Origin: Pseudomonadota bacterium
Lineage (GTDB): Bacteria > Pseudomonadota > Gammaproteobacteria > Burkholderiales > Burkholderiaceae_C
Direction: 5' to 3'
Assembly (NCBI GenBank): GCA_021846965.1
Contig: JAJZWA010000012.1
Coordinates: forward strand, 1-64,000
Length of the DNA: 64,000 nt
A model generated the notes under the pieces. That model saw only the letters and a list, made by a program, of their open reading frames with translations. It did not search any database and was not told where the DNA came from. The translations under genes were made by a program, and so were the position numbers. This document shows, piece by piece, positions 1-64,000 of the stretch (position 1 is its first letter; the number at the start of each line of letters is the position of its first letter).

Positions 1-590
1 TGGGCGATGACGATCTGCATGTCGGGGAAATCGATGGCCACGTCGTCCAGGTGCATCGGGTTGGAGTACTCCAGGCGCAGCCCGCCGCCGCAGCGCATGC
101 CGCTGCCGATGCCCGAGTGCCCGCTGTGGAAGATCGCCGGCAGGCCGTACTCGGCGATCACCTCGTAGATGGGCCAGGCCATGCGGTCGTAGGGATGGAA
201 GCCCTGCACCGTGGGGTGGAACTTGAAGCCCTTGACGCCGTAGTCCTCCACCAGCCGCCGTGCCTCGCGCGCGCCCATGCGACCCTTGTGGGGGTCGATG
301 CTGGCGAAGGCGATGAGAATGTCGGGGTTGTCGCGCGCGGCGGCTGCGATCTCCTCGTTCGGGATGCGCCGGCGCCCGAGCTGGGTCTCGGCGTCCACCG
401 TGAACATCACCAGGCCGATGCGCTTGTCGCGGTAATAGGCCACCGTTTCCTCGATGGTGGGGCGGCGCGTGGAGCGGAAATACTTGTCGGCCGCGCGGTC
501 GTACTCCTCGCCGTAGTTGTCGAAGGGGTTCCAGCAGGACACCTCGGCGTGGGTGTGCACGTCGATGGCGATCAGATCATCGGGGTTCAT
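1..590 (-). CDS. Amidohydrolase family protein (amidohydrolase_2), C-terminus off window
   Basis: The reverse strand reads from an ATG at 590 through the window edge without a stop, about 196 residues. It opens MNPDDLIAIDVHTHAEVSCW, giving the His-x-His metal-binding motif (HTH, residues 12-14) at the end of the first strand that is typical of the amidohydrolase-2 / ACMSD-like TIM-barrel family. Further on are the segments KGFKFHP and IFHSGHSG, which carry more candidate metal ligands. Family members are metal-dependent decarboxylases or hydrolases of aromatic or dicarboxylic acids. It is divergent from a crotonase/feruloyl-CoA synthase pair, so a role in hydroxycinnamate or related aromatic-acid breakdown is plausible, but the substrate cannot be read from the sequence. 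The C-terminal part, including the catalytic Asp, lies outside the window. Confidence 0.85.
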   Translation of the reverse strand, partial: MNPDDLIAIDVHTHAEVSCWNPFDNYGEEYDRAADKYFRSTRRPTIEETVAYYRDKRIGLVMFTVDAETQLGRRRIPNEEIAAAARDNPDILIAFASIDPHKGRMGAREARRLVEDYGVKGFKFHPTVQGFHPYDRMAWPIYEVIAEYGLPAIFHSGHSGIGSGMRCGGGLRLEYSNPMHLDDVAIDFPDMQIVIA

Positions 591-624
591 GCGGTGCTCC
601 AGGCGGCGCAAGCCTTGGGGAAAA

Positions 625-637
625 CAGTTCAGAACTG
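625..637. promoter_or_regulatory. Palindrome in divergent amidohydrolase / crotonase promoter region
   Basis: CAGTTC-A-GAACTG is a perfect 6-bp inverted repeat around a central A, followed directly by an AT-rich run (aaataataat), in the 172-bp gap between two divergent catabolic genes. This is the size and symmetry expected of an operator for a dimeric regulator. No regulator gene for this block lies in the window, so the cognate protein is unknown. Confidence 0.4.
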
Positions 638-762
638 CAAATAATAATCGCCGAACGTACCCTGTGCGGCGCGATCGGAGTGCAATAACGCAGGGTTTTC
701 CCGAGGGGCTGGGCTCTTGGATAGTTACTACTATGAAGCTTTTTCAGGGACCCTCAACAGCC

Positions 763-1548
763 ATGGCCCGCTCCGCACCCCTGCTTCACGTCTCCCAGCC
801 CGAGCCGGGCATCGCGCATGTCGAGCTCGACCGCCCGGCCAAGCGCAACGCCATCAGCGACGAGCTGATCGCGGCCATCGACCAGGCCTTCGCCACGCTG
901 CCCGCGCAGGTGCGGGCGGTGGTGCTGTCGGCGCGCGGGGAGCATTTCTGTGCCGGACTGGACTTGTCCGAACTCAGCGAGCGCAGCGTCGCCGAAGGCA
1001 TCCTGCATTCGCGTTCCTGGCACGCCGCCTTCGAGCGCGTGCAGTTCGGGCGCGCGCCGGTGGTCGCGGTGCTCCACGGCGCCGTGGTCGGCGGCGGGCT
1101 GGAGCTGGCGGCCTCCACGCATATCCGCGTGGCCGAGCCGGATGCGATCTTCGGTCTTCCCGAGGGCCAGCGCGGGCTGTTCGTCGGCGGCGGCGGCTCT
1201 TCGCGCATTCCCCAGCTCATCGGGCACGCGCGCATGACCGACATGATGCTCACTGGACGGGTGCTCGATGCCGACGAGGCCCTGGCCGCCGGGCTGGTGC
1301 AGTACAAGGTCGGCGCCGGCGAGGGCCTGGACAAGGGCTTCGCGCTGGCCCGGCGCATCGCCGCCAATGCGCCGCTGTCGAACTTCGCCGTGCAGCATGC
1401 CTTGCCGCGCATCGCCGGCATGCCGCAGGCCGAGGGCCTGTTCGTGGAGTCGCTGATGGCCGCCATCGCCCAGGGCGACGACGCGGCCAAGCAGCGCCTG
1501 CAGGATTTCCTGGCCGGCCGCGCCGCCAAGGTGCGCAAGGAGGCTTGA
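763..1548 (+). CDS. Enoyl-CoA hydratase/isomerase (crotonase) family protein
   Basis: A 261-residue crotonase-fold protein, the usual length for the family. It shows the oxyanion-hole segment around residues 65-72 (GEHFCAGLDL) and the second glycine-rich segment HGAVVGGGLELAAS, followed by GLPEGQRGLFVGGG, where the catalytic acidic residue normally sits. An in-frame ATG also exists at 733, but 763 gives the standard N-terminus; neither has a strong ribosome-binding site. Two bases separate its stop from the following acyl-CoA synthetase, so the pair is one operon. Together they suggest CoA activation of a hydroxycinnamate side chain followed by hydration and cleavage, as in ferulate catabolism. 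Whether it performs hydration plus retro-aldol cleavage (Ech/FCHL) or only hydration is not determinable from motifs. Confidence 0.85.
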   Translation: MARSAPLLHVSQPEPGIAHVELDRPAKRNAISDELIAAIDQAFATLPAQVRAVVLSARGEHFCAGLDLSELSERSVAEGILHSRSWHAAFERVQFGRAPVVAVLHGAVVGGGLELAASTHIRVAEPDAIFGLPEGQRGLFVGGGGSSRIPQLIGHARMTDMMLTGRVLDADEALAAGLVQYKVGAGEGLDKGFALARRIAANAPLSNFAVQHALPRIAGMPQAEGLFVESLMAAIAQGDDAAKQRLQDFLAGRAAKVRKEA

Positions 1549-1550
1549 GC

Positions 1551-3422
1551 ATGGACGCCATCGCCAGCTCCGCGAAGGCCTCGCGCCGACGCCCTCCCGC
1601 GCGCGACTGCCACATCGGCGGCTGCGTGGAGGTCCGGATACAGCGGCGCCCCGACGGCAGCCTGGTGCTGCGCTCGCCGGAGCCCCTGGGTGCGTACCCG
1701 CAGCGCCTGACCGATCGCCTGGAGCATTGGGCGCGGGAGGCGCCGCAGCGGGTGTTCGCCGCGCGCAGGGGGGCCGATGGAGAGTGGATCTGCATCAGCT
1801 ACGCCCAGATGCTCGAGCGGGCGCGGCGCATCGCCACCGCCCTGCTCGAGCGCGGGCTCGACGCCGAGCACCCGATCCTGGTGCTGGGAGAGAACAGCCT
1901 GGAGCAGTTGCAGCTGGCGCTGGGCGCCATGCTGGCCGGCATTCCCCACGCGCCGGTCTCGCCCGCCTATGCCCTGGTGTCCCGGGATTACGCCAAGCTG
2001 CGCCATGTGGTGCAGACCCTGAGCCCCGGCCTGGTGTTCGCCAGCGACGCGGCGTACGAGCCGGCCCTGCGCGCGGTCATCGACCCGGGGATCGAGGTGG
2101 TCCTGGCGCGCGGCGAGCTGCAGGCGCGCCCGAGCACGGCCTTCGACACCCTGCTGCAGGCGCAGCCGCTGGACCTGCGACACACCCACGAGAACGTGGG
2201 CCCAGACACCATCGCCAAGTTCCTGTTCACCTCGGGATCGACCCGCAACCCCAAGGGCGTGGTGAACACCCAGCGCATGCTGTGCGCCAACCAGCAGATG
2301 ATCCTGCAGTGCATGCCCTTCCTGGGCGAGCAGCCGCCCGTGCTGGTCGACTGGCTTCCGTGGAACCACACCTTCGGCGGCAACCACAACGTTGGCATTG
2401 CCTTGTACAACGGCGGCACGCTGTACATCGACGACGGCAAGCCGACCCCGCAGGGCATCGGCGAGACCCTGCGCAACCTGCGGGAGATCGCGCCGACGGT
2501 GTATTTCAACGTTCCCAAGGGCTTCGAGGAGATCGCCTCGGCCATGCGCGAGGATGCGCAGCTGCGCAAGCAGCTGTTCTCACGCGTGCAGGCCTTTTTC
2601 TTCGCCGGAGCCGGCCTGTCGCAGGCGGTATGGGACGAGCTCGACGCGCTGGGCGAGGCCGAGGTGGGCGAACGCATCTGCATGCTCAGCGGCCTGGGCA
2701 TGACCGAAACCGCGCCCTCGGCCATGTTCGCCCTGGGGCCCGAGGTCGAGTCCGGGCATATCGGGCTGCCGGTGCCGGGCGTGGAGCTCAAGCTGGTCCC
2801 GCTGGACGGAAAGCTGGAGGTACGCTTTCGCGGTCCCAACGTCATGCCCGGCTACTGGCGCGCGCCGGAGCAGACGGCTGCGGCCTTCGACGAGGAAGGC
2901 TACTACCGTACCGGGGACGCCGCGCGCTTCGTGGACCCCGAGGATCCGCGGCGCGGCCTGCGCTTCGACGGGCGCATCGCCGAGGACTTCAAGCTCTCCA
3001 GCGGCACCTTCGTGAGCTGCGGGCCGCTGCGCGCACGCATTGCGCAGCTGGGTGCGCCCTGTGTGCACGATGCCGTCCTGACCGCCCCCGATCGCGACGA
3101 GCTGGGAGCGCTGATCCTTCCACGCCTGGACGAATGCCGGGCACTGGCCGGCCTGCCGCCGGGCACGCCGGCGGCGCAGGTGCTCGAGCATCCGCAGGTG
3201 CGGGAGTTTTTCCAGCGTCTGGTGGATGCCTTGTGGCAGCAGGGCACCGGCAGCGCCACGCGTGTGGCGCGCGCGCTGGTGCTGGTCGAGCCGCCGTCGC
3301 TGGACCGCGGCGAGATCACCGACAAGGGCTCGATCAACCAGCGTGCGGTGTTGCAGCACCGTGCCGAACTGGTCGACGCCCTGTACGCCGGCGCCGCGCC
3401 GGGGATGCTGGTGCCGAGCTAG
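1551..3422 (+). CDS. fcs: Feruloyl-CoA synthase-like acyl-CoA ligase
   Basis: A 623-residue ANL-superfamily adenylating enzyme. The AMP-binding P-loop FLFTSGSTRNPKGV, the A5 motif GMTETAPS and the YYRTGDAA motif are all present in order. Length and N-terminal layout match feruloyl-CoA synthases rather than fatty acyl-CoA ligases. It would activate ferulate or another hydroxycinnamate with ATP and CoA in the cytoplasm. The start at 1551 has an ideal AAGGAGG at 1537-1543 inside the end of the crotonase gene and only two bases after its stop, so translation is coupled. The reaction type is secure; ferulate as substrate is inferred from family resemblance and from the crotonase and nearby pobA. 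Confidence 0.82.
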   Translation: MDAIASSAKASRRRPPARDCHIGGCVEVRIQRRPDGSLVLRSPEPLGAYPQRLTDRLEHWAREAPQRVFAARRGADGEWICISYAQMLERARRIATALLERGLDAEHPILVLGENSLEQLQLALGAMLAGIPHAPVSPAYALVSRDYAKLRHVVQTLSPGLVFASDAAYEPALRAVIDPGIEVVLARGELQARPSTAFDTLLQAQPLDLRHTHENVGPDTIAKFLFTSGSTRNPKGVVNTQRMLCANQQMILQCMPFLGEQPPVLVDWLPWNHTFGGNHNVGIALYNGGTLYIDDGKPTPQGIGETLRNLREIAPTVYFNVPKGFEEIASAMREDAQLRKQLFSRVQAFFFAGAGLSQAVWDELDALGEAEVGERICMLSGLGMTETAPSAMFALGPEVESGHIGLPVPGVELKLVPLDGKLEVRFRGPNVMPGYWRAPEQTAAAFDEEGYYRTGDAARFVDPEDPRRGLRFDGRIAEDFKLSSGTFVSCGPLRARIAQLGAPCVHDAVLTAPDRDELGALILPRLDECRALAGLPPGTPAAQVLEHPQVREFFQRLVDALWQQGTGSATRVARALVLVEPPSLDRGEITDKGSINQRAVLQHRAELVDALYAGAAPGMLVPS

Positions 3423-3449
3423 TGTCCTGTCCCGCTAACTAGCACCGTG

Positions 3450-3468
3450 CCCGCGGGCTCGCCGCGGG
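3450..3468. terminator. Hairpin between convergent genes
   Basis: CCCGCGG-gctcg-CCGCGGG forms a 7-bp GC stem between the convergent stops of the ligase gene and the FAD enzyme. There is no T-run on either side, so intrinsic termination is only weakly supported. Confidence 0.35.
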
Positions 3469-3473
3469 GGGCC

Positions 3474-4601
3474 TCAGGCCGTGGGCGCCAGGATCGACAG
3501 CACGCCGCGAGTCGCGGCGTCCAGCGCGCCGGCAAGATAGCCCGGGAAGGCCTGCGACCACTCGCTGCCGATGCCCATCAGGCAGTCGCTCCACGGGCCG
3601 CTGGCCGGCCTGCTCGGCGGCGCCTCGGCATGCTGCCCGGCGGCCGCCTGGTCCTCCTCGGTCGCGGTCAGCGGATCGGCGGCCCAGTCCTTCAGACGCT
3701 CGGCCCGTGGATGCGCGGCTTCCTGCCCGAACAGGCGCCCGAGCTGCGCACGGCAATGCGCCATCAGCACCTGCTGCGGCACGCCCTGGCGCACCCGTGC
3801 GGGCACGCCGACAAAGCCGAACAAGGCGGCGTGACCGCCGGGCATGGATACGTCGTGGATTTCCACCATGGGTCCCTGCGCGCTTTGCGCGTCGCCGGAC
3901 AGGCCTTGGTCGCGCCAGAACGGGGTGTCGTAGATGGCCAGGTACTTGGCGTGCGGTGCCATCCAGGTCGGCGTGGCGCGCCAGCCGCGCGAAAGCTCGG
4001 AGGGCAGCGCGGGTTCGAAGGTCAGGTGACTGGCGGCCAGTCGCGGCGGCAGCGCCAGCAGCACCTGCGTGGCGCGCCAGCTGGCGGTCTGCCCGGAGGC
4101 CTGCCGCACGTCGAGCTCGACATGGGTGTGCGCATGGCGCAGGCGGCGCACGGTGTGGCCGAGCAGCACGCGTCGCGCATCGAGCCTGCCGTACAGGGCC
4201 GCGATCAGCGACCCGGTTCCACCGGCCAGACGCATCGAGGCCGGCGCGCTGGCGAATGCCGGCCGGCGCAACGCGGCCTGGCCGGGCGTGTGCTCGACCA
4301 GCATGTCGCCTTGCCCGAACTGCTCGAAACTCCGCAGGCCCAGGTCCTGCACCAGGTGATCGAGTTGTGTCTGGTAGTCGGGCCAGAACCAGCTCGGCCC
4401 GAGGTCGAAGCGGTCGAGCCCGGGCGTGCCGCAGTCCACGAGCGCGCCGTCGGCGTCCATCGACGCGATGCGCCCGCCGAGACTGTCGCGGGCCTCGAAC
4501 AATACGACGTCGTGCAGTCCTTGCCGTTCGAGCAGCAGCGCCGCGGCAAGGCCGCTGAGTCCGCCGCCGATGATGGCCACGGAGGGATGGGTGGAGTGCA
4601 T
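3474..4601 (-). CDS. FAD-dependent amine-oxidase-like oxidoreductase
   Basis: A 375-residue protein with an N-terminal Rossmann dinucleotide fold: GGGLSGLAAALLLERQG and then an acidic residue (FEARDSLGGR) typical of flavin monoamine oxidase-type enzymes. The rest is compatible with the NAD(P)-binding/amino_oxidase family, and the length is slightly short for classical monoamine oxidases. It starts 9 bp after the IclR regulator stop on the same strand, so the two are probably cotranscribed. No substrate is apparent. It may be an amine oxidase or a desaturase/dehydrogenase of the same fold. The link to aromatic metabolism rests only on position. Confidence 0.75.
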   Translation of the reverse strand: MHSTHPSVAIIGGGLSGLAAALLLERQGLHDVVLFEARDSLGGRIASMDADGALVDCGTPGLDRFDLGPSWFWPDYQTQLDHLVQDLGLRSFEQFGQGDMLVEHTPGQAALRRPAFASAPASMRLAGGTGSLIAALYGRLDARRVLLGHTVRRLRHAHTHVELDVRQASGQTASWRATQVLLALPPRLAASHLTFEPALPSELSRGWRATPTWMAPHAKYLAIYDTPFWRDQGLSGDAQSAQGPMVEIHDVSMPGGHAALFGFVGVPARVRQGVPQQVLMAHCRAQLGRLFGQEAAHPRAERLKDWAADPLTATEEDQAAAGQHAEAPPSRPASGPWSDCLMGIGSEWSQAFPGYLAGALDAATRGVLSILAPTA

Positions 4602-4610
4602 GCGCCGGTC

Positions 4611-5429
4611 TCAGACCAGGGGGCGCAGCTCGTGCGCCGCTTCCTGCAGCAGGGGGAGCAGCTCGCGCTGCATCAGCTCCGCGCTCAGGCGCTGGGGCGA
4701 GCTCACCGCATTGAGCGCGGCCACCGTGGCGCCTGCCGCGTTGCGCACGGGAACGGCCAGCGCATGCACGCCGAGTTCGTGTTCCTCGCTGGCCAGGCAC
4801 CAGTCCTGGCGGCGCACCTGCTCGATGGCCGCTCGCAGCTCGCGCGGCTCGGTGCGGGTCAGCGGAGTCAGGCGCGCGAAGCTGCGGCCCTTCATCCATG
4901 CCGCCAGCTGGGCGCGTGACAGCGCGGCCAGCATCACCCGCCCGGTGGAGGTGGCGTGGGCCGGGAGGCGAGCGCCCAGGTGCACGCCGTAGGCGATGAT
5001 GCGCTGGGCGCCGGATTCCGCGGCGCCGCGATCGGCACCGCTGCGCGCGACGATCACCACCTCGTCGCGGTCCAGCACGACGCCGGAGAAGGCCAGGCGC
5101 GCCTGCAGGGCGAGCCGGTTGAGCGTGGGCTGGATGGCCCGAGGCAGGCGGGCCGAGGCCAGATAGCTGCCCGAGAAGCGCAGCACCTTGCTGGACAGCC
5201 AGAAATAGCGGCCGTCGGTCTCCAGGTAGCCGAGGTGGGCCAGCGTGAGCAGATGCCGGCGCGCGGCCGCGCGGGTGATGCCGGCTCGCTCGGCGGTCAG
5301 CGTGGCGTTGAGCCGCTGGCGCTCGGTGTCGAAGCTCTCGAGCACCGCCATGCCCTTGGCCATGCCTTCGATGAAATCGGCATGCGCGATGCCGGCGCGG
5401 CTCGGGTCGGAGCGGGATCGGGCAGGCAT
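4611..5429 (-). CDS. IclR-family regulator, probable PobR-type activator of pobA
   Basis: A 272-residue IclR-family protein. An N-terminal winged helix-turn-helix (about residues 25-85, including GITRAAARRHLLTLAHLGYL) is followed by the IclR effector domain (GVHLGARLPAHATSTGRVMLAA and a C-terminal EHELGVHALAVPVRN segment). IclR members of the PcaR/PobR/PcaU group bind aromatic acids such as 4-hydroxybenzoate or beta-ketoadipate. It is divergent from pobA across a 194-bp region that contains a large dyad, which is the classical pobR-pobA arrangement described in Acinetobacter. Effector identity is inferred from this context. It is followed immediately by the FAD oxidoreductase. Confidence 0.85.
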   Translation of the reverse strand: MPARSRSDPSRAGIAHADFIEGMAKGMAVLESFDTERQRLNATLTAERAGITRAAARRHLLTLAHLGYLETDGRYFWLSSKVLRFSGSYLASARLPRAIQPTLNRLALQARLAFSGVVLDRDEVVIVARSGADRGAAESGAQRIIAYGVHLGARLPAHATSTGRVMLAALSRAQLAAWMKGRSFARLTPLTRTEPRELRAAIEQVRRQDWCLASEEHELGVHALAVPVRNAAGATVAALNAVSSPQRLSAELMQRELLPLLQEAAHELRPLV

Positions 5430-5492
5430 GGCAGGGCAGGCGATGCGGGAGCGGGCCGGGGGAGGGCGGGTGGAGTGCCGGGGAGCGGGCGG

Positions 5493-5530
5493 ATGCGCAA
5501 TTCTGCGCGATCATCGCACAGATTGTGCAT
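5493..5530. promoter_or_regulatory. Extended dyad, candidate IclR/PobR operator
   Basis: A nested inverted repeat. The outer arms are ATGCGCAAT (5493-5501) and ATTGTGCAT (5522-5530), with one mismatch. The inner arms are TCTGCGCGA and TCGCACAGA around TCA, also one mismatch. Both share a centre near 5512. It lies between the divergent IclR gene and pobA, where an IclR dimer-of-dimers operator would sit. Confidence 0.55.
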
Positions 5531-5584
5531 GCAGCGCGCAATGACCGCCAGGGCCTGCTGCGAAGCGCAGCCATGCGGGCCTAG

Positions 5585-6808
<1,224 letters not shown>

Positions 6809-6863
6809 GCCACGGGGCAGGGCTGGCGCACGCCGGAGGCTCCTGCGGTGCGACAATCGCCGC

Positions 6864-7205
6864 ATGACTCGTCGATGCTCCCGCTTGCCGCCCTGGCTGG
6901 CCGTCGCGGCGCTGCTGCTGGCCACGGCGCCCCCGTCGGCGCGGGCCGCGCTGGGCGGACCGCCGGACTGCCAGCGCTTCGGTCTGATCGCCTCCACCCT
7001 GCAGGCGGACTTCCTGGCCGGGCGCAGTTTCCAGGAGGCCCAGGCCGACGGCATGCGCCTGCTGGGCCCGGAACACCCGCATCAATCGCTGATCCTGCAG
7101 CGCCTGGCTCGCGCCATCTACAGCAGCCCGGACAGCCGCGCCTTCAGCCCGCAGGCGCGCGCGCAGCAGGTGCAGGCGCAATGCCTGCAGGCGCAGGCGC
7201 GCTGA
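6864..7205 (+). CDS. Small secreted protein of unknown function
   Basis: A 113-residue open frame starting with a clear Sec signal peptide (positive MTRRCSR, hydrophobic WLAVAALLLATAP, cleavage after ARA). The mature part is about 85 residues, helical and Gln/Ala rich, with a single Cys near each end that could form a disulfide. It resembles small periplasmic proteins but I recognise no family. It follows pobA by 55 bp on the same strand and ends 22 bp before the convergent efflux gene. Coding bias matches the neighbours, so the gene is probably real. Confidence 0.55.
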   Translation: MTRRCSRLPPWLAVAALLLATAPPSARAALGGPPDCQRFGLIASTLQADFLAGRSFQEAQADGMRLLGPEHPHQSLILQRLARAIYSSPDSRAFSPQARAQQVQAQCLQAQAR

Positions 7206-7227
7206 GACCCGCGCCGCGCGAACTGTC

Positions 7228-8616
7228 TCAGGGCCGCGGGGCCGGCGCGTCGGCGCCGGGTTCGTCCATCCGGCCTTCCTGCAGTCGCAGCAAGGCGTTC
7301 ATGCGTGCCGCGTCGAAGCGCGCCTGAAGGGCCTGCATGCGCGTGTCCAGCGCGTTGCGCCAGGCGAGCAACCAGTCCGCCGCGCCGGCCTCCCCGAGCT
7401 CCCAGGCGCGCTGCGTGCGTGCCAGCGCTGCCTGCTGGCTCTGCTCGGCCTGCATCAAGGCCTGGGCGGCACGCGCCTGGGCGCGGGCCTGGGCGCTCAG
7501 GCTCTGCGCCTGTTCCAGCACGCGCATGCGCAGTTCCTGCAGGCGCCATTGCGCGGCCTCGAGATCGGCCAGGGACGCGCGTTCTCCGGCGGCGCGGGCA
7601 GCGCCTCCGATGGGGATCTGCAGCTGCAGGCCGACGATGCGCTCGCGGCCCCCGCGATCCGAGCCCAGGTAGGCTCCCACCGTGGGTTGGGGCGTGCGCG
7701 CCGCGCGTGCCTGGTCGGCTTGTGCCTGGGCCTGAGCCACGGCGCTGCGCGCCTGCGCCAGGGTGGCGCTGTGCTCCAGCACCCGCTCGCGCAGCGCCTC
7801 GCCGTCGGCGGGCGCATCGAGCAGCCCGGCCGCGCTGTCCGGGTCGCCGCGCAGTCCGGGGTCGGAGGCCAGCAGCGGCCAGCGTGCCAGCAGCGCGGCG
7901 CGCTGGCTGGAGGCGCGCCCCTGGGCCTGCAGCGCGGCGGCATCGGCCCGCGCCTGCTCGGCATGCACGAGGTCGAATTCCAGACGACTGGCGTCGCCGA
8001 GCTGCTGGCGACGCCGCACCATGCCGGCCTGACGGTCCAGCGCCTGCGCCGAGGCGCTTGCCAGCCGGGCATCGGCGTCGGCCAGCTGGGTGTCGAACCA
8101 GGCGCGCAGCAACTGATCGAGCAGCTCGCGACGCGCGATGCGCTGGGCATCGCGGGCCTGAGCGGCCAGGGCGTCGGCCAGCTCGCGGTCCGCCCGGGCC
8201 TGGGCGGGAAGGCGCAAGGGGCGGTTGAGCTGCAGCTGCCATTCGGTGTAGCGCCCGTTGTCCGGCGGCTCGTCCACGCGGCGCTGCTGCAGCTGGGCCT
8301 GGGCCGTGAACTCCTGCGAGCCCACGCGCAGCGCGTCGCCGCGGGCGCCGGCGGCATCGCGCAGCGCACGCGCCTCGGCCAGCGAAGGAGCCTGCGCCAG
8401 CAGGTCGCGCAACAGGTCGGCACGCGGCAGCGTGGGCTGCGCCAGGGCCCATGCATCGGGCGCGCCGGAGTCGGAACTCGAGGGCCGCGCCTGCGCGCTC
8501 GGCATGGCGGGGGTGATGGGCGCGGCGGTGGGCGCGGCGGTGGGCGCCGCGGCCGCGACGCAGGGAAGCAGGCCCGCGCAGGCGACCGCGATGACCATGC
8601 CCGGCAAGGCTTTCAT
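7228..8616 (-). CDS. Outer-membrane efflux protein (CzcC/TolC-type OMF)
   Basis: A 462-residue protein with a signal peptide (MKALPGMVIAVACAGLLPCVAAA) and then a long Ala/Gln/Arg-rich coiled-coil pattern with two similar halves, as in TolC/CzcC channel proteins. The start ATG at 8616 overlaps the pump stop by four bases (ATGA), which sets the start. A Pro/Thr/Ala-rich stretch follows the signal peptide. As the third gene of an adaptor-pump-channel operon it would form the outer-membrane duct of a tripartite metal efflux complex. Confidence 0.85.
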   Translation of the reverse strand: MKALPGMVIAVACAGLLPCVAAAAPTAAPTAAPITPAMPSAQARPSSSDSGAPDAWALAQPTLPRADLLRDLLAQAPSLAEARALRDAAGARGDALRVGSQEFTAQAQLQQRRVDEPPDNGRYTEWQLQLNRPLRLPAQARADRELADALAAQARDAQRIARRELLDQLLRAWFDTQLADADARLASASAQALDRQAGMVRRRQQLGDASRLEFDLVHAEQARADAAALQAQGRASSQRAALLARWPLLASDPGLRGDPDSAAGLLDAPADGEALRERVLEHSATLAQARSAVAQAQAQADQARAARTPQPTVGAYLGSDRGGRERIVGLQLQIPIGGAARAAGERASLADLEAAQWRLQELRMRVLEQAQSLSAQARAQARAAQALMQAEQSQQAALARTQRAWELGEAGAADWLLAWRNALDTRMQALQARFDAARMNALLRLQEGRMDEPGADAPAPRP

Positions 8617-11600
8617 GCTTGCTCCTCCGCAGCCGCCTCGGCGGCCTGTCGTGCGATGCCGGGCACGCCGAAGCGCGCGAACAGCAACGGCAGCAGCACC
8701 AGGGTCAGCACGGTGGAACTGAACAGCCCGCCGACCACCACCACCGCCAGGGGCTTCTGGATCTCCGAGCCCGGGCCGCTGGCCGACAGCAGCGGGATCA
8801 GGCCCAGCGCGGTGATGCTGGCGGTCATCATGACCGGGCGCAGCCGGCGCATCGAACCCTCGCGCACCGCCTGTGCCAGCGGCAGCCCGCGCTGCAGCAG
8901 TTCGTTGAAATGGCTGACCAGCACGACGCCGTTGAGCACGGCGATTCCCAGCAGCGCGATGAATCCCACGGAGGCCGGCACGGACATGTATTCCCCGCTG
9001 ATCCACAGCGCCAGCACGCCGCCGACCAGCGCGAAGGGAATGTTGGCGAACACCAGCACCGACTGGCGCAGAGAGCCGAAGGTGGTCATGAGCAGCACGA
9101 AGATCAGGCCCAGGGCCAGCGGCACCACCAGGCCCAGGCGGGCGGCGGCGCGCTGCTGGTTCTCGAACTGCCCGCCCCACTGGAGGCGAACCCCCTCCGG
9201 CAGCTTGACCTGGGCGGCGACCGCGCGCCGGGCCTCGTCGACGAAGCCCACCAGGTCGCGACCGCCCACGTTGGCCTGGACGGTGGCGAAGCGGCTCCCG
9301 TCCTCGTGGGTCACCAGCACCGGCCCCAGGGTGGGGCGCAGGCGGGCCAGGTAGGACAGGGGCCAGCTGCGGCCGTCGGGGCCGGTGATGCGCAAATCGG
9401 CGAAGCTCTGGGGCTGATCGCGCAGTTCCTGGCCGCCGCGCAGCAGCAGCGGGGTACGACGGACTCCTTCGAGCACGACGCCCAGCTGCTGGCCCTCGAC
9501 CAGGGCGCGCAGGTCGCTCTGCAGGGTCTGCACGTCGAATCCGGCGCGTCCCGCGGCCAGGCGGTCGACGTCGACGGTCAGGTACTGGACGCCCTCGGTG
9601 CGCGCGGCCAGCACGTCCTGCGCGCCGGGCAGGCTGCGCAGCACCTGGGCCACCTGCTGGGCCAGGCTGCCCAGCTGCTCCAGATCCGGCCCGAAGATCT
9701 TCACCACCAGGTCGCCGCGCGAGCCGGTGAGCATTTCCGACACGCGCATCTCGATGGGCTGGGTGAAGGTGTAGTCCACGCCGGGGAAGCTCTGCATCAC
9801 CTTGCGGATGGCCTCGATCACCTGGGCCTTGTCGCCGCGCCATTCGGAGGCCGGCTTGAGCACCAGGAAGGTATCGGTTTCGTTCAGACCCATCGGGTCC
9901 AGTCCCAGGTCGTCCGAGCCGCTGCGGGCGATGATGGCGCGGATTTCCGGCACCTGCTGCAAGAGAGCGCGCTGCACCCGCAGGTCCAGCGCGGCGGTGG
10001 CGCCCAGGCCCACCGAGGGGAGTTTCTGCAACTGCAGGATGATGTCCCCTTCGTCCAGCGTGGGCATGAAGGTCTTGCCCACGCGGGTGTACGCGAAGCC
10101 TGCGGCGACCAGCGATACCAGCGCCAGCACCACCACCGTGCGCGCATGCGCGAAACTCCAGTCCAGCACGCGGGCGTAGGCGGCCGACAGCTTGCGCACC
10201 AGCCAGGGATCGGCATGGCCCACGTTGCGCAGCAGCATCGAGGCCAGCACCGGCACCGTGGTCAGGGCGATGAGCAGCGAGGCCGCCAGCGCGAACACGA
10301 TGGTCAGCGCCACCGGGCGGAACAACTTGCCCTCCAGGCCCTGCAGGGACAGCAGGGGCAGGAACACGATGCCGATGATGGCCACCCCCGACAGCACCGG
10401 GCCGGCGACTTCCGAGACGGCGCGCAGCACCCGCGCCAGGCGGTCGCTGGTGGCCGCGCCGGCGTCGCCAGACGCGGCCCGGCTGGGGTCATGGCTCATG
10501 TGGCTGACCAGGTTCTCCACCACCACCACCGCGGCATCGACCAGCATGCCCAGCGCGATGGCCAGGCCGCCCAGGCTCATCAGGTTGGCCGACAGCCCGG
10601 CCCAGCGCATGAGCACGAAGGTCGCCAGCGCCGACAGCGGCAGGGTCAGCGCCACCACCAGGGCGGCGCGCCAGTTGCCCAGGAAGGCCAGCAGCATGAC
10701 CACGACCAGCACCACGGCCTCCGCCAGGGCGCGCATCACCGTGCCCACCGCGCGCCCGACCAGCTGGCTGCGGTCGTAGAACACGCGCAGCTTCATGCCC
10801 TGGGGCAGCCGCGGCTCGACCTCGGCCAGGCGCGCGCGTACCCCCTCGATCACCTTGGAGGCATTGGCGCCGCGCAAGGCCAGCACGATGCCCTCCACCG
10901 CCTCGCCCTTGCCATCCTCGGTGACGATGCCGTAGCGCGTGCTGCTGGCCATGCGCACTTCGGCCACGTCGCCCACGCGCACCACGCTGCCGCCCTGGGA
11001 GGCGATCACCGTGTCACGAATGTCGGAGGCGTCGCGAAAGGCTCCCTGCACGCGCACGATGCGGGTTTCCTCGCCTTCGTCCAGGCGGCCGGCGCCGTCG
11101 TTGCTGTTGTTGCTCATGAGCGCGGAGCGCAGGGCTTCCAGACCGATCCCGGCTGCTGCCATGCGCGCCGGGTCGGGCACGACCTCGAACACGCGCTGGT
11201 CGCCGCCGAGCATGTTCACGTCGGCCACCCCGGGAACGGTGCGCAGGGCCGGGCGCACCAGCCATTGCAGGGCGCTGCGCTTTTGCGCCAGGCTGGCCGG
11301 GCCTTCCACGGTGAACATGAACACGTCCGACAGGGGCGTGGTGATCGGCGCCAGGCCGCCCTGCACCGAAGGCGGCAGGTCGGCACGCACGTTGGACAGG
11401 GCCTCGGCCACCTGCTGGCGCGCCCAGTACACGTCGGTGCCCTCCTCGAAATCCACGGTGACGTCGGCGATGCCGTACTTCGAGATGGAGCGCACGATGC
11501 GCTTGCGCGCGATGCCCAGCACTTCCTGCTCGATGGGCAGCACGACCCGGGTCTCCACTTCCTCCGGGGTCATGCCGGGGGCCTTCATGATCACCTTGAC

Positions 11601-11741
11601 CTGGGGCGAGGAGACGTCGGGGAAGGCATCCACGGGCAGCGCCCGCCAGGCGAACACGCCGGCGGCCGCCAGCGCCAGCGTCGCTCCCAGCGTGACCAGG
11701 CGCTGACGCAGCGCCGCATGGGTGAGGGCGTGCAGGATCAT
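8613..11741 (-). CDS. Heavy-metal RND efflux pump (CzcA/CusA family)
   Basis: A 1042-residue inner-membrane RND permease with the duplicated layout: TM1, a large periplasmic loop, TM2-6, then the repeat. It contains the TM4 segment GMLVDAAVVVVENLVSH, with the Asp and Glu typical of heavy-metal pumps but without the extra DFG aspartate of divalent-specific CzcA. That makes it more similar to CusA/SilA-type proton relays. It would export metal ions from the periplasm and cytoplasm using proton-motive force. It overlaps both partners by four bases. The exact metal is not determinable here, and no metal-responsive regulator lies beside the operon. Confidence 0.93.
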   Translation of the reverse strand: MILHALTHAALRQRLVTLGATLALAAAGVFAWRALPVDAFPDVSSPQVKVIMKAPGMTPEEVETRVVLPIEQEVLGIARKRIVRSISKYGIADVTVDFEEGTDVYWARQQVAEALSNVRADLPPSVQGGLAPITTPLSDVFMFTVEGPASLAQKRSALQWLVRPALRTVPGVADVNMLGGDQRVFEVVPDPARMAAAGIGLEALRSALMSNNSNDGAGRLDEGEETRIVRVQGAFRDASDIRDTVIASQGGSVVRVGDVAEVRMASSTRYGIVTEDGKGEAVEGIVLALRGANASKVIEGVRARLAEVEPRLPQGMKLRVFYDRSQLVGRAVGTVMRALAEAVVLVVVMLLAFLGNWRAALVVALTLPLSALATFVLMRWAGLSANLMSLGGLAIALGMLVDAAVVVVENLVSHMSHDPSRAASGDAGAATSDRLARVLRAVSEVAGPVLSGVAIIGIVFLPLLSLQGLEGKLFRPVALTIVFALAASLLIALTTVPVLASMLLRNVGHADPWLVRKLSAAYARVLDWSFAHARTVVVLALVSLVAAGFAYTRVGKTFMPTLDEGDIILQLQKLPSVGLGATAALDLRVQRALLQQVPEIRAIIARSGSDDLGLDPMGLNETDTFLVLKPASEWRGDKAQVIEAIRKVMQSFPGVDYTFTQPIEMRVSEMLTGSRGDLVVKIFGPDLEQLGSLAQQVAQVLRSLPGAQDVLAARTEGVQYLTVDVDRLAAGRAGFDVQTLQSDLRALVEGQQLGVVLEGVRRTPLLLRGGQELRDQPQSFADLRITGPDGRSWPLSYLARLRPTLGPVLVTHEDGSRFATVQANVGGRDLVGFVDEARRAVAAQVKLPEGVRLQWGGQFENQQRAAARLGLVVPLALGLIFVLLMTTFGSLRQSVLVFANIPFALVGGVLALWISGEYMSVPASVGFIALLGIAVLNGVVLVSHFNELLQRGLPLAQAVREGSMRRLRPVMMTASITALGLIPLLSASGPGSEIQKPLAVVVVGGLFSSTVLTLVLLPLLFARFGVPGIARQAAEAAAEEQA

Positions 11742-12865
11742 GGCTTGGCGCCCGCGCCGGCCTTGAGGGCCACCACGCCGCTGATGACGACCTGCTGGCC
11801 GGCTCGCAGCGGGCCGTCGACGATCACCGCATCCGGCAGGCGCGCGACCACGCGCACCGGCACGACCCGAAAGCCCTGGGGCTGTTCGATCAGCATCGAA
11901 TCGCGCTCGGCCACGCGGGTCAGCGCCGAGGGCGGGACCGAGAACATGCCGGCGCGCGCGGGCAGTTGCACCCGCGCCTGCACCAGGGCTCCGGCGTGCA
12001 GTCCGGCGGGCTCGCTCAGGCGCGCGCGCAGCACCACATGCTGCCCAGGCGTCAAGGCGGGAGTCAGCGCCAGCAGCGCGCCGCGTGCCGAGCTGCCCGC
12101 GACGTGCACTTCGGCGCCGGCGCGCAGTGCGGCGGCCTGTTCGGCCGTGGCGTCGATCTCCAGGGCCAGCGCGTTCGCGGCGATCAGGTGGAACAGGGGC
12201 GCGCCGCCCTCCACACGCTGCCCGGGCAGGGCCTGGGTCTGGGCCACCACGCCGTCGATCGGGGCCAGCAGGCGTACCCGGCCGTCCAGGCCGCTGCCCG
12301 CGCCGCGCAGGCGCAGCGCCAGGCGGCGCTCGCGCAGCAGGGAGGCGGCCTGGCTTTCGCGCGCGGCCGCGGCCTGCGCACGCGACGCGGGAATGATGCC
12401 CTCGGCCAGCAGCGCGGCGTCGCGCCGGTGCTGTTCGCGGGCGAGGTCGAACTGGATGCGCGCATCGTCCGCGTCGCGCTGCAGTTGCGCCACCTCGGTG
12501 CTTTGCATCTCGCCCAGCAGCTGACCACGACGCACGGCGTCACCGGAGGCCGCATCCACGCGTGTGAGCACCCCTGGAGCCGGCGCCGCGACCACGGCCT
12601 GGGCCTGCGCCGGCACCACCACGCGCGCGGGCAGGCTGAGCGCCGCCGACGCAGCCGGGCGGAGCTCGGCCACGCGCACCCCGAGGGCGGTGCGCTGGGC
12701 GGCGTCGATGGCGATGAAACTGGCATCCTGCGCCGGCCCCGCCGTCCAGGCCGGCAGCCAGGCAAGCGCCAGCAGCAGCCCCAGGGCCAGGCGTGCCCGC
12801 GCGGCAGGGCGCAGGCGGGGGCTGCGCCCACGGGGTGGGCGGGGGGAGGGGCTTCGGCGATCCAT
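11738..12865 (-). CDS. RND periplasmic adaptor (membrane-fusion protein)
   Basis: A 375-residue HlyD/CzcB-family adaptor. After an arginine-rich N-terminus comes a hydrophobic signal or anchor (ALGLLLALAWLPAWTAG), then a lipoyl/barrel-sandwich half-motif (APGVLTRVDAASGDAVRRGQ), an alpha-hairpin region and the second half-motif (APIDGVVAQTQALPGQRVEGG). I chose the ATG at 12865. A longer reading extends upstream through an 8-bp tandem repeat to ATG codons at 12940 and 12916, and would add a repetitive MHACTHAR leader. The stop overlaps the pump start by four bases. It is the first gene of the efflux operon. Confidence 0.85.
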   Translation of the reverse strand: MDRRSPSPRPPRGRSPRLRPAARARLALGLLLALAWLPAWTAGPAQDASFIAIDAAQRTALGVRVAELRPAASAALSLPARVVVPAQAQAVVAAPAPGVLTRVDAASGDAVRRGQLLGEMQSTEVAQLQRDADDARIQFDLAREQHRRDAALLAEGIIPASRAQAAAARESQAASLLRERRLALRLRGAGSGLDGRVRLLAPIDGVVAQTQALPGQRVEGGAPLFHLIAANALALEIDATAEQAAALRAGAEVHVAGSSARGALLALTPALTPGQHVVLRARLSEPAGLHAGALVQARVQLPARAGMFSVPPSALTRVAERDSMLIEQPQGFRVVPVRVVARLPDAVIVDGPLRAGQQVVISGVVALKAGAGAKP

Positions 12866-12891
12866 GGCGTTCTCCGGTCGGCCGCGGCGCC

Positions 12892-12947
12892 TGCGTGCAT
12901 GCGTGCATGCGTGCATGCGTGCATGCGTGCAGGCGTGCATGCATGCA
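12892..12947. repeat. 8-bp tandem repeat upstream of metal efflux operon
   Basis: Five perfect copies of TGCGTGCA (12892-12931) are followed by a degenerate copy GGCGTGCA and two TGCA units. The unit is close to alternating purine-pyrimidine and partly self-complementary. It lies 26 bp upstream of the adaptor start. Eight is not a multiple of three, so copy-number change would shift any reading frame that begins within it and would alter promoter spacing in any case. Confidence 0.9.
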
Positions 12948-13130
12948 GGCGGCGGCCGCTGCCTGTGCGGGGTTGTTATACGGGGAAATACTAATCAAGG
13001 ATACAAACGGAAACATTGCAGCGCATCAAGCTTGCAGTCCGGCCGCGAACCGGCGAAGCCCGCGCTTCCCGAGCGTTAGGATGCGAGCTACGGGTGCGCC
13101 GGCGGCGCCCCGATCGATGGAGACAGCAGC

Positions 13131-14309
13131 ATGCAGGCCACCCAACCCGCGCAGGACTATGCCTTCCAGACCGTGCGCCACGTCGAAGCGGGCATCGGAG
13201 CCAGCGCCCGACTGGGCGAACTGGCGGCGCGCTACGCTCCCGAGGCCCGCTCGGCCCTGCTGGTCACCGACGCCGGGGTGCGCAAGGCCGGCCTGTACGA
13301 GCCCGCGCTGCGTGCGCTGCGCGAGGGCGGCCTGCAGGTGCAGGTGTTCGACGGCGTGCAGGCGGATCCGCCCGACCACGTGGCCCTGTTCGCCTGCACC
13401 CAGGCGCGGGAGGTGGGCGCGGGCCTGGTGATCGGTTTCGGCGGCGGCAGCAGCATGGACGTGGCCAAGATCGTCGCCTGCCTGGCCCACCCCGGCAATC
13501 GCCTGGAGCTGCCTCAGCTGTACGGGGTGGAGAGCGTGCGCGCCAGGCGCCTGCCCCTGCTGCAGGTGCCCACCACCGCGGGCACCGGCTCCGAGGTCAC
13601 GCGGGTGGCCATCGTCACCACCGGGGCCACGACCAAATCGGGTATCGTCAACGCCACCCTGCTGGCCGATGCCGTGCTGCTCGACCCGGCCCTGACCCGC
13701 GGGCTGCCGCCGGCGGTGACCGCGGCCACCGGCGTCGATGCCATGGTGCACGCCATCGAGGCCTACACCAGCGCGCGGCGCAAGAACCCGATGTCCGACA
13801 TGCTGGCGCGCGAGGCCCTGCGCCTGCTGGGGGGCAGCCTGCTGCGCGCGGTCGAGCAGGGCGAGGACCTGCGGGCCCGGGAGGACATGCTGCGCGGCGC
13901 CATGCTGGCCGGCATGGCCTTCGACAACGCCCCGGTGGCGGCGGTGCACGCGCTGGCCTATCCGCTGGGCGGCATCCACCACCTGCCGCATGGGCTGAGC
14001 AATGCGCTGGTGCTGCCGCACGTGCTGCGCTTCAACGAGCCGGCGGCCGCGGAGCTCTACGCGGAGCTGGCCGCGGTGATGTTGCCGCAAGCCGCGCCCG
14101 GTGCCGCCGGGGCGCGCCAGATGATCGAGCACATGGCCGGCCTGTGCGCGCGCAGTGGCCTGCCCACGCGCCTGCGCGACTGCGGGGTCGAGGCCGCCGA
14201 CCTGGCGCTGCTGGCCCGCGAGGCCATGGGGCAGCAGCGCCTGCTGCAGAACAACCCGCGCCCTCTCGAGGAGGCGGACGCGCTGGCGATCTACGAGGCC
14301 GCTTTCTGA
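13131..14309 (+). CDS. Iron-containing alcohol dehydrogenase
   Basis: A 392-residue group III (Fe-ADH) dehydrogenase. The NAD-binding GGGSSMDVAK motif is near residue 105, and the metal-binding region includes the paired histidines in AAVHALAYPLGGIHHLPHG. Lengths and motif spacing are standard. It reduces aldehydes or oxidises alcohols with NAD(P). The ribosome-binding site GGAGA is at 13119-13123. It is followed after 11 bp by a thioesterase, suggesting a small operon for an acyl or aldehyde intermediate. Substrate unknown. Confidence 0.9.
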   Translation: MQATQPAQDYAFQTVRHVEAGIGASARLGELAARYAPEARSALLVTDAGVRKAGLYEPALRALREGGLQVQVFDGVQADPPDHVALFACTQAREVGAGLVIGFGGGSSMDVAKIVACLAHPGNRLELPQLYGVESVRARRLPLLQVPTTAGTGSEVTRVAIVTTGATTKSGIVNATLLADAVLLDPALTRGLPPAVTAATGVDAMVHAIEAYTSARRKNPMSDMLAREALRLLGGSLLRAVEQGEDLRAREDMLRGAMLAGMAFDNAPVAAVHALAYPLGGIHHLPHGLSNALVLPHVLRFNEPAAAELYAELAAVMLPQAAPGAAGARQMIEHMAGLCARSGLPTRLRDCGVEAADLALLAREAMGQQRLLQNNPRPLEEADALAIYEAAF

Positions 14310-14320
14310 TCCGCGCCGCG

Positions 14321-14767
14321 ATGCCCGCCCCGCAGCAGCCGGTTCCCGAATTCCCCCATCGCGCGCGCCTGAGCACGCGCTGGGGCGACAACGACGTCTA
14401 CGGCCACGTCAACAACGCGGTGTACTACCAGTACTTCGACAGCGTGATCAACGCCTACCTGATCGAGCGCGGCGGCCTGGACATCCACGCCGGCGACACC
14501 GTGGGCTTCATCGTGCGCTCCGAATGCGACTACCTCGCGCCGGTGGCCTACCCCGGGGATCTGGAGGTCGGCCTGGCGGTGGAGCGCCTGGGCAACTCCT
14601 CGGTCACCTACCGCCTGGGCCTGTTCGACCCCCGCTCGACCCAGCCCCTGCAGCCCTGCGCGCTGGCGCGCATGGTGCACGTGTTCGTGCGCCGCGCCGA
14701 TTCGCGCCCGGTGCCGCTGCCGGCGCCTCTGCGCGAGGCCCTGCAGCGCCTGCTCGTCGCTGCCTGA
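14321..14767 (+). CDS. Hotdog-fold acyl-CoA thioesterase
   Basis: A 148-residue protein of the 4-hydroxybenzoyl-CoA thioesterase / YbgC-like hotdog family. The signature RWGDNDVYGHVNNAVYYQYF near residues 21-40 contains the catalytic Asp region and the HVNN motif. It hydrolyses acyl-CoA thioesters in the cytoplasm. It follows the iron alcohol dehydrogenase by 11 bp on the same strand, so the two are likely cotranscribed. The preferred acyl group cannot be inferred; aromatic acyl-CoA is possible given the nearby catabolic genes. Confidence 0.88.
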   Translation: MPAPQQPVPEFPHRARLSTRWGDNDVYGHVNNAVYYQYFDSVINAYLIERGGLDIHAGDTVGFIVRSECDYLAPVAYPGDLEVGLAVERLGNSSVTYRLGLFDPRSTQPLQPCALARMVHVFVRRADSRPVPLPAPLREALQRLLVAA

Positions 14768-14815
14768 AGCCTTCCGGCGGGCGGCGCGCCGGCCCGGGCT
14801 CCGGCGCGAGGCCCT

Positions 14816-14998
14816 GTGAATGCCCCTGCAAGCGCTCATCACGGTTGCTTGTGTGGTTTCTCTTGCGGCGTCGTTGACGGCGAGGCACGGCTGACTGATA
14901 CTGATTTGCCCTACAGCGGATCGCCGTCTATCAGGCGATCGCCAGAGTTCGCCCTGTCGCCACGCCGCTCCGCTGCCAATTCTTCCTCAGGGCACTGA
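14816..14998 (+). CDS. Possible small ORF (60 aa, GTG start) before ABC exporter
   Basis: A 60-codon frame from GTG at 14816 ends 15 bp before the ABC exporter start. Its N-terminal part is Cys/Gly rich (HHGCLCGFSCGVVDGE) and the rest is Ser/Pro/Arg rich. In another frame an ATG at 14820 reads MPLQALITVACVVSLAASLT and stops after 24 codons, resembling a bare signal peptide. Neither has a convincing ribosome-binding site. They are listed because a peptide substrate gene is often found directly before an orphan exporter; either may be chance. Confidence 0.2.
   Translation: MNAPASAHHGCLCGFSCGVVDGEARLTDTDLPYSGSPSIRRSPEFALSPRRSAANSSSGH
14919..14940. promoter_or_regulatory. Inverted repeat in ABC exporter leader
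   Basis: GATCGCC-gtctatca-GGCGATC, 7-bp perfect arms with an 8-base loop, lies 74 bp before the exporter start in an AT-richer leader. It could be an operator or an RNA hairpin. Confidence 0.35.
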
Positions 14999-15013
14999 GC
15001 GACGGGCACGGCC

Positions 15014-16843
15014 ATGAGAACCCATGCGCGGCATCGCATGCTCGGGTTCCTGCAGCAGGTATGGCGGCGCACCGACAAGCGGTGGTTGTTGGGTGGCGTC
15101 CTTGGCACCATCAGCGGCCAGGCGCTGGTGGTCGCCCAGCCCGTGGCTCTCGGCAAGATGATTTCGCTGTTTGCCAGTTCGCTGAAGGGGCACTCTGCCT
15201 CGGTGAGCCCCGCGGCGGCGCTCGGCGCCTTTGTTCTGTTGTGGCTTGGAGCATCAGCGCTACAGGCGCTCTCCGGGCTCTGCAATGCCGTCGTGATGCA
15301 GGAACTGAGGGTCGTCGGCAAGCGTGTCGCCTTTTCCCTGCTCGTGCGCAAGGAAGATCGATCGTTCTTTGCGGCGAGGCCCGCGGGTAGTCTCGAGTCC
15401 CTGGTATCTACCGCCTCGATGTGTTGTCGAGGGATTTATCAGGATCTGGCAACGTCCCTGATCAGGCTTTTCGCGCTGACAGCCTTTGCCTCCATCGCGC
15501 TCGGCTTCTACGACTTGCGATTGAGTGCCGTATTCGCAGCGTGGCTGGTGTGTTTCATCGTGCTTTGCGCAAGTTCTCGATTCAACCGGGCACCAGCCTT
15601 GGCTGGAGCCGCCGTTGCTGCTACTTCCAAGGTGGGCGGCTTCATTCTGGACGTCTTGAGGAACATCGATCTGGTTCAGGCCTCTGGAGAGCAGGCGAAT
15701 GAGTGCCGTACATTGGATGCGCTGCTAAGCGCCGAGCGCAGACTCTACCTCAAGGGGCAACTTGAGGTGGAGCGCGCCATGGTGGTGAAGCGAAGCTTTC
15801 TTTTTCTGCTTATCGCGGCTATTGCCTCGGTCGTGGCCTGGGATGCTCATTCCGGGCGGATCCCCTTGACGGGGGTGCCCGTGGTCATGGTGATCGCCTG
15901 GATGCTTGCCTACCAGTTTGACGCGTTGGGGCAGAGCGCCATTTCCCTTCAAGAATATCTGTCCAGACTGGAGCAGTCGCTGTCTGGCCTGGCAATGGAG
16001 CCTGATGACTCAGGGCAGGAGCGCGATCGCGGACTCGTGGCCGAGCAGCCATCGAAGGGAGTATTTCCGATCGAGTGCGTAGACGTGGCATTTGCCTACC
16101 CTGGTCAGGCGCCCCTGTATACGGGGTTGAACCTCCGGATCGATTCGGGAGATCGGATTGGCATCATCGGGCCGTCGGGCTCCGGCAAGTCCACGCTGCT
16201 CCATTTGCTTCGGGGCGAATGGGCTCCGAATAGTGGCACTGTGCGTAGCGCGGGGGTGGATCTGGCGCATTTGCCTGCCGGGCACTTACGCAGCAGCGTG
16301 GCCTACGTGTCGCAGGAGACGGCGATCCTCCATCGATCGCTGCGTGAGAACCTGCTCTACGGAGTCCATCGCCGCGTCGATGATGAAAATTTGATTGGCC
16401 TGCTCCATAGCCTCGGTCTCGGTCGGCTGCAGGGAGCTGCTGGCGTCGATCTGGGGCTTTGCCTCGGAGAGCATGGGGCACGCATTTCCGGTGGCGAGCG
16501 CCAACGCATCGGACTCATCCGCGCGCTTCTGCGTGATGTGCGTCTGATTCTTCTGGATGAACCAACATCCGCCCTGGATCCGACCAACGAGCAGTTGGTG
16601 GCGCGCTTTATCGAGCGGCTGCCCCCCGATCGAGCTGTGGTCGTGGTTTCCCATCAGAGGGGTCTGCTTGGATCGCTGGACCGCGTTTACCTGGTGGAGC
16701 ATGGATCCATGCACAGGGTGGCAGGGGCTGGGCGTCCCCCGATCTCGACGACCTCCCCGCGCCTGGAACTCGGCATTCCAGGGATCGACTCTCCAACGCC
16801 TGCGCGGAGCGATGGAGGTGGCAAGTCAAGGAGTTTGGCTTGA
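15014..16843 (+). CDS. ABC exporter, fused membrane and ATPase domains, foreign composition
   Basis: A 609-residue half-transporter. Residues 1-310 form a type I exporter membrane domain with about six helices (for example GGVLGTISGQALVVAQPVAL, AAALGAFVLLWLGASAL, FLFLLIAAIASVVAW). Residues 345-580 form the ATPase: Walker A GPSGSGKS (about 386-393), signature ISGGERQR (about 491-498), Walker B LILLDEP, and an H-loop in VVVSHQRG. No N-terminal C39 peptidase is present. Codon usage is markedly less GC-biased than all neighbours, with many A/T third positions, indicating recent transfer. It is convergent with prpD. The substrate is unknown; peptide, lipid or drug are all possible. Confidence 0.9.
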   Translation: MRTHARHRMLGFLQQVWRRTDKRWLLGGVLGTISGQALVVAQPVALGKMISLFASSLKGHSASVSPAAALGAFVLLWLGASALQALSGLCNAVVMQELRVVGKRVAFSLLVRKEDRSFFAARPAGSLESLVSTASMCCRGIYQDLATSLIRLFALTAFASIALGFYDLRLSAVFAAWLVCFIVLCASSRFNRAPALAGAAVAATSKVGGFILDVLRNIDLVQASGEQANECRTLDALLSAERRLYLKGQLEVERAMVVKRSFLFLLIAAIASVVAWDAHSGRIPLTGVPVVMVIAWMLAYQFDALGQSAISLQEYLSRLEQSLSGLAMEPDDSGQERDRGLVAEQPSKGVFPIECVDVAFAYPGQAPLYTGLNLRIDSGDRIGIIGPSGSGKSTLLHLLRGEWAPNSGTVRSAGVDLAHLPAGHLRSSVAYVSQETAILHRSLRENLLYGVHRRVDDENLIGLLHSLGLGRLQGAAGVDLGLCLGEHGARISGGERQRIGLIRALLRDVRLILLDEPTSALDPTNEQLVARFIERLPPDRAVVVVSHQRGLLGSLDRVYLVEHGSMHRVAGAGRPPISTTSPRLELGIPGIDSPTPARSDGGGKSRSLA

Positions 16844-16859
16844 ACGCCGCTGCACCCGC

Positions 16860-18314
16860 TCAGCGCGGGCAGTACAGGTCCACGTAGTCGTGGACCGGCA
16901 TCTGGGCCAGGCGCGCGGTATCGAGCGAGGCGTGGAGGATGGCCTGCTGCTGCCGGGGCGCGAAACGGCGCGCCAGGTTGGCGCGGAACTTGGCCTCCAG
17001 CAGGGGCTCGCCCTCGGCGCGCCTGCGCTTGTGGCCCAGGGGATATTCGACCAGCAGCTCCGGCAGCGTGGTGCCGTCGCGCAGCACCGCCGTGAGCCCG
17101 TTGGCGATGGATCGCTTGCCGGGGTCGTGGTAGTCGGCGGTGAAAGCCGGGTCCTCGACGCAGTGGATGCGAGCGCGCAGTGCGTCGATGCGGGCATCGG
17201 CGGCGGCCTGGTCCTCGTAGTCGGCCGCGCTCAGGCGCCCGTGCAGCAGGGCCACGGCCACCATGTACTGGATGCAGTGGTCGCGGTCGGCCGGGTTGTG
17301 CAGGGGCCCCTGCTTGTCGATGATGCGCAGGCAGGCCGCGTGGGTGCGGATGGTGATGCGCTCGATGTCCGATGCGTCGCGCCCGGCGCCGGCCAGTTGC
17401 TCGCGCAGGCTCAGCGCGGCCTCCACCGCGGTCTGCGCGTGGAACTCGGCGGGGAAGCTGATCTTGAACAGCACGTTCTCCATCACGTAGCTGCCGAAGG
17501 GGCGCTGCAGGCGCAGGGGCTTGCCGCCGAAGCTGGCGTCGCAAAAGCCCCAGGTGGGCGCGCTCAGCGCCGTGGGGTAGCCCATCTCCCCGGTGCGGGC
17601 GATCAGCGCCAGGCGCACGCCGCGGCTGGTGGCGTCGCCGGCGGCCCAGCTCTTGCGGCTTCCGGTGTTGGGCGCGTGCCGGTAGGTGCGCAGCGCCTGG
17701 CCGTCCACCCAGGCCAGGGAGATCGCGTCGATGAGCTCGGCGCGGCTCAGGCCGAGCAGGCGCCCGGTGACCGCCGTGGTCGCCACCTTGACCAGCAGCA
17801 CGTGGTCCAGCCCCACCTCGTTGAAGGCATTGTCCAGCGCGAGCACGCCCTGGATCTCGTGCGCCTGCACCATCGCGTTGAGCACGTCGCGCATGATCAG
17901 CGGCGGCTTGCCCGCCGCGACGGCGCCGCGGCTGAGCCAGTCGGCCACCATCAGGATGCCGCCCAGGTTGTCCGAGGGGTGCCCCCATTCGGCGCCCAGC
18001 CAGGTGTCGTTGAAATCCAGCCAGCGGATCATCGCGCCCAGGTTGAAGGCGGCACTCACCGGATCGAGCTGATAGGGCGTGCCTGGGACCTTCGCCCCCT
18101 GCGGAACCATGGTGCCCGGCACCACCGGGCCCAGCAGCTTGGTGCAGGCGGGGTAGTCCAAGGCCTGCAGGCCGCAGCCCAGGGTGTCGATCAGGCACAG
18201 GCGCGCGGTCTCCAGCGCCAGGCCGAGGAACTGCGTGCGGTCCAGCACATAGTCGGCGATGTCGACCAGCAGCGGGTCGGGGGCGGGGCGGCCCTGGGAA
18301 ACGTGCGAGCTCAT
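16860..18314 (-). CDS. prpD: 2-methylcitrate dehydratase PrpD
   Basis: A 484-residue MmgE/PrpD-family protein that dehydrates 2-methylcitrate to 2-methyl-cis-aconitate. Conserved family blocks include FNLGAMIRWLDFNDTWLGAEWGH-type residues near 85-105 and the C-terminal DYHDPGKRSIANG segment. I chose the second in-frame ATG (18314), which gives the typical MSSHVSQ start, over 18323. It is the last gene of the prp operon, 54 bp after prpF. Notably the operon also carries AcnD/PrpF, which can perform the same dehydration, so PrpD may be an alternative or redundant route. Confidence 0.93.
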   Translation of the reverse strand: MSSHVSQGRPAPDPLLVDIADYVLDRTQFLGLALETARLCLIDTLGCGLQALDYPACTKLLGPVVPGTMVPQGAKVPGTPYQLDPVSAAFNLGAMIRWLDFNDTWLGAEWGHPSDNLGGILMVADWLSRGAVAAGKPPLIMRDVLNAMVQAHEIQGVLALDNAFNEVGLDHVLLVKVATTAVTGRLLGLSRAELIDAISLAWVDGQALRTYRHAPNTGSRKSWAAGDATSRGVRLALIARTGEMGYPTALSAPTWGFCDASFGGKPLRLQRPFGSYVMENVLFKISFPAEFHAQTAVEAALSLREQLAGAGRDASDIERITIRTHAACLRIIDKQGPLHNPADRDHCIQYMVAVALLHGRLSAADYEDQAAADARIDALRARIHCVEDPAFTADYHDPGKRSIANGLTAVLRDGTTLPELLVEYPLGHKRRRAEGEPLLEAKFRANLARRFAPRQQQAILHASLDTARLAQMPVHDYVDLYCPR

Positions 18315-18368
18315 GCGCCGCATTCTCGCTCAGTGCGCGGGGCGGCGCGATGCCGCCCCGTGGAGGGC

Positions 18369-19571
18369 TCAGGCGCCCAGCACCTCGCCCGGCACGCGCA
18401 CGAAGCCTTCCATGAGCACGCGCGCGCTGCGGCTCATCACGGCCTTGGTGACGGTCCATTGCCCGTCGCGCAGCGCCGCCTCGGCGCCCACGCGCAGGGT
18501 GCCCGAGGGGTGGCCGAAGCGCACCGAGGAACGTTCGCCGCCCCCGGCGGCCAGGTTGACCAGGGTACCCGGAACCGCCGCCGCCGCGCCGATGGACACC
18601 GCCGCCGTGCCCATCATCGCGTGATGCAGCTTGCCCATGGACATGGCCCGCACCAGCAGGTCCACGTCGCCGGCCGCGACGCGCTTGCCGCTGGAGGCCA
18701 CATACTCGGCCGGCGGCGCGACGAAGGCCACCTTGGGCGTGTGCTGGCGCGTGGCGGCCTCGGCCAGGTCGCGGATCAGGCCCATGCGCATCGCCCCATG
18801 CGCGCGAATGGTCTCGAAGCGCGCCAGCGCGGCGGGGTCGGAGTTGATCGCGTCCTGCAGTTCGGTGCCGCGGTATCCGAGATCGGAGGCGTTGAGAAAA
18901 ATGGTCGGGATGCCGGCGTTGATCATGGTGGCGGGGAAGCTGCCCACGCCGGGAACCTCCAGCGTGTCCACGACCTTGCCGGTGGGGAACATCGCGCCTG
19001 CGGCGCCGTCGCCTTCCTCGTCGGCCGCGGGATCGAGGAATTCCAGCACCACCTCGGCGGCGGGAAAGGTCACGCCGTCGAGCTCGAAGTCACCGGTTTC
19101 CTGGACCTCGCCGGCGCGCATGGGCACGTGGGCGACGATGGTCTTGCCGATGTTGGCCTGCCAGATGCGCACCACCGCGACGCCGTCGCGCGGCACCTTG
19201 TCGGCGCCCAGCAGCCCGGAGGCAATGGCGAAGGGGCCCACCGCCGCCGACAGGTTGCCACAGTTGCCGCTCCAGTCGACGAAGTCGCGATCGATGGCCA
19301 CCTGGCCGAACAGATAGTCCACGTCGTGCCCCGGGCGGGTGGACGCCGCCAGGATCACCGTCTTGCTGGTGCTCGAGGTGGCGCCGCCCATGCCGTCGAT
19401 CTGCTTGCCGTAGGGGTCGGGGCTGCCGATCACCCGCTGCAGCAGCCGGTCGCGCGCGCGACCGGGCTGGCGCGCGGGCTCGGGCAGGTCCTGCAGGCGA
19501 AAGAACACACCCTTGCTGGTGCCGCCTCGGATGTAGGTGGCGGGAATGCGGATCTGGGGCAGATCGGACAT
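18369..19571 (-). CDS. prpF: 2-methylaconitate cis-trans isomerase PrpF
   Basis: A 400-residue PrpF protein with a diaminopimelate-epimerase-like double fold. It begins with IPATYIRGGTSKGVFFR, the family signature, and has the catalytic-region GNCGNLSAAVGPFA. PrpF isomerises trans-2-methylaconitate, made by AcnD, to the cis form that an aconitase can hydrate. A GGAG ribosome-binding site precedes the ATG and only 16 bp separate it from the acnD stop. AcnD and PrpF are known to work as an obligate pair. Confidence 0.95.
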   Translation of the reverse strand: MSDLPQIRIPATYIRGGTSKGVFFRLQDLPEPARQPGRARDRLLQRVIGSPDPYGKQIDGMGGATSSTSKTVILAASTRPGHDVDYLFGQVAIDRDFVDWSGNCGNLSAAVGPFAIASGLLGADKVPRDGVAVVRIWQANIGKTIVAHVPMRAGEVQETGDFELDGVTFPAAEVVLEFLDPAADEEGDGAAGAMFPTGKVVDTLEVPGVGSFPATMINAGIPTIFLNASDLGYRGTELQDAINSDPAALARFETIRAHGAMRMGLIRDLAEAATRQHTPKVAFVAPPAEYVASSGKRVAAGDVDLLVRAMSMGKLHHAMMGTAAVSIGAAAAVPGTLVNLAAGGGERSSVRFGHPSGTLRVGAEAALRDGQWTVTKAVMSRSARVLMEGFVRVPGEVLGA

Positions 19572-19587
19572 GCTGGCTCCTCGGGGT

Positions 19588-22182
19588 TCAGGCGGCCTTG
19601 GTCTCGGCCAGGAAATCCTGCGCGAAGCGCTGCAGCACTCCGCCGGCTTCGTAGATGGACACTTCCTCGGCGGTATCCAGGCGGCAGGTCACCGGCACCT
19701 CGACGCGGCTTCCATCGCGCCGGTTCACCACCAGCGTGAGGGTGGCGCCGGGCTTGCGCTCGCCCAGCACGTCGTAGGTCTCGGTGCCGTCCAGGCCCAG
19801 GCTGATGCGCGTGGTGCCGGGCTGGAACTGCAGCGGCAGCACGCCCATGCCGATGAGGTTGGTGCGGTGGATGCGCTCGAAGCCTTCCGCGGCGATGGCC
19901 TCCACGCCGGCCAGGCGCACGCCCTTGGCGGCCCAGTCGCGCGAGGAGCCCTGGCCGTAGTCGGCGCCGGCGATGATGATCAGCGGCTGGCGCCGCTGCA
20001 TGTAGGTCTCGATGGCCTCCCACATGCGCATCACCCGGCCCTCGGGCTCCACCCGGGCCAGCGAGCCGGCGCGCACGCTGCCGTCGGCCTGGCGCACCAT
20101 CTCGTTGCGCAGCGTCGGGTTGGCGAAGGTGGCGCGCTGCGCCGTGAGGTGGTCGCCGCGGTGCGTGGCGTAGGAGTTGAAATCCTCCTCGGGCAGCCCC
20201 ATGCGCGCCAGGTACTCGCCGGCCGCGCTGTCCGGCAGGATGGCGTTGGAGGGCGACAGGTGGTCGGTGGTGATGTTGTCCGGCAGGATGGCCAGGGGGC
20301 GCATGCCGCGCAGCGTGCGCTCGCCGGCGAGCGCACCTTCCCAGTACGGGGGACGCCGGATGTAGGTGGAGCGCTCGCGCCACGCGTACAGCGGCTCGGT
20401 GGAGCCCGAGCCCTCGGGGCGCAGCGCGAACATGGGCTCGTAGACCTGGCGGAAGAACTCGGGCTTGACCGCCGAGCGCACCAGGGCGTCGATCTCCGCG
20501 TCGTCGGGCCAGATGTCGGCCAGGCGGATCTCGCGCCCGTCGGCCACTCCCAGCACGTCACGCTCGATGTCGAAGCGGATGGTGCCGGCGATGGCGTAGG
20601 CCACGACCAGCGGCGGCGAGGCCAGGAAGGCCTGCTTGGCGTAGGGGTGGATGCGTCCGTCGAAATTGCGGTTGCCCGACAGCACGGCGGTGGCGTAGAG
20701 ATCGCGCTCGACGATCTCCTGCTGGATCTTCGGGTCCAGCGCGCCCGACATGCCGTTGCAGGAGGTGCAGGCGTAGGCGACGATGCCGAAGCCCAGCGCC
20801 TCCAGGTCGGGCAGCAGCCCGGCCTGTTCCAGGTACAGGCGCACCGCCTTGGAGCCCGGCGCCAGCGAGCTTTTCACCCAGGGCTTGCGCTGCAGGCCGA
20901 GCCGGCGCGCGTTGCGTGCCAGCAGCGCGGCGGCGATCACGTTGCGCGGGTTGGAGGTGTTGGTGCAACTGGTGATGGCGGCGATGATCACCGCGCCGTC
21001 GGGCATGCGCCCGGGCTGCTGCTCCCAGGGCCTGGCGATGCCCTTGGCGGCCAGTTCGGTGGTGGCCACGCGGGCATGGGGGTTGGACGGGCCGGCCATG
21101 TTGCGCACCACGCTGCCCAGATCGAAGCGCAGCGTGCGTTCGTATTGCGCGCCCAGCAGGGTGTCGGCCCACAGCCCGGCGGCCTTCGCATAGGTCTCCA
21201 CCAGCGCCACCTGCTCGGCGCTGCGCCCGGTCAGGCGCAGGTACTCGAGGGTCTGCGGGTCGATGGCGAACATGGCCGCCGTGGCGCCGTACTCCGGGGC
21301 CATGTTGGAGATGGTGGCGCGGTCGCCCAGCGTGAGCGCTGCGGCGCCCTCGCCACGGAATTCCAGGTAGGCGCCCACCACCTTGGACTTGCGCAGGAAC
21401 TCGGTGAGTGCCAGCACGATGTCGGTGGCGGTGATGCCGGGGCGCGGGCGCCCGGACAGTTCCACGCCGACGATCTCGGGCAGGCGCATCCACGATGCCC
21501 GCCCGAGCATCACGTTCTCCGCCTCCAGCCCGCCCACGCCGACGGCGATCACGCCCAGCGCGTCCACATGGGGGGTGTGGCTGTCGGTGCCCACCAGGGT
21601 GTCGGGGTAGGCCACGCCGGCTTCGGCGTGGATCACCGGGGACATGCGCTCCAGGTTGATCTGGTGCATGATGCCGTTGCCCGGGGGGATCACGTCCACG
21701 TTGCGAAAGGCCGTGCGGCACCACTCGATGAAGTGGAAGCGGTCCTCGTTGCGCCGGTCCTCGATGGCGCGGTTCTTGGCGAAGGCCTCGGGATCGTCGC
21801 CTCCGCATTCCACCGCCAGCGAGTGGTCCACGATGAGCTGCACCGGCACCACCGGGTTGACCCGCGCCGGGTCGCCACCCTGCGCGGCGATGGCGTCGCG
21901 CAGTCCGGCCAGGTCCACCAGCGCGGTCTGGCCCAGGATGTCGTGGCACACCACCCGGGCCGGATACCAGGGGAAGTCGCGGTCGCGCCGGCCCTCGGCG
22001 ATCTGCAGCAGGCATTCGTCCAGCAGTTGCGGGTCGCAGCGCCGCACCAGATTCTCGGCATGCACGCGGGCGGTGTAGGACAGGCCGGCCCAGCTTCCCG
22101 GGCGCAGGGCTTCCACCGCCTCGCGGGCGTCGAAGTAGTCCAGCGTGGTGCCGGGAAGGTTCTTGCGATGGCGCTTGTTCAT
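19588..22182 (-). CDS. acnD: Fe/S-dependent 2-methylisocitrate dehydratase AcnD
   Basis: An 864-residue aconitase-family enzyme, AcnD subtype. The [4Fe-4S] cysteines lie in AITSCTNTSNP and ACTSCNGMSG, and the swivel domain at the C-terminus has ADYGQGSSRDWAAKG. It dehydrates 2-methylcitrate in propionate catabolism. It starts 10 bp after the prpC stop and precedes prpF, the standard order. Its length and the following prpF distinguish it from the housekeeping aconitase AcnA. Confidence 0.95.
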   Translation of the reverse strand: MNKRHRKNLPGTTLDYFDAREAVEALRPGSWAGLSYTARVHAENLVRRCDPQLLDECLLQIAEGRRDRDFPWYPARVVCHDILGQTALVDLAGLRDAIAAQGGDPARVNPVVPVQLIVDHSLAVECGGDDPEAFAKNRAIEDRRNEDRFHFIEWCRTAFRNVDVIPPGNGIMHQINLERMSPVIHAEAGVAYPDTLVGTDSHTPHVDALGVIAVGVGGLEAENVMLGRASWMRLPEIVGVELSGRPRPGITATDIVLALTEFLRKSKVVGAYLEFRGEGAAALTLGDRATISNMAPEYGATAAMFAIDPQTLEYLRLTGRSAEQVALVETYAKAAGLWADTLLGAQYERTLRFDLGSVVRNMAGPSNPHARVATTELAAKGIARPWEQQPGRMPDGAVIIAAITSCTNTSNPRNVIAAALLARNARRLGLQRKPWVKSSLAPGSKAVRLYLEQAGLLPDLEALGFGIVAYACTSCNGMSGALDPKIQQEIVERDLYATAVLSGNRNFDGRIHPYAKQAFLASPPLVVAYAIAGTIRFDIERDVLGVADGREIRLADIWPDDAEIDALVRSAVKPEFFRQVYEPMFALRPEGSGSTEPLYAWRERSTYIRRPPYWEGALAGERTLRGMRPLAILPDNITTDHLSPSNAILPDSAAGEYLARMGLPEEDFNSYATHRGDHLTAQRATFANPTLRNEMVRQADGSVRAGSLARVEPEGRVMRMWEAIETYMQRRQPLIIIAGADYGQGSSRDWAAKGVRLAGVEAIAAEGFERIHRTNLIGMGVLPLQFQPGTTRISLGLDGTETYDVLGERKPGATLTLVVNRRDGSRVEVPVTCRLDTAEEVSIYEAGGVLQRFAQDFLAETKAA

Positions 22183-22192
22183 GGCGTCGGGC

Positions 22193-23347
22193 TCAGGAAC
22201 GCTTGGCCAGGGGCACGAAGGCCTGGTCCTCGGGGCCCACGTAGTTGGCGCTGGGGCGGATGATCTTGCCGTCCTGGCGCTGCTCGATGACGTGCGCGGC
22301 CCAGCCCGAGGTGCGCGAGATCACGAACAGCGGCGTGAACATGGCGGTGGGCACGCCCATCAGGTGGTAGCTCACGGCGGAGAACCAGTCCAGGTTGGGG
22401 AACATCTTCTTGATGTCCCACATGACGCTTTCCAGGCGCTCGGCGATGGCGAACAGGCGCAGGTCGCGCTGGTCCTCGCCCAGGCGCCGGGCCACGGCCT
22501 TGATCACCTTGTTGCGCGGATCGCTGACCGTGTAGACGGGGTGGCCGAAGCCGATCACCACCTCCTTGTTCTCGACGCGGCGGCGGATGTCGGCCTCGGC
22601 CTCGTCGGGGCCCGCGTAGCGGCTCTGCACCTCGAAGGCGACCTCGTTGGCGCCGCCGTGCTTGGGCCCGCGCAGCGCGCCGATGCCCCCGGCGATGGCC
22701 GAGTACATGTCCGAGCCGGTGCCGGCGACCACGCGAGCGGTGAAGGTGGAGGCGTTGAACTCGTGCTCGGCGTACAGGATCAGCGAAGTGTGCATGGCGC
22801 GCACCCACAGCTCCGAGGGGCTGCGGCCGTGCAGCAGGTGCAGGAAATGCCCGCCGATGGAATCGTCGTCGGTCTCCACCTCGATGCGCCGGCCATTGTG
22901 GCTGAAGTGGTACCAGTACAGCAGCGCCGAGCCCAGGCTGGCCATCAGGCGGTCGGCGATGTCGCGCGCGCCCGGCAGGTTGTGGTCGTCCTTCTCGGGC
23001 AGCAGGCAGCCCAGCACCGACACGGCCGTGCGCATCACGTCCATGGGGTGGCTGGATGCGGGCAGGGCCTCCAGCGCCAGGCGCAGCGCCTGCGGCAGGC
23101 CGCGCAGCGCGCGCAGCTTGTTCTTGTAGGCCCCGAGCTCGGCCGCGCCGGGCAGCTTGCCGTGCACCAGCAGGTGGGCGATCTCCTCGAACTCGCAGGT
23201 CTCGGCCAGGTCCAGGATGTCGTAGCCGCGGTAGTGCAGGTCGTTGCCCGTGCGTCCCACGGTGCAGATGGCGGTGTTGCCGGCGACGGTGCCCGACAGG
23301 GCAACGGACTTCTTGGGCTTGAAGCCGGGGGTGGTGGTCTCGGACAT
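22193..23347 (-). CDS. prpC: 2-methylcitrate synthase PrpC
   Basis: A 384-residue citrate-synthase-family protein with catalytic histidine segments GPKHGGANE and GFGHPVYT and the C-terminal [14 protein letters not shown] typical of PrpC. It condenses propionyl-CoA with oxaloacetate. The start at 23347 is 23 bp downstream of prpB on the same strand. Methylcitrate synthases are shorter than the housekeeping citrate synthase, which this length fits. Confidence 0.95.
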
Positions 23348-23370
23348 GCTTGCGTGCTCCTGGGTGCGGA

Positions 23371-24258
23371 TCATTGGGGGGTGCGGCGGCCGGCGAACAT
23401 CTGGTCCAGGCTCTGCTCGTAGCGGTGGTAGCCGATGCGGTCGTAGAGTTCTTCGCGGGTCTGCATGGTGTCCAGCACGGCGCGTTGGGTGCCCTCGCGG
23501 CGGATGGTCTGGTACACGTTCTCGGCGGCCTTGTTCATGGCGCGGAAGGCCGACAGCGGGTACAGCGCGATGGCCACGCCGGCGGAGCGCAGTTCGTCCA
23601 GCGTGAACAGCGGGGTCTTGCCGAATTCGGTGATGTTGGCCAGCACCGGCACCTTGAGCTCGTCGACGAATCGCCGGTACGTGGCCAGGTCGGGAACCGC
23701 CTCCGCGAAAATCCCGTCCGCGCCCGCCTCGACGCAGGCGCGGGCGCGCTCGATGGCGCGCTCCACCCCTTCCACGGCGATGGCGTCGGTGCGCGCCAGC
23801 AGGAAGAACTGCTCGTCCGTGCGCGCGTCGGCCGCGGCCTTCACGCGATCGGCCATTTCCTCCGAGGAGACGATTTCCTTGCCGGGGCGATGCCCGCAGC
23901 GCTTGGCACCCACCTGGTCCTCGATGTGGCAGGCGGCGGCACCGAACTTGATCAGGCCCTTGATCGTGCGCGCGATGTTGAAGGCGCTGGGCCCGAAGCC
24001 GGTGTCGATGTCCACCATCAGCGGCAGATCGCACACGTCGGTGATGCGCCGCACGTCGGTGAGCACGTCGTCCAGGGTGTTGATGCCCAGGTCCGGCATG
24101 CCCAGCGAGCCGGCGGCCACGCCGCCGCCCGACAGGTAGATGGCGCGATAGCCGGCGCGCTGGGCCAGCAGCGCATGGTTGGCGTTGATGGCGCCGATGA
24201 CTTGCAGCGGGCTTTCCGCGGCCAGCGCGGCACGAAACAGGGATCCGGGAGAGGGCAT
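23371..24258 (-). CDS. prpB: Methylisocitrate lyase PrpB
   Basis: A 295-residue isocitrate-lyase-superfamily TIM barrel. The metal-binding DIDTGFG, the active-site loop [10 protein letters not shown] with the catalytic Cys, and the ARTDA segment are present. It cleaves 2-methylisocitrate to pyruvate and succinate. I chose the ATG at 24258; a longer in-frame extension to 24360 would read through the sigma-54 promoter and is not credible. It is the first gene of the propionate operon. Confidence 0.95.
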
Positions 24259-24293
24259 GGTGGGGGTCCGGTGGAAGCTACGGGCCTCGGGTT

Positions 24294-24309
24294 TGCAAGG
24301 AGCGTGCCA
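24294..24309 (-). promoter_or_regulatory. Sigma-54 (-24/-12) promoter of prpBC-acnD-prpFD
   Basis: Read on the minus strand this is TGGCAC-GCTCC-TTGCA, a full match to the sigma-54 consensus with GG and GC ten bases apart. It lies 36-51 bp upstream of prpB and faces the operon, with the sigma-54 activator PrpR encoded divergently. Transcription would start near 24283. Confidence 0.92.
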
Positions 24310-24405
24310 TCGCTGGCCCACCTTGCAAGGCCTTGAAATCACGCAAGATTCACGCAGCATCGCGCCCGCGTGTTGCCGCTTTCGTGTTGCAGGCTTGCAA
24401 TGCAG

Positions 24406-24421
24406 GTTTCAATTGTGAAAC
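24406..24421. promoter_or_regulatory. Inverted repeat, candidate PrpR enhancer site
   Basis: GTTTCA-ATTG-TGAAAC has perfect 6-bp arms. It is flanked almost symmetrically by TTGCA (24395-24399) and TGCAA (24429-24433). It lies about 110 bp upstream of the sigma-54 promoter, a normal distance for a bacterial enhancer-binding protein, and 75 bp before prpR, so it could also serve autoregulation. A second palindrome, CCTTGCAAGG, sits at 24321-24330. Confidence 0.55.
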
Positions 24422-24495
24422 ACTGTGCTGCAAGGGATCCCCATGGACCTCCATTGCGCGGGCACCCCCCGCGTGCATGCCCCGACGCCACCCCC

Positions 24496-26604
24496 ATGTC
24501 CTCCGCCCCCACCGCGACCGTCGATGCCGCGCAAGCCGCCGAGCTGCCTCCGCGCATCCTGGCCATCGGCTTCCTGCGCCTGAAGCAGTTGTTGCACGAG
24601 GTGGCCCCCGAGTACGCGCATCGCGCGCGCGTGGACGTGGTCGACCGCGGCTTCGAGGAGGCCCTGGCCGAGATCGAGGCATTGCGCGCGCGTGAACGCG
24701 TGGACGTGCTGGTGGCCGCCGGCCTGCACGGCGAGTTCCTGCGCCGGCACTGCGAGCTTCCGGTGGTGCTGGTCAAGGTCGGGGGCTTCGACCTGATGCA
24801 TGCGCTGGCGCGGGCGCGCGAATGGTCGGCGCGCGTGGCGCTGGTCAGCTTCGGCGCCATCAGCTCCGAGGTGGAGCAGTTCAGCCGCGGCTTCGGCCTG
24901 CACATCGTGCAGCGCAGCTACCGCAGCGAGGCCGAGGCGGCGGCCTGCGTGGCCGAGCTTCGCGGCGCAGGGATCGATGTGGTCGTGGCGCCCGGCATGG
25001 TGCTGGATCTGGCCGAGCAGGCCGGCATGCGCGGCATCCTGCTGTACTCCCATGACGCCGTGCGCGCGGCCATCGACGACGCCGTGGAGATCGCGCGCGC
25101 CTCGCGCCTGGCCTCGGCCAAGCGCGAGCGCCTGAACACCATCCTGGAGCAGTTGCGCGACGGCGTGGTGGCGGTCGACGAGGCCGAGCGCATCGAGGCC
25201 GTGAACCCGCCGATGCAGCGCCTGCTCGGGCGCAGCCGCGCACAGTTGCTGGGGCGCGTGCTGGGCGACGTGGCGCCCGAGTTCACGCTGGCGCGCACGC
25301 TGCGCGACGGCACCGAGCAGGCCGAGGACATCGTGCGCCTGGGATCGCAGACCCTGGTGATCAGCCGCAGCCCCATCGTCGAGCGCGGCGTGCGCACGGG
25401 CGCCGTGCTGACCTGCCAGGATCCGGCCGCGATCCAGCGCGTGGACCGCAACCTGCGGGCGCGCAATCGCCCCACGCCCGCGGGGCCGCGCTGGCGCCTG
25501 TCGGACCTGGTGGGGCAGTCCGCGGCCATGCGGCGCGCGCTGGCGCAGGCCGAGCGCTTCGCGCACAGCGAGGCCACGGTGCTGCTGGTGGGCGAGAGCG
25601 GAACCGGCAAGGAGTTGTTCGCCCAGGGCCTGCACGCGGCCAGCCGGCGTCGCGCGCAGCCCTTCGTGGCCATCAACTGCGCCGCCTTCCCCGAGTCCCT
25701 GCTGGAGAGCGAGCTGTTCGGCTACGAGGAAGGCGCCTTCACCGGCGCTCGCAGGGCGGGCAAGGCGGGCCTGTTCGAGGCCGCGCACACCGGCACCCTG
25801 TTCCTGGACGAGATCGGCGACATGCCGGTGTCGCTGCAGACCCGCCTGCTGCGGGTGCTGCAGGAGCGCGAGATCCTTCGCGTGGGCGCCACCGAGCCCA
25901 CCCCGGTGGACGTGCGGGTGATCGCCGCCACGCACCGCGACCTGGCCGCGCGCATCGATGCGGGCCTGTTCCGGCGCGACCTCTACTACCGTCTGAACAT
26001 CCTGCGCCTGGAGCTTCCCAGCCTGCGCGAGCGCCGCGAGGACCTTCCCGCGCTGTGCGCGCACCTGCTGGAGCGGGCGCTGGAACGCGCGCGGGCCCCG
26101 GCGGCTGCGCGCGCGCCGCTGCTGCGCGAAGTGCTGCGCCTGCTGGGCGCGGCCGGGCACTACGCATGGCCCGGCAACGTGCGCGAGCTGGAGAACCTGT
26201 GCGAGCGCGTGGCCGGCGCCGTGGGCCACGACCCCGCCGGCGCCGATGCCGTGGACCTGGCCGAGTTGCTGCCCGAGCTGGCGCTGCCCGCGCGCGCGGA
26301 GCACCCACCGCGGCACGGGGAGGGCGCGCCTGGCGCCGACTCGCTGCGCGCGGGGGAAGGGGCGGCTTCCCGGCACACGCCGCCCGGCGCCCGCGCCCGC
26401 ACCCTCGCCGGGCAGCGCGCCGAGTCCGAGCGCGAGCTCATCGAGCGCACGCTGGCCGAATGCGGCGGCAACCAGGCGCTGGCCTGCGAACGCCTGGGCA
26501 TCGCGCGCAGCACCCTGTGGCGCAAGCTGCGCGCGGGTGCCGCGGGCGCCCGGCTCAGGGCTGGACCTGACGCGTCGGCAGGATCAGGGACTCCAGCGCG
26601 TTGA
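24496..26604 (+). CDS. prpR: Sigma-54-dependent propionate regulator PrpR
   Basis: A 702-residue enhancer-binding protein. The N-terminal PrpR_N sensory domain covers about residues 15-195 and is followed by a PAS-like linker (VVAVDEAERIEAVNPPMQRLLG). The AAA+ domain has Walker A GESGTGKE (366-373), the sigma-54 contact GAFTGA (413-418) and Walker B LFLDEIGD. A Fis-type helix-turn-helix near the C-terminus reads ALACERLGIARSTLWRKL. 2-methylcitrate is the known co-inducer of PrpR. It is divergent from prpB, and its 3' end overlaps the convergent SDR gene by 50 bp. Confidence 0.95.
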   Translation: MSSAPTATVDAAQAAELPPRILAIGFLRLKQLLHEVAPEYAHRARVDVVDRGFEEALAEIEALRARERVDVLVAAGLHGEFLRRHCELPVVLVKVGGFDLMHALARAREWSARVALVSFGAISSEVEQFSRGFGLHIVQRSYRSEAEAAACVAELRGAGIDVVVAPGMVLDLAEQAGMRGILLYSHDAVRAAIDDAVEIARASRLASAKRERLNTILEQLRDGVVAVDEAERIEAVNPPMQRLLGRSRAQLLGRVLGDVAPEFTLARTLRDGTEQAEDIVRLGSQTLVISRSPIVERGVRTGAVLTCQDPAAIQRVDRNLRARNRPTPAGPRWRLSDLVGQSAAMRRALAQAERFAHSEATVLLVGESGTGKELFAQGLHAASRRRAQPFVAINCAAFPESLLESELFGYEEGAFTGARRAGKAGLFEAAHTGTLFLDEIGDMPVSLQTRLLRVLQEREILRVGATEPTPVDVRVIAATHRDLAARIDAGLFRRDLYYRLNILRLELPSLRERREDLPALCAHLLERALERARAPAAARAPLLREVLRLLGAAGHYAWPGNVRELENLCERVAGAVGHDPAGADAVDLAELLPELALPARAEHPPRHGEGAPGADSLRAGEGAASRHTPPGARARTLAGQRAESERELIERTLAECGGNQALACERLGIARSTLWRKLRAGAAGARLRAGPDASAGSGTPAR

Positions 26605-27295
26605 CGTGCGCGGGCTGCGCGAAGGCCCACAGCAGGGCCTGGGCGATGTCCTCGGCGTGCAGGGCCTGGATGGAATCACGCCGGGCCTTCATCTGCTCGG
26701 CCGGCACGTTGTGGCCCCATTCGGTGTACACGGCCCCGGGCTCGATCAAGGACACGCGGATGCCTTCCGTGCCGAGTTCCTTGCGCAGTGCGTCGTGCAG
26801 CCCGACCACCGCGAACTTGGTCGCGTTGTAGACCGCCCAGCCCTCGATGCCCCGGCGACCGCCCACGCTGGACACCGTGCTGATCATCGCGCCCTCGCGC
26901 CCGCGCAGCAGGGGGATGGCCGCCTTCGTGCAGTACAGCACGCCCCACAGGTTGGCGTCGATGGTGGCCTTCCATTCCTCGGGCTTGCCATGCTCGAAGG
27001 CGCCGTGGTAACCCACGCCGGCGTTGTTGAACAGCAGGTCCAGTCCGCCGAAACCTTGCCGCACGGTGTCGAACAGCCTGGCTACCTGGCCCGCATCGCC
27101 CACGTCGGTGGGCACCGCCAGGGCGCCTTCGCCCAGCTCGCGCGCCAGGGCCTCGATGCGCTCGCGGCTGCGAGCGGCCAGAACCACGCGCACTCCCTCG
27201 GCGTGCAGCGCGCGGGCCGCGGCGGCGCCGATGCCGCTGGAAGCCCCGGTAATCACCGCCACCTGTCCTCGAATGTCGCGCATGCGCAGACTCAT
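26555..27295 (-). CDS. Short-chain dehydrogenase/reductase (SDR)
   Basis: A 246-residue classical SDR. It has the cofactor motif TGASSGIG near residues 15-22, the structural NNAG motif (LLFNNAGVGYHG), a catalytic Ser (STVSS) and YNATK as the Tyr-x-x-x-Lys pair. The start at 27295 is supported by GGGAGAAGG just upstream. It oxidises or reduces an unidentified alcohol or ketone with NAD(P)H. It is convergent with, and overlaps, the end of prpR; no functional link to propionate is evident. Confidence 0.88.
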   Translation of the reverse strand: MSLRMRDIRGQVAVITGASSGIGAAAARALHAEGVRVVLAARSRERIEALARELGEGALAVPTDVGDAGQVARLFDTVRQGFGGLDLLFNNAGVGYHGAFEHGKPEEWKATIDANLWGVLYCTKAAIPLLRGREGAMISTVSSVGGRRGIEGWAVYNATKFAVVGLHDALRKELGTEGIRVSLIEPGAVYTEWGHNVPAEQMKARRDSIQALHAEDIAQALLWAFAQPAHVNALESLILPTRQVQP

Positions 27296-27380
27296 CGACC
27301 TTCTCCCTGGATGTTCGTCAACGGAAGGAAAAAATCCTAGCCCCTTCCCGTCCAGGCTGCAGGGCCGCGCGCCTTGGCGC

Positions 27381-28805
27381 TCAGGCGGAGCGGGGTCCGC
27401 GCAGGCGCAGGATCTGGGGCGGCGGGCGCCGGGGGTTGCACAGGTGGGCCAGCAGCAGCCGGTAGGTATCGAGGTCGAAGCCGAAGGCGTCGTCGCGCTG
27501 GCGCGCGTGCAGCAATTCGTCGAGCTCGGCCTCGTCGCGCGCGGTGCCCAGGTGGCGCCACTGGTCGAACACGTGCACCTCGCTGCGCTGGCCGTCGGCG
27601 GCCACCTCGCGCAGTCCCACCGGGCCGTCGTAGGGCCAAGCGCGCAGGCGCTCCGCGGCCAGCGCGGCCTGCACCCTCGCGGCATGGTGCTGCGGCGTCT
27701 CCTCGCCGCAGCAGGCGCCGCGGCAGCGCCCGAGCTGGTGCGCGAAACAGCGTCCGCGGCCCGACTCCAGCCCGAGCACGCGCAGGCACAGCCCATGCTG
27801 CTCGGCCAGGCTGCGCAGGCTTTCCAGAGCCTGGCGCCGACTGCGGTAGGTGCCGAACAGCTGGCCGAAGCGCGCGGGATCCAGCACCTCGTCGCGCACC
27901 AGGCTGAGCAGCGGCTGCTCGCGCGGGTCGTCGGCCATGCGCCAGCTGCACAGGCGGTTGTCCCGCCGCAGCTTGCGGTTGAACAGCGGCTGCAGCTGCT
28001 TGACCAGGCGTGCCTCGAGCAGCAGCGCGCCGAGTTCGCCGGCGGTTTCGCGGATCTCGATGCGGCGCACCTCCTGGCTGATGCGCATTTCTCGCGCCTC
28101 CCGGTGGTCGGCCTGGAAATGCGAGAGCACGCGGCGGCGCAGGTTCACGCTCTTGCCGACGTACAGCGGGATCTGCCCGTCGCCGTGGAACAGGTACACC
28201 CCGGGGCCTTCGGGAAGTTGCGCCACGTCGGTCTGCAGATGCGGGGGCAGGCTGGCGCCGGCCTGCATCAGCGCCTGCGCATGCTCGCGCAGCGCCTGCT
28301 CGCCGTGCAGCTCGGCCATGCGCTGCAGCCAGGCCTGCAGCACCAGCACGTCGCCCATGGCGCGGTGGCGCGCCGGGTTCACCAGTGCGTGGCGGGCCTG
28401 GATGGCATCCAGCCCGTGCCCGCTGCAGTGGGGTTCCAGGCGCCGGGACAGGCGTACCGTGCACAGGGTGCGTGCGCGCAGGTCCACGCCGGCCCGCGCC
28501 AGGGCGTTCTTCAGGAAGCCGTGGTCGAAACGCACGTTGTGCGCCACCAGCACCGCTCCTTCCAGCAATTCCAGGAGCTTGTCCGCGATCTGCTCGAAGC
28601 GCGGAGCGCCGGCGACCATCGCGTCGGTGATGCCGGTCAGGCGCTGGATGGTGCCGGGGATCGGGCGCTCGGGGTCGACCAGGCTTTGCCAGCGCGCGCT
28701 GACCAGGCCGTGGTCGACGCGTATCGCGGCGATCTCGGTGATGCGATCGTGCACCGGGTTGCCGCCGGTGGTCTCCAGATCGAGCAGGACATAGCTGGCG
28801 AGCAT
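27381..28805 (-). CDS. DnaQ-like exonuclease fused to GIY-YIG nuclease domain
   Basis: A 474-residue two-domain protein. Residues 1-170 are a DEDDh exonuclease of the DNA polymerase III epsilon type (YVLLDLETTGG, VAHNVRFDHGFL, and a late HRAMGDVLV with the catalytic His and Asp). Residues about 195-290 are a UvrC/Cho-like GIY-YIG domain (GPGVYLFHGDGQIPLYVGKS). The tail is Cys/Arg rich (GRCRGACCGEETPQHH), as in UvrC/Cho-like proteins. This fusion is known in many bacteria and is thought to act in DNA repair. The GIY-YIG active site and the exonuclease residues both look intact. Confidence 0.88.
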   Translation of the reverse strand: MLASYVLLDLETTGGNPVHDRITEIAAIRVDHGLVSARWQSLVDPERPIPGTIQRLTGITDAMVAGAPRFEQIADKLLELLEGAVLVAHNVRFDHGFLKNALARAGVDLRARTLCTVRLSRRLEPHCSGHGLDAIQARHALVNPARHRAMGDVLVLQAWLQRMAELHGEQALREHAQALMQAGASLPPHLQTDVAQLPEGPGVYLFHGDGQIPLYVGKSVNLRRRVLSHFQADHREAREMRISQEVRRIEIRETAGELGALLLEARLVKQLQPLFNRKLRRDNRLCSWRMADDPREQPLLSLVRDEVLDPARFGQLFGTYRSRRQALESLRSLAEQHGLCLRVLGLESGRGRCFAHQLGRCRGACCGEETPQHHAARVQAALAAERLRAWPYDGPVGLREVAADGQRSEVHVFDQWRHLGTARDEAELDELLHARQRDDAFGFDLDTYRLLLAHLCNPRRPPPQILRLRGPRSA

Positions 28806-28903
28806 GCGGGCATTGTGCCTGCGCGCGCGGCGCCGCGTGCGCACGCGCACGCGGGAGGCCGCGCATGGCAGGCTCGTCGCAGCTGACGCACAATCGCGGA
28901 CAC

Positions 28904-28921
28904 GCCCGACCCGGGTCGGGC
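28904..28921. promoter_or_regulatory. 18-bp perfect palindrome before the membrane protein-rcoM operon
   Basis: GCCCGACCCGGGTCGGGC is a perfect 18-bp palindrome ending 16 bp before the start of the membrane-protein gene. It could be an operator or a 5'-UTR hairpin controlling expression of the CO-sensing pair. No matching site was seen before coxM. Confidence 0.5.
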
Positions 28922-28937
28922 ATGCGAGGTCTCGCGC

Positions 28938-29519
28938 ATGGGGTCGTGGATGCCGTCGTGGTTCGCCTATCTGCTGGTCGCCGCCGCAGGCATGCTGGTG
29001 CACCTGAGGCTGCACCGCGTGCTGCCCGCCCAGCTGCGTCCGGCCGCCGGCACGATGACGGCGGCGATGCTGGGCATGCTCGCGGGGCTGGCCATCGACG
29101 CCTCGCGCGGCCGGCTCGTCCTGCTGGCCTCCCTGTGCGGCGCCGGCCTGCCGCTGGGATCCCTGCTGCGCTGGCACCTCGGCCTGCTGGCTCCCAGCAA
29201 CGCGGCGCTCGCGCTGGCCGGCCTGCTGCCGGTGCTGTGGCAGCTGCGGGCCGGCCCCGCCGCCGGCCCGCGCGCGGGCCTGCTGCCCTCGCTGCTGTGC
29301 GTGGGCCTGATGCTGCTCGGCATGAACCTGGGCATGCCCCTGCTGGTGCATGCGCGCGCGTCCGCCGGCGCTTCGCCCGGCGCGGCCACGATGCTGGCGG
29401 CGATGCAGGCCGGCATGGCCTGGGGCTCGGTGGCCGCGCTGCTCCTGCTGCGCGCGGTCGCGCGGGCCCCGGCAAGCCTCACGATCCTCCCCCGCGGCGA
29501 AACGGAGACCACACCATGA
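28938..29519 (+). CDS. Six-helix membrane protein of unknown function, overlaps rcoM
   Basis: A 193-residue very hydrophobic protein. About six transmembrane stretches are visible (for example WFAYLLVAAAGMLVHLRL, MTAAMLGMLAGLAI, LVLLASLCGAGLPLGSLL, LLPSLLCVGLMLLGMNLGM and a final AMQAGMAWGSVAALLLL). Methionines are unusually frequent within the helices. There is no recognisable domain. Its stop overlaps the rcoM start by four bases (ATGA), so the two are translationally coupled. That makes it a candidate partner in CO sensing or transport. Some Oligotropha Cox proteins (CoxC, CoxH) join membrane segments to a LytTR domain; here the two parts would be separate proteins. Function unknown. Confidence 0.8.
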   Translation: MGSWMPSWFAYLLVAAAGMLVHLRLHRVLPAQLRPAAGTMTAAMLGMLAGLAIDASRGRLVLLASLCGAGLPLGSLLRWHLGLLAPSNAALALAGLLPVLWQLRAGPAAGPRAGLLPSLLCVGLMLLGMNLGMPLLVHARASAGASPGAATMLAAMQAGMAWGSVAALLLLRAVARAPASLTILPRGETETTP

Positions 29520-30295
29520 CCACCCCGCAGGGCCCCGCGTCGGCGCTGTACCTGTTCGAGAAGTTCGAGGTCGGCGTGGTGCACCTGGACGCCCAGCGCA
29601 AGGTGCTCGCGATGAACGACTTCGCGCGCCGCATCCTGCCGGTGAGCGACAAGCGTCCCTTCGACGCGCTGGTGACCTCCTTCCATCCGCCGCGCTCGGC
29701 CGCCAAGGTCAGCTTCCTGCTCGACCAGGCCTCGGCCTGCCCGGTGGCCGCGGCCATGCCGATGACCATGATCATCAACATCCCGGAACAGGTGCTTCTG
29801 ATCAAGGTCACGCGGCTGGCCGGCGAGGACGGGCAGACCACGGGTTTCGCCCTGGTGTTCTACGACGTGACCCAGCTCGTGGTCCAGGGCGAGGCGCCGG
29901 TGGCACCCGCGGCGGCACCGGTCGCCGGGGCGCAGGCCGGCGAGAAGCGCCAGCTCGCGCGCATCCCGCTGGTGGCCAATCACCGTGTCACCTTCGTGGA
30001 CACCGCGCAGGTGGTGTTCCTGGAGTCCCAGGCGCACTACACGAGGGTGCTGACGACCAGCGGCTTCCAGTTCTGCAACCTGAGCATCGGCGACCTCGAG
30101 GCGCGCCTGGACCCCCAGCGCTTCGTGCGCGTGCATCGCTGCTTCATCGTCAACCTCGACGCCGTGCTCGAGCTCGGACGGGTGGACGGCAAGGTGCAGT
30201 TGCGCATGCGCGGCGATCCGCCGACCTGGGTGCCGGTGTCTCGCGCCGAGGTCGCGCGCCTGCGCTCGCTGCTGGGGGTGCAGCGCAAGGCCTAG
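29516..30295 (+). CDS. rcoM: CO-sensing haem regulator RcoM (PAS-LytTR)
   Basis: A 259-residue regulator. An N-terminal PAS domain (about residues 8-125) is joined by an Ala/Pro-rich linker to a C-terminal LytTR DNA-binding domain (about 150-257; QAHYTRVLTTSGFQFCNLSI, RVHRCFIVNL). In RcoM from Burkholderia xenovorans the haem ligands are His74, and Cys94 or Met104. The corresponding positions here are His57 (FHPPRS), Cys75 (ACPV) and Met85 (MIINIP), with the Cys-to-Met spacing of ten conserved. RcoM binds CO at haem and activates aerobic CO oxidation genes. It lies 200 bp upstream of coxM with LytTR-style repeats between. Residue matching is from memory of the family. Confidence 0.88.
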   Translation: MTTPQGPASALYLFEKFEVGVVHLDAQRKVLAMNDFARRILPVSDKRPFDALVTSFHPPRSAAKVSFLLDQASACPVAAAMPMTMIINIPEQVLLIKVTRLAGEDGQTTGFALVFYDVTQLVVQGEAPVAPAAAPVAGAQAGEKRQLARIPLVANHRVTFVDTAQVVFLESQAHYTRVLTTSGFQFCNLSIGDLEARLDPQRFVRVHRCFIVNLDAVLELGRVDGKVQLRMRGDPPTWVPVSRAEVARLRSLLGVQRKA

Positions 30296-30376
30296 CAGGC
30301 CGCGAGCGGTTTGATAGGGACTTTCCCGGATTGTCGAAGCGACTTCGGCGCCTTCCGGCGCCTGATGGCTTTGTGT

Positions 30377-30409
30377 GTGCATTTCGTGAGCATCCTGGTG
30401 CATTTGGTG
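30377..30409 (+). promoter_or_regulatory. Tandem direct repeats, probable RcoM binding site
   Basis: GTGCATTTCGTG (30377-30388) and GTGCATTTGGTG (30398-30409) differ at one base and start 21 bp apart, two helical turns, as is usual for LytTR regulators. Three more GTGC tetramers follow at 30417, 30424 and 30436. The site is about 50-80 bp upstream of a TATAGT -10-like hexamer (30459-30464) that lacks a good -35, consistent with activator-dependent transcription of coxMSL. Confidence 0.65.
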
Positions 30410-30463
30410 TAAAAATGTGCCAAGTGCTTGATAAAGTGCAAAAAAATTGGTGAATCCGTATAG

Positions 30464-30482
30464 TTTGTCTGTCCTAGACAAA
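30464..30482 (+). promoter_or_regulatory. Inverted repeat at coxM start region
   Basis: TTTGTCT-gtcct-AGACAAA has perfect 7-bp arms. It lies directly after the -10-like TATAGT (30459-30464) and ends 13 bp before the coxM ATG, so it spans the likely transcription start. It could be a repressor operator or a 5'-UTR hairpin close to the ribosome-binding site. Confidence 0.5.
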
Positions 30483-30495
30483 TTCGGAGACACCC

Positions 30496-31359
30496 ATGAT
30501 TCCACCGCGTTTCGAGTACCACGCGCCGCGCTCCGTGGACGAGGCGATCGCGTTGCTCAGCAGCCTGGGAGGCGACGCGAAACTGCTGGCCGGCGGCCAC
30601 AGCCTGCTGCCGATGATGAAGCTGCGCTTCGCGCAACCCGGCACGCTGATCGACCTCAACCGCATCGAGGAACTGCGCGGCATCCGCGAGCAGGGCGACA
30701 CCGTGGTGATCGGCGCGATGACGGTGGAGAACGACCTGATCGCCTCGCCCGTGCTGCGCAGCAAGGTGCCGCTGCTGCCGGAGGCGGCGGCGCTGATCGC
30801 CGACCCGCAGGTGCGCAACCGCGGAACCATCGGCGGCGACATCGCCCACGGCGATCCGGGCAACGACCATCCGGCGCTGTCCATCGCGCTGGACGCGAGT
30901 TTCGTGCTGCAGGGCCCGAAGGGCCGGCGCAGCGTCGCCGCCGACGGCTTTTTCCTCGGCACCTACATGACCCTGCTGCAGGAGGACGAGGTGCTGTGCG
31001 AGATCCACGTGCCGGCCTTCAGGCCCGGCACCGGCTGGGCCTACGAGAAGCTCAAGCGCAAGACCGGAGACTGGGCCACCGCCGGATGCGCGGTGGTGCT
31101 GCGCCGCGCCGGCGAGCGCATCGAGCACGTGCGCATCGCGCTGACCAACGTGGGGCCGATGGCGCTGCGCGCCACCGATGCCGAGGCTCTGCTGCAGGGG
31201 CGCGCGCTCGACGCGCAGTCGCTTGCGGCCGCCGCGGATGCCGCCGCCGCGATCTGCGATCCGGCCGAGGATCTGCGCGGTGACGTGGAATACAAGACGG
31301 CCATGGCCGCGCAGATGGTCAAGCGCGCGCTCAGCAAGGCCTGGTCGCGTTGTCAGTGA
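30496..31359 (+). CDS. coxM: CO dehydrogenase medium subunit CoxM (FAD)
   Basis: A 287-residue FAD-binding subunit of the molybdenum hydroxylase family. It has the two FAD-contact motifs [13 protein letters not shown] (about residues 32-44) and [17 protein letters not shown] (about 111-127). It passes electrons from the [2Fe-2S] clusters of CoxS to the acceptor. The start follows a CGGAGA ribosome-binding site. It is the first gene of the structural coxMSL operon under RcoM-like control. Its order M-S-L with a form I CoxL identifies a true aerobic CO dehydrogenase. Confidence 0.95.
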
Positions 31360-31375
31360 AACAGCAGGAGCTCCC

Positions 31376-31867
<492 letters not shown>

Positions 31868-31894
31868 GGCCCACCCCACACGGAGACCACACTC

Positions 31895-34306
<2,412 letters not shown>

Positions 34307-34310
34307 GTCC

Positions 34311-34341
34311 TCCGGGGGCCGGCGGCGCGCCGGCCCCCGGA
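34311..34341. terminator. Strong perfect hairpin between coxL and coxG
   Basis: TCCGGGGGCCGGCG-gcg-CGCCGGCCCCCGGA is a 14-bp perfect GC-rich stem with a 3-base loop, starting five bases after the coxL stop. No U-tract follows, so full intrinsic termination is uncertain. Partial termination or 3'-end stabilisation of a coxMSL transcript is likely and would make accessory genes less abundant than structural ones. Confidence 0.6.
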
Positions 34342-34369
34342 TCCCTGCCCAAACCCTTGAACCTGCACC

Positions 34370-35017
34370 ATGGAAGTCAAACTTGAAAAAACCTATGAGC
34401 TCGACGTCGACGCCGCATCGGCGTGGGCCCTGCTCAGCGACCTGCGCCAGGTCGCCGGCTGCATGCCCGGGGCCGAGATCACCGAGCAGATCGACGCGAA
34501 CTCCTACAAGGGAGCGGTGAAGGTCAAGGTCGGCCCCGCGCTGGCGCAGTTCGGCGGCACCGTCGACGTACTCGAGTGCGAGCCCCAGGCGCGGCGCATG
34601 GTGATGCGCGGCAAGGGGGCCGACAAGAGCGGGTCCTCCGCGTCGATGGACCTGAACGCGGTGATCGAGCCGGCCGCCGACGGCGCCGCGCGTTCCATGC
34701 TGCACGGCCAGGCCACGGTGGTGGTCAACGGCAAGTTCGCGCAGTTCGGCGGGCGCATGATGACCCAGGTCTCGGAAATGATGCTGGGGCAGTTCGTCGA
34801 CAACTTCCGTGTCGCCGCGCGAGAGCTCGCCGCGCAGCAGGCCGTGGTCCCGGCAGGTTCCGCCGCCGCCCCGGAGTCCGCCGGAGCGGCCGTCCAGGCG
34901 CCGGCGGCCCCCGCCGCGGCGCCGCGCCAGGCCGCGCGCGAGATCAACGGTCTGGCCCTGTTGTGGGCCCTGATCAAGGGCTGGTTCGGCGGGCTGTTCG
35001 TGCGGCGCGTGCAATGA
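34370..35017 (+). CDS. coxG: CO dehydrogenase accessory protein CoxG
   Basis: A 215-residue SRPBCC-fold protein (residues 1-150; starts MEVKLEKTYELDVDAASAWA) with a Pro/Ala linker and a C-terminal hydrophobic/amphipathic segment (LALLWALIKGWFGGLFVRR) that would anchor to the membrane. In carboxydotrophs CoxG recruits CO dehydrogenase to the inner membrane and is thought to mediate electron transfer to quinone. The stop overlaps coxD by four bases, indicating the start of the accessory operon. Confidence 0.9.
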   Translation: MEVKLEKTYELDVDAASAWALLSDLRQVAGCMPGAEITEQIDANSYKGAVKVKVGPALAQFGGTVDVLECEPQARRMVMRGKGADKSGSSASMDLNAVIEPAADGAARSMLHGQATVVVNGKFAQFGGRMMTQVSEMMLGQFVDNFRVAARELAAQQAVVPAGSAAAPESAGAAVQAPAAPAAAPRQAAREINGLALLWALIKGWFGGLFVRRVQ

Positions 35018-35937
35018 ACCCGCTGGCGCCCGCGACGATGGCGGCGCCACGCGCGCTGCGCCAGGCCCTGCACGAGGCGGGCTATGTCGCCGACGAGTCG
35101 CTGGCCACCGCATGCTGGCTGGCGCGCGAGTTGCAGCGCCCGCTGCTGCTGGAGGGCGACGCGGGGGTGGGCAAGACCGCGCTGGCCGCCGCGCTGGCGC
35201 GGGTGCACGACGCCGAGCTGGTACGCCTGCAGTGCTTCGAGGGCCTGGACCTGTCGCAGGCGGCCTACGAGTGGAACTACGGGCGCCAGCTGATGGCCAT
35301 CCGCCTGCACGAGGCCGGGGGCCAGGGCCTGCGCGAGCAGGATCTGTTCGGGCGCGAGTACCTGCTCGAAAGGCCATTGCTGCGCGCCATCAGCAGCGCG
35401 CGCCCCTGCGTGCTGCTGATCGACGAGATCGACCGCGCCGACGAGGCCTTCGAGGCCTTCCTGCTGGAGGTGCTGGCCGAATACCAGATCACCGTGCCGG
35501 AAATCGGCACGCTGCGAGCCAGCACCATCCCGCTGGTCGTGCTGACCAGCAACGGCACGCGCGAGCTGTCCGACGCGCTTCGTCGGCGCTGCCTCTACCA
35601 CTACCTCGACTATCCCGAGCTGGCGCGCGAGATCGCCATCGTGCGCCTGTCGCTGCCCCAGGTGGAGTCGCGCCTGGTCGAGCAGGCGGTGGCCTTCGTG
35701 CAGGGTCTGCGGCGCGAGGACCTGGCCAAGACCCCGGGAGTCGCCGAGACCCTGGACTGGGTGCGCGCGCTGCACGGCCTGGGCCAGCGCGAGCTTCCCG
35801 CGCAGGTCGAGCTGCTGCTGGCCACCCTGGGCTGCCTGCTCAAGACCCAGGAGGATCGTTTCGCGGTGCAGGCAGAGCGTGTCCTGCGACTCCTCGAGCA
35901 GCGCAGCGACGCGGGCGTCGCGGCGGGCATGCGCTGA
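35014..35937 (+). CDS. coxD: MoxR-type AAA+ ATPase CoxD
   Basis: A 307-residue MoxR-family AAA+ protein with Walker A EGDAGVGKT (about 47-55), Walker B LLIDEIDRAD and a sensor-1 segment VLTSNGTREL. In Oligotropha CoxD participates with the VWA protein CoxE in inserting sulfur and copper into the Mo-Cu site of CoxL. It begins inside the coxG stop (ATGA). It is followed by coxE after 19 bp, the standard D-E order. Confidence 0.93.
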   Translation: MNPLAPATMAAPRALRQALHEAGYVADESLATACWLARELQRPLLLEGDAGVGKTALAAALARVHDAELVRLQCFEGLDLSQAAYEWNYGRQLMAIRLHEAGGQGLREQDLFGREYLLERPLLRAISSARPCVLLIDEIDRADEAFEAFLLEVLAEYQITVPEIGTLRASTIPLVVLTSNGTRELSDALRRRCLYHYLDYPELAREIAIVRLSLPQVESRLVEQAVAFVQGLRREDLAKTPGVAETLDWVRALHGLGQRELPAQVELLLATLGCLLKTQEDRFAVQAERVLRLLEQRSDAGVAAGMR

Positions 35938-35956
35938 CGCGGCGCAGGAGACCGGG

Positions 35957-37138
35957 ATGCCTTCCGTCGCGGCTGTCTCCCCCCTGCAGCGCATGGGCGA
36001 ATTCGCCGCGCTGCTGCGCGATCACGGCTTTTGCGTGGGCGTCGACGAGCAGCGCTGCATGCTGCGGGTGGCGCAGCAGCTGGGCCCCGGCGAGCCTTCC
36101 GCGGTGGAATTCGCGTGGCGGGCCATCGCCTGCAGCGACCAGCAGGACTGGCGGCGCTGGCACGAGATCTTCGAGCGTTTCTGGTGGCCGCAGCGCGTGC
36201 GCGGCCAGGTTCGCGTGAGCCAGCAGACCCGGCGCTCGCGCGACCTGCGCCAGGCCGTGCAGGACCTGCACCAGCGCCTCGATGCCGACTCCGCCGGGCC
36301 CCAGGCCGCCCGCACGAGCGATGCGCGGGGCAGCGCCGACCAGGCCTTGGCCGAGGATTCCCAGGGGCCCGGGCGCGAGCGCGCACAGGGAGGCGCCAGC
36401 CGCACCGAGGCGCTGCACGCGCGCGAGCACCAGATGTGGCTGCCCCAGGAGCTCGCCGCCTTGCAGCGCCTGGCCGCCGACATCGCGCAGCGCCTGCGCC
36501 CGCGGCCGACGCGCCGCTGGCGGGCGGCGCCGGCGCGGGCGCAGTCGAGGCTGGACCTGCGCGCGACCCTGCGCCGCAGCGTGGCCTGGGGCGGCGAGCC
36601 GCTGCAGGCGGCCTGGCGCGTGCGGCGTGTCGAGCCTGCGCGACTGTTCATCCTCGCCGACGTGAGCCGCTCGATGGAGGCGCACGGCGCGTTTTTCCTG
36701 CGCGTGGCACGCGCCTTCGCCCAGCAGTGCGACGCGCGGGTGTTCGTGTTCCACGTGCGCCTGGCCGAGGTCACCGCGCTGTTGCGCCGCGACAGCGCCG
36801 CCACACAGGAGCAGGTCAACGCCGTCACCGCCGGGTTCGGCGCCGGCACGCGCATCGGAGCGTGCATGCAGGCCTTCGCGCGTGGCGCGGCGCGCCACCA
36901 GCTGGTGCGCGGTTCGCGCGTGTGGGTGTTCTCCGACGGATTCGACACCGACACCCCGGAGCTGCTTGGCGACGCGCTGCGTGCGCTTCGCGGGCGCGGC
37001 GCGCGCATCAGCTGGTTCCACCCCACGCGGTCGGTTCCGCAGGCCGCCGCCTTGCAGCGCGCGCGCGCCTGCATCGACACCTTCGTACCCCTTGCCTCGA
37101 TCGCCGACCTGGCGGCCGCGCGCAAATCGCTGCACTGA
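35957..37138 (+). CDS. coxE: VWA-domain maturation factor CoxE
   Basis: A 393-residue protein with a C-terminal von Willebrand A domain. The MIDAS motif DVSRS (235-239), followed by a metal-binding Thr region and FSDGFDTD, is intact. Such VWA proteins pair with MoxR AAA+ ATPases; in the CO dehydrogenase system CoxE acts with CoxD in Cu/S maturation of CoxL. The N-terminal half is Arg-rich and variable. It starts after AGGAG at 35946-35950. Confidence 0.9.
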   Translation: MPSVAAVSPLQRMGEFAALLRDHGFCVGVDEQRCMLRVAQQLGPGEPSAVEFAWRAIACSDQQDWRRWHEIFERFWWPQRVRGQVRVSQQTRRSRDLRQAVQDLHQRLDADSAGPQAARTSDARGSADQALAEDSQGPGRERAQGGASRTEALHAREHQMWLPQELAALQRLAADIAQRLRPRPTRRWRAAPARAQSRLDLRATLRRSVAWGGEPLQAAWRVRRVEPARLFILADVSRSMEAHGAFFLRVARAFAQQCDARVFVFHVRLAEVTALLRRDSAATQEQVNAVTAGFGAGTRIGACMQAFARGAARHQLVRGSRVWVFSDGFDTDTPELLGDALRALRGRGARISWFHPTRSVPQAAALQRARACIDTFVPLASIADLAAARKSLH

Positions 37139-37151
37139 CAGGAGACCCCCC

Positions 37152-38297
37152 ATGTCCACCTTCGATTGGATCACCCAGGCAGCGCGACTGCGCGAGCAGG
37201 GCCGCGCCTTCGCCCTGGTCAGCGTGTTGCGCGTGCAGGCGCCGGCCTCGGCGCGCCCCGGAGACAAGGCGCTGGTGCTGGCCGACGGCACCATCCATGG
37301 CTGGATCGGCGGCGGCTGCGCCCAGCCGGCGGTGCTGCGCACCGTGCGCCAGGCCCTGCAGGACGGACGTGCGCGCAGCGTGCGCATCACGCCGGCGGCG
37401 CAGGGCAGCGAGCGCGACCTGGGGGACGTGCTCGAGTTCGGCATGGCCTGCCACTCCGGCGGAACCCTCGAACTCTTCGTCGACCCGGTGCTGGCCGACC
37501 CGCTGCTGGTGGTGATCGGCAACACGCCGGTGGCGCGCTCCCTGGTGTCGCTGGCGCCGCAACTGGGGCTGCGCGTGGCCTGGGCCGGAGTCGGCCTGCA
37601 AGAGCAGGAGGTCGAGGGGGTGCAATGCCTCGCCGGCGACGACCCGCAGCTGCTGCGCCGGGAACTCGGCGAGGGCGGCTTCGTGGTCGTGGCCACGCAG
37701 GGCCAGCGCGACCTGCAGGGCTTGCGCGCCGCGCTGGCGCTGCAAGCCGCCGGGGTCTGGTTCGTCGCCAGCGCCCGCAAGGCCGCGGTGTTGCGCCAGA
37801 GCCTGATCGCCTCGGGCGCCGATGCGCACGCCGTGCAGTCCATCGTGGCCCCCGCGGGCACCCCGATCAGCGCCCACACGCCGCCGGAAATCGCCTTGTC
37901 GGTGCTGGCAGCCGTGGTCGCCGCGCGCCGGTGCGGCGCGCCGGCGGCGCGGGCCGTGCCCGCGCCGGAGTCGCTGGAGTCGGACGCAGGCACGGCGCAG
38001 GGCCTGTCCCCGGAGCCGCAGGCGGCTTCCTGCTGCGGCCACGGCGCGAGCTCGCCCGAGCCCGCGATGCCGGAGTCCGCAACGTGCTGCGGCCACGGCG
38101 CGACCTCGCCCGAGTCCGCGGTGCCGGAGTCCGCGGTGCCGGAGTCCGCAACGTGCTGCGGCCACGGCGCAAGCTCGGCCGAACCCCCGCGGCCCGAGGC
38201 GGCCTCGTGCTGCGCCGCTCGCGAGCCGGAGCCCGCCGCGGTGGCGGGCAGGCCCGCGGAGCATGCGGCCGAAACCCATTCCTGCTGCGGGCACTGA
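37152..38297 (+). CDS. coxF: XdhC-family CO dehydrogenase accessory CoxF with Cys-Cys-Gly-His tail
   Basis: A 381-residue XdhC/CoxF-family protein. Residues 1-265 carry the family blocks (IHGWIGGGCAQP, a Rossmann-like VVIGNTPVARSL, TPPEIALSVLAAV). The remainder is an unusual low-complexity tail with five Cys-Cys pairs at residues 294, 312, 335, 353 and 378, four of them as CCGH and three as CCGHGA(S/T)S. Spacing is 18, 23 and 18 residues for the first four, and the protein ends in SCCGH. XdhC proteins bind and deliver sulfurated molybdenum cofactor. The tail looks like a soft-metal ligand array; copper is an attractive guess because the enzyme needs Mo-Cu. Confidence 0.85.
   Translation: MSTFDWITQAARLREQGRAFALVSVLRVQAPASARPGDKALVLADGTIHGWIGGGCAQPAVLRTVRQALQDGRARSVRITPAAQGSERDLGDVLEFGMACHSGGTLELFVDPVLADPLLVVIGNTPVARSLVSLAPQLGLRVAWAGVGLQEQEVEGVQCLAGDDPQLLRRELGEGGFVVVATQGQRDLQGLRAALALQAAGVWFVASARKAAVLRQSLIASGADAHAVQSIVAPAGTPISAHTPPEIALSVLAAVVAARRCGAPAARAVPAPESLESDAGTAQGLSPEPQAASCCGHGASSPEPAMPESATCCGHGATSPESAVPESAVPESATCCGHGASSAEPPRPEAASCCAAREPEPAAVAGRPAEHAAETHSCCGH
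38031..38213 (+). repeat. Tandem coding repeat in coxF tail
   Basis: Imperfect repeats of about 54 or 69 bp, each starting TGCTGCGGCCACGGCGC and followed by a Ser/Pro/Glu-coding spacer. Copies begin at 38031, 38085 and 38154, with a degenerate one at 38208. The middle unit contains a further internal duplication of GTGCCGGAGTCCGCG, suggesting replication slippage. The period is a multiple of three, so the frame is kept. Confidence 0.88.
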
Positions 38298-38302
38298 GCG
38301 CC

Positions 38303-38989
38303 ATGGGATGCATCCTGAAGGGCGGCGGCGGCCTGTACAGCCGGCTGCGCGTCGGGGCCGTGCTGCTGGCGGCGGGGGAGGGCTCGCGCCTCGGCGGGCG
38401 TCCCAAATGCCTGCTCGAACTCGGAGGCGTGCCGCTGGTGCGACGGCAATTGATCGCCCTGTCCGGAGGTGGGGTGGACGAGCTGGTGGTCGTGCTCGGG
38501 CACCATGCGCAGCGCATTGAGCCGGTCGTGGCGGAGTTTCCCGTCACGCTGGTTCGCAATCCGCATCCCGAGCAGGGACAGGCCTCCTCGACCCGGGTCG
38601 GTCTGCAGGCGCTGCCGGCGGTGGACTGCGTGCTGGTCGCGCTGGCGGATCAGCCCCTGCTGCATGCGCAGGACGTGGCCGACCTGATCAAGGCGTACAA
38701 GCAGCGCCCCGAGGGCATCGAACTGGTGCAACCGCAGGTCGACGGACAGCCCGGCAACCCCCTGGTGCTCAGCGCGGCGGTGCGCGAGCAGATCCTCGCC
38801 GGCCCCGGGGACGTGGCCTGCCGCCGCTGGCAGGAACGCCATGCGGCGCAGGTGCTGCGCTGGTCGACCGCCAACCGGCGCTATGCGGTGGACATCGACA
38901 CCGAACAGGACATCGAGGCGCTTGCACAGCGCACCGGCCACCGGCTTCGCTGGCCGCAGGACCTGGCCTCGGCCGCGGTGCAGCCATGA
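38303..38989 (+). CDS. MobA-like molybdenum cofactor cytidylyltransferase
   Basis: A 228-residue NTP-transferase (MobA/MocA family) with the nucleotide-binding LLAAGEGSRLGGRPKCLLELGG near residues 20-41 and the acidic LADQP metal-binding motif. In molybdenum hydroxylases the cofactor is molybdopterin cytosine dinucleotide, and this enzyme would attach CMP from CTP. The ATG at 38303 is five bases after coxF, and its stop overlaps the next gene by four bases. The cytidyl rather than guanylyl preference is inferred from the CO dehydrogenase context. Confidence 0.88.
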   Translation: MGCILKGGGGLYSRLRVGAVLLAAGEGSRLGGRPKCLLELGGVPLVRRQLIALSGGGVDELVVVLGHHAQRIEPVVAEFPVTLVRNPHPEQGQASSTRVGLQALPAVDCVLVALADQPLLHAQDVADLIKAYKQRPEGIELVQPQVDGQPGNPLVLSAAVREQILAGPGDVACRRWQERHAAQVLRWSTANRRYAVDIDTEQDIEALAQRTGHRLRWPQDLASAAVQP

Positions 38990-39693
38990 GCGGCTCCGGC
39001 GCCGACGCGGTCGCGCAGGGCCAGCTGGCGCTGTGGCCGACCCCCATGGGCGTGCACCGCTGGGCGCAGGCCGCTGAGGTCAATCCGCTGCTGGCGCGGG
39101 TGCTCGGCAGCCTGCGGGCGATGGCGCAGCCAGGGCCCGCGGGGTTCTTCGCCAGCGAGGACGACCTGCTGGAGCGCATCCGCCTGCCCGAGTGGAAGGA
39201 TTTCCTGCGTTTCGTCGTCGATTCCCTGCACGCCACGGTGGCGCAGGCCAACCGCGGCGCCTGGCCGCATCCCGCGCCGGGCCTGCAGGTGCACCTGCGG
39301 GGCATGTGGTTCCAGGTCGCCAACCAGGGCGCCAGCCACGACGTGCACACCCACGGCAACTGTTCGTGGTCCGGCGTGTACTGCGTGCAGGTCGACGACG
39401 AGCCCCGGCGCGTGGCCGACCCCGTGCTGGGCTCGCGCAACGGGGTGACCCGGTTCTACGGCCCGTATTTCCCGCGGCTCGGCGGCGCCCATGCCGACCT
39501 CGGCAACGCGTACCTGCAATCGGCGCACCTGGACATCGCGCCGCTGCCGGGGCAGTTGATTGTGTTTCCGTCGTGGCTCGCGCACCAGGCGATGGCGTAC
39601 CGCGGCGAGCGCGATCGCATCATCGTGTCCTTCAATGCCAGCGTGCATGCGGCGCAGGGCGGCGATCGCCTGCGCGGCTATGCCGCGGCCTGA
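38986..39693 (+). CDS. Putative 2OG-Fe(II) oxygenase (TIGR02466-like) in cox operon
   Basis: A 235-residue protein with features of the TIGR02466 putative 2OG-Fe(II) oxygenases. An early histidine cluster SHDVHTHGNCSW (His118, Asp119, His121, His123) and a late WLAHQAM (His200) could give the Fe(II) facial triad. RDRIIVSFN supplies an Arg plus Ser for 2-oxoglutarate. The start overlaps the cytidylyltransferase stop (ATGA), and coxI follows 39 bp later, so it is embedded in the CO dehydrogenase operon. No role for such an enzyme in CO oxidation is known to me. Function unknown. Confidence 0.72.
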   Translation: MSGSGADAVAQGQLALWPTPMGVHRWAQAAEVNPLLARVLGSLRAMAQPGPAGFFASEDDLLERIRLPEWKDFLRFVVDSLHATVAQANRGAWPHPAPGLQVHLRGMWFQVANQGASHDVHTHGNCSWSGVYCVQVDDEPRRVADPVLGSRNGVTRFYGPYFPRLGGAHADLGNAYLQSAHLDIAPLPGQLIVFPSWLAHQAMAYRGERDRIIVSFNASVHAAQGGDRLRGYAAA

Positions 39694-39732
39694 ATCCCCG
39701 GCATCGGGCAGGGGCCCGAGGGTTTGCACATC

Positions 39733-40734
39733 ATGAACAGCATCGACATCGAAGTCATCCGCAACGCGCTGGACTGGCTGGAGCGCGGCCATCGCGTCGT
39801 GCTCGGCACGGTGGTCCGCACCTGGGGCTCGGCGCCGCGACCTCCCGGCTCCATGATGATCATCCGCGACGACGGCCAGGTCGCCGGTTCGGTCTCCGGA
39901 GGCTGCATCGAGGACGACCTGATCCGGCGCGTGGCCGCTGGAGAACTCGCGCTGCACCGTCCCGAGGCCACCGTCTATGGCCGCAGCGCCGAGGAGGTCC
40001 GTCGCTTCGGGCTGCCCTGCGGGGGCAGCGTGCAGGTGGTGCTCGAGCCCCTGAGCGAGGCCTCCGGGCTGGAAGCGCTGCTGCGCCACATCGAATCCTC
40101 GCAGCGCGTGCAGCGCAGCCTGGACATGGCCAGCGGCGCGGTGCGCCTGTCTCCCGCCGAGCGCCGCGAGGCCGTGTACTACGACGACCAGGTGCTACGC
40201 ACCGTGCACGGCCCGCGCCTGCGCCTTCTGCTCATCGGCGGCGGGCAGTTGTCGCGCTACCTGGCCTCGATGGCGGTCATGCTCGATTACCGGGTCACCG
40301 TGTGCGAGCCGCGCGTCGAATACCACGAGGGCTGGGAGGCCGTGCCGGGGGTGAGCCTGTCCACCCGCATGCCCGATGACGAGGTGCTGGCCATGCAACC
40401 CGACGACAGTACCGCCGTGGTGGCGCTGACCCACGACCCCAAGCTCGACGACCTGGCGCTGATGGAGGCCTTGCGCAGCCCCGCCTTCTACGTCGGCGCG
40501 CTGGGGTCGCGGCACAACAACGACAGGCGTCGCGAGCGCCTGCTGGAGTTCGACGTCACGCCGGAGCAGGCGGCGCGGCTGCGCGGTCCGGTGGGACTGC
40601 GCCTGGGCGGGCTGACGCCGCCGGAGATTGCCATGAGCATCGTCGCCGAGATGACCGCCGTGCAACGCGGCGCCGATCTGGCGCAGCCCCTGACGGACTG
40701 GAGCGCGTCCAGTACGGTGTGCCGGGTGGCATGA
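39733..40734 (+). CDS. coxI: XdhC-family maturation protein CoxI
   Basis: A 333-residue XdhC/CoxI-family protein. The N-terminal block GTVVRTWGSAPRPPGSMMII with GSVSGGCIEDDL is the XdhC domain. The Rossmann domain (LLLIGGGQLSRYLASM) and the YVGALGSRHNNDRRRERL segment form the second half. Members insert or sulfurate molybdenum cofactor. This is the second XdhC homologue in the cluster (CoxF is the first); each has its usual partner role in Oligotropha-type clusters. A TTG at 39724 is a possible alternative start. Confidence 0.9.
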   Translation: MNSIDIEVIRNALDWLERGHRVVLGTVVRTWGSAPRPPGSMMIIRDDGQVAGSVSGGCIEDDLIRRVAAGELALHRPEATVYGRSAEEVRRFGLPCGGSVQVVLEPLSEASGLEALLRHIESSQRVQRSLDMASGAVRLSPAERREAVYYDDQVLRTVHGPRLRLLLIGGGQLSRYLASMAVMLDYRVTVCEPRVEYHEGWEAVPGVSLSTRMPDDEVLAMQPDDSTAVVALTHDPKLDDLALMEALRSPAFYVGALGSRHNNDRRRERLLEFDVTPEQAARLRGPVGLRLGGLTPPEIAMSIVAEMTAVQRGADLAQPLTDWSASSTVCRVA

Positions 40735-40789
40735 ACCTTGTACGGACGGTGGCCTTCGAGTCGCCGGGGTGTTGAAATAGCGGCTGTCG

Positions 40790-40806
40790 ACGCGGCCTCG
40801 CCGCGT
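40790..40806. terminator. Small hairpin after the cox cluster
   Basis: ACGCGGC-ctc-GCCGCGT, 7-bp arms, lies between coxI and the acyl-CoA dehydrogenase, just before the latter's AGGAGA ribosome-binding site. It could end the cox transcript or form a leader stem; no T-run follows. Confidence 0.3.
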
Positions 40807-40821
40807 GTCCAGGAGATTTCG

Positions 40822-42006
40822 ATGGATTTTGCGCTGAGCCCGGACTTGCAAGACCTGCAAAAGCGCGTGCGCGGTTTCATCCATGAACGCATCATGCCCT
40901 TCGAGACCGACCCGCGCTGGGGCGCGCATGGGCCCGCGGAGTCGCTGCGCGACGAGCTCGTCGCGCTGGCGCGCGGCGCCGGCCTGCTGACCCCGCACGC
41001 CTCGCGGGAATTCGGGGGCCTGGGCCTGAGCCATGTGCAAAAGGCCGTTGTGTTCGAGGAGGCGGGCTACTCGGCGCTGGGGCCGACCGCGATGAACATC
41101 CATGCCCCGGACGAAGGCAACATCCACTTGCTGGAGGTGGTGGCTTCGCCCGAGCAGAAGGAACGCTGGCTGCGCCCGCTGGTGCAGGGCAGCGCGCGCT
41201 CGTGCTTCTGCATGACCGAGCCGCCTCCGGGGGCGGGCGCGGATCCGTCGATGCTGCGCACGACCGCCGTGCGCGACGGGGACGACTACGTGATCGACGG
41301 GGTCAAGTGGTTCATCACCGGTGCGCAGGGCGCCGCCATGGCCATCATCATGGCGCGCATGGAGGACGGTTCGGCCACCATGTTCCTCAGCGACATGGAT
41401 CGCCAGGGCATCGAGGTGGAGCGCACCATGGACGCGATGGACTCGTGCTTCACCGGGGGGCATGGGGTGGTGCGCCTGCGTGGCCTGCGCGTGCCCGCGA
41501 GCGACGTGCTGGGCGAGCTCGGACAGGGGCTGCGCTATGCCCAGGTGCGGCTGGCGCCGGCTCGCCTGACCCACTGCATGCGCTGGCTGGGCCAGGCGCA
41601 GCGCGCCCACGACGAGGCCCTGGCCTACGCGCGCGAGCGCCAGGCCTTCGGCCGCACCCTGGGCGAGCACCAGGGGGTCGGGTTCATGCTGGCCGACAAT
41701 GAGATGGACCTGCACACCGCGCGCCTGCACATCTGGCACACCGCCTGGCTGCTCGACCGCGGCGAGCGGGCGAATTTCGAATCCAGCCGCGCCAAGGTCG
41801 TCTGTTCCGAAGCCGAATGGCGGGTGGTCGACCGCAGCGTGCAGATCCTCGGCGGCCAGGGCGTGACGGGCGAGCGCGTGGTGTCGCGGATCTTCTCCGA
41901 CATGCGCGCCTTCCGCATCTACGACGGCCCCAGCGAGGTGCACCGCTACAGCCTGGGGCGCAAGATCCTCGCCGGGCGTCGCGACGCCTCGTTGCGCCAG
42001 AGCTGA
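40822..42006 (+). CDS. Acyl-CoA dehydrogenase family protein
   Basis: A 394-residue acyl-CoA dehydrogenase. It has the N-terminal helical domain (about 1-120), FCMTEPPPGAGADPSML in the middle domain, VKWFITGAQ contacting FAD, and the C-terminal helical domain with YDGPSEVHRYSLGRKIL, where a catalytic Glu is usual. The ribosome-binding site AGGAGA is at 40811-40816. It stands alone after the cox cluster with no electron-transfer flavoprotein or CoA ligase next to it. Substrate unknown; branched or aromatic acyl-CoA is possible. Confidence 0.92.
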   Translation: MDFALSPDLQDLQKRVRGFIHERIMPFETDPRWGAHGPAESLRDELVALARGAGLLTPHASREFGGLGLSHVQKAVVFEEAGYSALGPTAMNIHAPDEGNIHLLEVVASPEQKERWLRPLVQGSARSCFCMTEPPPGAGADPSMLRTTAVRDGDDYVIDGVKWFITGAQGAAMAIIMARMEDGSATMFLSDMDRQGIEVERTMDAMDSCFTGGHGVVRLRGLRVPASDVLGELGQGLRYAQVRLAPARLTHCMRWLGQAQRAHDEALAYARERQAFGRTLGEHQGVGFMLADNEMDLHTARLHIWHTAWLLDRGERANFESSRAKVVCSEAEWRVVDRSVQILGGQGVTGERVVSRIFSDMRAFRIYDGPSEVHRYSLGRKILAGRRDASLRQS

Positions 42007-42033
42007 GCCGGGCGCACGCCGGGCAGCCAGGGC

Positions 42034-42960
42034 TCAGCTGGTGGAGCGGCGGCGACGCCCTGCCGGCGCGCCGGCCACGGTGGGCGAGAAGTCGGTGTGC
42101 TCGAAGTCGATGCCGTGCTCGAGCATCTGGCCGCGCAGCTCGCGCAGGGCCGCGCGCGCCGGCATGTGGCGCTGGGCCCCGGCGAGCTTCCACCAGTGCT
42201 TGGCCATGCCCACGTCGGGCAGCACGCCGATGCCGCGCCAGTACATCTTGCCCAGCTGGTACTGGGCCAGCACATGCCCCAGTTCCGCCGCCTTGGTCAG
42301 CCAGCGCAGCGCCGCCTCCAGGTCCCTGGGGGCGCGACGTCCGCGCAGCAGGGTCAGGCCCAGCATGTACTGGGCGGCATCGTGCCCCTCCTCGGCCGCG
42401 CGCCTGAGCCAGTCGACGGCCTCCGGCCAGCGTTCCCGGGCATGTCCCGACAGCAGGGTCAGGCCCAGGGTGTACTGCGCCGAACGATGCGACTGCTCGG
42501 CGGCGCGCCGGAACAACTGCAGGGCCAGCGTGCGGTCGCGCGGCACCCCCAGGCCCTGCAGATACAGGCGCCCGAGGAACCAGTTGGAGGGGGCGTCGCC
42601 CTGGTCGGCGGCGGCCCGATACCAGCGCGCGGCCTCGGCGTGGCTGCGCGCCACGACCTGCCCGTTCTCGAACAGGATGCCGATGGACCCGATGGCCCGC
42701 GCCATGTTCTGTTCCGCGGCCTTCTTCCACCAGTACATGCAGCGCGCGTAGTCCTGGGCCACGCCGCGACCGTGGTAGTGCATCCAGCCCAGGTTGTACT
42801 GCGCGCTGGCCGAGCCCTGGCTGGCCGCGCGTTCGTACCAGATGCCGGCCTGGTCATGCTGGCCGAGATTGCGCAGATGGTCGCCCAGCCATTCCTGGGC
42901 GACCATGTCTCCCGATTGCGCGAGTTCTACGACTTCCTTGGGAATGCTTGTGGCGTTCAT
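42034..42960 (-). CDS. Sel1-like repeat (SLR/TPR) protein
   Basis: A 308-residue protein made largely of Sel1-like repeats, with A-Q-Y-x-L-G-x-M/x-Y/L units such as SAQYNLGWMHYHGRG, SAQYTLGLTLLSGH and LAQYQLGKMYWRGIG. Six to seven repeats span residues 30-275. No signal peptide is seen, so it is cytoplasmic. Such solenoids mediate protein-protein interactions. The ATG at 42960 is chosen although an AAGGAG lies further upstream; a TTG near 43003 would give a slightly longer version. No specific partner is suggested by the neighbours. Confidence 0.85.
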   Translation of the reverse strand: MNATSIPKEVVELAQSGDMVAQEWLGDHLRNLGQHDQAGIWYERAASQGSASAQYNLGWMHYHGRGVAQDYARCMYWWKKAAEQNMARAIGSIGILFENGQVVARSHAEAARWYRAAADQGDAPSNWFLGRLYLQGLGVPRDRTLALQLFRRAAEQSHRSAQYTLGLTLLSGHARERWPEAVDWLRRAAEEGHDAAQYMLGLTLLRGRRAPRDLEAALRWLTKAAELGHVLAQYQLGKMYWRGIGVLPDVGMAKHWWKLAGAQRHMPARAALRELRGQMLEHGIDFEHTDFSPTVAGAPAGRRRRSTS

Positions 42961-43043
42961 AGGCCGAATGGCCCAGACGGGCGCGTGGGTGACATCTCCT
43001 TGCAATATTGTCCTCCGCCAGGAGGGTGGACGTCATCCTTTCT

Positions 43044-44309
43044 TCATGGGGGCAGGCGCGGAAAGACGGCCGTACCCAGCAGTGCCAGGCGCGCCGCGCC
43101 GAAGGCCGCCTCGGTCTGGCGCGCCGCGCGCACGGGCAGGCCCAGCGCGCGCTCGCGCAGGCGGGTCCATGCCGGATTGGCCGCGCCGCCGCCACTGCTC
43201 AGCACCTCGGTGGGCCTGGGCGCGCCCAGCTCGGCCAGGCGGGCGTAGCCGGCGGCCTCGATGCGGGCCAGCCCCTGCAGCAGGCCGTGCAGGTATTCCA
43301 CGTCGTCGGCCGGGCGCGGCTCGAGCCGGGGGCGCATGGCCGGGTCGGCCTGCGGAAATCGCTCCCCCACGCCGGGCAGCGGGAGCAGATCCAGGGGGCT
43401 GTCGCGCTCGGGGTCGATGCGCGCGCTGAGTTCCCGCAGGCGGGCGTCGTCGAACATCTCGCGCAACACGGCGCCTCCGGCACGGCTGGCCCCCGAGACC
43501 AGCCACAGGGCGCCGAAGCGATGGCTGTACACGCCATGCTGCGGCGCGTCGATGCGGCGCTGCGAGAGCAGTTTCAGGGCCAGGGTGCTGCCCAGGCTGC
43601 TCAGGCCCAGGCCCGGGCGGTCGGCGCCGCTGGCCAGGAAGGCGGCGTTGGCGTCGGTGGTGCCGGCCACCAGGCGCAGGCCCCGCGGCAGGCCCAGGCG
43701 ACGCGCCAGCAGGGGATCCACGCGGCCCAGCCGGCTGCCGGGGGCCACGATGCGCGGCAGGCGCGACGCGAAGGCCTGGGCCGACGCCACCTCGCCCCAG
43801 GCGCAGCGCGCCGGGTCCGCGCCGCTCTTGAGCGCGTTGTGCCAGTCGCTGACCCCGCCCCGCGCCAGGCCGCCCTCGCGCAGGCGGGCGAACAGCCAGT
43901 CCGCCTGGTGCAGGGCCAACGCATCGTGCAGCGCGTCAGGGCCCCCCTGCTGGTTCCACAGCCAGGCCAGCCGGGCCAGTCCGTCCAGCGGGCCCGGGTG
44001 GCCGGCCGGAAAATCCGCCTCCCGGTGCTCGCAATACATCAGCACCGGGCTGCGAGGGCGCAGGTCGCGGCCGGCCCACAGCACGCTTCCCGAGGTGGCG
44101 CACAGCGACAGCGCGTCGATCCCGGCACGCAGCCCGGGCGGCAGGCTGCCCAGCAGCTCGAACAGGGCCTGCTCCCAGTCCCCGCAGTCCTGCCGGCGCG
44201 CATGCGGGTAGCGAATGGCGGATTCGAACAGGCGGCGCTGGCGCCGGTCGATCACGCACAGGCGCGCTCCACTGGTGCCGAAATCCAGGCCCGCCGCCAC
44301 CCGCGCCAC
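43044..44309 (-). CDS. FGGY-family carbohydrate kinase (D-ribulokinase-like)
   Basis: A 421-residue FGGY kinase with the N-terminal phosphate-binding GLDFGTSGARLCVID and the C-terminal adenosine-binding SSGGGAANPAW. It resembles the short kinases described as D-ribulose kinases in cyanobacteria and plants. It phosphorylates a sugar or polyol with ATP. The most likely start is GTG at 44309, seven bases after the small heat-shock gene stop, so it probably sits in the same transcript. The sugar is not determinable. Confidence 0.82.
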   Translation of the reverse strand: MARVAAGLDFGTSGARLCVIDRRQRRLFESAIRYPHARRQDCGDWEQALFELLGSLPPGLRAGIDALSLCATSGSVLWAGRDLRPRSPVLMYCEHREADFPAGHPGPLDGLARLAWLWNQQGGPDALHDALALHQADWLFARLREGGLARGGVSDWHNALKSGADPARCAWGEVASAQAFASRLPRIVAPGSRLGRVDPLLARRLGLPRGLRLVAGTTDANAAFLASGADRPGLGLSSLGSTLALKLLSQRRIDAPQHGVYSHRFGALWLVSGASRAGGAVLREMFDDARLRELSARIDPERDSPLDLLPLPGVGERFPQADPAMRPRLEPRPADDVEYLHGLLQGLARIEAAGYARLAELGAPRPTEVLSSGGGAANPAWTRLRERALGLPVRAARQTEAAFGAARLALLGTAVFPRLPP

Positions 44310-44316
44310 CGGCGCC

Positions 44317-44727
44317 TCAGCTCAGCCGGACTTCGACACGCCGCGGCTTGGCGTGCTCAGCCTTGGGAATGCGCAACTCGAGCACGCCGTCCTTCATGCT
44401 GGCCTGGATGGCCGCCGAGTCGAGCTCGCGCGACAGCGTGAAGCTGCGCTCCCACGCTCCGCTGCGCAGCTCGGCGTAAAAGGGCTGCATGCCCTGGGGC
44501 AGCTCGATCTGCAGGGCTCCGCGCAGGGTCAGCGTGTCACCGTCGACCTGCACCTGCAGCTGGTCGCGCGGCACGCCCGGCATGTCGGCACGCAGGGTGA
44601 TGCCGTCGGCATCCTCCAGGATGTCCACGCGCGGGGCCTGGGCCAGGGTGTCGCGCGCAGCCGACTTCGCGGAGGCGGGGGAGGGCGCGGTGGCGGCAGC
44701 CGTGATCTGGGTGTTCGTCGTGTTCAT
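44317..44727 (-). CDS. Small heat-shock protein (Hsp20)
   Basis: A 136-residue alpha-crystallin-type chaperone. The alpha-crystallin domain spans about residues 30-130 with DGITLRADMPGVPRDQLQVQ and the C-terminal GVLELRIPK. It holds unfolding proteins without ATP. AAGGAG precedes the ATG at 44727. It is the second of two adjacent Hsp20 genes separated by 29 bp. The C-terminal I-x-I-type anchor is replaced by RRVEVRLS. Confidence 0.92.
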   Translation of the reverse strand: MNTTNTQITAAATAPSPASAKSAARDTLAQAPRVDILEDADGITLRADMPGVPRDQLQVQVDGDTLTLRGALQIELPQGMQPFYAELRSGAWERSFTLSRELDSAAIQASMKDGVLELRIPKAEHAKPRRVEVRLS

Positions 44728-44756
44728 GGTCGGACTCCTTGCGATCGCTGGGGTTT

Positions 44757-45203
44757 TCAGTTCACCGCGATGCGCCGCGGCTGCACGGCCTCGCGCCGCG
44801 CGATGTTCACCCGCAGCACGCCGTCGCTGTAGCGGGCCTCGATCTTCGAGGGGTCGATGTCCTCGGGCAGGGAGATCACGCGCCGGAAGCTGCCGCTGAA
44901 GCGCTCCTCGGCGTAGCTGACCTGTCCCTTGGACGCGGCGGGCAATTCGCGCTTGCCGGCGATGGTCAGGAGGTTGTGGTCCACCGTGACCTCGAGTTGC
45001 GAGGCGTCGATGCCGGGAGCGAAGGCGTAGACCTCCACCTCCTGCGGCGTCGAGCCGACGTTGATCGCGGGAAAGCCGGCACCGCCCACGGCGCGGATGC
45101 TCACGGGCAGTCCGAGTCCGGCGAAATCCCGGTCGAGTTCGCGCTGCAGGCGGTCGAGATCGGCGAACCAGCTCGCCGGCGTCTTCAGCATGGTTGCAAT
45201 CAT
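44757..45203 (-). CDS. Small heat-shock protein (Hsp20)
   Basis: A 148-residue Hsp20. The crystallin domain contains PQEVEVYAFAPGIDASQLEVT and DGVLRVNIARRE near the C-terminus. AAGGAG lies nine bases before the ATG at 45203. It is the first gene of a group with a second Hsp20 and then the FGGY kinase. Low sequence similarity to the second Hsp20 suggests the two form hetero-oligomers or have distinct clients. Confidence 0.92.
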   Translation of the reverse strand: MIATMLKTPASWFADLDRLQRELDRDFAGLGLPVSIRAVGGAGFPAINVGSTPQEVEVYAFAPGIDASQLEVTVDHNLLTIAGKRELPAASKGQVSYAEERFSGSFRRVISLPEDIDPSKIEARYSDGVLRVNIARREAVQPRRIAVN

Positions 45204-45280
45204 GGTCCTGGCTCCTTGCAGATGGTCGGGGAGGGCGGCGCGCCGCGTGGCGACTGCGCCCCTTGCAGGCTATCTGCGAG

Positions 45281-45300
45281 CGGGGGGCGAGGATTTCAAG
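45281..45300 (-). promoter_or_regulatory. Possible sigma-32 promoter of the hsp20 operon
   Basis: On the minus strand CTTGAAA (45300-45294) is an exact heat-shock -35 hexamer-plus-one, followed by the C-rich run TCGCCCCCCG. The spacing and -10 match to CCCCATNT are weak. The -35 overlaps the fdhD stop codon. It is about 90 bp before the first hsp20. Confidence 0.4.
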
Positions 45301-46126
45301 GGCCCGGCGACGGGGCCAGGCGCCGGGTGCCGCTGTACACGACCATGTCCCTGCCGCGGATGCGTCCGACCAGGGTCATGCCGGCCTGCTCCGCGGCGCG
45401 CACCGCCAGCGCGGTGGGCGCGGACACGGCGGCCAGCACCGTGCAGCCCCTGCTGGCGGCCTTCTGCACCATCTCGATGCTCGCGCGGCTGCTGATCACC
45501 ACCACCCCCTCGCCCGCATCGAGGCCGCCGCGGGCGGCGGCGCCCAGCAACTTGTCCAGCGCGTTGTGCCGCCCCACGTCCTCGCGCGCCAGCAGCACCT
45601 GGCCATGGGCGGAACACAGCGCGGCGGCATGCACCGAGCCGGTAGCCTCGAACAAGGGCTGCAGGGGGCGCAAGGCCTCCACCGCGCGGGCCAGCGAGTC
45701 GGGCTCCACGAGGGGGCCGGCCCCCACCGTCGGTACCGGGCGAAGCGCCTGGTCCAGCGAATCCGTGCCGCACAGGCCGCAGCCGGTGCGTCCCGCCAGG
45801 CTGCGCCGGCGCAGCTTGAGCGCCTGCAATCGGCGCGACGCGATGTCCACCTGCAGGCTGATGCCCTGCGCCGATTCCTCGATCCGGATGTCGAACACCT
45901 CGCCGGCATGGTCGACGATGCCTTCGGTGAGGGCGAATCCCAGAGCGAAATCCTCCAGATCGGCGGGCGTGGCCAGCATCACCGCATGGGAAATGCCGTT
46001 GAATTCCAGCGCCACCGCAATCTCCTCGCACAACCAGTCGCGCCCGGGCAGCGCCTGGCCGCCCCGCAGACGCAGCACCTCGGCGGGAGCCGCGCCGGGC
46101 GGGCTGTCGCGTGGGGGAGCTTCCAT
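45296..46126 (-). CDS. fdhD: Formate dehydrogenase accessory sulfurtransferase FdhD
   Basis: A 276-residue FdhD. The conserved sulfur-transfer motif is GRTGCGLCG, with the two cysteines that accept sulfane sulfur from IscS. The C-terminal VVVISSRASIEMVQKA and the DVGRHNALDKLLG segment are present. It sulfurates the molybdenum cofactor for formate dehydrogenase in the cytoplasm. The gene follows ybaK by 14 bp. No formate dehydrogenase is in the window; its partner lies elsewhere. Confidence 0.95.
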   Translation of the reverse strand: MEAPPRDSPPGAAPAEVLRLRGGQALPGRDWLCEEIAVALEFNGISHAVMLATPADLEDFALGFALTEGIVDHAGEVFDIRIEESAQGISLQVDIASRRLQALKLRRRSLAGRTGCGLCGTDSLDQALRPVPTVGAGPLVEPDSLARAVEALRPLQPLFEATGSVHAAALCSAHGQVLLAREDVGRHNALDKLLGAAARGGLDAGEGVVVISSRASIEMVQKAASRGCTVLAAVSAPTALAVRAAEQAGMTLVGRIRGRDMVVYSGTRRLAPSPGP

Positions 46127-46140
46127 GGGCGGACAGGCTC

Positions 46141-46635
46141 TCAGGCCGCCAGCGCGCAGTCCACCGACACGGGCTGCAGCAGCTGCTCCAGCTGGCGCGG
46201 CGGCATGCCCAGCAGCAGGCCGCGGCGTCCGGCATTCACGTACATCAGCGGCAGCTCGAGCACGCTGATCTGCAGGTACACCGGCATGGGCTTGCGCAGC
46301 GCGAAGGGGGAGGTCCCCCCGACCTGGTAGCCGCTGTGACGCTCGGCCACTACCGGATCGCAGGGCTGCACCTGCTTGGCCCCGATGGATCGCGCCAGGT
46401 TCTTGGTGGACACCTGGCGATCCCCGTGCATCAGCACCACCAGCGGCCGGGCCGACTGGTCCTGCATGATCAGGGTCTTCACCACCGCATGCGGGTCCAG
46501 GCCCAGCGCCTGCGCCCCCCAGGCGGCGCCTCCATGGTCGACGTACTCGTAGGGGTGCAGGCTGAACTCCACGCCGCGGCTGCGCAGCCAGGCGGTGGCG
46601 GGGGTTTCGGTGGGATGCTGGCGACGCGTGGACAT
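46141..46635 (-). CDS. ybaK: Aminoacyl-tRNA deacylase YbaK/EbsC family
   Basis: A 164-residue YbaK-family protein that hydrolyses mischarged Cys-tRNA(Pro). It has the family blocks VVKTLIMQDQ, DRQVSTKNLAR with the catalytic Lys region, and GYQVGGTSPFALRK with the GG substrate loop. The ATG is at 46635. It forms a two-gene unit with fdhD. Confidence 0.9.
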   Translation of the reverse strand: MSTRRQHPTETPATAWLRSRGVEFSLHPYEYVDHGGAAWGAQALGLDPHAVVKTLIMQDQSARPLVVLMHGDRQVSTKNLARSIGAKQVQPCDPVVAERHSGYQVGGTSPFALRKPMPVYLQISVLELPLMYVNAGRRGLLLGMPPRQLEQLLQPVSVDCALAA

Positions 46636-46697
46636 GCGCTCGAGGTTAGCACCGCGCGGCGGCGCGCGGCACCGTCCGGCCGTATGCTTGCGCCACC

Positions 46698-47645
46698 ATG
46701 CCCATCGACCCTTCCGCCCCCGCCGTGTCCAGCGCCAGCGCCGCCGACGACGCCTGGTTCTTCCCCGACTTCGAGCCCCGGCTCGTGGCCACCGAGCCAC
46801 AGGTCTGGATCCGCACCCTGCAGGGCGGGGAGGGGCCACCCCTGCTGGTGCTGCACGGCCATCCCCAGACCCACGTCATCTGGCACCGCGTGGCCGCCGA
46901 GCTGGCGCGCCATTTCCGCGTGGTGCTGTGCGACCTGCGCGGCTACGGCGACTCCTCCAAGCCGCCGGGTGGAGCCGACCACGCGCCCTACAGCCGGCGC
47001 GCCATGGCCGGCGACATGCTGGCGGTCATGCGCAGCCTGGGGCACGAGCGTTTCGCCGTGCTGGCCCACGATCGCGGTGCGCGCGTGGCGCACCGCCTGG
47101 CCGCCGACCATCCCGAGGCGGTGCGTCGCATGACCCTGCTGGACATCGCGCCCACGCTGGCCATGTATCGCAAGACCGACGAGGCCTACGCGCGGGCCTA
47201 CTGGCACTGGTTCTTCCTCATCCAGCCGGCGCCGCTGCCGGAGCGCCTGATCCAGGCCGACCCGGGTGCCTACGTGCGCGACCTCATGCGCTCGCGCAAC
47301 GGCGGCCTGGAGGCCTTCGATGCGCGCGCCCTGGAGGCCTATGCCCGCAGCCTGGCCCAGCCGGGAGCCGCGCACGGTCTGTGCGAGGACTACCGCGCGG
47401 CGGCGAGCATCGACCTCGAGCACGACGCCGCGGACCGGGCGCGTGGCGCCCGCCTGGGCATGCCCCTGCAGGTGCTGTGGGGCGAGCATGGGGTGGTGCA
47501 GCGCTGTTTCCGCCCGCTGGACGAGTGGCGCGAGGTGGCCGGCGATGTGCGCGGCGGCAGTTTGCCCTGCGGCCACTACATCCCCGAGGAGGCGCCGCGC
47601 GAACTGCTCGACGCAGCCTTGCCCTTCCTGCGCGAGCAGGACTGA
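46698..47645 (+). CDS. Alpha/beta hydrolase, haloacetate dehalogenase-like
   Basis: A 315-residue alpha/beta hydrolase. The oxyanion segment LHGHPQTHVIWHRV and the nucleophile elbow AHDRGARVAHRL place Asp125 rather than Ser as the nucleophile. Arg126 and Arg129 follow, the two arginines that bind the carboxylate in fluoroacetate dehalogenase. HW (His170, Trp171) matches the halide-binding pair, and CGHYI supplies the catalytic His293. This strongly suggests a haloacetate/fluoroacetate dehalogenase. Epoxide hydrolases also use Asp but lack the DRxxR pattern. It is divergent from ybaK. Confidence 0.85.
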   Translation: MPIDPSAPAVSSASAADDAWFFPDFEPRLVATEPQVWIRTLQGGEGPPLLVLHGHPQTHVIWHRVAAELARHFRVVLCDLRGYGDSSKPPGGADHAPYSRRAMAGDMLAVMRSLGHERFAVLAHDRGARVAHRLAADHPEAVRRMTLLDIAPTLAMYRKTDEAYARAYWHWFFLIQPAPLPERLIQADPGAYVRDLMRSRNGGLEAFDARALEAYARSLAQPGAAHGLCEDYRAAASIDLEHDAADRARGARLGMPLQVLWGEHGVVQRCFRPLDEWREVAGDVRGGSLPCGHYIPEEAPRELLDAALPFLREQD

Positions 47646-47819
47646 GCCGAGGGCCGTGCCCGAGCCTGTGGCGCGAGGGCAACGCGATGCTGCGAAGGGC
47701 GGCAATGCCGCCCGCGCCAGCAATTATTATGTGGGAAAAATTCACATGTTGATGCCCTGAGCATCGACGACCCAGGGGGGCGCAGCAATGTCCGAACTCG
47801 TGAAGGGAGCGCCTGGACC

Positions 47820-48122
47820 ATGACTCGCCAATGGAAGATTTCCGCACTCGCCCTGCTGCTCGGCGGGGGAGTGTTCACCGCCGCGCACGCGGACGAACCT
47901 TACTGGTCGCTGTCGGTGGGAACACCGGGCCTGGTGGCCAACCTGGGCAATGTGCTGCCGGCCCCGCCGGTGGTGGTGGCGCCTCCGGTGGTGTACGCCC
48001 CGCCTCCGCAGCCGGTGTACTACGCGCCGGGCTACGTGGCGCAGCCCGCCTACGGCTGGCGCGGGCGCGGCCGCTGGCACCGTGAAGACGACGACGAGCG
48101 GGGCTGGCACCACGACCGCTGA
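47820..48122 (+). CDS. Small secreted Pro/Val/Tyr-rich protein
   Basis: A 100-residue protein with a Sec signal peptide (KISALALLLGGGVFTAAHA). The mature region is low complexity: PAPPVVVAPPVVYAPPPQP repeats followed by a charged, His/Arg/Asp-rich C-terminus (WHREDDDERGWHHDR). It resembles small cell-envelope proteins of Burkholderiales of unknown function. An AT-rich stretch with TTATTATG at about 47718-47730 could hold the promoter. The acidic/His tail might bind metal. Confidence 0.7.
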   Translation: MTRQWKISALALLLGGGVFTAAHADEPYWSLSVGTPGLVANLGNVLPAPPVVVAPPVVYAPPPQPVYYAPGYVAQPAYGWRGRGRWHREDDDERGWHHDR

Positions 48123-48133
48123 TGCGCCGCGCC

Positions 48134-49321
48134 TCAGGCGCGCCGTGTCAGGGCCGCGGTGGCCAGGCCCAGCAGCAGCCCCCACAGGGCGCTGCCCACG
48201 CCGCCCAGGCTGAAGCCCGAGGCGGTGACCAGGAACGTCACCAAGGCGGCATCCCTCCAGGCCTCGTCCGCCAGCGCCGACTGCAGGCTGTTGCCGATGG
48301 TGCTGAGCAGGGCCAGGCCGGCGATGGCCGCCACCAGCGCGTGCGGGAAGGCGGCGAACAGCGCCGCCACGCTGGCGCCCAGCAAGCCGGTGATGGTGTA
48401 GAACACCCCGGCCCAGACCGCGGCGCGCCAGCGCTGGCGCGGGTCGGGGTCGGCCTCGGGGCTCATGCAGATGGCCGCGGTGATCGCCGCGAGGTTGAAG
48501 GAAAACCCCCCGAAGGGCGCCAGCAGCACGCCGAGCAGGCCGGTCCAGCCCACCAGGGGCGAGGCGGGGGTCTGGTAGCCATGGGTGCGCAGCATGGCGA
48601 TGCCGGGGACGTTCTGGGAGGCCATGGTCACGATGAACAGGGGCAGGCCGATGCCCAGCAGGCTGCCCCAGGCGAAGCTGGGGGTGGTCCACACGGGCCG
48701 GGTCAGGCGCAGCGGCAAGGCCGTCAGGTGCCATTGCGATCCCAGCGTGGCCACCAGCAGCCCCACCGCGAAGCTCAGCGCCACGGCGTAACGCGGCGCC
48801 ATGCGCCGCGCCACCAGCAGGGTGGCCAGCATCGCGCCCACCAGCAGCAGATGCTGTTGCAGGGCTCCGAATACCCCGAGGCCGAACTCCAGCAGCACGC
48901 CGGCGAGCATGCCGGCGGCCAGCGCGCGGGGAATGCGGTGCATGAGGCGCTCGAACCAGCCGCTGAAACCGGCCACCGCGGCCAGCAGCGAGGCGAAGGC
49001 GAACACGCCCAGCGCCTGGGCCATCGGCACGCCGTGCAGCGAGGTGGCCAGCAGCGCGGCCCCCGGCGTGGACCAGGCGGTGAGCACCGGCGCGCGGTAG
49101 CGCAGCGACAGCCCGATGCAGCTCAGGGCCATGCCCAGGCCCAGCGCCCACAGCCAGGAAGCGATCTCGGCCGGGCCGGCTCCGGCCGCCCGCGCCGCCT
49201 CGAACACGATGGCCGCCGAACTGGTGTAGCCGACCAGCACCGTGACAAAGCCGGCCGATATGTGCGAGGGGGACAGCCATCGCCCGAAGGCTCCTGGCGT
49301 GGATGGTGTGGGCTGGGACAT
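48134..49321 (-). CDS. benE: Benzoate/H+ symporter family protein BenE
   Basis: A 395-residue membrane protein of the BenE family with about 11-12 helices. Conserved parts are SHISAGFVTVLVGYTSSAAIVF near the N-terminus, TAWSTPGAALLATS and APFGGFSFNLAAITAAIC. It takes up benzoate or a related aromatic acid with protons across the inner membrane. It is divergent from an XRE-cupin regulator, which is a common pairing, so that regulator probably controls it. No benzoate dioxygenase is in the window. Confidence 0.92.
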   Translation of the reverse strand: MSQPTPSTPGAFGRWLSPSHISAGFVTVLVGYTSSAAIVFEAARAAGAGPAEIASWLWALGLGMALSCIGLSLRYRAPVLTAWSTPGAALLATSLHGVPMAQALGVFAFASLLAAVAGFSGWFERLMHRIPRALAAGMLAGVLLEFGLGVFGALQQHLLLVGAMLATLLVARRMAPRYAVALSFAVGLLVATLGSQWHLTALPLRLTRPVWTTPSFAWGSLLGIGLPLFIVTMASQNVPGIAMLRTHGYQTPASPLVGWTGLLGVLLAPFGGFSFNLAAITAAICMSPEADPDPRQRWRAAVWAGVFYTITGLLGASVAALFAAFPHALVAAIAGLALLSTIGNSLQSALADEAWRDAALVTFLVTASGFSLGGVGSALWGLLLGLATAALTRRA

Positions 49322-49383
49322 GGCCGGGCAAGGGGTGGGGCTTGGGGGAGCGCGAGGCCTGCGCTAAGCTGCGGTCGTACGTC

Positions 49384-49429
49384 ATAACGCACGACAACCC
49401 GAGCCTAACCGATGGACGCTATAACGCAC
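49384..49429. promoter_or_regulatory. Direct repeat ATAACGCAC in benE/XRE region
   Basis: ATAACGCAC occurs at 49384-49392 and 49421-49429, starting 37 bp apart. The repeats flank the proposed ATG at 49412. If the true start is the in-frame ATG at 49460, both lie in the divergent promoter and could be operator half-sites. Confidence 0.35.
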
Positions 49430-50047
49430 AAGGGGGATGCCGACCATCCGGCGAGCGCCATGGGCGAGGCCGGCACCGACATCACCCGCGCCTTGTCGCA
49501 GCACCTGCGCGCATTGCGTGCCGAGCGCGCCTGGAGCCTGCAGCGCGCGGCCGAGGCCTGTGGCGTGAGCAAGGCCATGCTGGGGCAGATCGAGCGCGGC
49601 GAATCCAGCCCCACGGTGGCCCTGCTGTGGCGCATCGCGGGGGGGTTCGGTTGCGCGCTCAGCGATCTGCTGCCCCGGCAGGCGGGGGCCCCGGCCGAAG
49701 TCCGCGATCCGGGGCGCGTGCGCGCCCGGCCGGCCAGCGACGCCATGCTGGTGGCGCCGCTGTTCGCCTTCGATCCCGCGCTGGCGTTCGAGGTCTTCGA
49801 GTTGACCCTGCTGCCGGGCTACGAGCGCGTGTCCGAGCCCCATGTGGCCGGCGTGGTCGAGCATGTGGTGGTGCAACGCGGAAGCCTGGAGGTCCTGAGC
49901 GATGGCGCCTGGGTGCGGCTGCAGCCGGGCGAGGGCCTGCGCCTGGCGGGCGACCGCGAGCATGGCTACCGCAATGCCGGAGCCGAGCCCGCGGTCTTCC
50001 TGGATCTCATCCACTATCCCCGGGGGCGAAGCGCAGCAGCCTCCTGA
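49412..50047 (+). CDS. XRE-family regulator with cupin domain
   Basis: A 211-residue regulator. An N-terminal lambda-repressor-type helix-turn-helix (about residues 28-82; LQRAAEACGVSKAMLGQIERGESSP) is joined to a C-terminal cupin (about 115-205; HVAGVVEHVVVQRGSLEVL, LQPGEGLRLAGDREHGY). Members commonly repress a neighbouring transporter until a small ligand binds the cupin. It is divergent from benE. An internal ATG at 49460 could be the true start since the N-terminal 16 residues look non-conserved. Confidence 0.88.
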   Translation: MDAITHKGDADHPASAMGEAGTDITRALSQHLRALRAERAWSLQRAAEACGVSKAMLGQIERGESSPTVALLWRIAGGFGCALSDLLPRQAGAPAEVRDPGRVRARPASDAMLVAPLFAFDPALAFEVFELTLLPGYERVSEPHVAGVVEHVVVQRGSLEVLSDGAWVRLQPGEGLRLAGDREHGYRNAGAEPAVFLDLIHYPRGRSAAAS

Positions 50048-50131
50048 GTCCGGGAACTTGTCGCAGCGCATCGCGCGCCACGGCAGCAACCGCTATGCTG
50101 GGCCTTCCCGCATTTCCTGGGCGCCATCTCC

Positions 50132-51061
50132 ATGCAGTTCAAGGACTACTACGAGCTTCTGGGCGTGCCCCGTGACGCCGGCGCGGACGAGATCAAGCGT
50201 GCCTACCGCAAGCTCGCGCGCAAGTACCACCCGGACGTCAGCAAGGAGCCGCAGGCCGAGGAGCGATTCAAGGAAATCGGCGAGGCCTACGAGGTGCTGG
50301 GCGATGCCGAGAAGCGCGCGGCCTACGATCGCCTGGGAGCGCGCTGGCGCGGCGGCCAGGAATTCCAGCCTCCGCCGGATTTCGGCAGCGGTTTCGAGTA
50401 CAGCGGCGGCGACGCCGGCTCGCAGGAAGACGAGGCCGCGTTCAGCGAATTCTTCGAATCCCTGTTCGGTGCCGCGCGTCGCGGCGGAGGCCACGCGGGC
50501 ATGAGTGCCGACCACCACGCGCGCGTGGACATCGACCTGGAAGATGCGTTCAGCGGCGCCGAACGCACCATCACCCTGCAAAGCCCCCAGACCGACGCCT
50601 CGGGACGCGCGCGCCTGGTCGAGCGCAGTCTGCGCGTGCGCATTCCCCCGGGGGTGCGCGCGGGGCAGCGCCTGCGTCTGGCCGGGCAGGGCGCTGCGGG
50701 CCCGCGCGGCACGCGCGGGGACCTGTACCTGGAGATCCACTTTCGCCCGCATCCCTCGTGGCGCCTGGTGGATCGCGACCTGTACATGGAGCTGCCCGTG
50801 GCCCCCTGGGAGGCCGCGCTGGGCGCCAGCCTGCAGATCGCGGTGCCCGGCGCCAAGGTCGAGTTGCAGGTGCCCGCGGGCTCGCAGAGCGGACGCAAGC
50901 TGCGCCTGAAGGGGCGCGGCCTGCCCGGCAAGCCGCCGGGTGATCTGTACGTGGAACTGCGCGTCGTGCTGCCCCCGGCCGAGGACCCCAAGGTCGCGCA
51001 GGCCTGGCGCCGCATGGCCGCCGAGATTCCCTTCAACCCGCGCTCCCCGGCGGGCGCCTGA
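50132..51061 (+). CDS. cbpA: DnaJ-like co-chaperone CbpA
   Basis: A 309-residue class II J-protein. The J-domain (1-70) has the HPD triad at residues 33-35, then a Gly/Phe-rich linker, then two C-terminal beta domains with no zinc finger. CbpA stimulates DnaK and binds curved DNA. It is followed after 17 bp by cbpM, its specific modulator, which supports the assignment over DnaJ. Confidence 0.94.
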
Positions 51062-51078
51062 ACCCGAGGGCCCCCGCG

Positions 51079-51396
51079 ATGCAAGCGCCCCTTGTCGAAT
51101 GCCTGGCCATGGACGACGGCGTGCTGCTGCAGGCCGCGGACATCGCGCGCGCCTGCGGCGAATCCGAGGCCTGGGTGCTGGAGCTCGTGCAGGCCGCGAT
51201 CCTGGACACCGCCGAAGGCTCCCGGGCGCGCATGGTGTTCGACGGGCAGGCGCTGTTCGTCGCGCGACGCGTGCATCGCCTGCAACGCGATCTGGGTGTC
51301 AACCTGGAGGGCGCGGCGCTGGCGCTGCAGTTGCTGGAGCGCATGGATCGCCTGGAGGCCCAGCTGCGGCGCGCCGGGCTGGATGCGCCCGGCTGA
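51079..51396 (+). CDS. cbpM: CbpA modulator CbpM
   Basis: A 105-residue MerR-like helix-turn-helix protein of the CbpM family with a C-terminal coiled coil (LLERMDRLEAQLRRAGL). In Escherichia coli CbpM binds the CbpA J-domain and inhibits it. It is 17 bp downstream of cbpA in the same operon and convergent with glnD. Confidence 0.88.
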   Translation: MQAPLVECLAMDDGVLLQAADIARACGESEAWVLELVQAAILDTAEGSRARMVFDGQALFVARRVHRLQRDLGVNLEGAALALQLLERMDRLEAQLRRAGLDAPG

Positions 51397-51432
51397 GCGC
51401 GGCGCGCCGGACAGGACTACCGTGGCGCCAGG

Positions 51433-54063
51433 CTACTGCGGCGCCAGCTCGGCCAGCAGTTCGCTCTCCAGCTCGATCTGGGTGCGTTCGCTGCCCAGGC
51501 CATCCCCCTGCAGCAGGAAGGTGTCTTCCACGCGCTCGCCCAGGGTGCTGATCTTGGCCAGGTGCACGCTGATGCCCCGGGCCGCCAGCACGCGCGCGAT
51601 GGCGTAGAGCAGGCCGGTGCGGTCGCTGGCGCGCACGCTGAGGATCCAGTGGTTGCGGCGGTCGTCGGAGCGCAGGTCCACCCGCGGTTGCACCGGGAAG
51701 TTGCGCACCCGGCGCGACACGCGCCCGCGCACCGGCTCCGGCAGCGAGCCGCGCTCGCGCAGGGTACGCGCCAGTTCGACCTCCACGAGGGAGATCAGGT
51801 GGCGGTAGCGCTGGGCCAGCGAAGGCTCGGCCACCACGAAGGTGTCCAGCGCGTGCCCGGCACGCGTGGTGTGCACCTTGGCGTCCAGGATGCTGAAGTT
51901 GTGGCTGTCGAAGAACCCGCAGATGCGGGCGAACAGGTCGGGCTGGTCGGCCCAGTACACCAGCACCTGCAGGCCTTCGCCGTGCGGGGCCAGGCGACAG
52001 CTGACCACGCTGCCGTCGCCGCCGCCGCGGCGCAGCAGTTCGCGGGTGTGCCAGGCCACGTCGGCCGGGTCGTGGCGCAGGAAATAGCTCGAGTCCAGCG
52101 TGTCCCACAACCGCGCCGAGGCCTGCTCGTCCAGCCCGTACAGGTTCAGCAGGCGCCGCGCCTCGGCCCGGCGCTGCTCGATCTCGGCCTGGGGATTGGG
52201 GGCCTGGCCCCCCAGCACGCGCAGCGTGGCTCGGTACAGGTCCTCGAGCAGCTTGGCCTTCCAGCCATTCCACACCTTGGGACTGGTGCCCCGGATGTCG
52301 GCCACCGTCAGCAGGTACAGCGCGGTGAGCAGCGGCGCGTTGCCCACCTGCGAGGCGAATCGAAGCACGACTTCCGGGTCGCTGAGATCTTCCTTCTGGG
52401 CCACGCGGGACATGGTCAGGTGGTGCGCGACCAGCTGGGCGACGAATTCGGTGTCCTCGCGGTCCATGCCATGCGCGCGGGCGAAGGAGCGCAACTCCTG
52501 GGCGCCGAGCTGGGAATGGTCGCCGCCGCGCCCCTTGGCGATGTCGTGGAACAGCGCTGCCAGCACCAGGCGCCAGGGCTTTTCCAGGCTGGCGGCCAGC
52601 TGGGCGCAGAAGGGGTATTCGTGGGCGTGCTCGAGAATGAAAAAGCGTCGCACGTTGCGCACCACCATCAGCGTGTGCTGGTCCACCGTGTAGACGTGGA
52701 ACAGGTCGTGCTGCATGCGTCCGACGATGCGCCGGAAGGCCGGCAGGTAGCGTCCGAGCACGCTGGTGCGGTTCATCAGGCGCAGCGCGTGGGTGATGCC
52801 GCTGGGCGAGCGCAGGATGCGCATGAAGGCCGCACGACTGCGCGGGTGGGCGCGAAAGCGTGCGTCCATGCTTTCGCGCGCGTGGTAGAGCGCGCGCAGC
52901 GTGGGCGCGGTCAGGCCGCGAATCCCCGGCGCCAGCGTGAAGGCCACGAAGGTCTCGAGAATGGCCGGCGGGTCGCGCTCGTACAGGCGCGGGTCGGCCG
53001 GCTCCAGGCGGCCGTCCTTGTCCAGGAACATGCCGTCGACCACGCCGTCGACGCCGGTGATGGGGCGTCCGCTCTGCGCGGCCAGTTCCGGCCACAGCCT
53101 GCCCTCGATGGTCAGCAGCACGATCTGGTTGAGCTGCTCCACCGCCTTGGCGGCCCAGTAGTACTGCTGCATCAGCACTTCGCCGGCGCGCTTGGTGGCC
53201 TCGGGCTGCAGGCCCAGCGAACCCGCCACGGCCGTCTGCAGGTCGAAGACCAGCCGGTCCTCGCGCCGGCCCGCGGCCAGGTGCAGGTGGGCGCGAATGC
53301 GCTTGAGCACGCGTTCATTGGCCTGGATCTTGCGCGCCTCGTAGGGGCTGAGCACGCCGCCGGCCAGCAGCTGCCCCCAGCTGCAGCCCAGGCCCGCCGC
53401 GCGGGCCACCCAAAGCAGGATCTGCAGGTCGCGCAGGCCCCCGGGGCTTTCCTTGCAGTTGGGCTCGAGCGCGTAGGGCGTGTTCTCGAACTTGGCATGG
53501 CGCTGGCGCATTTCCAGCAGCTTGGCCTGGAAGAAGGCGCGCGGATCCAGCCCGGCGCTCCATTGCGTGCGAAAGCGCCGCAGCAGCGCGGCGTTGCCGC
53601 ACAGGGCGCGTGCCTCCAGCAGCGAGGTCTGCACCGTCAGGTCGGCGGCCGATTCCTCCACGCAGGCCTGCACGGTGCGCACGCTGGGGCCGATTTCCAG
53701 CCCCGCGTCCCAGCAGGCCGCGACGAAACGCTCGGCGGCGGCCTGCGTGGCCGCGTCGGGCGCATCGGGCAGCAGCACCAGCACGTCGATGTCCGAGCCG
53801 GGGAACAGCTCCGCGCGCCCGAAACCGCCCACGGCCAGCAGCGCGGCCGTCTCGGGCATGCGCGCCAGGGACCATACCTCGCGCAGCGCCTGCTCGGCGC
53901 CGCGGCACAGGCCGCGCAACAGATGGGTCAGGCGCCCGGGGTGCGCCCGAAAATCGTCGATGCAGTGCTGGCGCGTCGCGCGCCAGGCGCCGCGGATGCG
54001 CGCGGCCTCGGCGCCCTGGCCCGCCGGGGCGGGCGCTTCGGTCGCGGTCGCGGCGGTGTTCAC
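51433..54063 (-). CDS. glnD: PII uridylyltransferase/uridylyl-removing enzyme GlnD
   Basis: An 876-residue nitrogen sensor. The nucleotidyltransferase motif is GGFGRAELFPGSDIDVLV (about 77-94), with the two metal-binding aspartates. The HD phosphohydrolase follows with FHDIAKGRGGDHS. Two C-terminal ACT domains bind glutamine (near 690-770 and 800-876). It adds UMP to PII when glutamine is low and removes it when glutamine is high. It follows map by six bp, an arrangement common in betaproteobacteria. Confidence 0.96.
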   Translation of the reverse strand: MNTAATATEAPAPAGQGAEAARIRGAWRATRQHCIDDFRAHPGRLTHLLRGLCRGAEQALREVWSLARMPETAALLAVGGFGRAELFPGSDIDVLVLLPDAPDAATQAAAERFVAACWDAGLEIGPSVRTVQACVEESAADLTVQTSLLEARALCGNAALLRRFRTQWSAGLDPRAFFQAKLLEMRQRHAKFENTPYALEPNCKESPGGLRDLQILLWVARAAGLGCSWGQLLAGGVLSPYEARKIQANERVLKRIRAHLHLAAGRREDRLVFDLQTAVAGSLGLQPEATKRAGEVLMQQYYWAAKAVEQLNQIVLLTIEGRLWPELAAQSGRPITGVDGVVDGMFLDKDGRLEPADPRLYERDPPAILETFVAFTLAPGIRGLTAPTLRALYHARESMDARFRAHPRSRAAFMRILRSPSGITHALRLMNRTSVLGRYLPAFRRIVGRMQHDLFHVYTVDQHTLMVVRNVRRFFILEHAHEYPFCAQLAASLEKPWRLVLAALFHDIAKGRGGDHSQLGAQELRSFARAHGMDREDTEFVAQLVAHHLTMSRVAQKEDLSDPEVVLRFASQVGNAPLLTALYLLTVADIRGTSPKVWNGWKAKLLEDLYRATLRVLGGQAPNPQAEIEQRRAEARRLLNLYGLDEQASARLWDTLDSSYFLRHDPADVAWHTRELLRRGGGDGSVVSCRLAPHGEGLQVLVYWADQPDLFARICGFFDSHNFSILDAKVHTTRAGHALDTFVVAEPSLAQRYRHLISLVEVELARTLRERGSLPEPVRGRVSRRVRNFPVQPRVDLRSDDRRNHWILSVRASDRTGLLYAIARVLAARGISVHLAKISTLGERVEDTFLLQGDGLGSERTQIELESELLAELAPQ

Positions 54064-54069
54064 GCCGGT

Positions 54070-54885
54070 TCAGGCGGCCTGAGCGGCGCCGACGAAGGCC
54101 GGAGGCGCCGGCGTGCCGGCGGAGACCGTGAGCACCTCGTAGCCGGTGGGAGTGACCAGCACCATGTGTTCCCACTGCGCCGACAGCGAGCGGTCCTTGG
54201 TGACGATGGTCCAGCCGTCGGGCATTTCGCGGATCTCGCGACGCCCGGCGTTGATCATCGGCTCGATGGTGAACACCATGCCCGGGCGCAGTTCGTCCAG
54301 CGTGCCCGGCCTGCCGTAGTGCAGCACCTGGGGATCCTCGTGGAACTTGCGTCCTATGCCATGGCCGCAGAACTCGCGCACCACGCTGTAGCCCGCGGCC
54401 TCGGCGAAGGTCTGGATGGCGTGGCCGATGTCGCCCAGGTGGGCGCCGGGGCGCACCTGCAGGATGCCATGCCACATGGCCTCGTAGGTGATGCGGCACA
54501 GGCGTTCCACATGCGGGGCCACCTTGCCGATCAGGAACATGCGGCTGGTGTCGCCATGCCAGCCGTTCTTGATCACGGTGACGTCGATGTTCACGATGTC
54601 GCCATCCTTGAGCGCGCGCTCGTTGGGGATGCCGTGGCAGACGACGTGGTTGACCGAGGTGCAGATCGAGGCCGGGTAGGGCGTGTAGCCGGGCGGGGCG
54701 TAGTTCAGCGGCGCGGGAATGCCACCCTGCACCTTGACGGTGTACTCGTGCGCCAGCCGGTCGATCTCCTTGGTGGTGATGCCGGGCTTGACGAAGGGCG
54801 TGAGGTAGTCGAGCAATTCGGCCCCCAGGCGGGCGGCGATGCGCAGCTCGGCCAGGTCCTGCTCGGTTTTGATGGAAATACTCAT
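54070..54885 (-). CDS. map: Methionine aminopeptidase type I
   Basis: A 271-residue type I MetAP. The five metal ligands of the pita-bread fold are in [17 protein letters not shown] (two Asp), [11 protein letters not shown] (His), VFTIEPM (Glu) and near the C-terminus (Glu). I chose the second ATG (54885), giving the conserved MSISIKT start; an ATG at 54894 adds three residues. It removes the initiator methionine. It is divergent from purL. Confidence 0.96.
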
Positions 54886-54939
54886 GTTTCGCATTATCTC
54901 ACCCGCGGCCGTCGCACGTGCGCGTGGGCGTGGGCACCC

Positions 54940-54945
54940 TACAAT
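54940..54945 (+). promoter_or_regulatory. -10-like hexamer upstream of purL
   Basis: TACAAT in the map-purL divergent region. A -35 at the usual spacing is poor (CGTGCG). A transcript starting near 54952 would exclude the GTG at 54918 as the purL start. Confidence 0.4.
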
Positions 54946-55055
54946 GCGCCTGCCCCGCTTCAGCCTGCGTCCCTGTGTCCGTCCGACATGCGCTCGGACA
55001 TGCGCCCGGGCCGGCGCGGCGGCGCCGCCGATCCGCCGCTACGCGAGTTCCCGCC

Positions 55056-58000
55056 TTGTCCCATCCCACCGATTCCTCCGCCCCCACCCCCGGCTCCAGC
55101 GCTTCCGATCCGGCCCGCACGGGCGAGCGCCCCCCCATCCTCGAATTCGAAGGCGGCGTCGCGCTGTCGACCTTCCGCCTGCGCGCGCTGATGCAGCGCC
55201 TGCGCGAATCCTGCCCGGCCGAGGTCGCCGGCATCGCGGCGCTGCATGCTCGCCTGGTGCATTTCGTAGCCAGCGAGCGGCCGGCCGACGCGGCCTTGGG
55301 CGCACGCCTGGCCGAGCTGCTGCGCTATGGCACGCCCTACACCGGGCCGCAGGAAGGTCCGTCGCTGCTGGTGGTGCCGCGCCTGGGCACGATCTCCCCC
55401 TGGGCGAGCAAGGCCACCGAGATCGCCCGTCACTGCGGTGCCGGGGTGCGGCGCATCGAGCGCGCGGTGGAATTCCGCTTCGAGCTGGCGCGGCGCGCCA
55501 GCGCGCCGCGGGCGGAGCAGTTGCTGGTGCTGGCGCGCGCGCTGCACGATCGCATGACCGAGAGCGTGGTGCTGTCGCGTGCCGAGGCGCATCGCCTGTT
55601 CGATGACCTGCAGCCGCAGCCGCTGCGCAGCGTGGACGTGCTGGGCCAGGGGCGCGAGGCGCTCGCGCGCGCCAACGTGGAGCAGGGCCTGGCCCTGTCC
55701 GACGACGAGATCGATTACCTGGTGCAGGCCTTCGCCGGGCAGCTGCGGCGCAACCCCACCGACGTCGAGCTGCTGATGTTCGCGCAGGCCAACAGCGAGC
55801 ATTGCCGGCACAAGATCTTCAACGCCCGGTTCATCATCGACGGGCGCGAGCAGGAGCACACCCTGTTCGGCATGATCCGCAACACCCATGCCGCGAATCC
55901 CCAGGGCACGGTGGTGGCCTACTCGGACAACGCCGCGGTCATGGAAGGCGGCACCGTGCAGCGCTGGCAGCCGCAGGGCGCCGACCACCGCTACGTGGCC
56001 GAGCCGGCGCTGGTGCACACGCTGATGAAGGTGGAGACCCATAACCACCCCACCGCCATCTCCCCCTTCCCTGGAGCCGCCACCGGCGCCGGCGGGGAGA
56101 TCCGCGACGAGGGCGCCACCGGACGAGGCGGCCGCCCCAAGGCGGGCCTGAGCGGATTCCACGTGTCCAGCCTGCGCCTGGATCCGGCGCAGCCGGAGCC
56201 CTGGGAGGGCGAGGACGTAGGGCGCCCCGGCCACCTGGCCAGCGCCTTGCAGATCATGATCGACGGCCCGATCGGCGCGGCCGCCTTCAACAACGAATTC
56301 GGCCGCCCGAACCTGTGCGGCGTGTTCCGCGTGTTCGAGCAGACCGCCGGCGAGCGGCGCTGGGGCTACCACAAGCCCATCATGATCGCCGGGGGCGTGG
56401 GCGAGATCGCCGACGCGCATACCCATAAGGTCGAGTTCCCCGCCGGCACGCTGCTGCTGCAGCTCGGCGGCCCGGGCATGCGCATCGGCGTGGGCGGCGG
56501 CGCCGCCTCCAGCCTGGCCACCGGCACCAATGCCGAGCACCTGGACTTCGATTCGGTGCAGCGCGGCAATCCCGAGATGCAGCGCCGCGCGCAGGAGGTC
56601 ATCGAGGCCTGTCGCGGCCTCGGCGCGGCCAACCCGATCCTGGCCATCCACGACGTCGGCGCCGGCGGCCTGTCCAACGCCTTGCCCGAGCTGGTCGACG
56701 GAGCCGGCCTGGGGGCCGCGCTCGAGCTGCGCGACGTGCCGGTCGAGGAAAGCGGCATGAGTCCGCGCGAGATCTGGTGCAACGAAAGCCAGGAGCGCTA
56801 CGTGCTCGCCATCGCCCCCGAGGCGCTGGAGGAATTCGCCGCGCTGTGCGAGCGCGAGCGCTGTCCCTTCGCGGTGCTGGGCCGCGCGCAGGATCGCGAG
56901 CTGCTGCAGATGACCGACCGCCTGCTCGGCCAGCCCCCGGTGGACATGCCCATGTCGGTGCTGCTGGGCAAGCCCCCGCGCATGGTGCGCGACGTGCGCA
57001 GCCAGGCGCTGCGACTGCCGGGCATCGATCTCACCGGCGTGGAGCTGGAATGGGCGGCGCGCACCGTGCTGCGCCACCCCAGCGTGGCCAGCAAGCGTTT
57101 CCTGATCAGCATCGGCGACCGCACGGTCGGAGGCCTGTCGCACCGCGACCCCATGGTCGGGCCCTGGCAGGTGCCGGTGGCCGACTGCGCCATCACCCTG
57201 GCCGACTACGCGGGCACGCGCGGCGAGGTGATGGCCATGGGCGAGCGCACGCCGCTGGCGGTGGCCGACGCCGCGGCCAGCGGGCGCATGGCGGTGGCCG
57301 AGGCCCTGACCAACCTGCTGGCTGCGCCGCTGGCTTCGCTGAGCCAGGTCAAGCTGTCCTGCAACTGGATGGCCGCCTGCGGCCAGCCGGGCCAGGACGC
57401 GGCGCTGTACGAGACCGTGCGCGCGGTGGCCATGGAGCTGTGCCCGCGCCTGGGCATCGCGGTGCCGGTGGGCAAGGATTCGCTGTCCATGCATACGCGT
57501 TGGCAGGCGGAGGGCTCGGAGCGCTCGGTGAGCTCGCCGGTGTCGCTGCTGGTGTCGGCCTTCGCGGTGCTGGAGGATGTACGCGGTGCCTGGACCCCGC
57601 AGTTGCGCGTGGACCAGGGCCCCAGCGTGCTGCTGCTGGTCGACCTGGGCCACGGGCGCCAGCGCATGGGCGGCAGCATCCTGGCGCAGGCCCTGGGCCA
57701 GGCGGTGCAGCCGGTGCCCGACCTGGACGACGCGCAGGACCTGCTGCGCCTGTGCGCGGCGCTGGATGCCTTGCGCCGGCAGGACATGGTGCTGGCCTAC
57801 CACGATCGCAGCGACGGCGGCCTGTGGGCGGCCGTCTGTGAAATGGCCTTCGCCGGCCGCGCCGGGCTGGCGCTGAACCTGGACATGCCCATCGCGGCCG
57901 CCGAAGCCCTGCCCGACGAGGGCGATGCGAAGAACTGGGCGCAGCAGGTGGCCGAGCGGCGCAACGACCTGGCGCTGCGCGTGCTGTTCAACGAGGAACC

Positions 58001-59099
58001 CGGCGTGGTGCTGCAACTGCGCCTGGACAAGCGCGACGAGGCGATGCGCATCCTGCGGGCGCACGGGCTTTCGGCCTGCAGCCATGTGGTGGGCCAGGTC
58101 GGGCCCGGCGATACCCTGGAGGTGTGGCGTGATTCGCGGCGCATCCTGCAGCTTCCTCGTGCCGAGCTGATGCGCGAGTGGGACCATGTGTCGCACGCCA
58201 TCGCGCGCCTGCGGGACAACCCGGAATGCGCCGATTCGGAACACGCGCTGGCCTGCGCGGACGACCCCGGCCTGCACGCGGAACTGAGCTTCGACCTCGC
58301 CGAGGACGTGGCCGCGCCCTACGTGCTGGCGGGCCAGCGTCCGCGCGTGGCGATCCTGCGTGAGCAGGGCGTGAATTCGCAGCGCGAGATGGCCTGGGCC
58401 ATGGACCGGGCGGGCTTCGCCGCGCACGATGTGCACATGAGCGACCTCATCGCCGGGCGTGCCGACCTGCGTTCCTTCCGCGGCCTGGTGGCCTGCGGCG
58501 GCTTCAGCTACGGCGACGTGCTGGGCGCCGGCGAGGGCTGGGCGCGCACCATCCGTTTCAACCCGGCGCTGGAGCAGGCCTTCGCGGAGTTCTTCGGACG
58601 TGGCGACACCTTCGCGCTGGGTGTGTGCAATGGGTGCCAGATGCTGGCCGCGCTGGCGCCGATGATTCCCGGCGCGCAGGCCTGGCCGCGCTTCACCCGC
58701 AACCGCTCGGAGCAGTACGAGGCACGCCTGGCGATGGTCGAGGTGCTGCCGTCGCCGTCCCTGTTCTTCAGCGGCATGGCCGGCAGCCGCATGCCCATCG
58801 TGGTCGCGCATGGCGAGGGCTACGCGGACTTCTCCCAGCAGGGCGATGCGAGCCGGGTCGACGCCGCGCTGCGCTTCGTCGACGGCCATGGACGCCCCAC
58901 CGAGGCCTATCCGCTCAACCCCAACGGAAGCGCGGGCGGGCTGACCGGCGTGACCACCGCCGACGGGCGCTTCACCGCGCTGATGCCCCACCCGGAGCGG
59001 GTGCATCGCGGCCTGCAGTTCAGCTGGGCGCCGGGCGCATGGGGCGATGCCTCGCCCTGGGCGCGCATGTTCCAGAATGCGCGAGCCTGGTGTGCCTGA
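55056..59099 (+). CDS. purL: Phosphoribosylformylglycinamidine synthase (single chain)
   Basis: A protein of about 1347 residues, fused large-type PurL. An N-terminal PurS-like domain is followed by two AIRS-type ATP-binding domains ([39 protein letters not shown]) and a C-terminal class I glutamine amidotransferase with GVCNGCQML (nucleophile Cys about 1191) and HPERVHRG. It converts FGAR to FGAM in purine synthesis. The start is uncertain. TTG at 55056 gives the normal length; GTG at 54975 is an alternative that adds 27 residues, mostly Arg/Ala. It is divergent from map. Confidence 0.95.
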
Positions 59100-59847
59100 G
59101 CTCGACCCTCGCCCGGCCCTGAGTCGCACGCCCCGGCTGGGCGGGCTGGACAGCCTGCGCGGGCTGGCCATCGTCTGGATGATGTCCTTCCACTTCAGTT
59201 TCGACCTGAACTGGTTCGGCTACATCCACACGGACTTCTACACCAACCCCTTGTGGCTGTGGCAGCGTGTGTGCATCGTCAGCCTGTTCCTGCTCAGCTC
59301 CGGCCTGAGCCAGGCGGTGGGCGATGCGCGGGCGCGCAGCGAGGCGGCTTTCTGGAAACGCTGGGGCCAGATCTTCGGTGCCGGGCTGCTGGTGGTCGCG
59401 GGAAGCTGGCTGGCCTTCCCGGAGAGCTTCATCTACTTCGGCATCCTGCAGGGCGTGGCGGCCATGCTGCTGGTGCACCAGTTGCTGGGTCGTCGCCTGG
59501 GGGCCTGGGTGCTGGTGCTGGCGCCGCTGGCCATCGCCGCGCCGCATCTGTTCGCCTCCGCCCGCTTCAATCCGCCCTGGTGGAACTGGACCGGGCTGAT
59601 CACGCGCAAGCCCATCACCGAGGACTATGTGCCGCTGCTTCCCTGGCTGGGGGTGTTCTGGGCCGGGGCGGGTCTGGGTGCCTTGCTGCGGCGGGTGCAA
59701 CTGCGCCCGCTGCGCGCGCTGCCGCGGGTGGGCGTGCTGGCCTGGCTGGGGCGCTGGCCGCTGAGCATCTACCTGCTGCACCAGCCGCTGCTGATCGGCA
59801 TGTTGTGGCTGGTGTCGCGCGCCCTCGGGCATCCCACGCCGTTCTGA
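59077..59847 (+). CDS. Heparan-alpha-glucosaminide N-acetyltransferase-like membrane protein (DUF1624)
   Basis: A 256-residue multi-pass protein. It begins with [20 protein letters not shown], the signature of the DUF1624/HGSNAT catalytic family, and has about seven helices ending in [18 protein letters not shown], the HxP-containing final segment. Family members move acetyl groups across membranes, but the bacterial substrates are largely undefined. Its start overlaps the 3' end of purL by 23 bp (ATG) or 8 bp (GTG 59092), so it is cotranscribed with purL. Confidence 0.82.
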
Positions 59848-59908
59848 ACGCCCGCCAGCGGGCCGGGAACGCCGCGGCGGCCCCGCGCCTGCCCGGGACC
59901 GGCCGGGC

Positions 59909-61480
59909 TCAGCGAGCCTGCTCGCAGAACAGCGCCCCGCGCGCCGCGTAGCGCGGGGCGTAGCCCACGCCGGAGCCCGCGCGGCAGCTGCGCGCGTAGT
60001 CCAGCACCAGCCCGGTGCTGCGCGTGTCGGGCCCGCCGCCGCAATCGGCGCGCAGCATGCCCGCGTCGAAGTGGATGTTCGAGCAGGCGCGACGATAGGG
60101 GCCCGGAGGAAGGCGCAGCGCATCGCAGCGCAGCGCGCCGTCCACGTTGGAGACCCCCGAGCCGGGCTCGCAGCTGCCGGCGTAGTCCAGCTCGGCGGCA
60201 AGCGTGCCCTGGCCGTCCGCGATCGTGCAGGCGGCCTGCAGCAGGCCGGACTGGTAGCGTATCGGCGCGCAGCTCTGCTCATAGCTGCCGCGCGGGTGTT
60301 CGCAGGCCAGTTGCCCGTCGTCGTTCATGACCCCGGAGCCGTGGCAGGCGTCGACCTCGAGGGTCGAGCCCTGGATGCGCCCGCGGCTGTCCAGGCAGTC
60401 GGCCCGCAGGGTCGCTCGCTCGGGATCGTAGGCCGGTTGTCCGCAGCTGGCGCGATAGCTGCCGGTGGGGAGGGCGTCGTGGCCGGGGCGCGTGAAGCCG
60501 CCGAGCGCGGCGTGGCCCATCGCGGCGTCCAAGCCCATGCCCACGAAAGCGCCGACATGCAGGCTGGGGGTGTCGGGCTGCGCCGGCACGGTGGAGAAAT
60601 CGACCACGCTGAGCAGCAGCCCGACATGCGTGGCCTTCACCGGAAACAGCTGCAGCAGGCGCGACGCCGGCAGCACGCTCAGGAAGGCGCCCCAGGACAA
60701 CCCGGCACCCACGCCGACCATCGGCGCGTAGTAATGCATGAACGGAGTCCAGCACAGCAGCACGCCGCCCCCGATGCTCCAGTCGCCGCAAAACATGCCG
60801 GTGGTGAACTCCGCGCGCTGCGCGGCCACGGTGACCAGCGGGAAGCGCTGAGGCGGCTCCGGGGATTGCGGCCCCGCTTGCAGGGGCCCGGGTGGCATGG
60901 GCCCGGCCGGGTCGAAGCCGAAGGTCGCCGCGCCGGGCCCGGTGCCGGCGGCGCCCAGCCCGCCCGGCGCCGGCTCGAGGTCGATGCGCACCTCGCCGTC
61001 GGCGGCGATGCGATAGGCGCCGATGGAGGCGTCGATGGAGGCGTCGACGGAGGTGTCGATGGAGGCGTCGCCGCTGGCGGGCGGGTTCGCGAAGTGGAAC
61101 TCGAACACCCCGAAGGGCAGATCCCGCGGCACCTCGGCCGTGAACACGCTGGAGCCGGGCCCGAGGTCGCCGATGCGCAGCCAGCGGTCCTCGGCGACTT
61201 GCAGGCGGAAATCGTGCAAGGTGCCGGGCAGGTGGTTGTCCACGCGGAAGCGGGTGGGCGCGCAGGCGCCCTCGCAGGTGTCGCGCAGCGGCTTCGAGGA
61301 GGAGGGGGGCTCCAGGCTCTGCAGTGCGAGCGCGTCGCCGGTCACGGCGCCGCAGGCGCAGGTGGCGAAGCCGAGCAGGCCCGAGTGCAGCGCGTGTCGC
61401 CAGCGCCGGCGAAGCTGCGATGCACGGGGCTGCGCGGGCCATGCGCGACGGGCTGGGGGCTGGGGAGCGGCTTGATCCAT
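59909..61480 (-). CDS. Secreted protein with C-terminal cyanovirin-N (CVNH) repeats
   Basis: A 523-residue exported protein. An Arg-rich start is followed by a hydrophobic segment (HSGLLGFATCACGAVTGDALA). The middle holds hydrophobic stretches (for example GVLLCWTPFMHYYAPMVGVG), so a membrane association is possible. Residues about 350-523 contain repeated units GSYRASC...LRADC, GSYEQSC...LQAAC and GPYRRACSNIHFDAGMLRADC, each with a following NxDG-L-C block; this is the Cys-bounded pattern of CVNH lectins. CVNH domains bind high-mannose glycans. Residues about 150-165 are a DASI repeat. The ATG at 61480 is chosen; an upstream ATG at 61507 is possible. Confidence 0.72.
   Translation of the reverse strand: MDQAAPQPPARRAWPAQPRASQLRRRWRHALHSGLLGFATCACGAVTGDALALQSLEPPSSSKPLRDTCEGACAPTRFRVDNHLPGTLHDFRLQVAEDRWLRIGDLGPGSSVFTAEVPRDLPFGVFEFHFANPPASGDASIDTSVDASIDASIGAYRIAADGEVRIDLEPAPGGLGAAGTGPGAATFGFDPAGPMPPGPLQAGPQSPEPPQRFPLVTVAAQRAEFTTGMFCGDWSIGGGVLLCWTPFMHYYAPMVGVGAGLSWGAFLSVLPASRLLQLFPVKATHVGLLLSVVDFSTVPAQPDTPSLHVGAFVGMGLDAAMGHAALGGFTRPGHDALPTGSYRASCGQPAYDPERATLRADCLDSRGRIQGSTLEVDACHGSGVMNDDGQLACEHPRGSYEQSCAPIRYQSGLLQAACTIADGQGTLAAELDYAGSCEPGSGVSNVDGALRCDALRLPPGPYRRACSNIHFDAGMLRADCGGGPDTRSTGLVLDYARSCRAGSGVGYAPRYAARGALFCEQAR
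61022..61069. repeat. 12-bp coding tandem repeat in CVNH protein
   Basis: Four copies of GATGGAGGCGTC with two substitutions in the third. On the coding strand they encode DASI/DTSV units. The period keeps the frame, so copy number can vary without a frameshift. Confidence 0.9.
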
Positions 61481-61714
61481 GACAAGCCATCCTAGGGCGC
61501 GCTGCACGACCTTATTCCAACACTGAGTTCATGGTCTTTGTGCCCGAAGCGCCACGGCTTCGTTGCGCTTTGCAGGGGAGCGAAACAACCGGATGCAACT
61601 GCGTGACGCCAATCGCGTCGCGCCATGACACAACGCAAGCAAACGGGCCTTTGTGCTGTCTAGGCTTTGAGCTGGTGCCGATTCGGGCACGCCATCACGC
61701 AAGGAGCCTGGTTC

Positions 61715-61915
61715 ATGTCCGTGGAACATCCCTATCAGCCGCTGGCGCTCGCCGGTACGCGCGACGGTGCGCCGGCGCTGGCCGAGCCCGATTGGCCGGA
61801 GCCCGAGCTGCGCTTCGCCCGCCCCATGGGGGCCTGGGTGATCGTCGGCGCCCTGTTCGTGGTGGTCATCGCCCTGTGGGCGATGGTCGCGGTGTTCTTT
61901 TCCGCGCACGCCTGA
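61715..61915 (+). CDS. ba3-type oxidase small subunit (subunit IIa-like)
   Basis: A 66-residue protein with a single transmembrane helix near the C-terminus ([25 protein letters not shown]) and a proline-rich N-terminal part. Small one-helix subunits precede subunit II in ba3-type cytochrome oxidase operons, where they replace a missing helix of subunit II. AAGGAG precedes the ATG at 61715. It ends ten bases before the subunit II start. Confidence 0.75.
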
Positions 61916-61924
61916 GGAGTGACC

Positions 61925-62461
61925 ATGCATTCGACGACGAGCGACCCCTTCGAGCAGCGCTTCCATGCCGCCGCGCAGCGTCACGAGCGCGCATGGGTGT
62001 TCATCTCCGTGGCCATGATCGCGGTCCTGTTCATTGCCGCGGTGTACCTGGTGGTGCACGACTACGGGGTGGTGGCCAAGACCGCGCGCATCTACGCCGA
62101 TCCGAACACTCCCGCGACCCTGGCCGACTTCCAGGGCAGCGGCGTCAAGCAGACCGGCCCCAACTCCTACAGCGTCTACGAGATGGGTCGCATCTGGTCC
62201 TGGACACCGGGCACGGCCACCCCCCTGACCCTGCCGGCGGGCGCGCACGTGACCTTCTACGTCACCAGCGGCGACGTGCTGCACGGATTCGAGATCCAGG
62301 GCACCAGCATCAACCTGACCGCCATTCCCGGCGTGGTCGGACATGTCAGCTACACCTTCGACAAGCCCGGCACCTACTACATCATCTGCAACGAGTACTG
62401 CGGGGCGGGGCACCAGGCGATGATCGGCAAGATCATCATCACGGGGAGGGCCAAGGCATGA
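61925..62461 (+). CDS. cbaB: ba3-type cytochrome c oxidase subunit II
   Basis: A 178-residue protein. One N-terminal helix ([19 protein letters not shown]) is followed by the CuA cupredoxin domain with VLHGFEI (His ligand) and [12 protein letters not shown] (Cys, Cys, His, Met ligands). It accepts electrons from cytochrome c. The short length with one helix is typical of ba3/B-family oxidases. GTG at 61919 is an alternative start. The stop overlaps subunit I by four bases. Confidence 0.92.
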
Positions 62462-64000
62462 GCGCCGTCATGACGCAAGGCGGAGCGCGCTCCGCCGGGG
62501 TCGCCGTGAGCCAGGACGTGGCCGCGGCGAAGCGCCTGCTGCTGGCCTTCTGGGTCACCGGGTTCTGCGCCTTGCTGGTGGGCATCACCATCGGCGTGCT
62601 GCAGGGGGCGAACTACGCGGGAATCGACCTCTATCCCTACCTGGCTCCCTTTCTCAAGACCTATTACCAGGGGCTGACCCTGCACGGCGTGCTCAACGCC
62701 TTCGTGTTCACCTTCTTCACCATCTCGGGCTGGCTGATGTACCTGCCGGCGCGTGAGCTCAAGCTTCGCCCCAACCTGGCGCTGGGCTGGTTCACCTACG
62801 GGCTCATGCTGCTGGGCACCCTGATGGCGGCCTATGCCATGTTCGACAACTCGTCGAGCGTGCTGTACACCTTCTATCCGCCGCTGCAGGGCAGCCCCTA
62901 CTTCTACCTGGGCATCACCCTGGTGGTGGTCGCCAGCCTGCTGCCGCTGATCGTGGTGCTGGACCTGCGCGCGCGCTGGAAGCGAGCGAACCCGGGACAG
63001 CTCACGCCGCTGGTGACCTTCATGAGCGCGAGCATCCTGCTCATGTGGCTGCTGGCCGCGTTGGGCGCGGCCAGCGAGGCCGTGTTCCTGCTCGATCCCT
63101 GGTCGCTGGGCCTGACCTCGACCGTGGATCCGCTGCTGGCGCGCACCCTGTTCTGGTGGACCGGGCACCCGATCGTGTACTACTGGCTGATGCCGGGCTA
63201 CATCTCCATCTACGCGCTGTTGCCGCGCCAGGCGGGTGGCAAGCTGGTGTCCGATCCGCTGGCGCGCCTGGCCTTCCTGCTGCTGATGGTGTTCTCGGTG
63301 CCGGTGGGGACCCACCACCAGTACACCGACCCCGGCATCGCGCCGGTGATCAAGGGCGTGGTGACCGCACTGACCCTGTCGGTGGCGATTCCCAGCCTGA
63401 TCACCGCCTTCACGGTAGCGCTGAGCCTCGAGTACGCCGGGCGACGCCGCGGCGGCAAGGGCCTGATGGGCTGGTGGAACGCGCTGCCCTGGCGCGACCC
63501 CTCGGTCGCGGCACAGGTGCTGGCCCTGGTCAGTTTCATCTTCGGCGGCGCAGGCGGCATCGTCAACGCCAGCTGGCAGCTCGACAACGTGGTGCACAAC
63601 ACCCTGTGGATCCCCGCGCACTTCCACCTCACGGTGGGCACGATGACCACGCTGGTATTCATGGGCGTGAGCTTCTGGCTGCTGCCGCACCTCACGGGGC
63701 GCCGCCTGTTCGCGCCGCGCCTGGCCCTGGCCTCGGTGTGGCTGTGGTTCACCGGGCTGATGGTGTGGGGCTTCGCGGGGCACTGGGCCGGACTGGACGG
63801 CGTGCCGCGCCGCGCCTGGATCTCGGCCCTGCCGCACGCGCAGTACATGCGCCTGTACGGCGCCGTGCACGGCGCGCTGGAAATCGTGGGCGTGGGCGGC
63901 GCGATCGCGGGGCTGGGGGCCATCGGCTTTTTCATCTGCTTCTTCGGCACCCTGTTCGGGCGCCGCGACGAGCAGGCGATGCGCCAGATCCCCTTCACCC
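62458..64000 (+). CDS. cbaA: ba3-type cytochrome c oxidase subunit I, C-terminus off window
   Basis: About 514 residues of a haem-copper oxidase subunit I are visible from ATG 62458. The segments [15 protein letters not shown] (low-spin haem His), [16 protein letters not shown] (CuB His and the cross-linked Tyr), [10 protein letters not shown] (CuB His pair) and [10 protein letters not shown] (haem His ligands) are present. The YS- and K-channel layout fits family B. It reduces O2 to water while pumping protons. The three-gene unit is IIa-II-I. It may serve as an O2 sink for electrons, including those from CO oxidation. Confidence 0.95.

Follow-up and report, generated by a model that had tools for sequence, protein, structure and literature searches.

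A cysteine-pair tail on CoxF as a candidate Cu(I)-delivery arm for the Mo-Cu site of form I CO dehydrogenase

How does copper reach the Mo-S-Cu site of form I CO dehydrogenase, and could a cysteine-rich extension of the maturation factor CoxF be part of the answer? The question is raised by coxF in the window, the whole 64,000-nucleotide stretch of DNA analysed here, whose product continues past its XdhC domains into a tail of Cys-Cys (CC) pairs. The accessible text of PMC4240915 describes coxE and coxF mutants of Oligotropha (Afipia) carboxidovorans OM5 in which both proteins are missing; their CO dehydrogenase is folded and contains Mo, FAD and near-normal total sulfane sulfur, but no Cu. 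The enzyme of the coxF mutant F::km contained 0.043 Cu against 1.47 in the wild type and 1.40 sulfane S against 1.53; by EPR, 76-79% of its Mo was [MoO3], 18% was in the persulfide form and 3-6% was [MoO2S], and Cu alone restored 14% of its activity (PMC4240915). As both mutants lack both proteins, the copper defect is not CoxF's alone, and as the EPR signal is mostly [MoO3] and Cu alone restores so little activity, the coxF mutation is not a clean copper-only defect. The same source names CoxF as the copper donor through the motif M107CPSHGTM, invokes a suspected phytase activity, includes in its model a reduction of CoxF-bound Cu2+, and describes an active site that is buried by about 17 A and open to thiols larger than CO (PMC4240915).

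The coxF gene of the window and the architecture of its protein

We found that coxF lies in a cluster with the order coxM, coxS, coxL, coxG, coxD, coxE, coxF, a MocA-like nucleotidyltransferase gene, a 2OG-Fe(II) oxygenase-like gene and a second XdhC gene, with the following coordinates.

30496..31359, + strand: coxM, FAD subunit
31376..31867, + strand: coxS, [2Fe-2S] subunit, ATG at 31376
31895..34306, + strand: coxL of form I, AYRCSFR active-site signature read in the translation (TIGR02416, 1568.7 bits against a cut-off of 991.15)
34370..35017, + strand: coxG
35014..35937, + strand: coxD, MoxR-type AAA+ ATPase, ATG at 35014
35957..37138, + strand: coxE, VWA protein (PF05762), provisional start at 35957, the first ATG of a frame open from GTG 35879
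37152..38297, + strand: coxF-type gene, XdhC-family maturation factor with a Cys-Cys tail (translation, Pfam, CoxF-type by profile comparison)
38303..38989, + strand: MobA/MocA-like nucleotidyltransferase
38986..39693, + strand: putative 2OG-Fe(II) oxygenase, TIGR02466
39733..40734, + strand: second XdhC-family protein, a CoxI-like partner without a CC tail, ATG at 39733

The gene follows coxL, coxD and coxE, and with a coxL identified by both profile and signature it is the CoxF of a form I cox cluster. Of two profiles, one of CoxF and one of other XdhC proteins, the CoxF profile also gives the protein the higher score, which is a weak test because the window protein was itself a seed of the CoxF profile. 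Upstream of coxM, a domain search identified a PAS and LytTR protein (open frame 28865-30295, ATG at 29516), which we take to be the architecture of the CO regulator and sensor RcoM. A TIGR02466 gene similar to that of the window is also found directly before coxF in the cox cluster of Deinococcus AJ005 (locus L269, 5773-6444). A second form I cox cluster (G000:C20, locus L041) is present in the assembly, with 87% DNA identity over 8.5 kb (window 29063-37522) and on a contig that ends inside coxF; either the genome has both clusters or the assembly combines two strains.

Examining the protein, we observe a single open frame of 381 residues plus a stop codon that divides into a folded core and a tail.

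37152..37937, + strand: folded XdhC core, residues 1-262, with XdhC_CoxI and XdhC_C domains (Pfam, invariant columns, pLDDT, Foldseek)
37938..38294, + strand: disordered Ala/Pro/Ser/Glu-rich tail, residues 263-381, with five CC pairs (translation, pLDDT)
38031..38042, + strand: first CCGH, residues 294-297 (translation)
38085..38096, + strand: second CCGH, residues 312-315 (translation)
38154..38165, + strand: third CCGH, residues 335-338 (translation)
38208..38219, + strand: CCAA, the variant fourth pair, residues 353-356 (translation)
38283..38294, + strand: terminal CCGH, residues 378-381 (translation), with S-C-C-G-x being the commonest end among relatives

The core matches PF02625 (XdhC_CoxI) at residues 14-78 and PF13478 (XdhC_C) at residues 119-254, with 69 and 70 bits against Pfam cut-offs of 24.3 and 29.7, and all six Foldseek matches at E <= 0.001 are chains of the XdhC-type structures 2we7, 2we8 and 3on5. 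In an AlphaFold2 model built with 25 sequences, the core has a pLDDT of 82-97 per ten-residue block, with exceptions of 66 and 59 at residues 81-100, and from residue 261 onwards the values fall to 39-49, so that the tail is predicted to be a disordered arm. Cys56 and Cys100 are invariant in an alignment of 56 CoxF proteins, and the cysteine of the OM5 motif M107CPSHGTM aligns with Cys100, which could thus be a core site common to CoxF.

The preliminary description had placed five Cys-Cys pairs, four of them CCGH, beyond the XdhC domains and ending exactly at the C-terminus, and both points hold: no Pfam domain was found past residue 254, all ten cysteines of the 119-residue tail lie within five CC pairs, and the last CCGH is the C-terminus. 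The pairs start at residues 294, 312, 335, 353 and 378, so that the regular 18-23-18 spacing given earlier is correct for the first three intervals and had omitted the fourth, of 25 residues. Five or more CC pairs arose in 1 of 200,000 shufflings of the tail residues. The DNA of the tail is partly repetitive, with a 54-bp unit in 1.9 copies at 94% match and a 69-nt family in four copies, and for this reason the CC copy number of the window gene is not, taken alone, evidence of selection; that evidence comes from relatives, in which the motif recurs while the linkers differ. The tandem repeats of 54 bp and 15 bp lie at window 37963-38149, and their copy number may differ between strains. Selenocysteine was also considered, as one or two TGA codons fell within the matches of several congeners, and was rejected because these matches ran on beyond the proteins' own stop codons.

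Distribution of the tail among CoxF and other XdhC proteins

Next, we sorted the XdhC proteins of the fetched loci by the two profiles into CoxF-type and other proteins, counting duplicates by core sequence once. The counts leave out three cut CoxF, three cut XdhC and the core-sequence duplicates, and they include five plasmid CoxF. Ten plasmid records were hand-picked from listings, some of them because the match extended into the tail. Among 115 CoxF-type proteins (3 cut), the 112 complete ones comprise 74 that end in a CC unit, 4 with an internal unit, 9 with a YHS domain and 25 with neither. The tail is thus not a peculiarity of one strain, with CC units in 78 of the 112. The ends of these 78 tails are SCCGG in 44, SCCGH in 12, SCCGS in 5 (61 that end exactly in SCCG followed by G, H or S), other sequences in 13 and internal in 4, and the final residue of the 74 that close on a CC unit is G in 46, H in 16, S in 6, M in 3, N in 2 and V in 1. 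Across the 78 tails, whose linkers differ, 308 of 317 cysteines lie within CC pairs and Ser precedes 129 of the 154 pairs. The number of pairs per tail is one in 22 proteins, two in 38, three in 17 and five in a single one, the window protein. The 25 proteins without CC or YHS consist of 17 from an alphaproteobacterial clade, 5 from a betaproteobacterial clade, 1 from Nonomuraea and 2 outliers. L255 and the second protein of locus L261 branch outside all other CoxF in the tree, and may not be CoxF.

The CC tail was found on none of the 148 complete other XdhC proteins, 35 of which lie in loci with a form I coxL and 90 of which were drawn from XdhC_C survey loci of 150 genomes of the order. The expectation that the tail would be confined to CoxF and absent from ordinary XdhC proteins is therefore upheld among the proteins compared. 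A cysteine within the last six residues is present in 79 of the 148 other XdhC, and a lone Cys within a few residues of the C-terminus is common, for instance in the product of window 39733-40734. The loci contain 9,547 distinct mechanically called open reading frames 100 or more residues long; CCG followed by zero to two residues closes 73 of them, namely 70 CoxF, one CoxF fragment and two that are seemingly spurious. Searching at the DNA level for an S-C-C-G-x-stop pattern gave matches in 12 of 20 genomes, with 25 sites against 17 for a reversed control pattern, and we set the pattern aside as uninformative by itself.

Upon surveying the window's genus from coxL, we observed that 18 of 28 genomes exceed the TIGR02416 cut-off and that the same 18, including the window's genome, hold a close CoxF (E under 1e-30). 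Fifteen of these congeners have CC tails (two of them, G003 and G020, on fragments), two (G011 and G022) have none, and in G024 the tail is lost at a contig end. The CoxF of G022 ends in SGCGS, one Cys short of SCCGS, in a genome whose coxL keeps AYRCSFR, and the coxL of G011 is likewise over the cut-off. At the level of the order, where two candidates per genome were scored as also for the phylum, 7 of 399 genomes exceed the cut-off and 6 of the 7 hold a CoxF with CC units or YHS: CC tails in G000 and G280, YHS in G290, G058 and G183, and in G083 a YHS CoxF whose contig is not that of coxL. The coxL of G083 is close to a contig end, and a second protein, tail-less but sorted as CoxF-type, stands beside it. 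In the remaining genome, G358, we found no CoxF-type XdhC. Its contig C29 (loci L036, L070 and L071) carries a coxL with AYRCSFR, coxG, and a coxE that adjoins a MocA-like gene with no coxF between them, which represents either a decayed cluster or copper loading without CoxF. The phylum survey placed 18 of 398 genomes over the cut-off, 15 of them new; the contig of G437 was too short for coxF, and 13 of the other 14 lack a CC unit, with one ending in RFCCM. In the tree these new proteins group with those of Afipia, Bradyrhizobium, Rhizobium and Roseivivax, that is, with Alphaproteobacteria.

Furthermore, an alignment scan for CoxF across 84,980 species genomes gave at least 525 confirmed relatives, and we examined the best 80 of these by likeness to the window protein, which belong to Comamonadaceae, other Burkholderiales and a few others. 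The 66 newly counted proteins among these 80 comprise 58 that end in a CC unit, 4 with an internal unit, 3 without and 1 that is cut, a frequency that is not a prevalence because the sample was picked by likeness to the window protein. Most tails in the best 80 end in S-C-C-G-x behind an Ala/Pro-rich linker, and the CC unit is found in Limnohabitans, Hydrogenophaga, Variovorax and Rubrivivax.

A YHS domain in the same place and the CoxF tree

In 9 of the 112 CoxF (from Burkholderiales, Thermomicrobium, Deinococcus and one haloarchaeon), a C-terminal YHS domain (PF04945) stands in the place of the CC arm. It is above the Pfam cut-off in eight, from Thermomicrobium roseum, Natronorubrum bangense, Paraburkholderia, Caballeronia and four genomes of the order, and just below it in the ninth, Deinococcus AJ005 (L269), with 29.1 against 30.3 bits and its Cys missing. 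The Natronorubrum CoxF has both SCCGGG and YHS. A form I coxL lies on the same contig for eight of the nine, within a few kb for seven and at about 10 kb in G183; in G083 it lies on another contig. Searching the YHS profile against 31,962 mechanically called open reading frames of the loci returned only CoxF fusions (10 rows, 9 distinct proteins), and no standalone YHS gene that could replace the tail in trans was found in the fetched loci with a tail-less CoxF; the window CoxF and the open reading frames of the window gave no YHS match either. In the Natronorubrum cox cluster, a DUF364 gene (L155, 9505-10425) separates the VWA gene from the second XdhC gene; DUF364 is a putative heavy-metal chelation domain.

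A YHS-bearing cyclase of M. phlei is activated by Cu2+ but not by any of the six other ions tried, and copper ATPases contain YHS domains, although Cu binding in those ATPases themselves had not been shown, as set out in the accessible text of PMC4626032, which attributes no known metal role to the YHS of toluene hydroxylase. YHS domains also occur in toluene/phenol hydroxylases, for which no copper role is known. The presence of YHS at the same C-terminal place backs a soft-metal, probably copper, role for the tail.

In a quick tree of 73 rows with long branches, the betaproteobacterial CoxF come together in a single clade (SH-aLRT 99), in which 32 proteins have CC tails and 5 do not (L012, L013, L117, L138 and L145; two are in the window's genus, G022 and G011). 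An alphaproteobacterial clade (SH-aLRT 95) lacks CC in 17 of its 18 rows, and the YHS proteins together with the tail-less Nonomuraea protein (L270, by which alone the actinobacterial CoxF are represented) form deeper branches. At least seven changes among CC, YHS and none are needed on this tree. YHS may be the older state, with the long branches making its depth unsure.

The link to form I cox clusters that had been proposed for the tail is thus borne out in one direction, as among the XdhC compared CC tails occur only on CoxF, and needs correcting in the other, as 17 of 18 alphaproteobacterial CoxF, that of OM5 included, and two of the 18 cox-bearing congeners lack CC units. The OM5 CoxF shares with the window protein the XdhC core and the place after coxL, coxD and coxE, and differs in having 280 residues, no CC units and a proposed Cu motif inside the core. 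The tail cannot therefore be the universal copper donor of form I enzymes; by this sequence comparison, the CC arm is best described as accessory.

Candidate roles of the tail

On balance we lean towards the CoxF tail being a flexible Cu(I)-binding delivery arm that completes the Mo-S-Cu site, with YHS taking this part elsewhere and neither module present in most alphaproteobacteria. CoxF would be needed to finish the site of form I CO dehydrogenase, and in the window's genus and most of the betaproteobacterial relatives seen, a disordered C-terminal arm would bind Cu(I) by Cys-Cys-Gly-(Gly/His) units. Copper would be held or gathered on the inner CC units; the terminal S-C-C-G-x would exchange thiols with the client, folded apo-CO dehydrogenase, and so transfer the metal to its sulfurated Mo and active-site Cys. 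In other lineages the C-terminal YHS domain would do the job of the arm, and most alphaproteobacteria would use neither. We infer the binding of Cu(I) by the arm, the direction of its transfer, the handover and the route through the channel. Since thiols larger than CO have access to the buried site, a bare C-terminal S-C-C-G-x could in principle enter. The fewest assumptions are needed if CoxF proteins share a core Cu site and many lineages have, in addition, a C-terminal copper module, either the CC arm or YHS, that improves loading or passes the metal on.

Several known systems resemble parts of this arrangement. The C-terminal cysteines of mercuric reductase (MerA) give a soft metal, Hg(II), to active-site cysteines (accessible text of PMC4500099). 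There is no homology with the window CoxF, for which Pfam returned only XdhC domains and Foldseek only XdhC-type structures. MerA has a pyridine-nucleotide disulfide oxidoreductase fold and a single C-terminal Cys pair, not an array. The His/Cys tails of the SlyD type provide an example of a metal-binding tail on a folding or maturation factor, with a core that differs from that of CoxF and with nickel as the metal. Cox17 has its copper site on vicinal cysteines, CCXC (accessible text of PMC5877523); it is a twin CX9C mitochondrial protein, and no related Pfam domain is found in the window CoxF.

The same tail could instead serve sulfur chemistry, the terminal SCCGG being a swinging arm that takes persulfide sulfur to Mo, in the manner for which the C-terminal GGCGG arm of SoxY is a model. 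The position of the unit at the very C-terminus and the predominance of the SCCGG end fit such an arm, and vicinal CC also suits persulfide or dithiol chemistry. XdhC proteins are said to aid sulfuration or to shield sulfurated Moco, and the authors of PMC4240915 suggest that CoxF also protects sulfurated Mo, to which they tie the high [MoO3] share in the OM5 coxF mutant enzyme; against this, the total sulfane sulfur of the mutant is near the wild type and its Cu is gone (PMC4240915). The variable last residue and the occupation of the same place by YHS in other CoxF also count against a sulfur relay, as does the absence of the CC tail from all 148 other XdhC. Cu-free enzymes of CO dehydrogenase's family also need Mo-bound sulfur. 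Taken together, we regard a sulfur relay, the second role named in the preliminary description, as unlikely, though the EPR result speaks in its favour. A related candidate, a MoaD-like thiocarboxylate at the Gly-Gly end of the SCCGG tails, was rejected because the last tail residue varies.

We also consider it improbable that the tail is a redox device, its CC dithiol serving to reduce either the active-site Cys of apo-CO dehydrogenase or Cu(II), the latter to Cu(I). Some thioredoxin reductases carry C-terminal SCCS or GCCG tails, which S-C-C-G resembles, and the C-terminal half of the CoxF core is a Rossmann domain by Pfam. The reduction of CoxF-bound Cu2+ in the published OM5 model would call for a step of this kind. 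However, more than one unit is present in 56 of the 78 tails and CCGH is common, which fits metal better, no flavin domain was found in the window CoxF by Pfam, and YHS takes the tail's place elsewhere.

That the tail is a metallothionein-like sponge suited to metal-rich habitats, and plays no role in assembling CO dehydrogenase, is very unlikely: several congeners are metagenome-assembled genomes from sample sets that, as far as habitat can be inferred, may be mine waters, but Limnohabitans, Hydrogenophaga, Variovorax and Rubrivivax carry the same CC unit, and both the XdhC comparison and the open reading frames ending in CCG confine the tail almost wholly to CoxF. We give hardly any credence to the array having arisen incidentally, through slippage of the DNA in a GC-rich repeat, since the 54-bp and 15-bp repeats in the tail DNA would have to account for cysteines that stay paired across proteins with differing linkers, for ends that are mostly SCCG-x and for a CC tail kept across the betaproteobacterial clade.

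Returning to the Cu(I) delivery arm, a fuller form of this reading, which we put forward only tentatively, is that form I CoxF is a fusion metallochaperone, with an XdhC core that handles Moco and a copper module in two forms, YHS and the CCG(G/H) arm, the arm reaching into the substrate channel to set Cu(I) between the Mo sulfur and the active-site Cys. Among open-licence PMC papers, we did not find a CC arm or a YHS fusion on CoxF or XdhC in print. CoxF as a proposed copper donor is known, and what appears to be new is its C-terminal soft-metal module in two forms. If true, the fusion metallochaperone would be the first identified copper-loading part for a Mo-Cu enzyme, and the copper module may have been lost in the alphaproteobacteria, where the pathway was studied. 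A removable, lineage-specific, copper-type arm together with its exchange for YHS gives a direct test of how copper enters the Mo-Cu enzyme, for which tractable laboratory hosts may exist among the Hydrogenophaga and Variovorax relatives that have the arm. Finally, such a test would bear on which parts to keep when cox genes are moved between hosts.
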